A stretch of 64,000 bases of DNA. Origin: Spinacia oleracea. Its lineage: Eukaryota; Streptophyta; Magnoliopsida; Caryophyllales; Amaranthaceae. The DNA is taken from contig NC_079487.1 in NCBI RefSeq assembly GCF_020520425.1, positions 108,162,141 to 108,226,140 of the forward strand. The letters are read 5' to 3'. Of the stretch, positions 1-64,000 are shown one piece after another (within the stretch, counting starts at the first letter, position 1; each line of letters starts with the position of its first letter). The notes below the pieces were generated by a model. It saw only the letters and a program-made list of their open reading frames with translations. It was not told the origin of the DNA and ran no database searches. Made by a program: the position numbers and the translations under genes.

Positions 1-197
1 GCAATAAGTAGTACAAGAGGGATTATTTCAATGAAGAATCATTCTTTGCTAGTTAGTTGATAATATGACATATTTCTATCGAGAGAAGATTTACGTGGCA
101 CATATATTATACTGAGTTTATAAACCGGTAACCGATCATCAAATACGAAAAGTCAAATTAGAGTAGACTAGATAATCGTGTTATCTCGTCTTAGCAA
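1..197. other. Intergenic, nothing recognised
   Basis: This AT-rich flank of the Mutator-like element at 207-4578 shows no coding or RNA signal that I can support. Confidence 0.5.
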
Positions 198-389
198 AAT
201 CTCATGTACAAACTTTTGTATAAGGCGGTCTTTCTTGTAAGACCACCTTATAACTGAGTTGGGCTCAATTCTCACGGATCAACACGCGGATCTTGGGTAT
301 TCGGGTTCACAGGCGGGTCTGACAATTCAGATACTATAAAATCCTCTTTGTCCATTTCTTTTCGTTTTATTTGTTAATTATTTCTCTCT

Positions 390-830
390 CATCAACGGGA
401 CTCTCTCCCTCTCCGCCTCTCCCTCTCCTCGAATTGCCGCGCCGCCGTCGTCGTTTGTACCTCGCCGCCGACGCCGTCGTCTGTACCTCGTCGTCGCCAT
501 CCGTACCTCCGCGTTGTTGAGGTAAATCTTCCATCTCTCTCCTCCATCCTCCATCCTCCTTCAATTCTTTAACTCTTCAATTCTCCTTCATTCCATCCTT
601 AATTATTCTCTCCATTTTGACTTGCTGTTCAGATCGGTGGGCCAAAGGAAGGAGAAGAGCCGCGGTTTCGCCGTCGAAGTCTTTGTCTCCTAGTTTGATT
701 ATTAGTATCCGGCGAGCCACCGCGTGACGGCGATTGTGATGGTCGTTACCGATGTGGATTTTCCGTGAAAGATGCTTCATCTCCGGCAATTCCTCTCGTC
801 GCTGCTGCATCCAAGGTATATCTCTCTCTT
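390..830 (+). other. GC-rich block in copy A, exon-like
   Basis: A pyrimidine- and GC-rich block unlike its AT-rich surroundings ends at a good splice donor (CCAAG|GTATAT, exon end 815). The next plausible acceptor is CTGCAG|CTGAGG, with exon start 1342. One frame stays open across the join into the 33-bp repeat array, but I see no ATG for it upstream. It may be a captured gene fragment or the leader of a transposon transcript. Coding status is unproven. Confidence 0.3.
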
Positions 831-1350
831 TCTATCCTCACTTTGAGCGTCCTTTTTCTTTCAGTTCCTTTTCCAAATTGAAATCTAAACCTTAATTGAA
901 TATCCGATTATCTAAATAAGGAATTCTGGCGTTTTATTTCAAATCAATTGGTTTCATTTCTTTTCTAGGGTTTATGTTAATTACTAATTGCAATTAGTGA
1001 TTCGGTTCGAGTTAATTAGAATTCAGTATGTCAACTTGAAGATGTTGAATCACAGTAGTATTTTTCAGTTGTTGAATCAGCTGTTACAGTCTCATTTCCC
1101 TCATTTTTTGTTTGAATTTTGCGTGTACTAAATAGGAGTAATTGTTTCTGTTGAACGATTTAAGTTGCCGAAGCCTTATGAGCTATGCGGCAGAGTCTAC
1201 TGTGACACCTGCCGCTTTGGTTTCGTGTCTGCAAAAGAATTTCTTACTTGGCTTAGTGCCTTAATGTAGTTGTTGCTTTTGTTTCTTGCTGTTGCGTTTT
1301 TTTATGTTATTTTGTGATATCTATTCTGTTGATATCTGCAGCTGAGGTTT

Positions 1351-1515
1351 TTGACACAGGAGCCACAGTTCAGTGGAGCTGCAATGACACATGAGCCACA
1401 GTTCAGTGGAGCTGCAATGACACATGAGCCACAGTTCAGTGGAGTTGCAATGACACATGAGCCACAGTTCAGTGGAGCTGTAATGACACATGAGCCACAG
1501 TTCAGTGGAGCTGCA
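1351..1515 (+). repeat. 33-bp minisatellite, five units
   Basis: Five head-to-tail 33-bp units start at 1351, 1384, 1417, 1450 and 1483, with only one or two differences per unit. Because 33 is a multiple of three, the plus frame stays open and repeats an 11-residue unit, MTHEPQFSGAA. It runs to a stop near 1593. The first unit begins nine bases after a consensus splice acceptor. The array lies inside transposon copy A. Confidence 0.9.
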
Positions 1516-1731
1516 ATGCCACGACAATTCTGGTACAAGATTGGTTTTCAGAAACACAACCAACACGTACTCAAGGTGCACACTGTGATGTAGTGCTGTG
1601 AGCCTGTGATGGTCAAGAATCCCTAGCCACACCATTGAGGTCCGATTTATTGTCACAGGCTTCAACGGCATGAGATCTTAAGGCCGCCACGCTAACAACA
1701 TTGTTATTGATTTATTTTATGTATTTTAGAA

Positions 1732-3480
1732 ATGATTAAATTGGTTTTAGTTAACAATACTTTTGTAATATTTAGTTATAAATTTTATCATTTTGTTACA
1801 TTCTTTTGCAATAAAGTCGTTTTTTCTTTAGTTAAGAATAATTATGTTTTAGTTAAGAAGAAATTCATTGTAGTTAAAGTTAAATTTGTATTAGTTGAAA
1901 CTATTTTTTGTTTTAGTTATGAATAAAGTCGTTTTAGTTAAGATTAAATTTGTTTTAGTTAACAATAAATTTTTGAGGTTTATTTATGATTTAATAAAAA
2001 ATTGTTGTGATTTTATGAGTTTAGTTAAGAATAGTTTTGTTTTAGTTAAGAATAATTTTATTTTATTTAAGTTACAATTGTTATAGTTAAGAATAGTTTC
2101 GTTTTAGTTATGAAAAATTTTGTTGTAATTAAAATAATTTTGTTTTAGTTAATTTGAAATTCAATTAGTTAAGCAATATAACCAATTAGTTAAGTACTGG
2201 AATTAATTAGTTAAGCAACAAAATCAATTAGTTAAACACTATGACCAATTAGTTAATCATTGGAACTAATTAGTTAAGCACCGTGACCAATTAGTTAATC
2301 ATTGGAACTAATTAGTTAAGTGATGCAACCAATTAGTTAATTAATGAAACTAATTAGTTAAGTAATGCAACCAATTAGTTAAGTAATGAAACTAATTAGT
2401 TAAGTAATGCAATCAATTAGTTAATCAATGGAACTAATTAGTTAAGGAATTGAACCAATTACTTAAAGAATAGAACCAACTAGTTAAGCAATGGAACCAA
2501 TTACTTAATCAATGGAACTAATTAGTTAAGCAATTGAATAAATTAGTTAATCAACGGAACCAATAAATTTATAGTTATAAAGAAAGTATTAATTAAGCCT
2601 GGAATTCAATTAGTTAAGCAATAAAAATAATTAGTTAACCTATTAAACCAATAAGTTAATCAATGGAACCAATTAGTGAAGATTGAATTCGTTTTAAGGT
2701 GGAAATAAATTCTTTTTAGTTAATAATAATTTTGGTTTGGTTATGATTTTTTTTGAAATTTAGTTATGATTTTCTAAGTTGAGCCTGATATTCAATTAAG
2801 TTAAGCATGACATTCAATTAGTTAAGCAATGAAATTCAATTAGTTAAGCAATGAAACCATTTAGTTAAACTTGAAATTCAATTATTTAAGCTATGCAACC
2901 AATTAGTTAAGCATGACATTCAATTAGTTAAGCAATGAAACCAATTAGTAACTTGAAATTCAATTAGTTAAGCCATGCAACCAATTAGTTAAGCCTGACA
3001 TTCAATTAGTTAAGCAATGATATTTAGTAGTTAACGCAATGAAACAAATTAGTTAAGAAATAAAACCAAATAGTTAAACCTAAAATTCAATTAGTTAAGC
3101 AATGAAACCAATTAGTCAAGCATGACATTCAATTAAGTTAAGCATGACATTCAATTAGTTAAGCAATGAAACCATTTAGTTAAACTTGAAATTCAATTAG
3201 TTAAGCTATACAACCAATTAGTTAAGCATGACATTCAATTAGTTAAGCAATGAAACCAATTAGTTAAACTTGAAATTCAATTAGTTAAGCTATGTAACCA
3301 ATTAGTTAAGCATGACATTCAATTAGTTAAGCAATGATATTTAGTAGTTAACGCAATGAAACAAATTAGTTAAGAAATAAAACCAAATAGTTAAACCTAA
3401 AATTCAATTAGTTAAGCAATGAAATCAATTAGTCAAGTCTTACGTTCAATTAGTTAAGCAATAAAACTCTAAGTGTATTA
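1732..3480 (+). repeat. TTAGTTAA satellite-like array in copy A
   Basis: This is a degenerate tandem array whose core unit is about 21-24 bp around AATTAGTTAAGCAATG. The first 400 bp have a looser form (TTTTAGTTAAGAATA). Near the 3' end there is a higher-order duplication of about 317 bp: the variant TATTTAGTAGTTAACG occurs at 3021 and again at 3338. The reverse complement of the same core fills copy B at 34080-35170, so the array belongs to the element family. Confidence 0.85.
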
Positions 3481-3942
3481 ATATTTAACTTAGAGGCTGT
3501 CTAAGGGACTCGAATATTCTGACCTGAATATCAATCATTCCTAAATCTAAGACTATTTGTGTCTATATCTGAACCGTCATGCCCATATTCACTTGTTGAA
3601 CCGAAAAAATGCCAAAACAATAACAAAAACGTCACGAGAAATAGCATAGAACCATTTTTTTTTACTAAAACCATGAATAACAAAGTTCACCAGCTCATAC
3701 AAAATTTCAGAAACAAAAAATTACTCAAATGCAAAAAATATAACTAAAAACCATTTCGTAACTAAAGATAAGAAAATTATCACTAAAACCATACAATTTA
3801 TCACTAAAACCATACAATTTATTACTAGAACCATGAATAACTCAATGGAATTAGAACACAACTGACAATTCTTCACTCCTCAGTTCCTGCTTCTAACACC
3901 CAACCAGATAAAAATAACATTATTCTCAAACATTAAAGCTTC

Positions 3943-4480
3943 ATGATGCTACCGTCGCCGTCGCCGGCCGTCGTGGTGTCGATCCGAAGACTCGTCTTCT
4001 CCTTCTTTTCTCGTTGTTCCTTGCAGCAAGCTTCCACCAACTGCACCTCCACCACCTACTTCTGTCATTTGACTCTACCGCACCTCCACCATCTTATCGA
4101 AACCCACCGTCTTCCTAGCAGCACTAGCCGCATCTCCACCACCGTCATCGCCACCTCTTGTCATATCTACCAAATTCATCAAAAACCTAAATCGCAATTC
4201 AACAAAATCAAAGAAATAAAACCGAAAACCTGAAAACTTCAAGCGGAATCCATGGCCGCGAGCATCTATGGTCGGCGGAGAATACGAGGCGGAGAGGAGG
4301 AGAGATCGAGGAAGGAGAAGATAGAATGAAGGTGGCTAGGGTTTTGTAGGGACGGCGACGAGGAGGTAGTGCTTGAGTTTTGGAGGAGAGAGGGAGAGAG
4401 GGGGCTGAGATCCAGAGATTTTTGGAGGAGAGAGAAAGAGGCTAAGAAGAGAGAAGGGGAAAGTGAGAAACCAGACAAAA
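3943..4480. other. Second GC-rich block in copy A
   Basis: A GC-rich stretch is followed by an AG-rich one (GGAGAGAG motifs). Open frames exist on both strands (96 codons plus, 70 codons minus) but their products are low-complexity Ser/Thr/His or Ser/Leu. I read this as a captured UTR or promoter-like fragment, not a working gene. Confidence 0.35.
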
Positions 4481-4587
4481 AAATCGATTTATATCGCGCG
4501 TGAGCCCACGCGCGCGTGGTTGTCTCACCTGGTCTTTCCTACACGCGCCTGTGAGGCGGTCTTACCGAAAAGTAGCTGAATCTCATG

Positions 4588-5110
4588 TGCTTGAATTGAA
4601 GAAATCTACTAATTGATGATAAATATATTTTTTTATACAAATTCTTGATTCATCAAAAGTGTTGGTATCATACTTTATTCGCATCATCTTAAATTTCTAT
4701 ACTATTTAATTATTAATATTTTTAATTGTATACTACTAAAAGTTATAAATTGGATATTTTGAAAATATATATACAGATTAACCCAATAGCAATTAAAAAA
4801 TACGATTTTTTTCTTTACGTATTACGGTATTGATAATAATATAGTTAAAGTTTATAAATAAATAGTATGAAAAGTAAAATAATGTATCTATTAAAAAACG
4901 AAAAAACGGTTTTTCCCTTCATTTAAATATTATACAACGTAGTACTACCAATAATGTCACCCAACAACGTACGTACACACATAGCGGGATACATGTCGTA
5001 TGAGCTGAGAGGACTGAATCAAATACAAGTATACAATAAAACCGCCGGCAGGACATTAAAAAACCACACCAGCCGGCCTAACGGCCGTCCGTCCGGTAGA
5101 GGATTAGTAG
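4588..5110. other. AT-rich spacer upstream of the knottin gene
   Basis: No gene or RNA is visible. The last 150 bp before the TATA box carry a G+C-richer stretch (about 5040-5100, several CCGGC motifs) that probably belongs to the promoter of the gene at 5194. Confidence 0.4.
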
Positions 5111-5118
5111 TATAAATA
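5111..5118 (+). promoter_or_regulatory. TATA box of the knottin gene
   Basis: TATAAATA lies 83 bp upstream of the ATG at 5194, a normal distance for a short plant 5' leader. No other TATA sequence lies closer to the ATG. Confidence 0.6.
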
Positions 5119-5193
5119 GCAAGTGTTACATATATTGGAAATTCATCCTCCCAAACAATTAAAAGAAATAAGAATTACTAATAATTACTAGCA

Positions 5194-6001
5194 ATGGATA
5201 AAAGAATCATGCAAGCCTCCTTTTTCATTCTGCTATCAGGTTTTCTTCTCATCCTTTTAATCTTCAATTATATTGTTAATTTTATATCACGTATGTATTT
5301 ATGTGTAGTCGTGTACGCACCGATAAAAGTTCGATAATTATTACTCTATATCGATATTTTCGGAAATTTTGTCATAAACTACCCTGTAAAAACTGGTTTC
5401 TATGAAAAACTAGTTTATATAAAAAAATGTTGTAATTATAAACTACCTTCTTTCCTTTCATTTCTCTTCATTTTCTCTTAAAGTTTGCATTCTTCCTTAA
5501 TTTTCTACATTAAGTTAATTATAAAATAATTTTATGCATAGTATAATAAGTTAGTTTTTCACAAAATTGGTACTTATAATTAAGGTAGTTCATGACAAAT
5601 AAATTTCATTTTTTCCATAATTTTTTTCATTTTTACTTTTAGTTTGGAAGTCGATCACACTTTAATAAGTAGGACGTATATATTTTCATACTATATAGGT
5701 ATTACTTATATATTGACCTTAATTTGATATGGAAATTATAGTGATGGTGGTCCAGCTAATTAGCTTGAAGGTGGAAGCTCAGATGTGTCTAGAACATGAT
5801 TTTCCATGTGACCCTGTGGAAATTATAAAGGGTACATCTCCAAAATGTTGTGGTGACCTTATATGCCATAACATTGGAGGAGATGAATTTGTATGTGAAG
5901 AAGGACCTTGCGCGGGTGAACCTCAGCATGAATGTGATCCTATTTTTTTCCCATGTTGCCCTTTGACTGGGTTGACCTGCACAAATAACATATGCCAGTG
6001 A
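5194..6001 (+). CDS. Secreted double-knottin cysteine-rich peptide
   Basis: Exon 1 is 5194-5239 (46 nt) and exon 2 is 5742-6001 (260 nt). The 502-bp GT-AG intron splits the signal peptide in phase 1. The product is 101 residues. An N-terminal hydrophobic segment (FFILLSVMVVQLISL) is probably cleaved after VEA, leaving about 73 residues. The mature part has 12 cysteines in two successive C-C-CC-C-C modules. Loop sizes are 6, 12, 0, 4 and 9 in the first, and 7, 6, 0, 6 and 4 in the second. That is the inhibitor cystine-knot spacing of plant knottins, which include antimicrobial peptides and protease or amylase inhibitors; most have one module. A role in defence is inference. The target is unknown. 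ATG choice rests on the signal peptide and TATA distance. Confidence 0.8.
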
Positions 6002-6502
6002 TTGTGAATTCCATTTCAATTCTAAATTCTTATCTATGATGCACGTACATTCGACTACGGCCGGCTTCTCGTAATTCAACTTTATATTATATGTTTGTTA
6101 AATTTCCTTGTGGTCTGTGACTTGGATAGTCATGGCTTGGAGTGTACTTTGGATTTTGTTTTGTTATACGTGTGCGGTTGCGGTGTGCCAATATATGTTT
6201 GGTCCGATGATACTAGCTTTAATAGGCAACTATTAAACCTACCATATTTGTATGTACTCTTAAGTCTTACTAGAGTGCATTTACGTAACAAGATCGAATG
6301 AATATAACTGTTTCTCTTCTTTCTCTTGTTTACTTCGTTTGTCCCTACTATACGTGGGTAATCGGTAATGGACTCGCTTATATATGCATTATGCATACAT
6401 ATGCGTTGGAAATTCTTGTTGAGAAAACAAAACAAAAGAGTGAAATGTGTAAAGTGAGAAATGTCCTACATTGCTAGAATCAACTAATCTATCTATCTAT
6501 TA
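6002..6502. other. 3' flank of the knottin gene
   Basis: Probable 3' UTR followed by AT-rich spacer. Several short frames occur but none has family features. Confidence 0.4.
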
Positions 6503-6902
6503 TCTATACCTAGTCTTTAAAAAGGAAGACCATGGATTTTTAGATTACATGTGTCATCCTCATCTCTCACCATTAAATTGTTCTTTTTTTTCAATTTTTC
6601 CTTTTGCTATTTATTATACGAAGTATTTTCCGCTTCAACACGTACCCCTTTTCCAGTTCATCTTCCTCATTCAACATCAATTCATCATTTAATTCATATA
6701 ACCTCTTCCACTCCATCTCCCTCTTTAACACTTGATATTAATTAACCATCTAATTTATATATTTTTCAACTTTCAAATTTTACCTTTATATAAAACATAT
6801 GTTTTCACTAAAATCACAAGCACTCGACAAAATTAGTACTTTAAAAGTCCGCTTAACAACCACTATATAATTGCCCATTCATTAAATGGGCTCAGAAGCT
6901 AG
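6503..6902 (+). mobile_element. Non-autonomous Helitron-like element, copy 1
   Basis: It begins TCTATACCTAG after an A and ends CTAG before a T, the A|T insertion pattern of Helitrons. Just upstream of the end is a small hairpin (GCCCATT ... AATGGGC). There is no Rep/helicase coding. A second copy at about 9919-10388 shares most of its length, including CTTAACAACCACTATATAAT near the 3' end. Confidence 0.7.
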
Positions 6903-7606
6903 TTTCTTAATTTATATATTGGGGTATGGGTATGTTTTTTGTCTAATAAAGCAGTAAGGAGCCTTGGTGGACACACTCACACATGCATGTAGGCTGGCCA
7001 GGTTGAGCTCGGGCGTTATGATGTGCAGGTGGGCTGTGGGCCTACCTTCTTTTGCGGAACCCTTCCCTTTCCGGGTTGACCATTGTTACCGGAATTATGA
7101 TTGTTACAAAATTATTCCGGAACCGTTGCGAATTGATTAACCTTAATAAGCATTATTCTATCATTATATTTTAGCCTTCAATGTGTAGCGGTTCCCATTG
7201 ATGGTCATTATTCAATATCCATTTTGACTCTTCATTTCCCATTCTTGATATTATAAATCTTCTCGTTTTCGTACACCAAAAGAGATATATACAAAAGTGT
7301 CCATACACATTGATCTTCTCATTGATATATGAGCAGATAGCCAATCATTGATACATGAATTACGTAAGCAGCTATCGAATTAGTGTAGCTCATATGAACA
7401 GGTAGCTGAGATAAAAATAGAAAAGGTAAAATAAAAAAATTAATTATAATAAAATTAAATATTATAGAGAGCTACGTAGTACGAAGTATAATATTATAAC
7501 CAACCAATGGAAACTTTGTAATTAGAATTTTGATATGACAAATTTAGCTAAACCACCTTATAGCCATCATTAAAGTTGCTCTTACTAGTGTCGACTAATA
7601 GGTTGT
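6903..7606. other. Intergenic spacer
   Basis: AT-rich sequence with a short GC-richer patch near 6990-7090. I see no gene, tRNA or clear transposon end. Confidence 0.4.
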
Positions 7607-7614
7607 GCTGTGCA

Positions 7615-8238
7615 TAGGGGTGGCAATGGATCGGGTTTGGATCGGGTGAGCTAAGGCTCAATCCGCATCTGTCCATGACATTTCATCTGTCATCCAACCC
7701 ATCCATCATCCGTAAAATTCTTCATCCACATACGATCCATCCATCATCCACGGGTGATTCGGGTGGGTCGGGTGAGAATCGGGTGAAATATATTTGAAGA
7801 TATATAAAAACAACTTAAACTGACACATATTGCAATTAGGAATATTTAGTCCACATATAGTCCACATATAGTCCACATGAATATTTTTCTTTTTGAAAAA
7901 CCATAGCATAACTTTTGCAAATCTTTAGATTTATCTTTGTGTTATCCTAGTAAGGGAACGTTACGCTTATGTCTAGTATAGTTTTATTTACAATAAATAA
8001 ATATATTATGAAAGTAATTGATGATAAATTATATCATACAAATAATGTAATAGGTTGATGGATCGGGTGGGGGGTAGGATGTACCTTCATCCATATCCGA
8101 CCCACCCGTCATCCGATCCATCCATCATCCGATCCATCCATCATCCATCAACCATCCGCTTATTTTTGGGTTTTCGTCCATATAATCTGAATCGGGTGGA
8201 TGTATATCCATCGAATTCGGTTGAAATTACCAACCCTA
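7615..8238. mobile_element. Non-autonomous hAT-like element
   Basis: The termini are TAGGGGTGGCAAT and the inverted ATTACCAACCCTA. The 8-bp flanks are gctgtgca (7607-7614) and gttgtgca (8239-8246), seven of eight identical; 8-bp duplications are the hAT hallmark. The interior holds many CATCCATC / GGATCGGGT motifs and no transposase. Confidence 0.65.
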
Positions 8239-8246
8239 GTTGTGCA

Positions 8247-8539
8247 TCCCAGTCTACAACACTGGCCTCCCAAAAAAATGCCCAAAATCCAGGACCCCAA
8301 TATCTTAGTTAAAGAATATTTAAAGTACATTTTAAACTGATGTAGCTGCTGTGACATAGTGGTATTTTATGAGGGATAGCCAAACAACAGCAAATTATCG
8401 GAGATTGAACCTTTGTAAACTCTCGCCAGACCATTTTTTTTGGGCCCTTAATTACAATATCCGCTCCAGACGATCTAACCAATCCTAATATCACTCTTTC
8501 TTTCTCTCAATTTTCTCTCTTTTATTCCAGTTTTACGTA
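8247..8539. other. Intergenic spacer
   Basis: No supported feature; a few short unconvincing frames on both strands. Confidence 0.4.
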
Positions 8540-8548
8540 CATTTAAAT

Positions 8549-9258
8549 GGAAAATTTGTCAATTACTACCTAGATTTGTAGGTACTTTGCGAATTACTCC
8601 CTAACTTGTTAAAATTGTAAATTACTACCTAGGTGTTTAGTTATTATTATCAATTGCTACCTTAGTCCAATTAGTCCACTAATGATATTATAATTAACAT
8701 TTAATTATAATTTAATCATTTTAATTAATAAATAAACATTTAAATCCAAAAAAAGTCTCAAAATTAAATCCCAGAAATTACCCAAAATTAAAAAATATCC
8801 AAAAAATCAAAAAAAAATTGAACTTTTTTTTTTCGGATTGTTGTTTTGGATATTTAAAAAATTAATTTTTTTTTTGGGTAATTTCGGAAAAAAATTCAAA
8901 ATTATAAATCCCGAAAAAAAAATTGTGAAAATATTTTTTCCAACAAAAAAATCTCAAATATTTTTGGTAATTTCTAAAATTTTTGTTTGAGGGAGTTTAA
9001 ATTTTTTTGGTTATTTTCGGATTATCTTATTTAATTAGTTTTGGATTTTTTAAAAACTTTTAATTAATTAATTAGAATAATTAAAGAATGATTAACAATT
9101 GATTATGATATAATTATTGACTAATTGACCGAAATATAGGCTAAGGTAGTAGTTGGCAACAATAACTAAATACCTAGGTAGTAATTTGCAACTTTTAACA
9201 AGCTAGGTAGTAATTCGCAAAGTCACTAAACACCTAGGTAGTAATTGGCAAATCTTCC
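8549..9258. mobile_element. Fold-back element with TIRs of about 140 bp
   Basis: The left arm starts GGAAAATTTGTCAATTACTACC and the right arm ends with its imperfect complement (GGTAGTAATTGGCAAATCTTCC). Pairing continues for about 140 bp through several CTACCTAG motifs. The 9-bp flanks catttaaat (8540-8548) and tatttaaat (9259-9267) match at eight positions, which fits a Mutator-type MITE. The loop is AT-rich and non-coding. Confidence 0.75.
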
Positions 9259-9267
9259 TATTTAAAT

Positions 9268-9910
9268 ATCATAAAATTCATTCTCTTGATTGCAAACTGT
9301 TGGAATATGGTGGATTGCTCGATTAAAAGCATGGTTTAATTATAATTTAATTAGTAATTAGTAAATGGTTTTCCATTCGAGGGACTTGGATCATTGGTAA
9401 GTTTTGGTTTTCTATATGTGTTAATATTTTTTTTTTATTATTATTTCCATTTCTTTCAATTCTCAATGTATTCTTTTTTAGCATGTAGTGGCCCAAAAAG
9501 AATAAAATTACAAATCAAGAAAAAAAAAAAGATTTAGTACATACAATTATGTATATTAAAATTTTAAGGGTCCACTTTCATACTTAGCAGTTATCACATG
9601 ACCTCCATATCGTATAAGACGGCCCTGGCTCTTACTAAGTACTAACCTGCTAGCATAACCGTTAGATGAAAGGTCTTGCAATCACCCGCTTGCAAGGCAT
9701 TTGTTAGCAATTTCAAGGCATGATCGAAAGCTAACGTTCTGAAAAGGAAAAGGATGTTGAACGTAGTTCAAAAGATAGTTATGTTTAAAATGCTGAAAGC
9801 AGACTTATTCAACTTACCCTAGCTTTCAAATAAGATTTTAAGTCAACGATCAACACATAATTTTGTCAAATGTTGCTTACATGCCATCGTCCAATTAACA
9901 CTTCAACCAA
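9268..9910. other. Intergenic spacer
   Basis: AT-rich. Nothing recognised with confidence. Confidence 0.4.
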
Positions 9911-9918
9911 TCAATACC

Positions 9919-10388
9919 TCAATACCTAGTATTTAAAAAGGATAACCATATATGATTAGTTGGCACGTGTTACCCTATCATATATGATTAGTTGACACGT
10001 ATCACCTTACCATATATGATTAGTTGACACATGTCACCCTCATATATCTTTCATCCATAAATTTGTTTTTTTTTTTTCAATTTTGCATTTTGTTGTTTGT
10101 AATACGAAATATTTTACAGCTTCTACACCTATTTCACTTCATCTTTCTCATTAAACATCAATTCACAATTTAATTCATATATTCATTCAACCGCTTCCAC
10201 TCGGTCACTCCATCTCCCTCTGTAACACTCAAATTAATTCACCAACTAATTTTTTTTAAAAACTTTCACCTCTATATGACTCATCTATTCCCACTAAAAA
10301 CGCAAGCCCTCGATAAAATTAGCATTTTAAAAGACAGCTTAACAACCACTATATAATTGTCCTTTCATTGAACGGGCTCAAAAGCTAG
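9919..10388 (+). mobile_element. Non-autonomous Helitron-like element, copy 2
   Basis: Closely related to 6503-6902 and ending in the same CTAG|T, with a weaker 3' hairpin (mismatched relative to copy 1). Near the 5' end it carries about three tandem units of CATATATGATTAGTTGACAC. The 5' edge is uncertain: TCAATACC occurs at both 9911 and 9919. There is no coding capacity. Confidence 0.6.
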
Positions 10389-10687
10389 TTAAATTTAGTC
10401 AACATCCACGATACTCCGTAGTTAAATTAAGCTGCACTACCATAATACGGAGTAAAACAACATATTTTGTATGGAGTAGTACGTTGTAACATGAACAAAC
10501 TTCTCAATAAAAAGAATGCAACTAAGATAAAGAAACTCCATTAATTTCTTCATTCCTTTATGTTTCTACTCACTTCTTATGGTCTCAATCGCAAATTTTG
10601 TCATCTCAAATTATGTACTCGGTAATAGCTAGTGAAAATCATGAAAATTTTGAATATAATCATTGTGAATAATTTAAAAAATCTCAC
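10389..10687. other. Intergenic spacer
   Basis: AT-rich with TACGGAGTA-type motifs. No gene seen. Confidence 0.4.
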
Positions 10688-10695
10688 GGGATAAT

Positions 10696-11230
10696 CAGTG
10701 GCGTATCCAGGATTTTGAAACAGGGTAGACACAAAAGTACAATATTTTTTTTTTAAAAGGGATACAATAAAAATGACAATTTGCGGAGTACTAATTATAA
10801 TGTTTAAATAAAATTTATCAATTCACCGTTCACCGTTATTTTGTAAATTCTAAGATTTTAAAGATTATACAATATAAATGTATACGGAGTACTCCCTGTT
10901 ATAGAGCAAATAACAAAAAAAACTTTAAAAATATACGAAGTAGAAATTAAAAATCAAATATGACGTGCCACCCCCCAAAAAAATTGAATTTTAAATACTT
11001 GGCCAACTAAAATAAGGTTTATATATATAATATGCAACAAAGAAACATGAAGGCAAGATGTTGGAGTGGTTAGTGAGGAAATCTAGCTATGTAAATGTCC
11101 AAATTGGTCATGGGTTCAACTCCCTATATTAAACAAATTTGTGTTTTTTTTCTTTTTTTAATTACCCTGTCCATTAGAATGATTTTTCAATTAAAAAGCA
11201 GGGTAGACAAATACAGTAGATCCGCCCCTG
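10696..11230. mobile_element. Non-autonomous hAT element with perfect TSD
   Basis: The 5' end CAGTGGCGTATCCAGG and the 3' end, read inverted as CAGGGGCGGATCTACTG, are terminal inverted repeats of the common plant CAGGGGCGGA type. Subterminal CAGGGTAGACA is also inverted at both sides. The direct repeat gggataat is identical at 10688-10695 and 11231-11238. At 535 bp it encodes no transposase. Confidence 0.85.
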
Positions 11231-11372
11231 GGGATAATATCTTTTATTATACACAAAACTTACAAAATAAAAAGTCAATTATATTTATATTTTAACCAAT
11301 AAATATTGTTTTGTACTTGTATATACTTCAACATTGAAGAACGGAGGAAAAGTTACTTAAAAGAGAGCAAAA

Positions 11373-11486
11373 ATGAAGGCAAGAAGAAAGATCGACGTGG
11401 ATAGTGAGTGTGTTAGTGAGACAGAGAAAGAGCATGGTTACCCTAAGCTCTTGTGCTTGACATGCATGGATTATGGAGCTCACATG
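11373..11486 (+). CDS. Possible first exon of an unknown gene
   Basis: An ATG in a purine-rich leader opens a 38-codon frame with a basic start and a Cys-rich end (LLCLTCMDYGAHM). It is followed by GTTTGC, which could be a donor. No following exon or family match is evident. It may be a gene fragment. Confidence 0.2.
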
Positions 11487-11704
11487 GTTTGCCCATCACT
11501 ACAATTTCTCCCTTATTTTCTCTCTCCTCAATCTTTGTCACCTTTATTGTTCTACCTTTCTCGGTTTTTAAGCCAAACATTTTACAACAATTTGGTAAAT
11601 TCAGTTTTCTAGCTTTATTTTGCTCTTTTTATGTCACTTTATTTGTAACATGTACGGAGTACAAAGCTAGTAGTTTTTCTTTTCTGTTGGCCGATGTTGA
11701 ATGA

Positions 11705-13080
11705 GAGAGTTTAAAACGTAATTGTTTCATATGCAACAATTTAACAATTTGAGATGCATAGCATTAGGTTTGTTGATACGTCAAGTTGTCAAGGGAATTG
11801 ATAAGTAACGATAGATGTACATTCATTTGAGAAAAATTATAGGAAACCCACCAAATTAAAGATATATTGAGTACCCCACGCCACCATATACTTTCTATTA
11901 CTATCGATCAACTATGTTACTACCAAAAGAAAAAAATTATACGAGTAAAAGGTAATGATACAACATCAACAATGTTACTTTTATAACAAAATTTTACAAT
12001 TATACACTTTTTTAACGGCTATATTTGCTATGTGTATATATCACGTGATGATGCTATTCTCTCAGACAAAATCTCACTAACACACTTCAATGTTCCATGC
12101 CAAGTACGATACTCGTGACACTACAAATAATTTGTGGAACAAAAAGAACAAATAATGTGTTCATCTTTGCAACAAAAAGAACAAAATAATGTGTTCCTCT
12201 AACTAAAAACAAGGATATAAGTTTGAAGAGGTAGACTTGTAGAAAGATTATTGTAAATATATATGTAGAAAATAAATGTAAAAAATGTGATTGTTCTAGC
12301 TGGGGCACATTATCCATACATCGAATAGTCGGTTCTTAACTTTGGAATATCAACTGTCCAACTGATGGTTAGCTAATTAAGGAGTAACTCAAGTAGTCAA
12401 GAACCACCTACTCACATGTTTAAATTGATTCCTAAGTACAAGAGGTGGGGATTCAACAAACGTGTGGAGCATACCTCCCAAATCATCCAATTTAACTACG
12501 AAAACACAAGTTAGTCAGTCCAGTTACGCGGTTTTTTGCTTGAGTCACTCGTAAGCATTTTGCAGCTGATGAGACTAGACCGTGTAACCTCCAAATCATA
12601 AGGTAAGTCCTCCATCAGCTCCACCAACTTGTGTTGGTTGTATAAGACTATGTGATACGGAGTAGTCACATTATTTAATTTTCTGTCCTATTTACATTGA
12701 TTTGGTAGTTTATTCGGATCGGGAAAAAGACTATATTGACACAATCGTATTGTGATGATGATTCATGACTAGTTGACTACACGATGCATTACATACCACA
12801 ATGTGACAAGCCTAAGTAATAGTAATGGACTATCTACTAAATGTACTAATGGAGTGAAATTTAAGCATTTATTAGGAGGAGAAAATTAGGGCCCCAATGT
12901 TAAGAGAAATAGATGGGTGAATTAAATGACCATTATTTTTGGTGGGGGGTCCTTTGGTATGATGGCATTAGTTATTAAAACTGTCGTTAGCTCACGTGAT
13001 TATGCTACAACAATTTACAATTAAACTGCCGTTTTTTAACATTCCTTCTTAATTACTGTAATTTTTCATTCCATTCCAAC
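11705..13080. other. Spacer upstream of KUP2
   Basis: AT-rich, without supported genes. The minus frame at 12087-12317 is Phe/Leu-rich with no domain, and I treat it as chance. The distal KUP2 promoter presumably lies in the last kilobase. Confidence 0.4.
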
Positions 13081-13605
13081 AATCTTTCTTTCTCTCACAT
13101 TCCACTCTTAAATTTGCAACCTTTCCGGTTCTCCTTCTCCATGGTAAGTCCGTCACTCCTTATCGATTTTTAGTTGCTACGTACTCGTGTTCTTTCTTTT
13201 AAACATTGCCGCCTTAAAAATCTGATTAAATTTTAGTCAATAATGAAAATGTGAATCTTGTTATTATATCGATCTGATTTGCTATGCTCAGAAATGCAGT
13301 CATCTAGCTGCTAAAATGACGTCTTAAAGTTGATGATTTTGTGTGGGTTCCCCATAAAGTTGCTACTTTTTGTTCAATTTTTTTGTCACTGAAAAAGACT
13401 ATTCCTAAAATATTTATAGTAGTATATTGTTTTTGCGCATAGGTGAGATGAAAGTTTCAAGTTTGAAGATATGGGCTGTTCTATTTTAATCTGGGTATCT
13501 CAAAAAATTGCCTCTTGAATCTTGGTTTTTGTTCTAGAAGCTCATAGAACACTCAAACCCTCCCATTTCATCTGGGTTAGTTGAAGAATTTACACCCACA
13601 AAATT
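13081..13605 (+). other. Probable 5' leader of KUP2
   Basis: Pyrimidine-rich leader sequence is followed by CTCCATG|GTAAGT, a consensus donor at about 13143. Plant KUP genes commonly have a 5'-UTR intron. The acceptor is not fixed; TAG|GTGAGA near 13443 is one candidate. Confidence 0.4.
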
Positions 13606-16600
13606 ATGGACACTAATAGAAATTGCTGGGGGTCCAACAATAATAAGGTACTAATTACTTTCCACCCCTTTAATTTCATCCTGATTTTGTGTTTTAATTA
13701 TTTTCAATTTTTTTTTTGGATTTTATTTTGGTAGGACAAATCTTGGAAAGCAGTATTGGTATTAGCATATCAAAGCTTGGGAGTAGTATATGGGGATTTG
13801 AGTATTTCTCCATTGTATGTGTTCAAGAGTACATTTGCAGATGACATTCATCATTCTGAAACAAATGAAGAAATTTTTGGTGTTCTTTCATTTGTTTTCT
13901 GGACTCTTACTTTAATCCCTTTGTTTAAGTATGTTTTCATAGTGTTAAGAGCAGATGACAATGGTGAAGGTAAGATTTTGTTCACCTAAATTTGAAATTG
14001 TGTTAGATTTTATACCATTTTTGATTTGTTGTTAATGGTAGGTAGATTGTAAATAATTATACCAATTTTTTTTGTGTGAAGGTGGTACTTTTGCGCTTTA
14101 TTCATTGATATGTAGGCATGCGAAAGTGAGTCTTTTGCCAAATAGACAGGCATCTGATGAAGATGTTAGTACATATAAGATGGAGCATCCTCCTCAGAGT
14201 AATAGCACTTCTAAGGTTAAAATGGTGCTTGAGAAGCATAAGTCTTTGCGGACTGCATTGCTTGTATTGGTTCTTCTTGGTACTTGTATGGTTATTGGAG
14301 ATGGACTCCTTACTCCTGCTATTTCTGGTATAATTTTCTGTCTTTGGCTAGCTTTTTCCGTGGCTTTTGTTGTTCGGACTCTTTGTTTCGCCTTAAGAAC
14401 TTGTGTCGGATCCTGGACACTTTGTTTTAGACCATACAAGATGTAACTTTAAAAAATAAGAATAGCCGAGTTTGACACTTGGACACATACTCGTGTCTGA
14501 CTTCGAGCAATATAGATATTTAGGAACAGTCTTTCTAGTTTCAGATTGAAGATTTTATTTTGTTGGAATGAAATGTTTTCTTTACTTTCCATGTTTGATT
14601 CTAATGTTTTGTCGGAGAGAAATTGAAGATTCTCTTTATTGATCAAGAGTAACATGTGTGAGAATACTCTTGCCTGCCTCTCTGCTGATGTTGTGTGCTT
14701 TTTAAATGTAGTTTTCACTGCTGTTTCTGGCCTCGAGTCATTGATGTCCCATGAGAATCATCAATGTAAGCCTTCTAAACTCGTTTGAGGTTCTTCTTTC
14801 ACTGATTTTAGATTGTCTGTTAGAATGTTCTGATCATAAGTATGCAAATTGTTTCTTTGTTCATAGATTTCGAAGTCTAGCTTGTATCTGTAGCATGTCA
14901 TACACTCTATTACCAGAATCATTATGAAACCAAGCTAATTTTTGTTCTTGATACGAACATGACATAGAAAATTGTATTATGTCCAATTAACGTGAGTCAC
15001 GTGACAATCAACTAATTTGACCAGTTACTTTTCAAAGCAAACATTCTCAGTACTTCATTGTGATCACTGTTTTATAGTATTGGATAATTTGGATTGTCTT
15101 AGCTTGGTCACTTCTTGTTAGGCACATCTGCAACTTGGCTTAGAATTTTCGTTATTGTTATTCTCGTCTTTTGTTTATAGAATATTTTGCTAGGAGGTCC
15201 ACTGGATCTCTTTTAAGTTAATAGTTAGCTATCTGGGTATTTGGCTTGAAATGATGACCACACTGCTTTATATTGATATCGAAAAAGACTGTTGATAAAG
15301 TTTTCCACCTATCATGTATGTTGGAAACCTGTGGTCTACGTTTTATTCATTAAGTACGTTTTTTCCTCCCTAAGTTATTCCCAAGTTGGACTAGAAATTG
15401 CGGTCCTAGTGAAAGGTAGGTGTTCCTGTCCACGAATTATCAAAAAACACAACTTTGAAAACAGAGAAATAGTCGAAGGAGTGTCAAGCACAGATGGAGC
15501 TCTTAGATTTTTAGTAATGAACTGGGTAGAAAATAAAATGACTGGATTAGTTTTTCTAAGGCACAGAGTCGCACTATGTTAGTTTGCTCAAGGGCAGTTC
15601 ATCTTTCAGATAATAAAAAAAAAATTAAAAAATAAAAAGAAACATATTGAAGATTATTTTTTAAAGAAATACTCTTGTAAAATTAATAGAAGTTTTAAAT
15701 TTTATATAAATTATTGGTAAACTTGATAAATTTGACCAAAAAATCAAATGTGGGTTGTGGCCTGTTGTTTTGGGATGGAATGAGCAGACTATACCATCTT
15801 TTGTGCTCCTTTGACTTTCGATGTGTTGGCACTGGTGTTAGTGAGCCCACAATTTGAGTGGTGATAATGTGTGTGGGAAAACATACACATTGTGCCATTG
15901 TGGTGGTTACTTACTAGATATCATGGTTGAAGGACTAGTTACTTCTTTGAAAACCTTGGGGATTTAAGTCACTTTTGTACGGCATTATATGCTAGTATTT
16001 GCAGATTATAATTAAGAGGATTTACATCTTTGCTTTCCAAATATAGTGTTAGGAGATCTTAATTTAAATTTGTCATTAAAGGGTAATATGGGATAGGTTT
16101 AATTTTACTTACTAAATTTAGTTAGTGTCCGATCATTTAGGGAGTGTAATAATACTACTTGAGAAGCAACTTCTTAATTACCGGGTATTTCATAAGTGTA
16201 GCTAATATATTTCTAACCCTAGTTGAACTGCTTTTCTACTTCAAGTTGAACACATTTTAATGACGATTTTATTACACTTCATTTGCAGATGCTGTGATTC
16301 CAATCACATGCTTCATCTTAGTCTGCCTTTTTGCTCTTCAACATTATGGAACACATCGAGTTGGATTCGTCTTTGCCCCTATAGTTTTGATCTGGCTATT
16401 ATGCATAAGTGGTCTGGGGTTATATAATATCCTTCGTTGGAATCCACATGTTTATCAAGCTATTTCACCATATTATATGTACAAGTTCTTGAAGAAGACT
16501 ACAATAAGCGGATGGATGTCTTTGGGAGGTGTTCTGCTGTGCATTACAGGTGAAATTACTACCTTATTCTCTCAAGTACTATACCTATTATCAATCTGAA

Positions 16601-18885
16601 ATTCGCTGATGACTTCATCTTTACCCAGATGTATTTCGGACCCAAGTATTGACCTCTTATTAGTGCCCTTTTATATCCCTATCATTAGCTCGCAAGTTAG
16701 TAATTAGCCACCGTGAATTATAGTGTGGCGACCTTTTTTTTTTTAAAAAAAATAATCTCATCTCCTCATATTGAACAAGCAACGGGCTGAGAGTCTCCTT
16801 AATTAAGTTTACACAAAGATCCTAACCTTCCTCTTTGCAGGTTCTGAGGCAATGTTTGCTGATTTAGGCCACTTCTCTTATATGGCAATTCAGGTAAATA
16901 TTGCAATTTCCATGTTTGAAGAGTTATTCAGTCATTTTGAGCAGAAGTTCTGTTGTCTATGGTTTTTCTTGTATTTTAATGCACTCAGCCACAACCAGGA
17001 ATTCTGACCGCCCGTCTCTTGCAGATTGCTTTCACTTTTCTGGTATATCCTACGCTCATACTAGCTTATATGGGTCAAGCAGCATATTTGTCAATGCATC
17101 ACGAGAATGCTGATGCAATCAGTTTTTACCTCTCTGTGCCAGGTACCTCAATTTTCTACCTCACTAAGCATTATAACAATTAACAAGTCTTATTTCTTCC
17201 AAAATAAGTTTGTTGCTAAAGCAAAAAGCATACATAGAGGCTGAAGCAATATCTTTATAGGAAACATTTTACTGATGATATGACTACCTTATAACTTAGA
17301 TGTTGAAGTAATGCTTAAACTGAGTTTGCCTCTAGAAGTCTAGAGTCTTACACATTGTAGGAAGATCTCATGTTATTTGATTTAGCAGTAAGAAAATTGA
17401 CGCTGAAACTTATGGTGCAGAGAAGGTCAAGTGGCCAGTAATTCTGGTAGCAATTCTTGCTTCAGTTGTGGGAAGTCAAGCAATTATAAGTGGGACATTC
17501 TCAATCATTAACCAAAGCCAATCACTTGGTTGTTTCCCCAGAGTCAAAGTGGTTCACACCTCAGATAAGATACACGGCCAGATATATATTCCTGAGATAA
17601 ACTGGATACTGATGGTACTTTGTATTGCTGTTACAATAGGATTCAGAGATACGAAACATTTGGGGAATGCATCAGGTACTTTAATTTTCGCATTTGTTAC
17701 TCTTGCTAAACTTTTTTCTACCATATTTATTTTCAGTTTAGTTTTTGGCATGCTAAGAAACTTCAAATTCTCATTTGCCCTGCAGGATTAGCAGTGATGA
17801 CAGTGATGTTGGTGACTACTTGCCTAATGTCCTTGGTCATGGTTTTATGCTGGCATAAACCTCCAATTTTAGCTCTATGTTTCCTTCTCTTTTTCGGTTC
17901 GATCGAAATTCTCTACTTCTCGGCTTCTCTTGTAAAGATTGCCGAGGGTGCCTGGCTTCCGATCCTGCTAGCCCTCATTCTTATGACCATCATGTTTGTA
18001 TGGCACTACGCCACCATCAAAAAGTACGAATTTGACCTCCACAACAAAGTCTCCTTGGAATGGTTGCTAGCCTTAGGTCCAAGCCTAGGAATATCGCGGG
18101 TCCCAGGCATTGGCATGGTCTTTACCGACCTCACTTCTGGCATCCCGGCAAACTTCTCTCGGTTTGTCACAAATCTCCCTGCATTCCACAAGGTATTGGT
18201 GTTTGTGTGTGTGAAGTCTGTTCCTGTTCCCTACATTCCCCCAGCTGAGAGATACCTTATTAGCCGTGTGGGGCCCCCAACTCACCGATCTTATCGGTGC
18301 ATAATCCGATATGGATACCGTGACGTCCACCAAGACATAGATTCATTCGAGTCTGAGCTAGCTACAAAGTTGGACGAGTTCATCCGTTATGATTGGGTTC
18401 GGGACCAAGGAGAAGCCCAGCAGTCCTTTGATTATGACGAGGCCCGGTTAAACGAATCTAATGGGTGTAGATTAGCCGTGGCAGGTACCGTGAGATACTC
18501 CCGTGAACCACCGTATGAGATTGATGAAAACCCGCAACCAGCAAGCGTGTCCATTGGACTGCCAACAGTTGACAGCATGGGGGATATTATGGAAATGGAG
18601 CCTGTGAAACGAAGAGTAAGATTTGCTGATCAAGCATGGTCATGTGATGAGAGAGAAAGTCAGATGCTTCAAGAATTAGATGATCTATGGGATGCTCAGC
18701 AAGCTGGGAGTGCATTTATAATAGGGCATTCCCATGTTAGAGCTAAACAAGGGTCATCTTTTTTCAAGAGGATTGCCATTAATTTTGGGTACAATTTTCT
18801 TAGAAGGAATTGCAGGGGACCTGATGTTGCGCTCAGGGTGCCACCAGTGTCGCTTCTTGAGGTTGGCATGGTCTATGTTGTTTAG
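13606..18885 (+). CDS. KUP2: KUP/HAK/KT potassium transporter, KUP2-type
   Basis: Nine exons close in phase: 13606-13647, 13735-13969, 14082-14327, 14712-14765, 16289-16549, 16841-16893, 17025-17142, 17421-17675 and 17786-18885. They encode 787 residues, the usual length for this family. The product is a K+/H+-coupled potassium uptake carrier with about 12 membrane segments, most likely in the plasma or vacuolar membrane. Family signatures are [15 protein letters not shown] near residue 30, [10 protein letters not shown]-like loop, [49 protein letters not shown] and IPEINWILM. The cytosolic tail ends [11 protein letters not shown]. The wording of the N-terminal loop and tail matches Arabidopsis KUP2 better than KUP6 or KUP8. 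Intron 4 is 1.5 kb. No disruption is seen. Paralogue assignment is from memory of the family. Confidence 0.93.
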
Positions 18886-19297
18886 GACTTGGATTATGCT
18901 TTGTAATTAGTTTTTAACTTAAATCGGTTTTGTTAATACACATGAAAAGAGAGCGAGCAGGCTGTTTTTGTGCACTGTTACGTAATAGCGGGAAGTTTAG
19001 GGCATGTTTCATGTCTGCTTAAAAAGAAATGGTTTGTAAAGTTTAAATTTTCTGATGTTTTAGCATTTTACTTGTTTTGACCCAGTGGCAAAAACTAAGG
19101 GTTTGTTTATGATAATTGATAGGCCAGAGGTCTGAATCCCCCCTCCTCTATTTGTAATTCTTTGTAGGCTATTGCACCCTCCTTAATGGGGAAATAGGCT
19201 TCTTAATATGGTGAGGAGGACAAAACTCATATTTTTCATTCAGTTTGCTACTCTTCAAGCCTTCTAACCAGCGTACCGAGTACATACATCATTAAAT
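18886..19297 (+). other. 3' UTR and downstream flank of KUP2
   Basis: Non-coding sequence following the KUP2 stop. The exact polyadenylation site cannot be fixed by eye. Confidence 0.4.
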
Positions 19298-19818
19298 TTA
19301 GAAAAAATTATTTTTTACTACCTATAAAAATTATTTTTTACCACCTAAAAAATTAAAAACTTGTGTTTTACCACCTAAAATTGAATTAAAATTTATTTTT
19401 TACCATCTGGAAAAAAAAAAATGAAACATTTATGTATGGTTACCTAATTTAATGTTCCTTTAATTTTTTACACTTTGTATGATTTTCTTTTACTCTTCCA
19501 CCCTTCGCTCTTTATTTTCAGTAAACTTTGTCAATTTTGTCAATTAATGGTGGTGAAACAATTATGTAAATTCTTGGAACATAAGGAAATTGGGGAAGAA
19601 AAGAGAGTTAAATACATTAAATCGTGTAAGAATAGAACATATAAGAATTATTACCGTTATTGTGACCCTCTACATATAAGAAGTATATTTTTTCATTTTT
19701 CAGGTGGTAAAAAACAAGTTTTAATTTTTTTTAGTGGTAAAATACAAGTTTTAGTTTTTTTGGTTGTAAAAAATAATTTTTAAATTTATTCCGATGATAA
19801 AATATATTTTTTCCTAAA
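19298..19818. mobile_element. Fold-back MITE-like element
   Basis: The left part (TTTAGAAAAAATTATTTTTT, then repeated TTTTACCACC motifs) is mirrored on the right by GGTGGTAAAA and AAATATATTTTTTCCTAAA. Arms of about 100 bp pair imperfectly. The target duplication is unclear. No coding. Confidence 0.5.
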
Positions 19819-20176
19819 ATTTAAGCCAATAACTTAAAAAATAAGGCTACGAAAAGGTTGAAATTCCTTGGTAGAAATACTTGCAATTTGCAAAAATGTA
19901 TGGCACACAAAAGAATCTGACGCAAAGCCTCCCAATTGACTAGTAAGCTAAAGAGCCACGTCTTCTTTGTTTCCTAACCAAGATTTTCTGAGTGGTAACT
20001 AATCTCCCACAGAACGTGGCTCTTGTCACCTAGCAACCTTAACTTACAAGCCCCACAAATTTGAACTGCTTATTTTCTAAAAATAACAATTTTCATACAC
20101 ACATATATAATATAGTAATATAGTCTATAGTCTTAAAATTCTTATTACAAACATCTTAACAGAACAAAAAGGAAAG
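19819..20176 (+). promoter_or_regulatory. Upstream region of the plastid-type gene
   Basis: 358 bp between the MITE and the ATG at 20177. It contains the ACGTGGC core twice (CCACGTC near 19958 and AACGTGGC near 20014), similar to G-box/ABRE-like elements. A TATA-like ATATAATATAG lies near 20105. Confidence 0.35.
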
Positions 20177-21332
20177 ATGGGATTCAGAACATTGCCCCTA
20201 TCATCTTCCCAAAATGGGATCTTCCAACAATCCATAATAGCTCCTAAAACCATGCTCAGACAAAGTTATAGACAGAGTAACACAGTAAGAGTAGTCTCGG
20301 CGAAGAAGGAAGACGACGAGGAGCAACCAAAGAAGACAAAGCAATCGTTTTTTACGAGTGTCACCGATGCTTTGGATTTTGCTCAAGCTAGGTCAGTTGA
20401 GGATGCTCAGCTTATTGAGGAGGCTAGAGAAACGACTGGCTCAGGCCGTCAGATGAGTAAAGAACAGGTACTAATCTTGGTTTAACTTTTTATTCTGGGC
20501 TTTTCTTTTTGGTTAGGAGGATTTCGAGAGAAAAAGAGCTTTTTGGAATGAATTAGAGGTTTGACCTTTAGAAAAAGCTAATTAAAAGTGTTTGGTTAGG
20601 GAAGGTTTGGGTAAAAAGTTAATTAGAATATGAAAGTGTTTGGTTACGAGAGGTTTGGAAGATAGTTTTGGTAAAATGCTAACTTTGAAAAAATTTAATA
20701 TAGAAGCTTTTCATAATTAGAGGTTTGAGGAAGTGAAAGAAAATGACAAATTTATCCTATTATTGCCTATAATTACTTCCACTACCAACTTTGATACTCT
20801 ACATTATTGTTATCCTAAAATATTACTCACAGTTCCGGTTAATACAAACCGCTAATAGCTAATTTAACCAATTAGTCAAACCAGATAATACGAACAGCTA
20901 ATTGTTATCCGCTAGTCAAATCAGCTAGCAACTCCGAACCAAACATGGCCTTACTGTTCCCCTTACGTAGTTTTGATTCTAAGGTCTTTGGTATTTTTTT
21001 CCTTTGATGTTTAGTATGGAGCTCTTCGGAGGAAAATCGGAGGAACATACAAGGATTTCTTCAAGTCATATGTCGAAGGTATGCACTATCAACAATTCAC
21101 CCGCTGTTAGATGTTAGCTATTCGCCGTATTGTTTACTTAATCTTGAATTTTGGTCATGTAGTGGATGGGCAATATGTGGAGGAAGGATGGGTGGACAAA
21201 ACCTGCAAAGTGTGCAAGAAAGATACAGCAGGTGAAGCAAGGCAAAAGGACAAGCTTGGGAGATATGTTCATGTTGCTTGTCTTGACAAAAAGAATTCTG
21301 GCAACTTTTTTACTAATCTCTTCTTCAGATGA
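20177..21332 (+). CDS. Predicted plastid protein of unknown function
   Basis: Three exons, 20177-20467, 21015-21078 and 21163-21332, join in phase to 174 residues. The first 45 residues are rich in Ser, Gln and Arg and nearly free of acid until KKEDDEE, which looks like a chloroplast transit peptide. The mature part has an acidic/helical segment (DALDFAQARSVEDAQLIEEAR) and a conserved-looking block YGALRRKIGGTYKDFFKSYVE. The C-terminal domain has C-x2-C about 20 residues before another cysteine (CKVCKK ... HVACLDKK), resembling half of a zinc ribbon. I recognise the general look of a conserved plant plastid protein but not a named family. No function is assigned. Confidence 0.75.
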
Positions 21333-21708
21333 CCGGAGCTGCTAATGTTCCTGAAGAATTTTGTTTCATAAAGGTCAATCATTTGGTAGCAATATATACA
21401 GTATACTTGTATGTAATTTCCTACTCATTGTTCTACAATCTACATGTAATGTTTCAATGTTGGTTTTCTTGTACGCACTTGCTGTATTAGCTTGTTCCAT
21501 TTGTTTGCCACAAAAATTGGTGGTACTATTGATATTGTGAAATATATAGACTAAATTAATTTTGGTTGAGATATTCTGATTAATCAATAGAACTTCGAGC
21601 AAAAAGAAGTACCTGAAAGCCTCTTGTAAATTAGTGATCAAACCTTAGTACTAGTCTAGGCCAGACTGCATTGGTTTCAGACTTTCTGTACCCGAGCCTC
21701 GGGTCTAA
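21333..21708 (+). other. 3' UTR and spacer
   Basis: Likely 3' UTR of the preceding gene, then AT-rich spacer. Nothing else seen. Confidence 0.4.
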
Positions 21709-22038
21709 GACTCCGTTTGGTTTGGTGTAAAACATTTTCAATGGAAAATGATTTTCCATGAAAAACATCTTCAAAGGAAAACACAATTCCAAACTAGTTT
21801 TCCTTTGTTTAGTTACTTTGAAGAAGATGGTGAAGATTGAGGGGAAGAAGGGAGAGGGTGGTAAGGAGGAAATGTGGAAAAGTGGTTTCCCTTCCTTTCA
21901 AATGGAAAAAGCTTTTCTACCTTTTAAAGAGTTTTGGAAAATTATTTTCCATCCCTTGCCAAACCAAACAACGTAAAATGATTGAAAAGGGGAAAATCAT
22001 TTTCCATGAAAACGTTTTACACCCTACCAAACGGAACC
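21709..22038. mobile_element. MITE with CCGTTTGGT termini
   Basis: The left end CTCCGTTTGGTTTGGTGTAA and the inverted right end TTCCGTTTGGTAGGGTGTAA pair and continue through AAAACnTTTTCA and TGGAAAATGATTTTCC. The element is about 330 bp with no coding. Its target duplication was not resolved. Confidence 0.65.
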
Positions 22039-22109
22039 ACGGTTAGTTGTTAACAAATAATCTCAGTACTCTGAAACCAGAAATTGATAAGCAATTCTTC
22101 TGGTAAGTT

Positions 22110-22558
22110 TCATACTAAAGAAGCAGCATCAACATCTAGTTAGCTTGCAAGTAAATGGTTCACATTACAACAACACATATCAGTAGTTTCATACTTTCAA
22201 TACAGGAAGCGGGAGGTTATAGAAATCAGTGACACACGGCACTTAATTCAAACAAAATAGCAACCGTGAGCAGGACTTGCTAAAATCGTGATTTGCAGTA
22301 TACATTGTCACAAAGCAATATATCTTCTGAGATTATTAGAAGGGATCAATGATCATTGGTTAAGTAATGGATGCGCAAAGCTGAGATTGACAAACAATAC
22401 AACAGAGTAACAACATAAAGCAGCAACATCTAATACATGGAGAGTCTGCGATTTTAATTCCCGAACCAACAAAGACAGATTCAACCATAACAAAATCATA
22501 TTTTGCATATAATAATGAGTACATTATAGCATCTGACAGCAAGGGATTTAAATGACAC
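22110..22558 (-). other. 3' UTR of PAC1 (approximate)
   Basis: Non-coding sequence directly downstream, in the minus sense, of the PAC1 stop. Short frames here have no features. The left edge is a guess. Confidence 0.4.
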
Positions 22559-23311
22559 TCAAGAGGCTTCTGCAGCAGGTTGAGTCAATCCAGCTATAGC
22601 CAATAACTCGTTCAAGGATTCTGGAGAGTGTACCTGATACTTGACTTTCCCAGAAGGCAGAAGATAAACTTCAGCCAATTCCAGCTTCTCTGAGGTAAGA
22701 CTTGTGCTGTCCATTGTCTTACCAAGGACCTTTAACGCAAGCTGAACAGCACCTTCGCGGTTAATATCATCCTTGTAGTCCTGCTTAAGCATCGACTGTG
22801 CAGCCTGATTGTTAGCTCCTATTGCCATTGCCTTCCACCCACCATAGTTTCCACTCGGGTCACTCATATAAAGCTGAAACCCATAATTCTTGTCCCACCC
22901 AGCAAACAGAAAGGAAACACCAAAAGGTCGAAGCCCACCAAACTGTGTATAACCTTGCTTGGTATCACAAAGGGACTGGACTAACTGCTCAACAGGCATG
23001 GATTCTTGGTACGAAAAAGTGTAACGCTGAGCTTGGACTCGAGCTGTGTTTATCAGAATGTTTGCATCAGACATAATACCAGCCACAGCACAAGCTACAT
23101 GATCATCAATCTTATACATCTTCTCATTTGAAGTAGAGGTTTGAAGAAGCTTTGAAGTAACCTTCTTCTCACCAACCAAAACAACCCCATCATTAGCCAA
23201 AATCCCTATGGCACTTCCAGCATTTCCAATCGCCTCCATGGCGTACTCCACCTGGTAAAGACGACCCTCCGGAGAGAATATCGTCGTTCGGCTATCATAC
23301 CTCCGAGACAT
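22559..23311 (-). CDS. PAC1: 20S proteasome subunit alpha type-4
   Basis: An uninterrupted 250-residue frame has the expected length. The alpha-subunit N-terminal signature is intact at residues 4-33 ([20 protein letters not shown], then AMEAIGNAG). The Ntn-hydrolase core follows ([50 protein letters not shown]). The subunit sits in the outer alpha ring of the 20S core particle, which gates substrate entry in cytosol and nucleus; alpha subunits are not catalytic. The wording fits alpha-4 (PAC1). The coding region lacks introns, but the 5' UTR is probably split: acceptor TAG at 23318-23320 and donor GTAAGT at 23836-23841. Confidence 0.95.
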
Positions 23312-23317
23312 GATTCA

Positions 23318-23841
23318 CTACCATCAACATAATAACACATCATTACACATTATCCTCCAACAATATGATCTCATTCATCAATAAAATCTACGGCATTGCT
23401 CAAGAAAATCATCTCATTTATCCATCAAAACACAATACAAGAAATATATCAGAAGAGATTAAAACCCCATAAAACAAAGATAGATTTCAAGATAATCCAG
23501 ATTTATACAAACAGAGTTCAACTAAATTCGAAGAAATTTACAACAGTGTATGCTATTAAGAAAATCCCAGTTCAAATTCACAGTTGCTACGCTAAACTGA
23601 AATTTAAAATCGTAGAATCTAATCAAAAGTATAACATGCTAATTCGGTACTCCGTATTTCGAGCTCCATTTTCCAATTTGAGTTCTTTGTATTTTGAATT
23701 TATCATTTGAATCGATTATGCATCTTATAGATCAATGCAAAATACAAATGCAATATAATATCAGCAAAATTATGTAGCCAGAAATCCAGAAAGTAAAATC
23801 CTAAATTGAATGAGTGAAGAGACGGGAAGAATAATACTTAC
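23318..23841 (-). other. 5'-UTR intron of PAC1
   Basis: On the minus strand a consensus donor (TTG|GTAAGT-like, 23841-23836) and an acceptor (GGTAG, ending at 23318) flank 524 bp of AT-rich sequence. This leaves six untranslated bases before the ATG. It is inferred from splice consensus only. Confidence 0.5.
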
Positions 23842-24596
23842 AATAATGGATAAAATGTAGCTTCAACAATCTCAATCTTTCAGTTCTCTGTGTTTCTGCA
23901 ACTACTTTTGTTACTCTTTTGCCCAAACTCCTCTCTGGTTATTATTTTGCTAGTCTTTGTTTTCTTGAGGAAGAGGCCACCTCTTTTTTTCCTTTGCTTT
24001 TTTAAAAAGAAAAAGTAAAGAAGACCACTTTTAGATGGGCTTACTTTTGTTTTTTGTTTTTTTCTTTGAACAATCCAGCCCATTGAGTTGTGGTACGAAT
24101 GTACGATGGTATCCACAAATCATAATATCCCACCATCGCAGACTCATTAGGCCTAGTCACTTTTTAAACCCGAATCAGTTCCAACCGAATTCGAGATTGA
24201 CAGGAATCGAAATTAAGTTCAATCCGAAACATTTTATGATTCGACTTCACGAGAATCAAAGTTATCTGAATCAAATCGACCCGAATAGAAATATTGACTC
24301 GACATTAACTGATTTTGACGTGACCCGAATCGTTTATAATCGATCAGATGACCCAATTAGACAGCCATACTAATATTGTAAATTCTTTAATAAAGACTAA
24401 TAACTTATATACGATATACACACTTTCGAATCAATCTTGACATCCTCCCCAATTTGCACTAAAAAAAGAATGGATGGAATTCATTCACAGTTCCCATAAA
24501 TAACGTTCTAAACAAGTGAGAGAGTCAACCATACGAAGCGTTTTGTCCTAATACTCCACAGAAACCCGCGTTTAGAAACCTCAACGATCGGGAAAT
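23842..24596. other. Divergent intergenic region between PAC1 and ETG1
   Basis: Shared promoter space for two divergently transcribed genes. A patch at about 24150-24370 with repeated CCGAATC / GACCCGAA motifs looks like an old repeat remnant. No gene is seen. Confidence 0.4.
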
Positions 24597-24634
24597 GGCG
24601 GGAAACCTCCATTGCCTAGAAAAATAGCGGGAAA
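24597..24634 (+). promoter_or_regulatory. Two E2F-like sites upstream of ETG1
   Basis: GGCGGGAAA at 24597-24605 and AGCGGGAAA at 24626-24634 sit about 100-140 bp before the ATG. The first is the inverse of the E2F consensus TTTSSCGS; the second contains GCGGGAAA. The Arabidopsis gene was named E2F TARGET GENE 1, so conserved E2F control in S-phase is expected. Confidence 0.7.
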
Positions 24635-24736
24635 ATCCCACCTACATACACTCCCCTCTCCTCCACGCCGCTCTTCCACCAGTCCACTCAACCAAACACA
24701 CAGGATACCGTTTGACGAAGAGAGAGAAAGATCAAG

Positions 24737-27700
24737 ATGGTAGGACTACCGTACGACTGCCTCGCAAACCCTCTCGGAGCCGTCCGATTAACCTTCGACA
24801 AAGCCGTCTCCTCCGGCCTCAATCCCTCCACCTCAAACGGCGGCGATTGGGGCTCCGCTGATCTCTTCCGCCAATTCCTTTTCGATGACGGAGGCCATTC
24901 TCAGGTACTCATTTCCTTCGATTTTTAGGGTTTCATAGTCTCAATTATTTTTTTTACATTCTACGAGTTAGTATTAATTTTTGTTTTCTTTTTGGTGATT
25001 TTAAGGTTCCGATTCTTAATGCTGAGAGTGTTAAGCATTTACCGCCGAATTCTTTGGTTCGATTTCGAGGAATGATCCAAGATATGCTAGGAAATGAAGT
25101 TTATGTTGGTGCTTACAAGGTCCCGGTTTTTTGTAAAAGGATTTTCACAAAAGTAATGGTTTTCTTTTGTAGAAATTAATGTTGTTTTTTGTTTGTAAAA
25201 TTGAAGGATGGTTCTACTTGGAGGACTAATAAATTCTCAGATGTTTCTCAAATTGAAATGGATATGTCCCCTGATATGAAGTTATGGGAGCGTCGCTTGC
25301 TCTATTGTGTTCCTGTGAGTTTTCCCTTTTCTAGTTTCTTTCTTAACTATAACTTCCCTTGCTATAATTTATTTTTCTGAGGATTGGTATCTGATGAAAG
25401 ACGGGAAATTGATTGAATTGATAGTGGTTGGTCCATAGTTTAGTTGGTATAGACATAAAATTGTACTCTATATATATATCCAAGAACACCGATAGTTTTT
25501 TACATTTTCTCATCAACATCTTGTTTTAATATAGTTATAATAGTGTATTTGCGAATTGCCTCTAATACGATATTCGTGATATAGACTTGACTATTGATGT
25601 CCCGTTGATGTATGTAGAGTGACATAGAATTCGGTATCAAAAGAAATTTGCTTAAAATAACCTACGTTTCTTGGATTCGAGGGAGTAGTATCTTCTGTGG
25701 TGTTTAGATGAGAATAAGAGCCTGGAAAATGTAGTTTCTAAGCAGTAGTTAATTTTGTTTGGTGAATATTTTTAGGTCCCGGGGCTGAATTCATGGGCAG
25801 AACCTCTGGAAGCTCTGTCAAATCAGCAAAAGACTTTCCCTTCTGAACAAAGGGAGAAGCGTCCTAGGGATGATGATGAAGCTGTTGATCATATGGAGTT
25901 GGTAAGGCTTTTGATATTTAAAGATGTTTGTTTAACTCATAGTTGCTTATTTAAGTTGAGTATGTTAACAAGAGGTGGCATTAGCGATTACTGATTCCTG
26001 CTCTTAAATGACATGTTTTTAGGGAGATGAGAACATTGTTATTGAAACAACATCCTATCAAAAGACTCATGTAGGTTTTATTGTATTATGCCGATGTACT
26101 ACAGTATGCATCTTACAGATCGATAACTACTTAGACCTAAAATTTTGAAGGTCATGAATGCACTCTAGATTTATGTATTGTCTAAGTTGTGCTCCACTGA
26201 CTGTTTTATGTAATCGCTTTTTCCTTCTTCTTGGCAGGGGTCAAGTCAGGGCTGTCAGGATTCTCCGATTACCAAAAAGATGGTTAGTAATACGTATCTT
26301 GTATTCTATGATTTGAATTTTCTGGTCTACTAGGTGACTGGTGTCCAGGTTGGAGTTTGTTGAATTTATGGTCTCATTATGGAACCCTTTTAGATAGCAG
26401 AGATGAATGGGCCAATGCCTTCAAAGCTTATTTTTGACATGATAGTTTTGAAGTACAACTATCTATAGCCCATTAGCCATCATAGCACGCTGCAGATACC
26501 AAATTACTGAGGGTGCTACTATGGAGAATAAATTATTATTGCCTGTGTGAAGATGGAGTATTATGAAACTTCTCCCCTCCTGCGAAATAATTCCATATCT
26601 GTAGCTTATTTTGAGTAATTCTATATTTCTATGCTCAACTGCAAGTTTAGGATCAGTCTGTAGCTGGAGCACCTGTTTTCCCCCTTCCTCTTAAAGTTTT
26701 CTGGACTTTTCTTATCTATTTAAATGTGTGAATTTTCCAACTTCAGAGAGATGAGGCGCATCCTTCCTCGTCTGCAATGCAACAAGACATGGTAAATGAA
26801 GGAACCACTCCTTTCTTTGGATCACCTGAGTCAGAGAGAAATTCTTTTCCTTGTCTGGTTAAGGTATGCTGATCCTAAAGTTTTCCAATCGCCTTTGTAT
26901 TGATAAAGTTTTTTTGTGCTGGAAGATTTAACTGTTGTACACTTTTTCATGGGCAGATCTATGACACCCCTGAATCTGATTTAAAAATGAATGAGATTTT
27001 TGAGTTTATCGGAGTCCTGAGTTTTGATCCAGAACTAGCACTAAGCAAGGATGAGTCTGATATGCAGTCAAACGACCTTTTTGAAGATGACTTGGTTCAG
27101 TTACCCCCTAGCAAGGTTTGCACAGAATTTCCGATATAACAGTTGTTCCCAATTGTTAATTTTATATTTGAAACCTCTAATATTTGCTTGCTCCACTACG
27201 TACTACGTACAATGCACTTGACTTCTTGGGGAGTAGCATTTTTTGCTACTGCTGCTCAAGTAATGAAGCATTAGTCTAGCGGTGAACGGTGAACCAATGA
27301 TTTAATAACAGATACTTTTAGTCCAGTCATTGCTTTTGTTTCAGCTCACACAAATTCTTATTTACAAGGGTTGTACAATAAATATTGTACACTAGAGTAA
27401 AAGTTAACTCAAAATGCTTAAAAGTCAAGCTTATATATGTAAAAGTTATCTACTTTTTAGTGATTTTTTTTTTTCATTTTAATAAAACTTATTTCTTCAA
27501 AATCACTAATAATGTATAAAATTAATCATATAACCCTTTGAAATGTTTATCTATTAACTTTTTTTACTAATATAAAAGTTAATCAAAACTAGGTTAAAGT
27601 TACAAGAAAATGAGTAAAAGTTATATTGGTGTACAATAAATTTATTGTGCACCTTGTGCGCGCAAGACCTTTTGTTCAACTCAACCTTGATTTAAATCTC

Positions 27701-29472
27701 TTTCCTTTAGTTTCTTTAAAGATGCAGAGTGAGACTTTCATGGAATATTGAATTTTGTTACAAATCCTATAATTAATCTGTGAAAACTTGACCATCAATG
27801 AGGACATCTGCAATGTTTTCCATGAAAACTGGTTCCAGTGAATAACCAGTTCATTTTGCAGGTACCACGTATCCACTGTCTTGTACACAAGAAGCTTGTG
27901 GTCCACGATTTCGTTGATGGTTCAGCCATGGCAGAAGTAATTACCTATATACCCTCTTGAATATCATTTTTATTACTCATTTTCACTGTGTTGGGTTCTT
28001 GAACTAACTAATTGTCTTCTGCAGTCAAATCCCTCACTGATCAGAGGAACAAGGGAAAGCTTGCTTAGTCATCTCACTGCTGTCCTTGGAAATGACGGGA
28101 TGGCAGCTCAATTTCTGTTGTTACACCTCTTATCTCAGGTAATTACCTGCGTTTATGTTCCCATCCATGATCTTTTCTTCTGATTCAGAGTTTAAGAAGC
28201 TTTATGAGAGAAGCTTTTCTACCAGCATCATGATTAGGTATCCTTATTTGTAGGTCCATGCCAGAGTTGATGGTGTCCCTGTTGGGAAGCTTGCGCTTAA
28301 TTTCACTAACTTTAGCAAGGAAACAACATCGGTCTTTGGCAGTCAGCTTAGTTCCACAATGAAGGAACTTATTCCTTTTACACAGAAAATATCTCTCACA
28401 ATCGAGTACCTTAACAATGCCGCACTTGCCCCCAAAAAGGATTATCAAGCAAATAAGTAAACGAAGCTCTTTCCCCTACGTTTTCTGATTCCAATTGCTG
28501 TCCTATATACCTTGTTCTTACACTTTCTGTTTCTATGGTTGGATAACAGATTGGTGTCTGGAGTTCTTCAGCTGGCAGAAGGGTCACACTTAATCATCGA
28601 CGAGACTGAGTTGCAGGCTGGGACCCTGAACCCGATGGGAGTTGAAAATGCAAGATCATTGAAGAACTTGACAGAATCACAGCAGGTAATAGTCAAAATT
28701 TATTGTGTGTAAACCCAACATTTTCGGACCACATCCTGCATGGTGTATTGGTGTGATCTTTTAAGTAAGAATAAAAATATTCAGTCTACTAAAATAACCT
28801 TCTGCCCCCTAGGTTGAATATGATTTCCAGTACTACAAAATGGAGATGACGGCAGATGTGCAACTGCTTGTTCTATCTGAGGGGAAATCCAACATTCTGC
28901 CAGCCGATGTAGTACTCCCTTTTCAGCCTTCATCAACAAGTCCCCCAGAAATTGTAGAGGAAGCTATAGTACAGTCTTGGAGATGGTACTTAGCCAACCT
29001 ACGATCACTATCACATTCAATTACTCCTGAAATGCAAAAGGTATCACTTGTTCTACAGTGGCTTATCTTGATAAAATAATTTCCAAGGGTTTTTTTGCGT
29101 ATAAGTTTATTCATTAGTGCTGCAGAAAGTTGATTTTGGTTATGCATTTACTACAGGTGGTCGAAGAAGATCTAGTGGCAGCTAGGCAAGCAGACCGGAG
29201 CTTAGGGAGCCAAGATTTTAGCAGGTCTGCAAGGAATGCATGATGCCATAACCTCCTCATTACAGTTTTACACGAATTGTCTAGTCAATCGTTTTTTTTT
29301 TGAATGTAATACGAGTATGAGGTAGTGAGCATTTATAGTGTTTGTTTATGGTTGCAGATTGCTGACAATGAGTAGACTTATGTCATTGAGCTTTGGCGAG
29401 ACAAGTCTGTCCATGGAACACTGGCAAATGGTGAAGGAATTAGAAAGACTTAGAAAAGAGAGACTGAGATGA
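24737..29472 (+). CDS. ETG1: MCM-binding protein, E2F target gene 1
   Basis: Fourteen exons join in phase to 591 residues, close to the usual length of plant ETG1/MCMBP. They are 24737-24904, 25006-25119, 25207-25314, 25776-25901, 26238-26282, 26747-26863, 26957-27115, 27862-27936, 28025-28138, 28254-28456, 28550-28685, 28813-29040, 29157-29224 and 29358-29472. Recognisable family segments are LVRFRGMIQDMLGNEVYVG, WAEPLEA, IYDTPESDLKMNEIFEFIGVLSFDPEL, PRIHCLVHKKL, the large C-terminal block around LLLHLLSQVHARVDGVPVGKL and WRWYLANLRSL. The protein binds MCM helicase subunits in the nucleus and acts in replication and sister-chromatid cohesion. Intron 7 contains a MITE. No defect is seen. Confidence 0.93.
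27364..27657. mobile_element. MITE inside ETG1 intron 7
   Basis: The left end ACAAGGGTTGTACAATAAAT and the inverted right end ACAAGGTGCACAATAAATTT pair. Each arm contains its own near-perfect palindrome (TGTACAATAAATATTGTACA). About 290 bp, AT-rich, non-coding. It lies fully inside the intron and leaves both splice sites intact. Confidence 0.6.
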
Positions 29473-31114
29473 AGCCATTTGAAACATGTAACAAAAATGT
29501 CGATCTATATTGCTGGGACCCACGCCACGGATGAAGTCCAGTGTCCATGCTCATGGAGTCATGGCCACTCCATAACAAGTCCTAGTAACATAGTCTATGG
29601 TTATTCAAGTGGCATCATGTAGAGCTGGTTTCACTGTGATCTGCTGAAATGTGGACATAAACATATATAGTTGTCATGTTACTAATGTATTCATTCAAAT
29701 CAATCTACCATCTTTGTTATCATTTTCTACGCACATAGCTTTCAACGCAATAAATGTGAATGCTTTCTAGAGTTGGATGCTTATGGATTTAGTTTTCGTC
29801 TACGGTTGGCTGCGTATTGATGTAGGTTTCATCCAGGGTTGGCTGCGTATTGACACTTACTGCCTTGTGTAAAATTCAAAGATAGAGATCCATCTGATAA
29901 TTACATGCGACTATCTTATCATGTACATTACCCTTTAAAGATTATGAATGTTGTTGTGATTTGACAATAGGATGAGCCATCTTTCATTTTTAGCCATCAG
30001 CCAAACACTTGGAGTTATTTGCTTTTACATCGACAAATGAATTTTGTATTACTCCATGACTGTTTGCTCTACTGTAAAAGTCGTAAAGAGAGACAAAGTT
30101 GCACAAATGTGAGAACAATACGCTGTTTATTTCTTGACATATCTCCATCCATATCTGTAGATAACTTATTTCAATCTTTCGAGGCTTCTGTTGCATATAA
30201 TTGACAAAAGATAATTTTTGTTAGGTCTCTAGTCAAAATCTTCCACTCTTCTTAATTTGTCTCTTCAATTAATTTGTACGAACTACTTTGTATTATGTAA
30301 TCAAATAATATGATACTCCCTCCATAATTTTTAGGTGTTATATTGATCCACACAAAGATTAAAGTAGGTGAGTTAATTTTCATATAATAATAATGCAAGT
30401 GGACAAAGTAGACCCATGGACCATTGTTTATAATATCAGTTGGACCCCAACTGTTACGGTAAGGAAACTTACGTTATGCAAAGTCGTATTGAGATGCGAT
30501 GTATAATGTACGGAGTAATTTACATTGTTTAGGAATGTATCCTAATAGTTGTAGTTTACTTCTCTTTACCATCAATGACAATAGACAACAAGTTTTTTCT
30601 TTCAATAACATTCTACATGGACCTATAGAGAAGTGAAAAATAATAAACAATGGAGAGTGGGAACCTCGTATATAATATTTTAATGTAATTGATATCTTGA
30701 GGGTTCTTATTACAATAACCTTATTATATCGGAGTATGAGTAACCTCATTATACATCTTGTTGATAATATACATACTTTATTTTATTGTTGTTGTGAATG
30801 AGCCACAAAGACGGGTCGATGCTATACACATATATGCATTGACCATACATGATGAGGTTACTATACTCCCCTCCCCGACTCGACCACCCTGTTTTATTAA
30901 CTTCGACAATACAACAACAATGATAAAGACAACAACACATCATATTTTAGAACATATTACATGTATCAGGGTGCACTGTACACCTTCTTAAATTTTCTCC
31001 TTACATGTGAGAAGAAAATATGACGGGAGATCAGCTATAAGCATAAAAATACCATTGGATGGATGCACCCTAATAATTTTCACATATTTTGGGTATAGTG
31101 GACGAGCCAATGAC
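29473..31114. other. Spacer between ETG1 and the P450 gene
   Basis: Probable ETG1 3' UTR is followed by AT-rich spacer. GATACTCCCTCCATAAT near 30311 looks like one end of a Stowaway-type MITE, with no clear partner end found. Short frames here have no family features. Confidence 0.4.
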
Positions 31115-33293
31115 TTAGAATTGGGATAAGACACCCATCATGCTAGGGCGAGTTCTACACTTAGCCCGAAGAGGTTCAATTTTGGTTAAAGAAACACCAC
31201 CACTTTCTTCCATACCAACGAATTCCTCTCCAATTCTCTCCCATTCAAAGCATTGGATCAATATTGCCACCCCCAACCAAATGACCTTGCCAGCCAAGTG
31301 CTCACCTGGGCAAATCCTTTTCCCAGCACCAAACGGCATGAATTTGTAACCTACTTGTTTACTCTTCATCTCAACCCCTACGAATCTCTCTGGCTTGAAT
31401 TTCCGTGGCTCGTCCCATATTTTAGGATCGTTGTGTACGGCCCATATGTTGTAGATTAGCATTGACCCTTTTGGGACATTGTATTTCCCTACTTGGGAAT
31501 TATCCCTTGACTCGTGAGGTAATCCTGTTGGACCTGTTGGGTACATTCGTAGTGTTTCGTTTATGATGCATTGCAGGTAAGGGAGGTTGTTCTTGTCCGA
31601 ATCTTCTACTAAACGACTGTTTCCGACGTTTCTATCCATCTCTTCTTGTGCTTTCTTCAACACGTCGGGATTGTTTACAAGGAGCGACATCACCCATTCT
31701 ATTGTTGCTGCTGAAGTGTCTGTTCCACCTTGAAATAGTGCCTGTTACATACATAGAGTGTGTAAATTTAATATCCACCATGTCAATGGCAACTTGAACC
31801 CTTTAATTAGAGGGGAAACATAACAATTAAGCAATATAATAAGATTATCCTATTTGTTTTTTCACGGTTTCCAAGATATGACTAAAACGTGAATATCTCT
31901 AATTCTACCCGCGTAAAACTTGTAAAAAGTTGATATTTCAAAAATATACATTGAAATATATCTAACAATATCTCACATGACTATATTATTTCTTACAAGT
32001 ATATACGAATTTATGGTCAAAGTTTTCAAAGTTTGACCCAAAATATTACAATTGGGTAATCTTTTAAGAATTGAGGGAGTACTTCATATGATATTTAGTT
32101 ATTTACACAAATTATACTCAAACTACACTACAAAGTTTTCCGCCTGGAGGTTGACCCCCTCAGGCCATAATTAACAAAGAAACCACTGAATAATGTAACA
32201 ACTTAATTCAGATTTCAGACAAAGTATGTTATATTAACTGAAGAATGAAATTCAATTTTTGATTCCTCTCTTTACCGCAACAAAATAAGAAAATAAAAAA
32301 AAATTAACAAGAGAGTTGGAGTAGCATGTTACTTACCAAAATGAGGCTTCCAATCATGTCATCAGAATAATATTGAGGATCCTCCTTTTGCAAGGACAGT
32401 AATACATGAATCATTGCCCTTTTCCTCCCATCAGACAAACGTCCTTGACTTTCCAACTCTCTATGTTCTTTCATTAATCCTTGCATGAACTCATTCTTTT
32501 CTTTTGTCAACTTCTCCATAAACTCCTCAGGTGATCCTAAAAACACCCTAAACCACTTCAAAATTGGCAAGAAATCTTCCAAGTTATTCACCCCACTCAC
32601 TCTAAAACTACTCTCCACAATCTGTTGGAACCTTCTAGAAGCTTCCGTCGTCCCCTCCCTCGCCTCCTCATCATAATTACTCTTCCCCATTAACATCCTC
32701 ATCATGTTATCTAAGGTGAGCCTAAAACAAGCGGACTTCATCTCCACTATTCCGCCATTTTCGGCGCTTTCTTTTATCACCCTACGGATAAAGGACCGGG
32801 CCACTTCGGCCCGGATCCCTGACAGGATTTGCAGTCGTTGAGGAGATAATATCTCAACGGCTGCAATCCTCCGTAGGTTTTTCCAATGGTCCCCATAAGG
32901 GGACCATGCGATGTTAGTATAGTTATTACCACCATGTTTCCCAGGGAGGAGACGAGGGCGGTCAACAAAGACATCACTCTTAACAAGACACTCCTCAACC
33001 GCCTCCGGAGAGGAGAGTAAGAGGACGTTCCGAGCTCCCATCTTGAGGTACAGGACCGGGCCATAATGGGCCGCCAATCGGGCTAGGGAGCGATGGATGG
33101 GCTTCTTAAAGAGGTATAGGTGGCCTATAATAGGGAAAGAAAGAAATGGAGATGGTGGTAACTTGTCCTTAAGCTTGAAATTGCGTAGGATGGTATGTTT
33201 AAGGGTCAAGTATGCAGCTAGGAAAAATGCTACATACTTGAAAACTATGATAATGGTATCCATATTCCAATCTTTTGATAATAATGTCATCAT
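31115..33293 (-). CDS. Cytochrome P450, CYP81-type
   Basis: Two exons on the minus strand, 33293-32337 and 31741-31115, join at phase 0 across a 595-bp intron. They encode 527 residues, or 517 if the second in-frame Met (MDTII) is used. Visible parts are an N-terminal membrane anchor, the proline hinge LPPSPFLSFPIIGHL, the C-helix region WSPYGDHWKNLRR, the I-helix motif FQGGTDTSAAT, K-helix ETLR, PERF, and the heme-binding loop FMPFGAGKRICPGEHLAG with the cysteine ligand. The intron position and N-terminal wording fit CYP81. These endoplasmic-reticulum monooxygenases modify phenolics, lignans, indoles and xenobiotics; the substrate here cannot be read from sequence. A Gly replaces the usual Ala before the GTDT motif, which is minor. 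It appears intact. Confidence 0.9.
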
Positions 33294-33631
33294 ATATTTT
33301 ATACGTACTATGATGAATTAGTTAATTCGTAGGAAATTTAGGCACAAAAATAAATGTGGGTTTATAATTTTGATGTGTTAAATTTATAGTAGTTTTAGTT
33401 TTGAAAATTCTAATCCTGGTTTTTCTAATTTGGGGGGTTAAATAGAGTGGGTAAGAAAATCCAAACCACATGCATAAGCTAGGTTCAATTTTTGTATCGT
33501 AATAAAAGTGGAGTAATAATTAAGATTTCATTTGAAAATATATTCTAATTAGGGAGAAAGTACTTTTGACCAAAGTTCATGACTTAATTATGTAATACTC
33601 CTTTGCCACAAAACAATTGTCACTTAAAACA
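33294..33631 (-). promoter_or_regulatory. Upstream region of the P450 gene
   Basis: 338 bp separate the P450 start from the left end of a large transposon at about 33632. The sequence is AT-rich. The proximal promoter must lie here or partly in the transposon. Confidence 0.35.
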
Positions 33632-34079
33632 GCATCTTTTACCAAAATGGCTATTTTTACAATTTTATTTACCAAATTGGCTACTTTACAATTTTATTTA
33701 ACAATATGGCTATTTTTAATTACCACTAGGCACTAGCTACTATTTTGACTTTTCAAGTAAAAACCAATCAACCGCTTTCAGTATTTTTGAGTGAACCGAT
33801 TTGAGTTATTTATTTATTTATTAGTGAACCGGTTTGATTTTATTTATTTATTTATTTTTAATGAACCGATTTGGTTTGAGTTTTTTTTTAGTGATCTTTT
33901 TTTAATGAGAAACTTTTGTGTGAGACCGCCTCACAGGAAAGACCGCCTTGTTGGCAGTCTTGCTGGCAGCCATGTTGGCGCGTGTGCTGACGTCATGCTG
34001 ACGTCAGCATGTAATTTTTTTTTTTGGAAATTTTTTTTTTGAAATTTTTTTTTTTTGAAATTTTTTTTTCGATTTTTTT

Positions 34080-35170
34080 TTTCAGGCTTAACTAATTGGA
34101 CTTTATGCTTAACTAATTGGACTTCAAGCTTAACTAAATGGATTTCAGGTTTAACTAATTGAATTTCAGGCTTAAATTTTATTTTTTCGATTCGAATTTT
34201 TTTTGAAATTAAAATTTTCAATTTTTTTTTGGTACTATATAACTATACTAGTGTAAAACATAACTAAAATTAATAAAAATCATAACTAGTTGAATAACAA
34301 AATAGTTAAGGTATAAAGACAAATAGTTAAACTTATGAGTCAAATAGTTATTAATTTTAAACAAACTTATTATTAACTAAAACTCATAAAATCTTAACTA
34401 ATTAGTTGCAATGCTTAACTAATTGATTTCATTGGTTAACTAATTGGTTTCAGTGCTTAACTAATTGGTTCAGTACTTAACTAATTGGTTTCGTTGCATA
34501 ACTAATTAGTTTCGTTGCTTAACTAATTGAATTTTAAACTTAACTAATTAGTTCCAGTGATAACTTAATTAAATCCAGTGCATAACTAATTGATTCTAGT
34601 GCTTCACTAATTGATTTCAGTGCTTCACTAATTGGTTGCATGCTTTAACTAATATGTTACATTACTTAACTAATTGCTTAACTAATTGGTTCTGAAGCTT
34701 AACTTATTAGTTTCATTTTTAACTAATTGATTCAATTGCTTAACTTATTAGTTTCATTTTTAACTAATTGATTCAATTGCTTAACTAATTATTTTCAATG
34801 CTTAAAATTTTGTATCTTAACTAAAAATCTGAAATTCGTTATCTGAAACTCAAAAATACATAACTAAAACTCAAACAATGTTAACTAAAACCAAGAAAAT
34901 CGTAACTTAAACCGATAAAATCATAACTAAAACTCGAAAAATCATAACTAAAGCCTTGAATGAAAATTCAAAAATACGTAACTAAAACTCAAAAAACCTT
35001 AACTAAAACCAAAAAAATCGTGACTAAAACTTAAAAATTAATAACTAAAACATAGAAAATAAGTCCATCAACAATTATTTCAGAATTATAACTAAAACTA
35101 AAACATAATTATTCTTAACTAAATACAAAAAAAGTGTAACTAAAACATTACAATTCTTAACTAAAACTAA
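34080..35170 (-). repeat. TTAGTTAA array in copy B
   Basis: Tandem CTTAACTAATTGG-type units, the reverse complement of the array in copy A. Unit length is about 20-24 bp and the array decays toward both ends into AACTAAAAC-type spacing. Confidence 0.8.
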
Positions 35171-35569
35171 AACACCAGTGCTTCCAGCTACGAATCCCCA
35201 GTCTGCAGCGATTCTATCACAATAATCGGCATCACACGGCAGCAGCAACACTGCACAACCATCAGCCAGACCGCCACCACTGCAAAGCCTCCTCTTCCTG
35301 CCGGAAACAAGAACAAATCAATTACATCCACATAAACTGAAAAAACTGAAAAAAGTAAACCTAATCAATCCAATCTAATCGACACCAAAAACCTAAAGGA
35401 TTAAACAAAAACCTAATCAATTTAATCGAAGCGAAACAAAAACGTAATCGAATCAAAAACAAAATCTCAAGAGTTGACCTAATTACATCAAAAATCAAAA
35501 TCCAAAAACTTCAGCATAACCATAGCTTGAACCATCAAAATCGACAACAATAAAAAAAATGAATTACAT

Positions 35570-36180
35570 ACCTTGAAGATTTAGTTCGAGCGAGAGAGAA
35601 GCCGGAAATTTATAGGTTGCGCAAAGGAGATTAGATTTCCGACAACCTTCGATTGCGACGATGGCAAGGCGGCGACGCCGGATTCTCATTCCTCTCTTTC
35701 CTTCGCCGCTCTGGTTTTCGCTTCCCCATCCCGCCGGCCACCAGGATCCCGCTGCTAAACACCACAATCGACTTCGCTGTTCTCCTCCTCCACCACCACC
35801 ACTGCCGCCGCTTCTTCTATTCAAATCATCAAAAATTAGGGTTTCAAAAATCAAAATCGAAAAAATTGAAGAATTTCAGAGGAGATAGAAAAGAGAAATT
35901 CAGATGAAGGAGAGAGATGAGGAATTACCTCAACAAGCCACCTCCGTTGCTCCTCCGTGGCGTCGAAAAGGAAGAGAATCACCGTTGCTCCTCCTTCATC
36001 TCGTGCTACTCGGTGGAACGGGAAGGAGCTCCGCCACCGCCTTCGCCACCTCCGTCGTCAATTTTGATGAGAAGTTGACGGCATTGAAGGAGAGAGAGAC
36101 AGAGAGCTTTGGAGGAGAGAGAAAGGAATTAGGGTTTTCAAATGAAAATGGGAAGAAAATGTGTATTTATATTTTGATTA
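35570..36180 (-). other. GC-rich block in copy B, exon-like
   Basis: A GC-rich patch gives overlapping open frames on both strands (up to 96 codons) with low-complexity Arg/Pro/Leu-rich products. It occupies the same place as 390-830 in copy A. I read it as a captured leader or promoter fragment, not a functional gene. Confidence 0.35.
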
Positions 36181-36399
36181 AAATAAAAGGTTGATGAGTC
36201 ATGCCACATCAGATGTTACGTGGCATATTGGCTGCCATCAAGGCGGTCTTTTTCGTAAGACCGCCTTATACAAAAGTTTGTATTTTTTAATAGTGAACTG
36301 GTTTGGTTTGAGTTTTTTTTAAAAAAATAGTGAACCAACGTGGTTTTTTTTAGGGACTTATTTTTATGTATATCTTTTGGGTTCTTTTTATTTTTCTAA

Positions 36400-37449
36400 T
36401 GCCTAAGTAAACGTTATTGGAGTATGGCATTTTCCAATTTCCCCAATTGTCTATCGGCATTCATAAACGCTAATGGTTTATGATTGAAGATTCCAAGAGG
36501 AAAATTGTCAGGTATGTAATTTTCTCTCTCTTTGAACGTTTAAAGCTTATTTTTCATGCATTAATATTTGAGACGCAATTATATTCAATGTTATGGAATT
36601 TTGGTTTCTATTCTAATAAGAAACCGATCTCTGACTAACATTTTACTAATCGTGGTTGGGGTCGGTATGAATTTGCTATTTTTTTTTCTATATGGTTCTC
36701 TGATAGTGGGAAGTGATTTAAATTATGGAAATTGATTCACTTGCATTCTTATTGCTAGTATGACAAAAGCTCCGGTTCTCGCAGATTAAATTGCTTACTT
36801 GAACAAATTTTAGAATTGTATACTTTGACTGAGAGTTAAAGTCTATTATTTGAATGCGTACGGACATCTCTTTTTCTACCTTTCTTTGGGTTCATTGTCC
36901 TGTTTGTCATTCAGCTTTTTCTTAAGTATCGAGTTCTGCTAAGAAGACAACTGGTTTTTTTGGACAATTTTTCGGGCTAATGGTTAGTTATGAAGTCCTC
37001 AAATTTAAGTTTATGGAGTTGTTAAATTTAAGTTTAAAGGTATTAATGTTTCTCTTTAGCAAACTTAATATTCCTCTTTTATAAGTGTAAAACATATATA
37101 CACTTGTCAAATCACCCAACAACCCTAACATGAATTAGGATTGATTTTTTTCTTCAAATTAGTTCGAATAAATAGGAAAAGCAAAATAAAGAGTTAGGTG
37201 TAAGAGTATTATGTTTTCCCAAACTCTTGACATCTCGTAGGATTAGGTAAACAAGGGAGTGGTTCATCTAAAACATAAACTAAAGAAAATAATTTTTACT
37301 TGCTTTTTAGAAAAAATATTTAAAAAAAACATTAAAAAACCCCCAAAACACGGTTCACTTATTAAAAAAAAAAAAATCAAACCAAACTGGTTTAATGGTT
37401 TTTCTTTTTTTGCATCAAAGTCAAAATAGTCATTTTGGTAAATAAATAG
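36400..37449. other. Interior of the long-TIR element
   Basis: AT-rich, with no convincing frame. This is probably a non-coding filler of the outer transposon. Confidence 0.35.
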
Positions 37450-37690
37450 TAGCTAGTTTGGGAAATAGAATTCAAAAATAGCCATTTTGGTAAATAAAAT
37501 TGTAAAAGTAGCTATTATGATAAATAAATTGTAGCTAGTTTGGGAAATAAAATTCAAAAATAGCCATTTTGGTAAATAAAATTGTAAAAGTAGCTATTAT
37601 GATAAATAAATTGTAGCTAGTTTGGGAAATAAAATTAAAAAATAGCCATTTTGGTAAATAAAATTGTAAAAGTAGTCATTTTAGTAAAAG
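37450..37690. repeat. 82-bp tandem repeat, three units
   Basis: Units start at 37450, 37532 and 37614 with the same TAGCTAGTTTGGGAAAT head; the last is partial. They make up the right terminal arm of the outer transposon, so the arm has grown by unit duplication. Confidence 0.8.
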
Positions 37691-37789
37691 ATCCCTATTT
37701 GTCAAATAATATAGAGGGAGGAAGATGATGTTTACTTAATTACTTTGTATTTTTTATTTTTTTTTGACAAACGCTACAAAGAACAAAAG

Positions 37790-38075
37790 GAAACAATATT
37801 AAAAGACCAAGTGTCCCAAAATCCTACATCCTCTGGCTACATTGTGAGCTTTATCCACCTCCTGTCTTTGAACTTTTAGAATGGTGCTTTGTCGGAAGCT
37901 GGATCCCATAGCCTTGATGTCTCTTATAGTACCTACAATCGATATATCACTCACTTTCCCCATGCGAAGATACGAAATAAGAGCAGCTGAGTCCGTATTA
38001 ACCCGCAATTGACTAATGTGTCTATTTGACTCCCAGGTTAGGGCAAGAAGGCAAGCTTTCGCTTCTGCATCATGT
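37790..38075 (-). pseudogene. Fragment of a LINE-type RNase H domain
   Basis: On the minus strand the frame reads like the C-terminal RVT_3 / RNase H-like domain that ends many plant LINE-type polyproteins: an AEAKACLLALTW-type opening, then VNTDSAALISYL (the TDS motif) and VDKAHNVAR near the end. Only about 90 residues remain, with no RT upstream. It is therefore a truncated relic. Confidence 0.6.
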
Positions 38076-38084
38076 TTTAATTTA

Positions 38085-38370
38085 GAATTTTAAGTAAATA
38101 TTATTACGTTGTATTTTAAGTAAAGTTAGACTCTCTTTCTTCTACAATGATGTTTTAATTTAGAATTTTGACACTATTTACAATTGAAATAATCTTCTAA
38201 ATTATTTCAAATATATAAGAAAAAACGTATTCACGTGGGGTCTTGTTTGATTCATCTCAATGAGTACTTTAACAATATCAAAATTTTATAATTTTTGCTA
38301 ATGTTTAATCGGATATTTAAATGATACAAAATGTGCATTGACAAACGTGAAAAATAGATACTGGAACATC
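38085..38370. mobile_element. MITE relic related to 39331-39608
   Basis: It shares TTTTGACACTATTTACAATTGAA, AATCTTCTAAA, TCTTGTTTGATTC and AATATCAAAATTTTATA in the same order with the element at 39331-39608. The ends are unclear. Confidence 0.4.
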
Positions 38371-38744
38371 ATTATGGAAAGACATGGGGTCAAATTCATC
38401 ACAATGGTTGAAATTCTCTTGGAAATGTTATATATATTCCTCGTAAATTTATCTAACTTCACTTTTTTATGTGTATAATTTTATAATACCCACACAATAT
38501 CATAAATAACCGCCATCATTTTTAAGCAATTTAATGTGAAGTTAATATCGATGATCCAAATAGGACAATTAAAATGGAATAAAAGAAGTTTGTTAAAGCG
38601 ACAATTAAAAAAGTATAGAGGGAGTATGAGCAATGAAAATTTAAAGATTATCTTGCGAAAGAATGAGTTGGGTTAATCTTGTTATACCATTAGAACTCCA
38701 TGAGCATTATACTTCATATTATTTTTTATTCCAATGAAAAAATG
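38371..38744. other. Spacer
   Basis: AT-rich sequence with a Stowaway-like end (AGAGGGAGTATGAG near 38618). No gene. Confidence 0.4.
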
Positions 38745-39103
38745 TAGGGATGATAATTCAGTCTAAGTCCGATCTGAAACTGACTTAATCCGATGAATAA
38801 AAAATCCAATCCGAATCCAAAAAGTTAAAATTTGATCTGAAATCTGTAGGAGGTGCAATTTGTGGAAAATCTGATAAATCCGACTCGAATTCTATTACTA
38901 CTGCCACCTCATCTCTTATTTTTTAATTGCTAAATAATCCGACCCGACTAAGCTCGACCCGATCCAAGGTAAAATAATCCTACATAAGTCCGATAAATAT
39001 AATTCGAGTCTGAGTCCAACTTAAAAAAAGACGAGTTCGAATAGTGGTGGGTCGGACATAAAATTCGTATAATCCAACCCGATCTGACCCATTGTCATCC
39101 TTA
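38745..39103. mobile_element. hAT-like relic
   Basis: The ends TAGGGATGATAAT and inverted TAAGGATGACAAT match the hAT-like element at 7615. The interior has many CCGA / GACCCGA motifs. The flanking 8-mers agree only partly, so it is old or its edges are slightly misplaced. Confidence 0.45.
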
Positions 39104-39330
39104 TAAAAATTATTTTTTTTAAAAAAAAGGATTTGGTTTGATGGATTAGGATATGTTTCTTTTTTTTAATTAGGGTATGGGTTTGGATATGTTTATGATG
39201 TCTTTAATGTGCTAACTTTACTTCTCCTGATTTCTGACTTATTGGTCGGAAATAAATAGGGATTGAGGGGCTGCTTATTTTTTCTTGTTTGGGGGTGGGT
39301 GGGTAGTGAAGGTCGATAATTTGTACTCGT

Positions 39331-39608
39331 ATTAAAGTACTCCCTTCGTTATCAAATACGGAGTACTTTTTGGAATTTTGGCACTATTCACAATTGAAGA
39401 GAATCTTCTAATTTACTTTTAATACGTATTGTCGTATTTCAAAATATAGTCATGTGTAATCTTGTTTTGTTCGTCTCGGTTTGTAGTTTAATAATATCAA
39501 AATTTTATATTTTTTAACATACACATTTGGAGATATTTATGTTTAAATATTGAGTTGAAACGGATGAAAAAGTCAAGAGGGGACTAATATTTAAGAACAG
39601 ATGGAGTA
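39331..39608. mobile_element. Stowaway-type MITE
   Basis: TACTCCCTTCGTTATCAAATAC at the left faces AAGAACAGATGGAGTAGTA at the right, matching the CTCCCTCCGT-type termini common in plants. AT-rich, about 280 bp. Confidence 0.5.
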
Positions 39609-40529
39609 GTAACATAATTATTAAATGATGTAAAGTTTATGATTTCAACATGTGACGAAAGATTGACCATTAGAGCATTAGGTAGTGCTTGGCCAAGCTT
39701 CTAAAAGTGTTTCTAGAACCCAGAATCTAAAACTAGGCCAAATAACGTATTTCTAGAAAATGATTTATACTTCTTGATAAACCCAAGCAGGATTATCGGA
39801 GAGGATATACTTATATCCCTCTTCTCTACTCTCTCTCTCACTTTCTCCTTTTGACACATCATATTCTTTTTTTTTCCATATCATTTTCCACTATCTCATT
39901 CCTCTTTCTATTTCTATATTTTTCCACACATCAATGGAAATCCTCTCTCATTTCCTCTCCACCACATATTATCTTTCTTATTAAAATATTTAATTTAGAA
40001 ATAATGATAATTTCAAGTGTTCAAGTGTTTGATAAAATAAATCGATTTGTAACCTTGACAATAATAAACTTTGTTAAAATAACATTGATAATAATTAAAA
40101 ATATTGCAATACAATGACAATAACAAACCCTAACATTGAGAATATAAAAACATTACTACTAACGTTAATTAATACAATACACTAATAGTAATTAAAAACC
40201 ATGACAGTAAGTGAGAAAAAATGACAGTAATAAACCCTAACGGTGATAATAATAATAAAAACTGTAGTTACTACTAATAATTCAAAGTAAAAACCTACTA
40301 CTAAACTCATCTCTTAGTTTCAGGAACATTTGTGCTTCAAGTTCATCATAAAAAGATGAATGTATGAAATATGGTTAAAATTAGGTTCATTTTATAGAGA
40401 GAAAAAAATAGTCGTTGGTGTTTTCTTTTTTACAAATAAGTTACCGTTTTTTATTTATTACCGTTATAAAATTATTACCGTTGGTAAAATTGTTCAAACC
40501 ACTCAATTATTAAGAGCATGAACATTTGG
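39609..40529. other. AT-rich spacer with ATAATAA runs
   Basis: No gene. The 39851-40117 plus frame is Phe/Ser/Ile-rich low complexity. A fragment at about 40060-40310 (ATTAATACAATACACTAATAG, CCCTAACGGTGATAATAATA) looks like MITE interior sequence. Confidence 0.4.
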
Positions 40530-40860
40530 GAGGACATGATCTGTACAAAATGGTTCTGATCTATACATGATATGTTTTTTATCTGATCAGTACAAATCTG
40601 CTCTGATATGGACATGATCTGTACACATCAGTTTTGATGTGGACATGATCTGTATAAATCATTTCTGATATAGACATGATCTGTATAGATTCGTTATGAT
40701 CTAGACATGATCTGTACTGATTGGTTCTGATATAGACATGATATGTACAAATCGGTTCTGGTCTAGACATGATCTGTATAAATCAGTTCTGGTCTAGATA
40801 TGATATGTATAGATCTGGACATGATTTAATTTGGACATATCGATTATGACCTGTACATGG
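40530..40860. repeat. Degenerate GACATGATCTGTACA tandem array
   Basis: About eight head-to-tail units, mostly 33-42 bp, carry the core GACATGATCTGTA followed by AAATCxGTTCTGATnT. Short GATCTGAT runs recur at 41064-41160. Confidence 0.8.
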
Positions 40861-40994
40861 TTTAATTTGTTAATGTTTTATTTATGCGTTAAGTAATGCT
40901 CCATACTAAGTAGATCATAATTACATCGACAACAATATCTTTTTTTATTAAAGCAATAATAATAACAATAAAATAATAGTAATAATAACAAATG

Positions 40995-41049
<55 letters not shown>

Positions 41050-41060
41050 TAATAATAATC
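40995..41060. repeat. (AAT)n microsatellite
   Basis: Near-perfect AAT/ATA trinucleotide run of about 65 bp. Confidence 0.95.
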
Positions 41061-41577
41061 ATTTGATATGATCCGAACTTATTTTTTCTGATCTAATCTG
41101 ATCTAAACTTATTTTTCTGATCTGATCTGATCTGATCTAATATGATTAAATCTGAAATAAGTAATAAGGCTCTGAAATAAGGTGAACTTAACGAGCCTAA
41201 TTATGGCTATGGCTCATGGGCCCTGAGCTTGTATAACACATTTGGTGGTTTTGTGACCAATAAATGTTCCTGCAGGTTGTTGGCCTGTAGGCTATAGATG
41301 TGGACTTTAATATGAGTACATGAGTAATATGACCATATTTCCACATATAATTATATATAGTTTATGAGAAATACGAAGTACTTCGTATAATCTTTTTTTT
41401 TTTTTTGACAGTAATTACAAACATGAAACAAGAATAAAAAAATGGACGATGATAAAGGTCGCAAGTTGCGACAACATTTAGTTGTCGCAATCTTACGTGT
41501 CGCAGTTTAATTGGTACATATAAGCGCCACGTAGGTTATGCGTCATCATAATATTTTTACTATTAATTCAATATTTC

Positions 41578-41906
41578 TGTTGTGGGCAAAATTACCGCGC
41601 CTTCGTGTACCAATGAGGACGTGACACATGGCACGTATTGCGCCCCCTAAGCAGAAATCATACGAAGTCTACTCCGAGGCATTCCCCAGCCAATCATGTA
41701 AGGGGAATATTAGGTCATTCCCCCAAAAACCTAGTACTATAAATATTCCCACTTCCCTAGAAAAAGGGGTCACAATCAATACATTCTAGAGCAATTGCTG
41801 CTCTGCCTTCTCTCTACTTTCTCTCTCTATAAAAATACAATCTTGTTTAATCTTTAAAAGTTACCAAGAAACCTCCAAGGTATCTCACCGGAAAAACCCC
41901 ACAACA
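41578..41906 (+). repeat. 5' LTR (deleted form)
   Basis: At 329 bp it matches the 3' LTR except for loss of 193 bp after GAGGCAT (41682) and a missing TC. The deletion is bounded by a CAT microhomology. The TATA box (TATAAAT, 41738-41744) survives. The G-box present in the 3' LTR is lost. Confidence 0.93.
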
Positions 41907-41908
41907 TT

Positions 41909-41920
41909 TGGCGCCGTCTG
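41909..41920 (+). promoter_or_regulatory. Primer binding site
   Basis: TGGCGCCGTCTG begins two bases after the 5' LTR. The first nine or ten bases complement the 3' end of plant tRNA-Asp (ending ACGGCGCCA). The match then fades, as in many Tat elements. Confidence 0.6.
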
Positions 41921-41937
41921 TGGGGAGGTACGGTAAC

Positions 41938-43841
41938 ATGGAAGATCAACGACAGGACAACGATACTGGGCGGCCTACGCGAGTAGAGCGGCCACCCCTC
42001 GAAAGAGAAATGCCGACTGAGCATCATACGCCGGCCACAAGAATCACCGAAGATGCCGCGCGTATATTTGCGGCCGGGCACACCCCTCGTCACACTGCCG
42101 AGGTAGAGGTGATCAGCGAGGAGGACGACCAGGCCAATCGCACCCCTCCTGGAGGACACCTGGACCCTCGGGTGGATACGGTAATAGAAGAGAACCCTGA
42201 TATGCCTGTCTCTGTGGGTGCTCTTCGGGCTATTTTGGCCGAGTTCCAAGTTGATGTGGGAAAGACAGTTAATGCTGAGGTACAGAAGAGTATGCTGATC
42301 TACACCACTGCTGTGGCTGCAAATCATGAGAGGCCGGCAAGCAATAGGCCAACACTTTCTTTGCGCCCCCCAAATGTCTGGACTAGGCTGACAGGCGAGG
42401 ACCTGAGGAGACAGCCGCCAGCAAGTCAGCCCAATCAGGCAATGTCTTACCTACCACGCCGAATGCCACGGCGGTTGATCGGAGAAACGTCCCGAGGACG
42501 TGAGCAGCCACGCGCAGAGCAACTGCCTGACTCTGAGTCTGAACTTTCTGACACGGGGTCAACCCCCGTCATGCCGGATAGACCTCTCACTCATCCAACT
42601 TATACGCATCTGAGCCAGGCGCGTCCAGGGGTCACCCGTCCAACCCGTCAAACTCGCGGACGCGAGTCTTCCCAACGGCTACCCTACTCAAGGCGTCAAG
42701 ATCCTGTGTATCACATTCAGGAGGGGGTGTCCAACATGGCCCTAGGGCACACCACCCCTTTTGCAGACTCCATCATGAGAGCCCCGAGGGAACCCAAAGT
42801 CAAGCCGCCCAACATTGATGCTTACGATGGTACCACAGATCCGGACATGCACCTCTTGGTTTACCGGCATCACATGTATGTCCAAGGAACAACTGACTCA
42901 ACCTGGTGTAAGTATTTTCCGGGCACACTCAAAGGAGTAGCCTCTAAGTGGTTTGAGAGACTTCCAGCCGGAACTATTCGCTCTTTTTCGGAGCTCGAGC
43001 TATTGTTCTCTACTCGGTTCATGGCTCACAAGGAAGAGAAGAAGACGAGCATGCATCTGAGTAGGATTCAGCAAGGGAAGGACGAGTCCCTGAGGAGTTA
43101 TGTGAAAAGATTCAATCTAGAGGCAGGGCAAATTCCGGATTTGCCAGATGGTGTTGCATTCGATAACTTCATTCGAGGGCTTAAAAAGGGCTCTTTCAAG
43201 TTTGATCTGGTAAAGAAAAGCGTCCGAACAATGGCAGAAGTGCTGGATGAGGCCGAGGCCTTCATTCATGCAACAGAGATTTGCAGCGTCCCGAAAGATC
43301 CCAGAGGAAGTGATACCGCCGAGCTAGCGGCAAAAAAGGAGAAATTCGAAAAGAAGAACCGGCCTAACGGGACGTGGGCTATTGCAAAAGAGTCAGACAG
43401 GGCCCCCGGAGCGGCAGGTCAGAAACGGCCCAGAACTTATGATCGGGAGCGATTTGATATAACACAGACATGTACACAATTCTGATGGACGTCGGGTCCA
43501 AATATGACATTGATCGTCCATTTCGCATGAAGTCGCCACCAGAAAGTAGGGACCCCAAACTGTACTGTCACTTTCACAGTGACATTGGGCATGACACCAA
43601 TGAATGTAAGAGCTTGAAAAGGGCATTGGACGGCCTAGCCACCAAGGGATTCTTAAAGAGTTATATCAGCAGGAACACGGGAGGTTCTGGCAAACCCTTC
43701 TACAAGAAAAACAAATCCCCTCCCTCGGAGGAAGATGGGAATCGTACCGACCCAGAGTGCGTAGCAGTCATCTCCGGAGGATTGGCCGCCGGCGGGCCGA
43801 CCATGAGGGGCCAGAAGGATTATGCCAAGCGATTGGGGTAA
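41938..43841 (+). pseudogene. gag: gag, frameshifted
   Basis: The frame from ATG 41938 gives a disordered Arg/Pro-rich N-terminus. A Retrotrans_gag capsid domain follows (about 42800-43280; YDGTTDPDMHL, WFERLPAGTIRSF, SLRSYVKRFN, FIRGL). It stops at 43485, while the continuing Gag sequence lies in another frame from about 43455. That second part carries a C-x2-H zinc-finger-like motif (YCHFHSDIGHDTNEC) and ends at TAA 43839-43841. One frameshift thus separates capsid and zinc finger. Gag packages the RNA genome in cytoplasmic particles. This copy should not make full-length Gag unless the shift is bypassed. Confidence 0.85.
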
Positions 43842-46478
43842 GTGATGCTGTCCGGCAAGGCCACAGTTGACCCGTTTCCAAAAGTTGAAATCGGCGAGGC
43901 CGACCGTGGGAAAATCTCCACCCCGCATGACGATCCTTTGGTAATTGAGTTAAAAGTTGCTAACCTGAGGGTTAGGCGTATTTTGGTTGATACAGGAAGT
44001 TCGTCGGACATAATTAGTCTAGAGTGCTTGAATCGGCTGCAACATGATTCCTCAAAGATTGAGAAAATCCACTATCCCATTATAGGCTTCGGAGGTAGTG
44101 TCATCCACCCAGTCGGCATAATTACCCTTCCTCTGAGGATGGGAAATAAAAAGGAATCTCGGCAAATGGATGTCCGTTTTCTCATAGTGAAAGATCTGAC
44201 GGCATATAACATCATCTTGGGGCGTCCTACGTTGAATAGGGCAAAGGCTGTCATTGTGACTCATCTGATGCTTCTTAAGTTCATTTGTGACGATGGGAGT
44301 GTCAGCACTATACATGGTGACCAGCAACAAGCTAGAGATTGCTACCTAACCACCTTAAGTCCAGAAGCATGGGGGACGGGTGAAGAGAAAGGGACATCGA
44401 GCAACAAACGAAAATGTGGCGACACGCAACCCAAGGTCGTCAAAGAAACATTAACTATCTCAGCAGGGCACATGGAAGAGAGACGCCCAGAGCCTGTTGG
44501 GGCCCATTTCAATGTGGTTTTAAACACAGATAAACCTGACAGAGTAGTGCCCATCGGGATTTCTCCTGACGACCCGCTGGCGGCAGAGTTGGTCCACCTT
44601 TTGAGAGAATTTGAAGATATCTTTGCTTTCACGGTGGACGAAATGCCGGGTATTGACCCTGCTGTGGCCGTCCATAAGCTGAATGTGGACCCAAACTTTA
44701 AACCGGTTCGTCAGAAGAAAAGGAACCATGGGGAAGATAGAAATCAGGCGGCAGCCGCGGAAATACAAAAGCTGATGGAGGCTGGGTTCGTCAGGCCTAG
44801 TCAGTACCCCGACTGGGTTGCTAACGTGGTCCTCGTCAAAAAACCTAATGGTACCTGGAGAATGTGTGTTGATTACACCAACCTCAATAAGGCATGTCCA
44901 AAGGACAGTTTCCCATTGCCCAAGATTGACCGGCTCGTCGACTCTACAGCAGGGCATGCTATGATGAGCTTTATGGATGCCTACTCAGGGTTTCATCAGA
45001 TTCCGTTGTGGCCTGACGACCAGGAAAAAACGTCATTTGTTACTGAACAAGGCCTTTACTGCTACAAGGTGATGCCGTTTGGGTTAAAGAATGCACCGGC
45101 CACCTTTCAGCATCTTATTAACACTGTGTTCATTAAGCAGCTCGGCAGAAATATTGAAGCTTACATTGATGATATGATCGTAAAAAGTAAGCTGAGGGCG
45201 GCGCACATAACTGATCTCAAGGAGACATTTGAGACTATTCGAGCTTACAACATGAGGTTGAATCCTAAGAAGTGTGTGTTCGGGGTGACGGCAGGCAAAT
45301 TCTTAGGTTTCTTGATTGATGAAAGAGGAATTGAAGCCAACCCAGACAAAATCCAGGCAGTAATTGATATGAGCTCACCAAAGACAGTGAAGGAGGTCCA
45401 GCGGCTCACAGGTTGCTTGGCCGCCCTGGGCAGATTCCTTTCCAGGGCTGGAGACAAGTGCCACTACTTTTTCTGGTCTGTCAGAAAGAAGGCCAAGTTT
45501 GAATGGTCGGACGAGGCCGAGGCGGCATTGGTCAGATTAAAGGAGCACTTACATACCTTGCCTCGTCTTGTTAGCCCCTTGCTAGGAGAGACTTTGTACA
45601 TATATCTCGCTGTGTCCGAGCACTCGTTGAGTGTCGTTCTACTGACAGAAAGGGAGGGAATACAGATGCCGGTATACTTTGTCAGTCATGTTCTTCAAAA
45701 TGCTGAAGTTAGATACCCTACAGTGGAAAAGTTTGGCTTAGCTCTATTCATGGCCAGCAAAAAGCTCCGTCCTTATTTCTTAGCTCACAAAATAGTGGTC
45801 TACACAGATCAACCGCTCAAATTGCCTTTCACAAAGCTGGAGGCGTCAGGACGAATGCTAAATTGGGCAATAGAGCTGAACGCCTTTGATATCACCTATG
45901 AGCCGAGGAAAGCTGTCAAGGGGCAGGCATGTGCCGACTTTATTGTTGAAATGACGAGGCCAGACTTTGCCAAGAATACAAACACGGTGTGGACAGTGTA
46001 TGTAGACGGCTCATCCACACAGAATGGATGTGGAGCAGGGATAATCTGTCACTCCCCAGAAGGAGATACTTTTGAGTATGCTATGCGATTTAACTTCCAG
46101 GCGTCGAATAATGAAGCCGAATATGAAGCTCTGCTTTGTGGCATTAAAATGTGTAAGGCGGCAGGCGCCGAGGATATTGTAGCACTATCTGACTCCCAAC
46201 TGATTGTAAGCCAAGTTAATGGGACCTACGAAGCTAGGGATCCGACTATGGTCAAATACATGCAGGCCGTCCATCAGGAAGTAGAGCCACTGAAAAGTTT
46301 TGAAGTAAGGCAAGTCCCTCGCTCGGAAAATAACCAAGCTGATGCCCTGTCAAAGTTGGCAAGTTCCGCGTCTTGTGATACCCCTCGGCACGTGTTTTGG
46401 GAGGTAAAAGAGCACAAAAGTGTTGAGCAAATGGAGGTGGAAACTCTTGACAGAACGTCCGGCCACATGGATGGATGA
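43842..46478 (+). pseudogene. pol: pol: protease, RT, dual RNase H
   Basis: This frame continues directly, in the same frame, after the TAA that ends gag; with readthrough it would be a Gag-Pol fusion. Domains in order: aspartic protease (LVDTGSSSDII, about residues 50-60); reverse transcriptase with VDYTNLN, FPLPKID, MDAYSGFHQI, the catalytic YIDDMIV and FLGFLIDERGIEANP; an RNase H of the usual Ty3/gypsy position that looks decayed; and a second RNase H (VYVDGSST, ASNNEAEYEALLCG, SDSQL, NNQADALSKLA) with plausible D-E-D-D residues. The second domain marks the Tat lineage. It is cut by a frameshift near 46440-46478, so integrase falls in another frame. Confidence 0.88.
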
Positions 46479-47702
46479 CATAGTGAACTTCAAAATGAAG
46501 GGAGTCTTGCCCGAAGACTCAAGGGAAGCGGCAAAACTTCAAAAGAAATGTTCTTGGTTTGAAATGTGGAACGGCACCCTCTATAAAAAGGCCTACTCCC
46601 GTCCTTTGTTAAGATGTGTAACACCTGAGAAGGGGAAGGAAATTCTAGAAGACCTTCATCAGGGATTGTGCAGCTCGCATATTGGTGGAAGGGCTTTGGC
46701 TGAAAAGGCACTTCGAACCGGCTATTACTGGCCGACTCTTAAGGAGGACGCAATCTCACTGGTCAAGAGGTGTGACAAATGCCAGCGCTTTTCTCACCTA
46801 ATACACCAACCAGCACGAGTTCTGACGCCCATTACAAGCCCAATTCCATTCGCTAAATGGGGGATGGATCTTCTAGGCCCATTTACGACCGCACCAGGAG
46901 GAAGGCGTTATGTCATCGTTGCTGTTGATTACTTCACCAAATGGGTGGAGGCAGAAGCGCTCAAAAACATAAAAACTACTGATGTGAGAGCATTCATTTG
47001 GAAGAACATCATGACTCGCTTTGGGATTCCACAGGCTATCGTCTTTGATAATGGGCCCCAGTTTGAGACGCCTAAGCTGAAAGAGTGGCTGGCAGATCAC
47101 GGTATACACACTTGTTTTGCATCAGTCGGACGACCCCAAGCCAATGGTCAGGTTGAGGCGTTCAACAAAATTATCTCTGAAGGAATGAAAAAGAAGCTTG
47201 ACGAAGCCAAAGGTCTGTGGGCTGATGAGCTGCCAAATGTCTTATGGTCCATCCGCACTACGGCTAAGAATTCAACCGGTGAAACACCCTTCTTGCTAGC
47301 CTATGGCGCCGAGGCTGTCCTGCCCATAGAAATTGTGAACCGACGTTGAGAGTCATGCTGTACGACGAAAATGCTAACTGGGAGACAATGAAAGCAGCCT
47401 TGGACTTTCTGCCCGAGGTTAGAGGAAATGCAGCGCTCAGACAACAGCTGTACAAGATAAGGATGGCAAGAGAATACAACAAGAGAGTCTCTAATAGAGT
47501 GCTCAAAGTGGGAGATTTTGTCCTCAGGAAAATGGAGTCCACAGGACGAGCAAATGAACAGGGTAAGCTGACGCCCACTTGGGAGGGACCTTACGAGATC
47601 TATGATGAGGTTAGAGATGGAACCTACCGCATTCAAGACATGCAAGGCCGCCCTATTTTGCGCACTTGGAATGCCGACAATCTCAAGAAGTATTTCTTCT
47701 AG
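46440..47702 (+). pseudogene. integrase with one frameshift
   Basis: Frame 46420-47349 encodes the H-H-C-C zinc domain (LHQGLCSSHIGG ... RCDKCQRF) and the DDE core (Asp in WGMDLLGPF, Asp in VFDNGPQF, Glu in GQVEAFNK). It then terminates at VNRR. The C-terminal domain continues in another frame, 47346-47702, including the GPY/F-like module (LTPTWEGPYEI). A one-base loss near 47340 explains the break. Integrase inserts the cDNA into the genome. The active-site triad is present but the protein would lack its C-terminal domain. Confidence 0.88.
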
Positions 47703-48101
47703 ATATGTGCTAAGCCTTGTCTTAATTACCACGATCCATTGCCCAAGGGGCGGCCTCTAATGGTCATAGTAGGGTAGTAATTACTTTTGTAACCGGCTAA
47801 ATTCGCCTTGCAAAGTTATAAATAATACTACTCTATTTGTCTCACAATATTTATTGCTCGAACAATGAATATAAAAATATACACTCCAATGCATAACCAA
47901 AGCCTAATTGTATGACGGCCTGAGAAGTGGCCCAGATTAGCAAAAACTCTCGGCAAGACTAATTGTTTGAAGCCTAAGAAGTGGCCCAGATTAGCACCAA
48001 GTTGTAGGCTGATCACCTATCCAACTCCCTTCCCAATATAGCAAGCCGCTGGCCGACCAGTACGGCATAGTAAGTGCCAGCGGCACAAATAAACCATAAA
48101 T
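47703..48101 (+). other. Non-coding spacer after integrase
   Basis: 400 bp with no domain-bearing frame. GCCTGAGAAGTGGCCCAGAT / GCCTAAGAAGTGGCCCAGAT occurs twice (about 47919 and 47971). Confidence 0.5.
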
Positions 48102-48285
48102 CATAGGTTGTTTGCTCAAAAGCTCAGCGGCATGAACAACTTTGAAACATAGGTTGTTTGCTCAAAAGCTCAGCGGCATGAACAACTTTGAAACATAGGT
48201 TGTTTGCTCAAAAGCTCAGCGGCATGAACAACTTTGAAACATAGGTTGTTTGCTCAAAAGCTCAGCGGCACCAATAACTTTGAGA
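48102..48285. repeat. 46-bp tandem repeat, four units
   Basis: Units start at 48102, 48148, 48194 and 48240 with the head CATAGGTTGTTTGCTCAAAA. The first three are identical and the fourth diverges at its end. Confidence 0.93.
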
Positions 48286-48900
48286 CAGGTTGTTCACACA
48301 AAAGTGCGGCGGCACGAATATTTGGCCGTCCAGTCCATTTGACGAGCATGCCTAGCGGCAATCATACCTATTGATTGACTTGCGTCAATCAATAACGTTA
48401 TAGACATGCTCGCCAAAGAAAGAGACGACCCCAGTAGTGCCTAGCGGATGATCGGTTGCCTGCGGCACCAATAATTTGAGACAGATTGTTTGCTGAAAAG
48501 TGCGGCGGCATGCACGTTTGGCCGACCAGTCCATTTGACGAGCATGTCTAGCGGCAATCATACCTATTGATTGACTTGCGTCAATCAATATCGTTATAGA
48601 CACGCTCGCCAAAGAAAGCGACGACCACAGTGAGGCCTAGCACATGCTCAGTTGCCTGCGGCACCAACAACTTCGAAACAGGGGTTGTTTGCTCAGAAGT
48701 TCGGCGGCACGAATATTTGGCCGTCCAGACCATTTGACGAGCATGTCTAGCGGCAATCATACCTATTGATTGACTCGCGTCAATCAATAACGTTATAGAC
48801 ATACTCGCCAAAGAAAGAGACGACCATATTAGTGCCTAGCGCATGCTCAGTTGCCTGCGGCACCAACGTGCTTAGTGTACACTCAGTTGCACCTTGGCTA
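48286..48900. repeat. Repeat of about 196 bp with a perfect hairpin, three units
   Basis: Three long units contain the 46-bp motif plus TTTGACGAGCATG and the palindrome TTGATTGAC-nnnn-GTCAATCAA (copies near 48370, 48565 and 48763). The region lies between the convergent sense pol and antisense genes, so a terminator or insulator role is possible but unproven. Confidence 0.8.
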
Positions 48901-49175
48901 CCATACCTATTGATTAAGCCTATAGACTAAGGAATAATCAAATTATGAAGAACAAATAAATGCGAGATAAAAGAACAAAAATAGCCTATTTATAGAACAA
49001 CGCCCGCAAGAGGCGTGCAAAGGTGGCCAAATATTCAAAACAAATTGTTGAGTGCTCAGCAGGCACAATGGTACAGACGCCAGCGGCGCCAAAACATAAC
49101 AAAATAATTTTTTTTCCCTTAGGCATGAGAACACTTAAATAAATTTTTTGCTGGAATAATACAGAAGGAAGCAAA
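48901..49175. other. Spacer, 3' side of the antisense gene
   Basis: Non-coding, probably the 3' UTR of the antisense gene; it holds no supported frame. Confidence 0.4.
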
Positions 49176-52100
49176 TCAGGGAGCGGCCGCATCGTCCTCG
49201 TCATCGGAGGATACAAACTCAGGGGGCGACTGACCAAGACGTTCAGCAGCCAACACAGCGGCACTATGTTCCATTCGCCGCTGGAACCACGCAAGATCAT
49301 ACTCTGACATGTGGCTCTCCCAGGCGTGCTTAACAGCGTCCTTGGTCGCTTGTTCCCCCTGATCATAGGATTCCAGGAGACGCTCACGCAAGGTGCGAAC
49401 TTGCGATCTGGCCGTCTCTAGCTCCCACGAAGATGCTCGGCCTCCTCAGCCGCCTCTTTGACCTGAGGGTACTCCCGCAACTGGTCCTGAAGCGTCCGTA
49501 TTTCCGCCGCCGCTGTCTTGGCCTCCTCGACCATTGCCACCATGTCTTTATCCTGCGCCAAGATCTTCTTAAGCAGCTCGGCCTTGTCAGATCTCAACGC
49601 AGCCACCTCCTTTGCTTGAAGGTCTATGGTCGTCTGCATCTGCAGGCGGACCTCTTCAATGGATTTGAACGCATAGTCGCCATGGTGGGTGGACTCAGCC
49701 ACCTGAGCTTTGAGCTCCTCAGCAGTGCGGGTCTTCCAACTCTTACAGAACTCCATGCGGCAGAACAACTGCAAAAGGAGCTACATGTTAGTAAATGACT
49801 AAAAGAGAAGACAAGTACAAGCAAGTTGGAAATAGACTTACGTCGAGAAGAGTGGCCTGGATCGCACCAAACTGGGCGTCAGTCTTGCGGCCAGGAAGAG
49901 AAGCAACATACTCTGCGGGGACGGCCTTAAAAACCTTGAGGCATATAGCCACCCTATCCTTTGACGAATAGTGGGGAGTAGCAGGTACGTTCTCGTCCTC
50001 TGCAGCAGCTGCATCCTTCCCTTTGTCTTTGGCTATAGGAAAAACAACGGCCTTAGGATGACGCGGAGAGTAAGAAGAACTGCCAGAGGAGGCTCGATAC
50101 GTCTGAACGACGTTCGAATAATACTTACCGCCCGATGACCTAGCTCGGCGGGCCACCTCCGCAGGTATCTGAGAGCGGACGTCGGCCGGGATTCCAGAAA
50201 GAGGGTCCTCCAGCTCGTCCGGATGCCCACCGGACCTCGATTTGGACACCAAGTCCACCACTAGAGACGGCTTGTCCACGCCAATCTCATCGTCATCAGG
50301 GCATCCCCCCTCAGCAACCTTCGACTCGTCTTTCTTCATGAGACGGCGGGGTAGGGGTTTTGGCTTTTTGAAGGTACTCGGAGTCTCCGAGCCAGCTGGC
50401 ACAGCTCTCTTCTTCAGCTGGGACAGAGTCGTCCCCTTCTTCTTCCCTGACGCCCTAGCCGCGTCCTTAGCTTGCTAAAAAAGAAAGTAAAGGACAGTCA
50501 AATATTGGGCCTCGTCATCAATCACAAGTCACTCACAGAATAGTGGCTCGTCATTAAAAAGGACGCCCGTCTCAAAATGACGAGGCGTACCTTATCAATC
50601 ACAAGTCACTCACAAGATAGTGGCTCGTCATTAAAAAGGACGCCCGTCTCAAAATGACGAGGCGTACCTTATCAATCACAAGTCACTCACAGAATAGTGG
50701 CTCGTCATTAAAAAGGACGCCCGTCTCAAAATGACGAGGCATACCTTATCAATCACAAGTCACTCACAGAATAGTGGCTCGTCATTAAAAAGGACGCCCG
50801 TCTCAAAATGACGAGGCATACCTTATCAATCACAAGTCACTCACAGAATAGTGGCTCGTCATTAAAAAGGACGCCCGTCTCAAAATGACGAGGCGTACCT
50901 TATCAATCACAAGTCACTCACAAGATAGTGGCTCGTCATTAAAAAGGACGCCCGTCTCAAAATGACGAGGCGTACCTTATCAATCACAAGTCACTCATAG
51001 AATAGTGGCTCGTCATTAAAAAGGACGCCCGTCTCAAAATGACGAGGCGTACCTTATCAATCACAAGTCACACAGAATAGTGGCTCGTCATTAAAAAGGA
51101 CGCCCGTCTCAAAAATGACGAGGCGTACCTTATCAATCACAAGTCACTCACAGAATAGTGGCTCGTCATTAAAAAGGACGCCCGTCCCAGAAATGACGAG
51201 GCGTACCCTATCAACCACGAGTCACTTGTAAAAAAGGGGTGGGGGTGGCCCGTCTTAAAAGGTGACGAGGCGCACCTTGGCAACCACAGGAAAAACACTA
51301 ACAAAGGGGCCCGTCATTAAAAAGTGACGAGGCCAACCTTAGCAAACACGGGTCACATGTCAGGATACCGGCTCGTCACTAAAAAGACGTCCACTGTAGA
51401 CAATGGACGGGGGAAGCTTAACTTGCAAAAACAACCTAAGAGAATACTCACCTTCTCCTCCAACTCGGCCTTGGCTTTTTGCATCTTGGCCTCATAGATG
51501 TCCGCCATCCAATCGGTCATATCGCCCTTCCCGGTATCCGCCGCCGACAACTTGCTCATTCCTTCCTCTGTGAACAAAAGAAATCCAAAGTTAGAAAAAT
51601 GAATAAGACCAAGGCAGAGCGGCACATAAATTGGCATACAACCTCGAGTCATGGAATATCCTAAGCCTACGGCCGCTAGAAAGGCCTCGTTCCGAAACTG
51701 GCTAATGTGCGGCAACCACTCGGCCGGCACATGGAAACTCTTATCCACTGTTAAGTGGTAAGTGTTGGCCCTGAACAGGACCATTATCTGATCCCACTCT
51801 TCGGCAGTAAGGGGTGGAAGGGGCTCGTCACGATCCATGAAGTTGGCGTTGCAGTTCCAGCGGCTCATTCTCTCATACATCTCCTGGTCGTCCGTGTAAA
51901 ACACGACCCACCTCTTCCTCCACATATGCCACTTGCTGAGCTTGCCGACCACTGTCTGGTAGGTACCACGGCTGCTCAGATTAAACCACCCTTTGGCGGC
52001 ACTGGGGGAACGAGAGAGGGAGACCAGATGCAGAAAGGCGTTGAAGGACGGCTCCACGTCGTTCAGCGCACATTTGGCAATATAGCCAAAGATATCCGCC

Positions 52101-52666
52101 CATGAGTTGGGGGTCAGCTGGGCCACCCCAATATTAAAACCATCTAACACCTCCACAACGAAGGGGTGTGGAGGGAATCTCATGCCGAGTTTGATGGACG
52201 CGGCATACACAGGGAATTCTCCCTCGGCAAGCAGGCTGGCGGTCGAGTCCAGACCGGCCGGCACGCGCATTTGGTACCCTTCCCCCACGCAGAGGTCATC
52301 CCTCATCTTGGCTCCGTGCCTGTCTAGCCACCGCATCCAGCCCACGTCTGGGTGAATCTCTGACGGAAGCAATTGGGCCTCCTCCCGTCCTCTGGGCCTA
52401 ATAAGCTGGGGAGCAGCTTCTTGCTCCTCGGCGGCCGATGACAATGGAGCGACGCTTGGCTCCCCCACTGCCTGGCTCGCTGTACCCTCCGACGAGCTTG
52501 CCGCCTGCTCCCCCGCCTCGACATACTCGTCGATCTCTTGAAAGAGTTCGGCAAATTCTTCGTCGACTGCCGGGGCGGTGGAAGAATATCTCTCCCTAGG
52601 AGGTGTCGATGCTTCTTCCCGCAAGCGCAGACGCGTAGGATCTGCCGTTTGCTTGGTTCTAGCCAT
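49176..52666 (-). CDS. Antisense Tat gene starting with an H3-like tail
   Basis: Minus-strand coding exons 52666-51643, 51567-51452, 50474-49842 and 49768-49176 keep phase through three GT-AG introns (75, 977 and 73 bp), giving about 788 residues. A 5'-UTR intron (52794-52672) removes the only upstream ATG, so translation starts MARTKQTA, identical to residues 1-8 of histone H3 including Met. Next come an acidic region (DEEFAELFQEIDEY), a block around residues 130-330 resembling the putative gypsy-type transposon domain PF04195 (LTPNSWADIFGYI, VVGKLSKWHMWRKRWVVF), a Lys/Ser-rich linker, a coiled coil in exon 4 and an acidic tail (SSDDEDD). A frameshift near 49430 splits exon 4. Its function is unknown; chromatin binding is inference. 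Confidence 0.8.
50500..51400. repeat. 77-bp tandem array in antisense intron 2
   Basis: Units start at TAGTGGCTCGTC at 50541, 50618, 50695, 50772, 50849, 50926, 51003, 51078 and 51156, giving nine close copies. Degenerate copies follow to about 51400. Each unit holds CTCGTCATT ... AATGACGAG, an inverted repeat able to fold. The whole array lies within the 977-bp intron 2 of the antisense gene. Confidence 0.95.
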
Positions 52667-52671
52667 GCCTT

Positions 52672-52794
52672 CTGCATAGTGAACGAAGCACGGCTTAGGG
52701 GTGACCAACAATGAAGAAAAAGACGCGATTGGACGTCCGCCCCGACAAAAGATGAACGGCGGAAAAATCTTAAATAAAACCTTTAAACCCTTAC
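52672..52794 (-). other. 5'-UTR intron of the antisense gene
   Basis: Donor ACTAG|GTAAGG (exon end 52795) and acceptor TATGCAG|AAGGC (exon start 52671) bound 123 bp. The out-of-frame ATG embedded in the acceptor (ATGCAG) is removed by splicing. The next ATG, four-base context GGCATGG, is the MARTKQTA start. Confidence 0.7.
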
Positions 52795-52901
52795 CTAGTA
52801 CTAAGAGGTCGGCCGCTAACAAAGAGAAAAATGACGAGAGGATAACAAAAACAAGAAATAAAGGCGAAAACTAACCTCGAAAGATCTGCGAAGTACTCGA
52901 T

Positions 52902-52985
52902 GAAGAACAAGATGAGTTTCGCGAAGAACAGGATGAGTTTCGCGAAGAACAGGGTGAGTTTGACGAGGGAAAGGATGAGTCTCGT
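52902..52985. repeat. 21-bp tandem repeat, four units
   Basis: GAAGAACAGGATGAGTTTCGC units start at 52902, 52923, 52944 and 52965, with the last two diverged. They lie in the 5' UTR of the antisense gene, which contains no ATG on that strand between 52795 and the TATA box. Confidence 0.85.
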
Positions 52986-53087
52986 GGTGGCCGGAAATCG
53001 CCTGAGGGTGGTAGGAATACGCCGGAAATCGCCTATGAGACAGCTCTGAGAAAACAAAATGTAAAAAAATGAAATTTACCCCCCCCT

Positions 53088-53097
53088 CTATATATAG
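53088..53097 (-). promoter_or_regulatory. TATA box of the antisense gene
   Basis: CTATATATAG, symmetrical, set in C/G runs. It lies about 290 bp before the 5'-UTR donor on the minus strand. It is the only strong TATA upstream of the antisense gene inside the element. Confidence 0.6.
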
Positions 53098-53117
53098 GGA
53101 GGGGCAAAATGGAGAAA

Positions 53118-53133
53118 GGTGACACGTGTCACC
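53118..53133. promoter_or_regulatory. Palindromic G-box upstream of the antisense TATA
   Basis: GGTGACACGTGTCACC is a perfect 16-bp palindrome around the CACGTG G-box, 21 bp upstream of the antisense TATA box. bZIP or bHLH factors bind such sites. In plants ACGTG cores often respond to abscisic acid or light. Confidence 0.65.
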
Positions 53134-53218
53134 ATCTCAACACCTGACCCAAAGATGAAGATGCAAATCAAGAGTCAAGAAGCGATACCCGGAATGTGTT
53201 TCCAGAAATGCCCTTCTT

Positions 53219-53228
53219 GAGGGGCAAA
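53219..53228 (+). promoter_or_regulatory. Polypurine tract
   Basis: GAGGGGCAAA directly abuts the 3' LTR start (TGTTGTGGG), the normal place for second-strand priming in LTR retrotransposons. Confidence 0.75.
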
Positions 53229-53752
53229 TGTTGTGGGCAAAATTACCGCGCCTTCGTGTACCAATGAGGACGTGACACATGGCACGTATTGCGCCCCCTA
53301 AGCAGAAATCATACGAAGTCTACTCCGAGGCATGAGTATTAATCTAGGTATCTACAATGTATGTATTTAAGTGTGTATAAATGTATGTATAAAACCTATA
53401 CCTGGAAAGGGGCTTAATTAGTATGTATCCCAAGTGAATGACTAAGCACAATAGGCCCAAACAGCCCACTATTGCCAAAAGGGACCAGAGAATTGTAAGG
53501 AGAAAGGACACGTGTCCTCCTCCCATTCCCCAGCCAATCATGTAAGGGGAATATTAGGTCATTCCCCCAAAAACCTAGTACTATAAATATTCCCACTTCC
53601 CTAGAAAAAGGGGTCACAATCAATACATTCTAGAGCAATTGCTGCTCTGCCTTCTCTCTCTACTTTCTCTCTCTATAAAAATACAATCTTGTTTAATCTT
53701 TAAAAGTTACCAAGAAACCTCCAAGGTATCTCACCGGAAAAACCCCACAACA
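53229..53752 (+). repeat. 3' LTR (full form)
   Basis: At 524 bp it holds the 193-bp segment (53334-53526) missing from the 5' LTR, including the palindromic G-box AGGACACGTGTCCT at 53505-53518. TATA box TATAAAT is at 53582-53588. Confidence 0.95.
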
Positions 53753-53982
53753 ATTTCTACTACGAAAATATGTAAATAAGGTAGCCGTTATAAAAAAGGA
53801 AAAAATTAGAATATTAAGATTTTCCTACCTTTTTTTTATAACATGTATAATAAAAAATATAAGTTAAGTAATTTAAATCATGACACATAAGCATGCCATG
53901 TCATCATTGTGACACAGCTTAAAGGTCGCATGTTGCGACCTTTATCATTTTCGTAAAAAAATTCCCACCCGCAACTAACAGC

Positions 53983-54756
53983 TTACCACTGTTTCACGGG
54001 AGGCACAACCACACACCCAACACTGCTAAGACCTTCCATTATACACGACTCACCGCTACTACTAGAGGACATCAAACAAGACTCGATACTATTACTAACA
54101 CTACTACTAGGGTACAACATAGAAAGGGACTTCTTCCATGGACGATTCGCTACGTCCGGTGAAATGTCAACAAGCTTCCTCTTTATTCATACGGACCTGC
54201 AAGCAGAGACAGTGTGAGTACATAACATAGTCTTTTTTGTCTTCTTGGTTTTCTTTGCACAGCTTCGAGGTACCCTTTTACTTCTTTTAGCACTATAAGA
54301 ATCCTTCTGACGTTGCCTATGAATGGCAGGAGATGTGGAACATGAAACTTCTAGCCTGCACATACCACCCTCTGGACACTGACTAGCCATGACCTTATTT
54401 GAGAAGTTGTTTGTAACCTCACTATTCTCTTCACTCTCCTTAGATTCAGGCAATCTGATTTCCAAATCATCATTGCTTTGGTCCAGTGAAGGCTTAATGT
54501 ATACTGTATCAACTATGGTTGAAAGGGCAGAATCAACTAAATTCTTTTCTTTGCTTTCACTTGTTTTCTCTGGATGCCCTCTTGGTCTAGGCACAACTCG
54601 GATAACCATAGGTGACCCAATTCTAGAGTTATAGTAATGGATTGATTTCCCTTGCCTTAACAACATGTAGTCCTTTCGTGAAATGGTTAGTGAGGAGCCC
54701 GACCTTCTCCGGTTAACAAAACTCCGTATAATCTTATTGTAACTAATTTCATGCAA
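53983..54756 (-). CDS. Unrecognised ORF with an in-frame TGA
   Basis: On the minus strand a 189-codon frame runs from ATG 54756 to TGA 54187-54189. After the TGA the same frame stays open for 67 more codons to TAA at 53983-53985. The product is basic, with segments RSFVNRRRSGSSLTISRKDYM, VIRVVPRPRGHPEKTSESKEK and a Lys-rich stretch (RSCAKKTKKTKKT); the extension is Ser-rich (SMLYPSSSVSNSIESCLMSSSSSGES). I do not recognise the family. It may be a pseudogene or the last exons of a longer gene with an unspliced junction (CTTGCAG|GTCC lies just before the TGA). The right end of the Mutator-like element is 30 bp past its end. Confidence 0.4.
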
Positions 54757-55359
54757 AGATTACAGAAAATAAAATGTTCTATATTTTAATTGAGTTGTTC
54801 TTTTTATTAGTCTCTTTTGAAAAAAAAAATCTTATTTGTCCAACATTCATCCTCTTTATACCCTTATAAATATGCAAAGATCCACTTATTTACTCTTCAG
54901 TAAACTTTTATTTCCATTAACGCCCAATTATTTTTCTCTCATACCTACATGAGTTATATTATATTGAACTTCATGTGACAATTGTATTTTTATTTAATTG
55001 TCTTAGATTCTAAAATGGACTAACATTCAAGAACTGAACAAATATATTATTTAAGAGCAACTCCACCAACCATGTAAACATCACCGTTAACTCTTTCGTG
55101 TGTTCTAAAAGACTACAAGTCTACAACCCCATATTTAATGCAAGAGGAAAAATTAATTTCTAATCACCTCCATGTGCTTTTTTAGAGAAAGCTTAAGTAG
55201 AGTGTTGTGTCATAATAAGCAACAAGACTATTGTGTCAATAAGCGACACTATCGTGTCAGCCTGCATAGGTGTGAAGTACAGAGTAGTTGAGACTTGAGA
55301 GCATAATACATTGTGAGTGAAATAGTTGTGTCGGTAAGCAACACTATTGTTTTACTATC
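54757..55359. other. Spacer with GTGTC-rich repeats
   Basis: AT-rich. Between 55200 and 55350 short repeats TTGTGTCxxTAAGCxACACTA occur three times. No gene. Confidence 0.45.
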
Positions 55360-55862
55360 AGGCGTGATACCGCGCTGTCCCCCAATGAATTTTTTCTCCA
55401 TATCCAGGAGTAACATAGTATTCGCTTAATGTGTTGAAAAATCAAATAAAGTACTAAGTATCAATAATAATGATAGTAATGATACAATAATGATAATATT
55501 TTAATACAATAATAACGATATTTATGCAAACAATGACAATACTTATATATATAATAATTTGTACAAATACTTTTATTCATTTATTTAATCTGCAACACTT
55601 TATCCATTCATTTAAGTGGCCCCTTTACTTTTCTATTTCATTCCATTTCCTTCTTTTTGGGTGATTATGACATATTTTAATACAACAATGACATTATATA
55701 GGAGTATACAACAATGACAACACTTACATAACCGTTCAATATATATCAACCTTTACCTATTTATTTAAGGGGTGGGCTACACTTTTCAATTTCTTTTCTT
55801 TTACTTTTTTTTGGTGGGTATGGGGATGAAAATCCACTGGGGGACATCGTTGTATCACGCCT
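55360..55862. mobile_element. MITE with AGGCGTGATAC termini
   Basis: AGGCGTGATACcgCGcTGTCC at the left and inverted AGGCGTGATACAACGATGTC at the right extend through CCCCCA-TG-ATTTT. The interior is two diverged direct copies of a 150-200-bp AT-rich sequence. A 3-bp TAT may be the target duplication. No coding. Confidence 0.6.
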
Positions 55863-56111
55863 CGTATTGTGAGAGTATTTGTGCCTAACAAGTACTCCCT
55901 CCGTGCCCTATCCTTCAAAGATTAAGAGTTGGGTGGGTGAAAATGTGAAATTGAAAAGATACAAAATAGTGGGATCAAATATAATTATGTGAGTAAAAAT
56001 TGTGGTCTCGTGGTCCTTTTTAGTAATAGTAATCTCTTGAAAAATGATCAAAATTGCAAATGGGGTTAACAAAAAGGAAAAAAGGAAGTAACAACTAGTA
56101 CTTTCTACTCC

Positions 56112-56417
56112 ATTTGCAATTTTGAATAAGAATAATAACAATAATAATAATAATAATAATAATAGTGATAAAAAATACAATAATAACAACAATAATAAAA
56201 ATAATAAAAAATAACAACAAAGAGAACAAAAAAACAATAATACCATCAATAATAGTAAATAATAGTAATAATAATAATAATGATAATAATAAAAAAAATA
56301 CGGAGTATAATACTAACAATAATAACAATAATAATTAAAAATAATACTCCAATATCAATAAAATAATAACAAAAACGTTAGTAGTTGTAGTAGTAATAAT
56401 AATAAATAATAATAATA

Positions 56418-56475
<58 letters not shown>
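56112..56475. repeat. (AAT)n-rich microsatellite cluster
   Basis: Long imperfect AAT/ATA runs, purest at about 56400-56475. They produce misleading Tyr-, Ile- and Leu-rich frames on the minus strand. Confidence 0.95.
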
Positions 56476-56476
<1 letters not shown>

Positions 56477-56619
56477 GAGGAAGATATGTGATGGCCATTA
56501 CACTGCCGCGCGCATTCAAATTTCTTTCTTCTTCTAGCATCGCCCCTTATAATGATGTTACCCATGGCCTTGAGGAGCTAAAGCCTAAACATCCCTTCTT
56601 GCCAACACCCTCCTTACCT

Positions 56620-58080
56620 AATACTCTTGTAGATCACGTACCATACCTTTATTTCTTGTAAGGATGTGGTATTGGACATGATTAAGAGTTTTCCACGTGG
56701 CACGTCATGTGGGAGAGATGGTTTGCGAGCTCAACACCTTATGGATTGCTTGAGCGGAGCTGCCGTATCCTACGTGTTAGTCGAATCTATCAGTCAAGTG
56801 GTTAATCTCTTTCTTTATGGGAAATGTCCAAGGAGTTGGATGAGTACATTGCTAGTGCTCCTCTCACTCCTCTTGTAAAGCCCGGTGGTAAAATTCGCCC
56901 TATAACTGTGGGTGCTATTTGGAGGCACTTGGTTTTCAAGGTTGGTGTTGCTATGGTTGTTCATTCCTTGAGCGGTTACTTGGATGATTTTCAATTTGGT
57001 GTTGGATTTTCTGGAGGGGGCGAAGCGATTTTCCATTTTATGAATCGATTAATCGAGGAGCATGTAATGTTAATGGTCTTTCTATATTGTTGGTGGAATT
57101 TTAAAATGCTTTCAATTGAATTGGTAGATCACAATATCATATATGTTACAAGAAGTTCGCCTTCATTGTCTTGCTATTTTGCGTTGGGTTGAATTCTGCT
57201 ACTCCAAACCCGCCAGGTTGTATTACGGGGACCATACCCTATGGTCTTTCCACGGGGTGCAGCAAGGCGATCAACATGGCGATCAACATGTCACAACATC
57301 GGGGCCTGTTTTCAAAGATGTCTTGTGTGTGTTTAATAGGACTATGGGGACTGACATTTTGAGTAATCCAAGTGAAATCGTTACCCCAAAACTCATGAAG
57401 AAACTGGCAGATATATATTTTTCACACAGGTTACTAAAATGTCTGAAACCACATTTTCATTATCACCACGACAGATGGCTCCGTGGGAATCTCAACAACG
57501 TGACCATGCCCCTGATTGGCTTAGGGCAGTCCCGATTTCAGGTTTGAGTCAGACTATTAATGGCAAGACTTATTGATGCGTGTTATGCTATCGGTTGCGT
57601 GTGATGCCCCTGATCATGTTGTGTCGTGTGCCGGTGTTGTGGTATTAAACATCGATATATGTGGTTTGTGATGCGCTGGTAGATATATGCTATCGTTCTG
57701 GGATCTCAGCTAGTAAAGAGGACGATATTGGGTTATTTGGGGGAGACGACAAACCTCCCCGTCCTGCAGATGTGTTACTATACTCTTGGGATGGGGAACT
57801 TGATGCGTATGTGGGCTTAACTGGGCCATCGCCTTTGACGCGATCTGGGTTGTTTGACTTTGTTCCATGTCGTGTTATCCTTGATGCGACGCATCGTAAT
57901 AGGTCAAGTATCAGGCTAAGTGTGCGAAAATTAGGTATGATGTATTACCTTTCTCCTTTTCTTCATTGGGGGATTTAGAGACATACTTCTATGTTATTGC
58001 CCTTCTTAAACGGATACCGAAGTCCTCCAGCTAGGGCTCCGGATATTGGAGCACGAGCTGCGACTCATATCTTCACTAGG
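56620..58080 (+). pseudogene. Decayed plant reverse-transcriptase gene
   Basis: Pieces in several frames line up with an RT-like protein found in many plant genomes: KSFPRGTSCGRDGLRAQHL (56666 frame), then SAPLTPLVKPGGKIRPITVG and DDFQFGVGFSGGGEAIFHFMNR (56824 frame). EVRLHCLAILRWVEF with GVQQGDQ follows in the 57143 frame, and the C-terminal PRPADVLLYSWDGELDAYVGLTGPSPLT in the 57661 frame. At least three frameshifts and a lost catalytic region show it is dead. The tail (IGARAATHIFTRI) runs into the LTR at 58085. Confidence 0.75.
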
Positions 58081-58084
58081 ATTA

Positions 58085-60909
58085 TGTAACGCCCCGACCT
58101 CTAAATCACTTATTCAAGCATAATTAGCAGCGGAATTAACCTAATTTGGTCGGGACATTACCTGCCGTAATTCCCTCTTGGAAATTACAAGGCAACATCA
58201 TACATAAGCCATAAAAACCTCCAAATTAATATAATAATCATTTATATTCCCAAAATACAAGTACATAAATTACTAAAAGTCTTTAAATTAAACTATTATA
58301 AACATCAAGCATAAACTAGGTGAATAATATAAAAGTGAAATTCCTCGCCTCTACGCGTTTCCATCGATTCTCGCAGTACCTAAAACGGAAAACAAAACGG
58401 TGAGCCGAAGACTCAGTAACGACTACCCTAGCAACGTAAATTCATTTCAGTTCATTTTATTTAATAACACAGGGAGAGTAGAATGGTTAAAACATTTAAC
58501 AAAACATCACAATTAATTCATTCATAAACTTTGCAGTTTAACATGCTAATTGTCGGCAAGTACGAACCGTGAAGGAATTCTCCACTGGGCCTGGGCCCAT
58601 AAGAGCCTGGGCTCATCGTAACATGGGGCCTGGGCCCTGAGCCTGGGCTCATAAACCATGGGAGCTTGGGCTCGTAATCCATGGGTGGACAGGTGTCCGT
58701 GGTGCATGCATGACCGGTAGATAGGAAGATGGTAGTTTATATACCGCCAGACAAACCGGGTCTTTCACTTTCATTTATCATGTTGTATGTAATTTTACCA
58801 AGCCTTGGCTTGTAATTCAATTCGAAATAACATAACTCATTTAGCTCATAAAACATCATTTTGATCCTGGGATCAATAAACATATCATTTCTTTCAAAGC
58901 ATTTCATAAACATAATTTTACGAGAAAACTTAATCAAATCATATTATAATAAACAATCCAAACAAATCATATTTCATCCCACAATCCATAAAACACATCG
59001 AAACATTTAATTCTTAAATTCAATCATAACGTCATGATTTCATAATACTTTTATAAGGGGATTGCGGGTACTAGCAATAGCCGTTACCTCAACCGTAGTT
59101 TTATACTTCCCGTCTGATGGATCGTTCTTCCTGAACTCCAAGTCCGATTTCTTTCAGAATATTAAATTATTGAATTAGTACTACAACGATAAATAATCTG
59201 AAATCAATATTTTATAAATAATAAATTTTATAAGCAATGAATTCATAATTAACAAATTTTAATAAAAAGTATAAATTTCGAATTTTAATGAGAATATTAT
59301 TATTAAACGAAATTTTAATCGAAATATATTTATAAATTTCATAAATCGATTTACATAAAAATATTATATAAATTCGATTTTGCTAAAGCAAGCTAGTAAT
59401 TTATTTTAGTAAAATCGATAATTAAACCTGAAAATAATAATTCGTTTTATTAGTAAATAATTATATAATAAGAATTATTAAACATAAAAATGATAACTTA
59501 GAAAATCTAAAAATATAATTTGCTTTTTAACTCACCAAAAGGCCCAAATGAAATAGCCCAACTTATTATGGGTTTAGGAAAAATAGAATCAAGGTTTCCA
59601 AGGATTGGTTTTGGGTTTCTGGAAGTCGACCAAAAAGAGAGAGGTGCGAAACAGGGGAGGAGAGGAAGGGAAACAGGGGTGGCTGGGCTCGGCTGAGCGG
59701 CGGCCTAGGTGTTGCAGCAGCTTGAGACCGAGCCGGATCGTGACGGTAGGGAGACAGAGGTGGTGGTGGCCGATGGACGGCGCGTCGCGAAAGGAGAGGG
59801 AGGACGAAAAAGGGGCGAAAAAGCAGGGGAGTTTGGGTGAGCTGGGCGGTTGGGCTGGGTTGTGTCGTTTAAGGCGACGGTGAGGGTGGAGGCTGAGTTT
59901 AAAAGGTGGTGAGGTGGCCGGAGTGTGGTGGTTTGCGGCCCTAGTGGCACGTCGAAGGAGAGAGAAAGGGGAGCAGGCAAGGGTGGGCTGCGAAGAAGGG
60001 GGAGAAATAAGGGAGGTGTTGCGGTGGTGGTTCTGGGTGGTTAGGGTTACGAGAAACTCGCAGAGGAGAGGGAGGGTGGAGCGCGGCAGCACGGTGGTGC
60101 TAACGGTTGGGCGTGAAGGAGAGAAAAAGCAGGGAAGGGGTGCGAAACCCGGGCGCAGGGGAGTGTGAAGAGGAGAGGGAGCAGGGAAGACGGTGGAGTG
60201 CGTGTGGTGGTTGAAGGTGGTGGACAGTGGTGTTTGAGGGTGGTTCTGAGGGGTTTTTGGTCGGTGGTTATAACAGTGGTGGTGGTGGTTTCAGTGGCGG
60301 CAGCCACTGATGGTGGTGGGGGTTCGCACAAGCAGGGGAAACAAATATTTGGTTTTTTGATATTGTCATTCAATTCTGAAATGTTGAATTTGTAATAAGA
60401 AGAAAAAGAAGCAAATTTGGACTTGGCTATGCATGGGGACTGATTTTAGGGAAGAGGGGAAAGAGGTCTCTTCCTTGTATACGTGAAGAGCAAGGAAGGG
60501 AAGGCAAGGCAATTGCAATTTTGTCCTCTAGGGGTATTTTAGTAATTTCAACCAGCTTGGCAAATTTCTGAAACTTGGTGCTATTTTAGGAAATTAATAG
60601 AATGTTTAATTAAAAATCAAGTTTGAAATAATTCTTTATAAAAATAAAATTTAGTTTCCGAATGAAATAAGAACATTTAGAAATTACTAAAAATCCGAAA
60701 ATAATTAAAATTTGAAAAGGTCGTTAAACTCGTAAATATGAAATTAAATTATAAACTGAAAAATAAATTGGGTAGCAATATTAAAAATTCAAGCGAAATA
60801 AAACTTCGTTTATTAAAATAAAGTTCGAATTTAGGATTTAGAACGATTTTAAGCCAAATAAAAATAATTAAGCATAATTAATCGAGTTTTAAAAATTCGG
60901 GGTATTACA
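58085..60909 (-). repeat. 3' LTR of the long-LTR element
   Basis: 2,825 bp. A GC-rich block at 59590-60400 yields open frames on both strands (up to 167 codons), Pro/Ser/His-rich on one and Gly/Arg-rich on the other. GC-rich leader sequence is usual in such LTRs and I do not call a gene there. Confidence 0.8.
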
Positions 60910-62109
60910 TTCTTACCCCCTTAGAAAAAGTTTCGTCCTCGAAACTTGAAAATTATATTTATAAAATGTTTGTGGAAAAATTGAAAACGCTCGAATAAAA
61001 GTATGATGTTTTATTTTAAAACCAAGATCTCACAATTTCATTTCAATCCCGACAATGTCTAGCCCTCATTCCGCCATCATCTTTTAGGACTTCGCTTCAA
61101 CTCGAGACCTAAAATCGAAGAGTAAAGAATACAAAAGGGGCAAAAAGTATATATTGATCCTTAATCGTCATTAAGGTCAATTACATTTCGCCATCGTCTA
61201 TCGTATCTCCACTTGATTTCATATAATAGGATCGAGGAGCAAAGAACATAAAAGGGGCAAACTTGTTAGCATAGACTAAGCTCCCATTTTACTTTGTGAT
61301 ATCTTGTTTGAAAATATTTTCTACCAAAAATAGTAACATTTAATGCAAAATTATAATTCTGAAAATATATGTATATATAATGAAAATAAATACTTATCTA
61401 TAAATTGCAATACTTAAACAATTGTAAAAGTTATTTATTTTCACAATCTCGTACTCTGAGCTCAGGAGAACTTCCATCGACGACGGCATCCATGTATAAC
61501 AATTAGATTACCAGTACAATCATGCCAGCATAGACATAATCCATATCATAGAGACAAAATTCATAAATTGAAAATTTCAAATTCAACATAAGCATAACAT
61601 TCATAATCATTTGATATAACACACGAGCATGATTAACCATAATATAATCATTCATAGAGAACATAGTCATTCATACATCATATCGTTCATGGGCGAATAA
61701 TTAGAGACATTTCACTTTCATTTTCTATGGCTCATTTGCTGCAGAAATCTTTGTTGCTGACTTTAATTATTCGATACGTTTTGATTTCGATCTCCGATCT
61801 TTCTTCTGCGTTGAGTAACTTCGTTAACTGCGTTCGTTGCAGGGGTTCGAGTCAAATCACGCGACTAGGAATACATCGTCAGACATAGAACTTCGTTACT
61901 TATCCTTAATATTTTAAGTTAGTGAATCTCGTATTTTGCGGATAACATTAAGCCACCAAGTGTGCCTTTATCAGAAACAATCTAGCTCCTAGAAAACTCA
62001 GTTCAGACTACCTGGTCCTGTAGACATGTCATTTTGCCGATTTTCTATTCTCAACTCCATTGCATTCCTCAATCATTCATAATTCTTTTCGAATTTCACA
62101 ACATTCATT

Positions 62110-62990
62110 AATACCATCAACCTGATAGACAGACTAATTCTCCGTAACTTACCTTGGTAAGATCCTTAAAGCTTTACGCCAACTCGGTTTCATGTTTCCA
62201 CCATAAATCATAGATAACATCTTTGTAATTCTCTAGTTCTACTTCCTTTATGGAGATTATCAAGAATCCTTTTACATAAATACACAAAAATAATCCCTAT
62301 CAAAGATGCGGAAAGGTAAACCAAGAATACCATCAACCTAACTAACAGACTAATTCCCGATAACTTCTTTTGGTATAACCCTTAAAACTTCATGTGTAAA
62401 TTCAATTTCATCTTTCCACCATAAATCATATTCTTGCATAACTTTTAAAAGTTCTAGCTTAGCTTCCTTAACGTATCTGAATACACACTTAGGTACCTAC
62501 AATAACAAAACAATCATTATCAAGGGTGCGGGAAAGTAATTCATAAATCAATCATAACTTGAACGCTTTAAACCTTGAATAACCTTAATTTAATTGGTGA
62601 TTCGCCACTTATAAAAATACAAACTCATGCTCTTTCGGTACTCTATCATTTAACCTTATTGACAGACTAATTCTTGATAGCTTATTTTGGTAAACTCCTC
62701 AAGATCTTATTCATGTGTCAACTCAATTTGGTCCTTTATCAAAACTCATGTGGTTCATAACTTTTCTGTATAACTTCTTAGCTTCCTTACTTAATAATCT
62801 TTCAGATAATAGACTTTAGTACTTATAAACATCAGAATATTCATCGGAAAGGTAACCCAAGAATCACTTTTGTTCATAACTTTAACACTTTAAACTTCGA
62901 ATAATCTTAACTTAATTAGTGATCAACCACTGATGAAATACAACCTTATGCTTGTTTGGTACTCCTAACGTTTATACTATCCTTAAAGAT
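62110..62990. repeat. Degenerate tandem repeat of about 240-300 bp
   Basis: The phrase GACAGACTAATTC(T/C)(C/T)GATAxCTT and following TTGGTAxxxxCTxAAAxCTT recurs near 62130, 62365 and 62665. Between them AACTTxxACxCTTTAAACxTTGAATAA recurs. The interior of the retrotransposon appears filled by duplication, not coding. Confidence 0.6.
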
Positions 62991-63179
62991 TTCATAACCA
63001 TCAAAATTCCTCAAAACCATTCATATCCACAAAATCTTTGAGTTCGCACCGTGCTTAACTTAACTTCTTCCAAGGAAATGCTTAAACTTTGCCTAGTCTA
63101 TCTAGGTAGGAAACTCATAACATGACATGTGACGATAAGCATGAAATCAAGGGAAGTTTGGCTCTAAAGAGAGAGAGAG

Positions 63180-63772
63180 CTAAATCAAAATAATATCAGC
63201 ATTGGCGTCGTCTTCGCCTTTCATTATATAAGCGCTTACATATGTTGGTGGGGGGTGATGGATTAGGTTTATCCTTAGCATTGTTGTTGTTTCGTTCATG
63301 ATTGGTCGATGTTGATGTTTTGGTATTCGTTGGGGTGGTTTATGACAATCTTTAACGAAATGATCTTTTCCTCGACATCGATAACAATTATTCGTTTTAG
63401 CATGATATTCACTTCCATTCGTTAGAGCGTTTCGAAAGTCTCGAATAGTGGGTCCATATGATTGATCTAGTCTTCAAATTCCATCGAATCGGCTTACGAT
63501 CATAGATTGGTGGATTCGAGGGTGAATAGTGACGCAATTTCGTTTGCATTAGTGACTTTCGTTTTTCGAGAATCTTTGACTAATTCAGTTGACATCGTAC
63601 TTTCCGTTCCTAATCGTTCCATCATCTCCTTGTGGTCTTGTATAGATTGGTCGTCATAGGAATCATCATGGAAAACATAATTGTGGATGACGTCATCGTG
63701 AATGTTGCGGTTGTTGTGAGCTTCGTTCGTGGCATCGTTAGTAACCTCGATAATCGATATTTTGCATAACAT
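63180..63772 (-). pseudogene. gag remnant with one zinc knuckle
   Basis: On the minus strand the open stretch 63473-63180 contains CYRCRGKDHFVKDC (63386-63345), a perfect C-x2-C-x4-H-x4-C zinc knuckle. It is followed by a His/Pro-rich tail and TAG. No ATG precedes the knuckle in this frame. A separate frame starting at ATG near 63772 and ending at 63500 (about 90 residues, acidic, Asn/Asp-rich) lies between it and the primer site. Together they look like a shortened, frameshifted Gag. Confidence 0.55.
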
Positions 63773-63976
63773 ATTCAATCAGAAAAACATATATAACATG
63801 AGAAATGAATCCCTTTGATCCCGTGCGTTCCTACGCTCACACTCATTCCATTTTAACTTAACATGATTTTAACATATTCTTTTGAACTTATTCCTTAAAA
63901 CTCTTTGCTTAAAGCCTATTAAATTCTACTATGCGCAAAAACCCGTAAGGTTTAGCACTTATGGTCCAGAACCTTT

Positions 63977-63988
63977 GCTCTGATACCA
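63977..63988 (-). promoter_or_regulatory. Primer binding site (initiator tRNA-Met type)
   Basis: On the minus strand TGGTATCAGAGC, the common plant Ty3/gypsy primer site, lies three bases (GTT) after the LTR end at 63992. Confidence 0.85.
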
Positions 63989-64000
63989 AACTGTAACGCC

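Follow-up and report, generated by a model that had tools for sequence, protein, structure and literature searches.

A Histone H3-like N-Terminus in the Antisense TRP28 Protein of Retand-like Retrotransposons in Spinach

The antisense TRP28 protein of a retrotransposon in spinach (Spinacia oleracea) begins MARTKQTA, that is, Met followed by residues 1–7 of histone H3, and variants of this start are conserved at the protein level in diverged families of related elements. The motif is most likely a selected N-terminal docking peptide. Our main reading goes further: we give a probability of about 0.4 to the proposal that the TRP28 protein truly begins with the motif, that selection maintains this N-terminus, and that the freed ARTKQTA tail docks to a reader of the H3 tail, as a recruiter or a decoy.

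Results

The window, by which we mean the whole 64,000-nucleotide stretch of contig NC_079487.1 that was analyzed, contains an LTR retrotransposon of the Ty3/gypsy type at 41578–53752, identified by its LTRs, target-site duplication, and gag and pol domains. Self-comparison and the sequence itself place the 5′ LTR at 41578..41906 and the 3′ LTR at 53229..53752, and a 5-bp target-site duplication, ATTTC, is read at 41573–41577 and 53753–53757. Gag-pol occupies 41908..47702 of the plus strand as several ORFs, in which Pfam and the ORF list identify gag, RT, RNase H, and integrase; a protease match in this region is under Pfam's cut-off. As self-comparison shows, ∼190 bp of the 3′ LTR have no counterpart in the 5′ LTR, and the shared parts are 98.7–100% identical. 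To judge from its sequence, the element is a young insertion with a shortened 5′ LTR. In the ORF list, the pol frame of this copy is not intact: it has a stop and a shift of frame (43839–43841 and 46420–46478).

Two features place the element. RT, RNase H, and integrase lie between LTRs flanked by a target-site duplication (Pfam, self-comparison), and the long region between pol and the 3′ LTR carries an antisense TRP28 ORF (Pfam, tblastn), both as in Retand elements. By its domains and the antisense TRP28 hallmark, we class it as Retand-like Ty3/gypsy. In recently active Retand clusters, 97% encode an antisense TRP28 ORF, the function of which is described as unknown in the available part of that report (PMC11963269). 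The region also holds a tandem array of about nine copies of a 77-bp unit at 50517–51226, between the first and second antisense coding exons (self-comparison), and a second repeat array at 48098–48867. Vicient 2025 finds repeat arrays in this position in about half of its elements (PMC11963269).

The antisense gene sits between pol and the 3′ LTR and is read from the minus strand throughout. Its first coding exon (51452..52666; tblastn of P0008 and P0003) encodes the H3-like start, a variable linker, and the TRP28 domain. The second coding exon (49839..50474; tblastn of P0003, P0004, P0006, and P0008) is spliced further in some NCBI models, and the last coding part (49179..49777; tblastn of P0004, P0006, and P0008) shows a frame change near 49424 relative to the NCBI models in tblastn and gives weak Pfam matches only, under the cut-off. 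PF04195 (Transposase_28, TRP28) is matched at residues 154–217 with an E value of 4e-11 and 43.4 bits, against a curated cut-off of 26.2. Matches of the antisense protein to Fez1, DUF4359, and other Pfam families were weak and were dropped as under the cut-off. The fold predicted from five near-identical rows has a pLDDT of 33, too low to be of use, and a PDB sequence search with the 20-residue start gave no match, a result with no bearing on binding.

The original prediction placed MARTKQTA at the beginning of this gene, and direct reading agrees with it to the letter: 52666..52643 of the minus strand is ATGGCTAGAACCAAGCAAACGGCA, which translates to MARTKQTA and is followed by DPTRLRLREEA. 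Translation from this ATG (52666, minus strand) gives MARTKQTADPTRLRLREEA. The claim that this Met starts a spliced antisense gene is likewise supported: the spinach protein P0008 of NCBI (769 aa, "isoform X2") has the same Met as its first residue and supports a spliced gene, and an intron is predicted upstream. A related copy, P0002, begins MARTKQKADPT. No in-frame ATG occurs between the preceding stop and the start at 52666 when the frame is read, and a scan of the 620 bases upstream finds only three ATGs: one at 52677, inside a predicted intron, and two farther upstream than a TATA-like box (53135 and 53280). This predicted 5′UTR intron (52672..52875, minus strand) has AG/GTTAGT as its donor and ends with TATGCAG/, an acceptor that leaves five bases to the ATG; an alternative donor, AG/GTAAGG, lies at 52794 on the minus strand. 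Because removal of the intron would end five bases before it, the ATG of MARTKQTA (52664..52666, minus strand) is the predicted first AUG once the antisense mRNA is spliced. The TATA-like box, CTATATATA (53089..53097, minus strand), is a putative antisense promoter that recurs in loci of families A and B, and the window leader from this box (53097–53089) to the AG/GTTAGT donor (52875) contains no ATG.

The same arrangement is seen in a sample of 31 leaders, comprising the window and 30 loci chosen by the motif (L039–L068). A CAG acceptor precedes the ATG by 5–6 bases in 30 of the 31, and a donor-like site is present in 24 (14/15 in family A, 3/4 in B, 7/12 in C). The TATA-like box is found 386–453 bases upstream in all 15 A loci and all four B loci, and in none of the 12 C loci; among loci with both box and donor, the stretch between them is ATG-free in 13/14 (A) and 2/3 (B). 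The near-constant position of the box and the ATG-poor leader suggest that the antisense gene of families A and B is driven by an internal promoter of its own and not by an LTR promoter.

These leaders also bear on the alternative that translation begins elsewhere, which would make the H3-like peptide internal and leave no free terminus. An out-of-frame ATG lies 11 bases upstream of the MARTKQTA start (52677), an in-frame ATG is present 12 bases before the start in loci of B and C, and the NCBI model P0005, from a copy with an open leader, begins far upstream. Both of the nearby ATGs, however, lie inside TATGCAG, the acceptor-like CAG of which is kept in 30/31 loci, and thus within the inferred intron, so that splicing would remove them; moreover, P0008 and P0002 begin at the motif Met. 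We consider a start elsewhere improbable.

Distribution of the Motif

The pattern MARTKQTA(D/N) occurs at 334 places in the 894-Mb spinach genome, and the reversed pattern at 0. Residue 2 of the pattern may be S, and it is R in all 100 places listed of the 334. A wider motif, M-A-[R/S]-[T/I/M]-x-[Q/K/N/H]-T-A-[D/N], gives 647 places, again with 0 for the reversed control, and many of the 100 matches listed of the 647 start with ARIRQTA, ARIKQTA, or ARTKKTA. All 30 loci examined from the wider search (L039–L068) have a TRP28 domain nearby. Protein searches returned spinach proteins only, whether the query was the whole first exon (8000 candidates scored), residues 95–345 of P0002 (1085 candidates), or residues 1–40 of P0008 (6 candidates). 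In a 257-billion-base prokaryote collection, 6 stretches match a somewhat wider pattern, and searches of IMG/VR gave no relative and no match to the pattern.

Restricting the search to MARTKQTA coded with CGN arginine yields 17 matches, and direct reading of all of them assigns 13 to histone H3 genes or H3-like sequences and 4 to starts of the Retand type. The latter, which are mostly decayed, read MARTKQTAN[V/I]GAWG at L008, L119, and L127 and MARTKQTANVGEWE at L125; of the two checked for TRP28 similarity, L119 showed it and L008 did not. These H3 loci bear on the possibility that the start of the antisense gene derives from capture of a host H3 gene's 5′ end, with its 5′UTR intron, start, and first codons. 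Plant H3.3 genes have a 5′UTR intron before the ATG, and the first eight residues are common to both proteins, as capture would predict. Yet broken H3 loci in spinach stay H3-like to about codon 18–24, whereas the likeness in the window stops after codon 8. The leader was compared with 16 loci (13 H3, 3 Retand-type), and against the 13 H3 loci its best non-codon match is 26 bp, with an E value of 0.018, leaving capture unsupported. We regard this origin, too, as improbable.

Conservation among Families

To sample the window's family independently of the motif, close copies were sought with a linker stretch that occurs at 382 places, with 0 or 1 mismatch in all 100 listed; the counts rest on the 54 of these 100 that lie on contigs C1 and C2, where the motif list is complete. 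MARTKQTA(D/N) is at the right distance, by coordinates, in 48 of the 54. The remaining six, read directly, all begin MARTKQ, two of them with MARTKQTA intact, which gives family totals of 54/54 for MARTKQ and 50/54 for MARTKQTA.

Families B, C, and D were sampled by PF04195 rather than by the motif: from 2698 first-look candidates 150 were scored, and the 30 best together with 40 hand-picked from the other 120 make up the sample (L009–L038 and L069–L108, n = 70). Sixteen are family D, and 54 are families B and C. Family D (L009–L021, L030, L035, and L105; SLEMGLRFPLHPFIPE type) has no H3-like start, its upstream frames carrying MDNNSKP or MASDEL. Families B and C, which start MARTKKTAN and MARIRQTAN, are 40–44% identical to the window protein overall. 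At a likeness score of at least 22, the motif is present in 48 of the 54 B and C loci and was not found in L022, L037, L078, L088, L091, and L097. The 48 motif-bearing copies are 15 from B and 33 from C, one of the copies counted in C (L089) being of the C3 type, an old, mostly decayed family with the start MARTKQTAN.

Because these 48 copies were recognized by likeness, the residue figures that follow overstate conservation somewhat: residue 1 is A in 45/48, residue 2 is R in 46/48, residue 4 is basic (K or R) in 47/48, residue 6 is T in 45/48, and residue 7 is A in 32/48. Residue 8 is N or D in all 48; H3 has R there. Residue 3 varies (T in 15, I in 32, M in 1), as does residue 5 (Q in 30, K in 16, N in 2), where all 15 family B copies have K or N. 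What families A, B, and C have in common is the core A-R-x-[K/R]-x-T-[A/T]-[N/D], with A1, R2, the basic residue 4, T6, and N/D8 kept most. Given that position 8 is N/D, that A7 is lost from 16/48 B and C copies, and that family D is free of the motif, the motif appears to have a logic of its own.

The likeness to H3 follows family lines. An N-terminal A/V-R-T-K in register is found in the window, A, B, and C3 and is lacking in C (ARIR). K4 is kept in A, B, and C3, and residue 4 is R in 31 of the 33 family C copies. The original prediction had the free N-terminus carrying the H3K4 context, but that an intact form of this context is the conserved element is not supported: family C reads ARIRQTA and family B ARTKKTA or ARTKNTA, and the exact heptapeptide ARTKQTA is absent from all 48 motif-bearing B and C copies. 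With K4 lost in family C, a generally conserved H3K4-methylation context is ruled out. The same prediction named variable N-termini in related copies as evidence against itself; the start is nearly fixed in the window's family, and it is in B and C that it deviates. The window protein departs from H3 at residue 8 and shows no H3 likeness past residue 7, no histone family is matched in Pfam, and neither a longer H3 match nor a histone fold was found.

Selection on the Start and Its Ancestral State

The start codon, the upstream acceptor-like signal, and the motif recur in the same place in diverged families, and the motif stands out from its surroundings. Between the window and a family B locus (L104), residues 1–8 are identical at 7/8 positions and residues 17–100 at 21/84; with a family C locus (L033), the values are 6/8 and 15/84. 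In the TRP28 half (residues 101–240), identity to the window is 67/140 for L104 and 71/140 for L033. Across codons 2–8 of six single loci, pS is 0.71–1.41, near saturation, and pN is 0–0.23 in 15 pairs that are not independent. The clearest case is A2 (L046) against C3 (L119), which share ARTKQTA with 7/7 codons different, all of them synonymous; only 27.5% of single changes at ARTKQTA codons are expected to be synonymous. Since the codons drifted and the residues stayed, it was the protein sequence, not the DNA, that was conserved, and we reject a DNA-level signal as the cause. The ORF list contains no sense-strand ORF of at least 100 aa over the motif.

The H3 likeness was originally judged unlikely to be due to chance, and conservation at the protein level across loci supports the view that it is more than a private accident of one copy. 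Plain chance, with a protein start under no constraint, has in its favor that wide scanning meets famous short peptides anyway. Against it stands the conservation across families in the face of near-saturated synonymous change, as does the retention of MARTKQTA in 50/54 close copies, though recent spread alone would explain much of that retention. We regard plain chance as very improbable.

A different question is whether what was selected has anything to do with H3. The motif may be conserved and functional for reasons unrelated to H3, for example in folding back on the TRP28 domain, in self-assembly, in nuclear import, or as an N-terminal processing signal, with the H3 match in some families being coincidental. 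The core common to the families is not H3 itself; positions 3–5 vary by family, position 8 is unlike H3 throughout, and the non-H3 forms ARIRQTA, ARIKQTA, and ARTKKTA are many among the 100 listed of 647. However, A, A2, A3, and C3 share ARTKQTA through different codons, in register at a predicted free terminus, and drift spared A1 and R2, of which R2 is needed by H3-tail PHD fingers (PMC7718874). We would put an H3-unrelated function just short of even odds.

Which form came first can be read in part from the families. ARTKQTA is found in A, A2, A3, and C3, and ARTKKTA in B. T3 is common to A, B, and C3; K4 to A, B, C3, and some C and C2 loci; and Q5 to A, C, C2, and C3. In the TRP28 tree, A and B are grouped with support of 82/67, and the best tree joins C3 to C and C2 with 77/70, neither fork being starred; the alternative of C3 with A and B has a p-AU of 0.219 and is hence not rejected. 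C3 and C have the stretch NVGAW..PRE in common, and L119 (C3) is 73% identical to C, as compared with 53% to A. If C3 sides with C, ARTKQTA is the simplest ancestral state. An ancestral ARTKQTA is thus favored, not proven, by parsimony by eye in which residue 3 hangs on a weak, unstarred fork.

Discussion

Removal of the initiator Met is expected before Ala. In the docking reading, this removal would expose a free A-R-T-K-Q-T-A tail at the N-terminus of the TRP28 protein, and the tail would dock to a host nuclear protein, most likely a reader of the H3 tail, which would grip A1 by its N-terminal amine and R2 by its guanidinium. Putative readers are found among PHD fingers, such as those of ATXR5/6, AIPP2/PAIPP2, or a UHRF1-type protein. 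The TRP28 domain and the C-terminal part would bring the protein to element DNA or multimerize it, and a chromatin factor would thereby be recruited, or occupied by a decoy, during the life cycle of the element. Candidate docking peptides are ARTKQTADPTRLRLR, ARIRQTANVRAWAA, and ARTKKTANIADLRLR. Docking to readers of H3 A1 and R2 is plausible, and we hold it to be about as likely as a coincidental resemblance.

Several published observations suit such docking, as far as the accessible portions of the reports go. The PHD finger of UHRF1 reads the VRTK of PAF15 like the ARTK of H3, with the N-terminus hydrogen-bonded, and the effect of the PAF15 K5A substitution is small (PMC7060239). With the D306K substitution, which is expected to lose the R2 contact, the Arabidopsis PAIPP2 PHD finger hardly binds unmodified H3 any longer; the PHD finger of soybean ATXR5 reads the H3 tail with unmodified H3K4 (PMC7718874). 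Since H3-tail PHD fingers need R2 and the K5A effect in PAF15 is small, the loss of K4 in family C would be less damaging to mimicry than it appears. In maize, the protein encoded antisense in Grande is located in the nucleus (PMC7264820). Against strict H3 mimicry, P0002 carries K in place of T6.

A stronger version of the docking reading holds that the motif is an ancient, selected mimic of the H3 tail that serves as a decoy or recruiter of A1/R2 readers, evading silencing or steering integration. In this version, the swap of K4 to R in some families would have followed the origin of the mimic and would make it immune to H3K4 methylation. This history strikes us as fairly unlikely.

A short N-terminal peptide under selection across diverged families offers a concrete, cheaply testable handle on TRP28 function. 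If H3-tail readers bind it, plants would have a transposon that encodes a histone mimic, and the element a direct route to host chromatin. If they do not, the motif still marks a conserved functional site of the TRP28 family.

An H3-like N-terminus that acts as a docking peptide has a precedent in the SNAG-domain factors, which recruit LSD1, and the SNAG consensus differs from ARTKQTA. In the open-access literature we found no relevant report of an H3-like start of a TRP28 protein or of histone mimicry in transposable elements. Within that literature, the antisense TRP28 gene is already known, and its H3-like N-terminus is apparently new.

The closest known system is the Retand TRP28 antisense ORF, which is likewise antisense between pol and the 3′ LTR, contains PF04195, and is accompanied by tandem repeats (PMC11963269). 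Vicient 2025 covers the TRP28 domain and its predicted DNA binding, and the available part of the article makes no mention of an H3-like start (PMC11963269). VANC of the Arabidopsis VANDAL elements is, like the putative role of the spinach protein, a case of a plant transposon protein acting on host chromatin; compared by description only, it differs in that it causes sequence-specific hypomethylation, and the accessible text describes no H3-like start (PMC5735166). PAF15 is similar as a non-histone protein in which an N-terminal V-R-T-K is recognized like the ARTK of H3 (PMC7060239). It is a vertebrate host protein for which binding was shown (PMC7060239), whereas docking of the spinach protein is a proposal. 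The spinach match to H3, at 7 residues, is longer than that of PAF15, but it is altered at positions 3–4 in family C.
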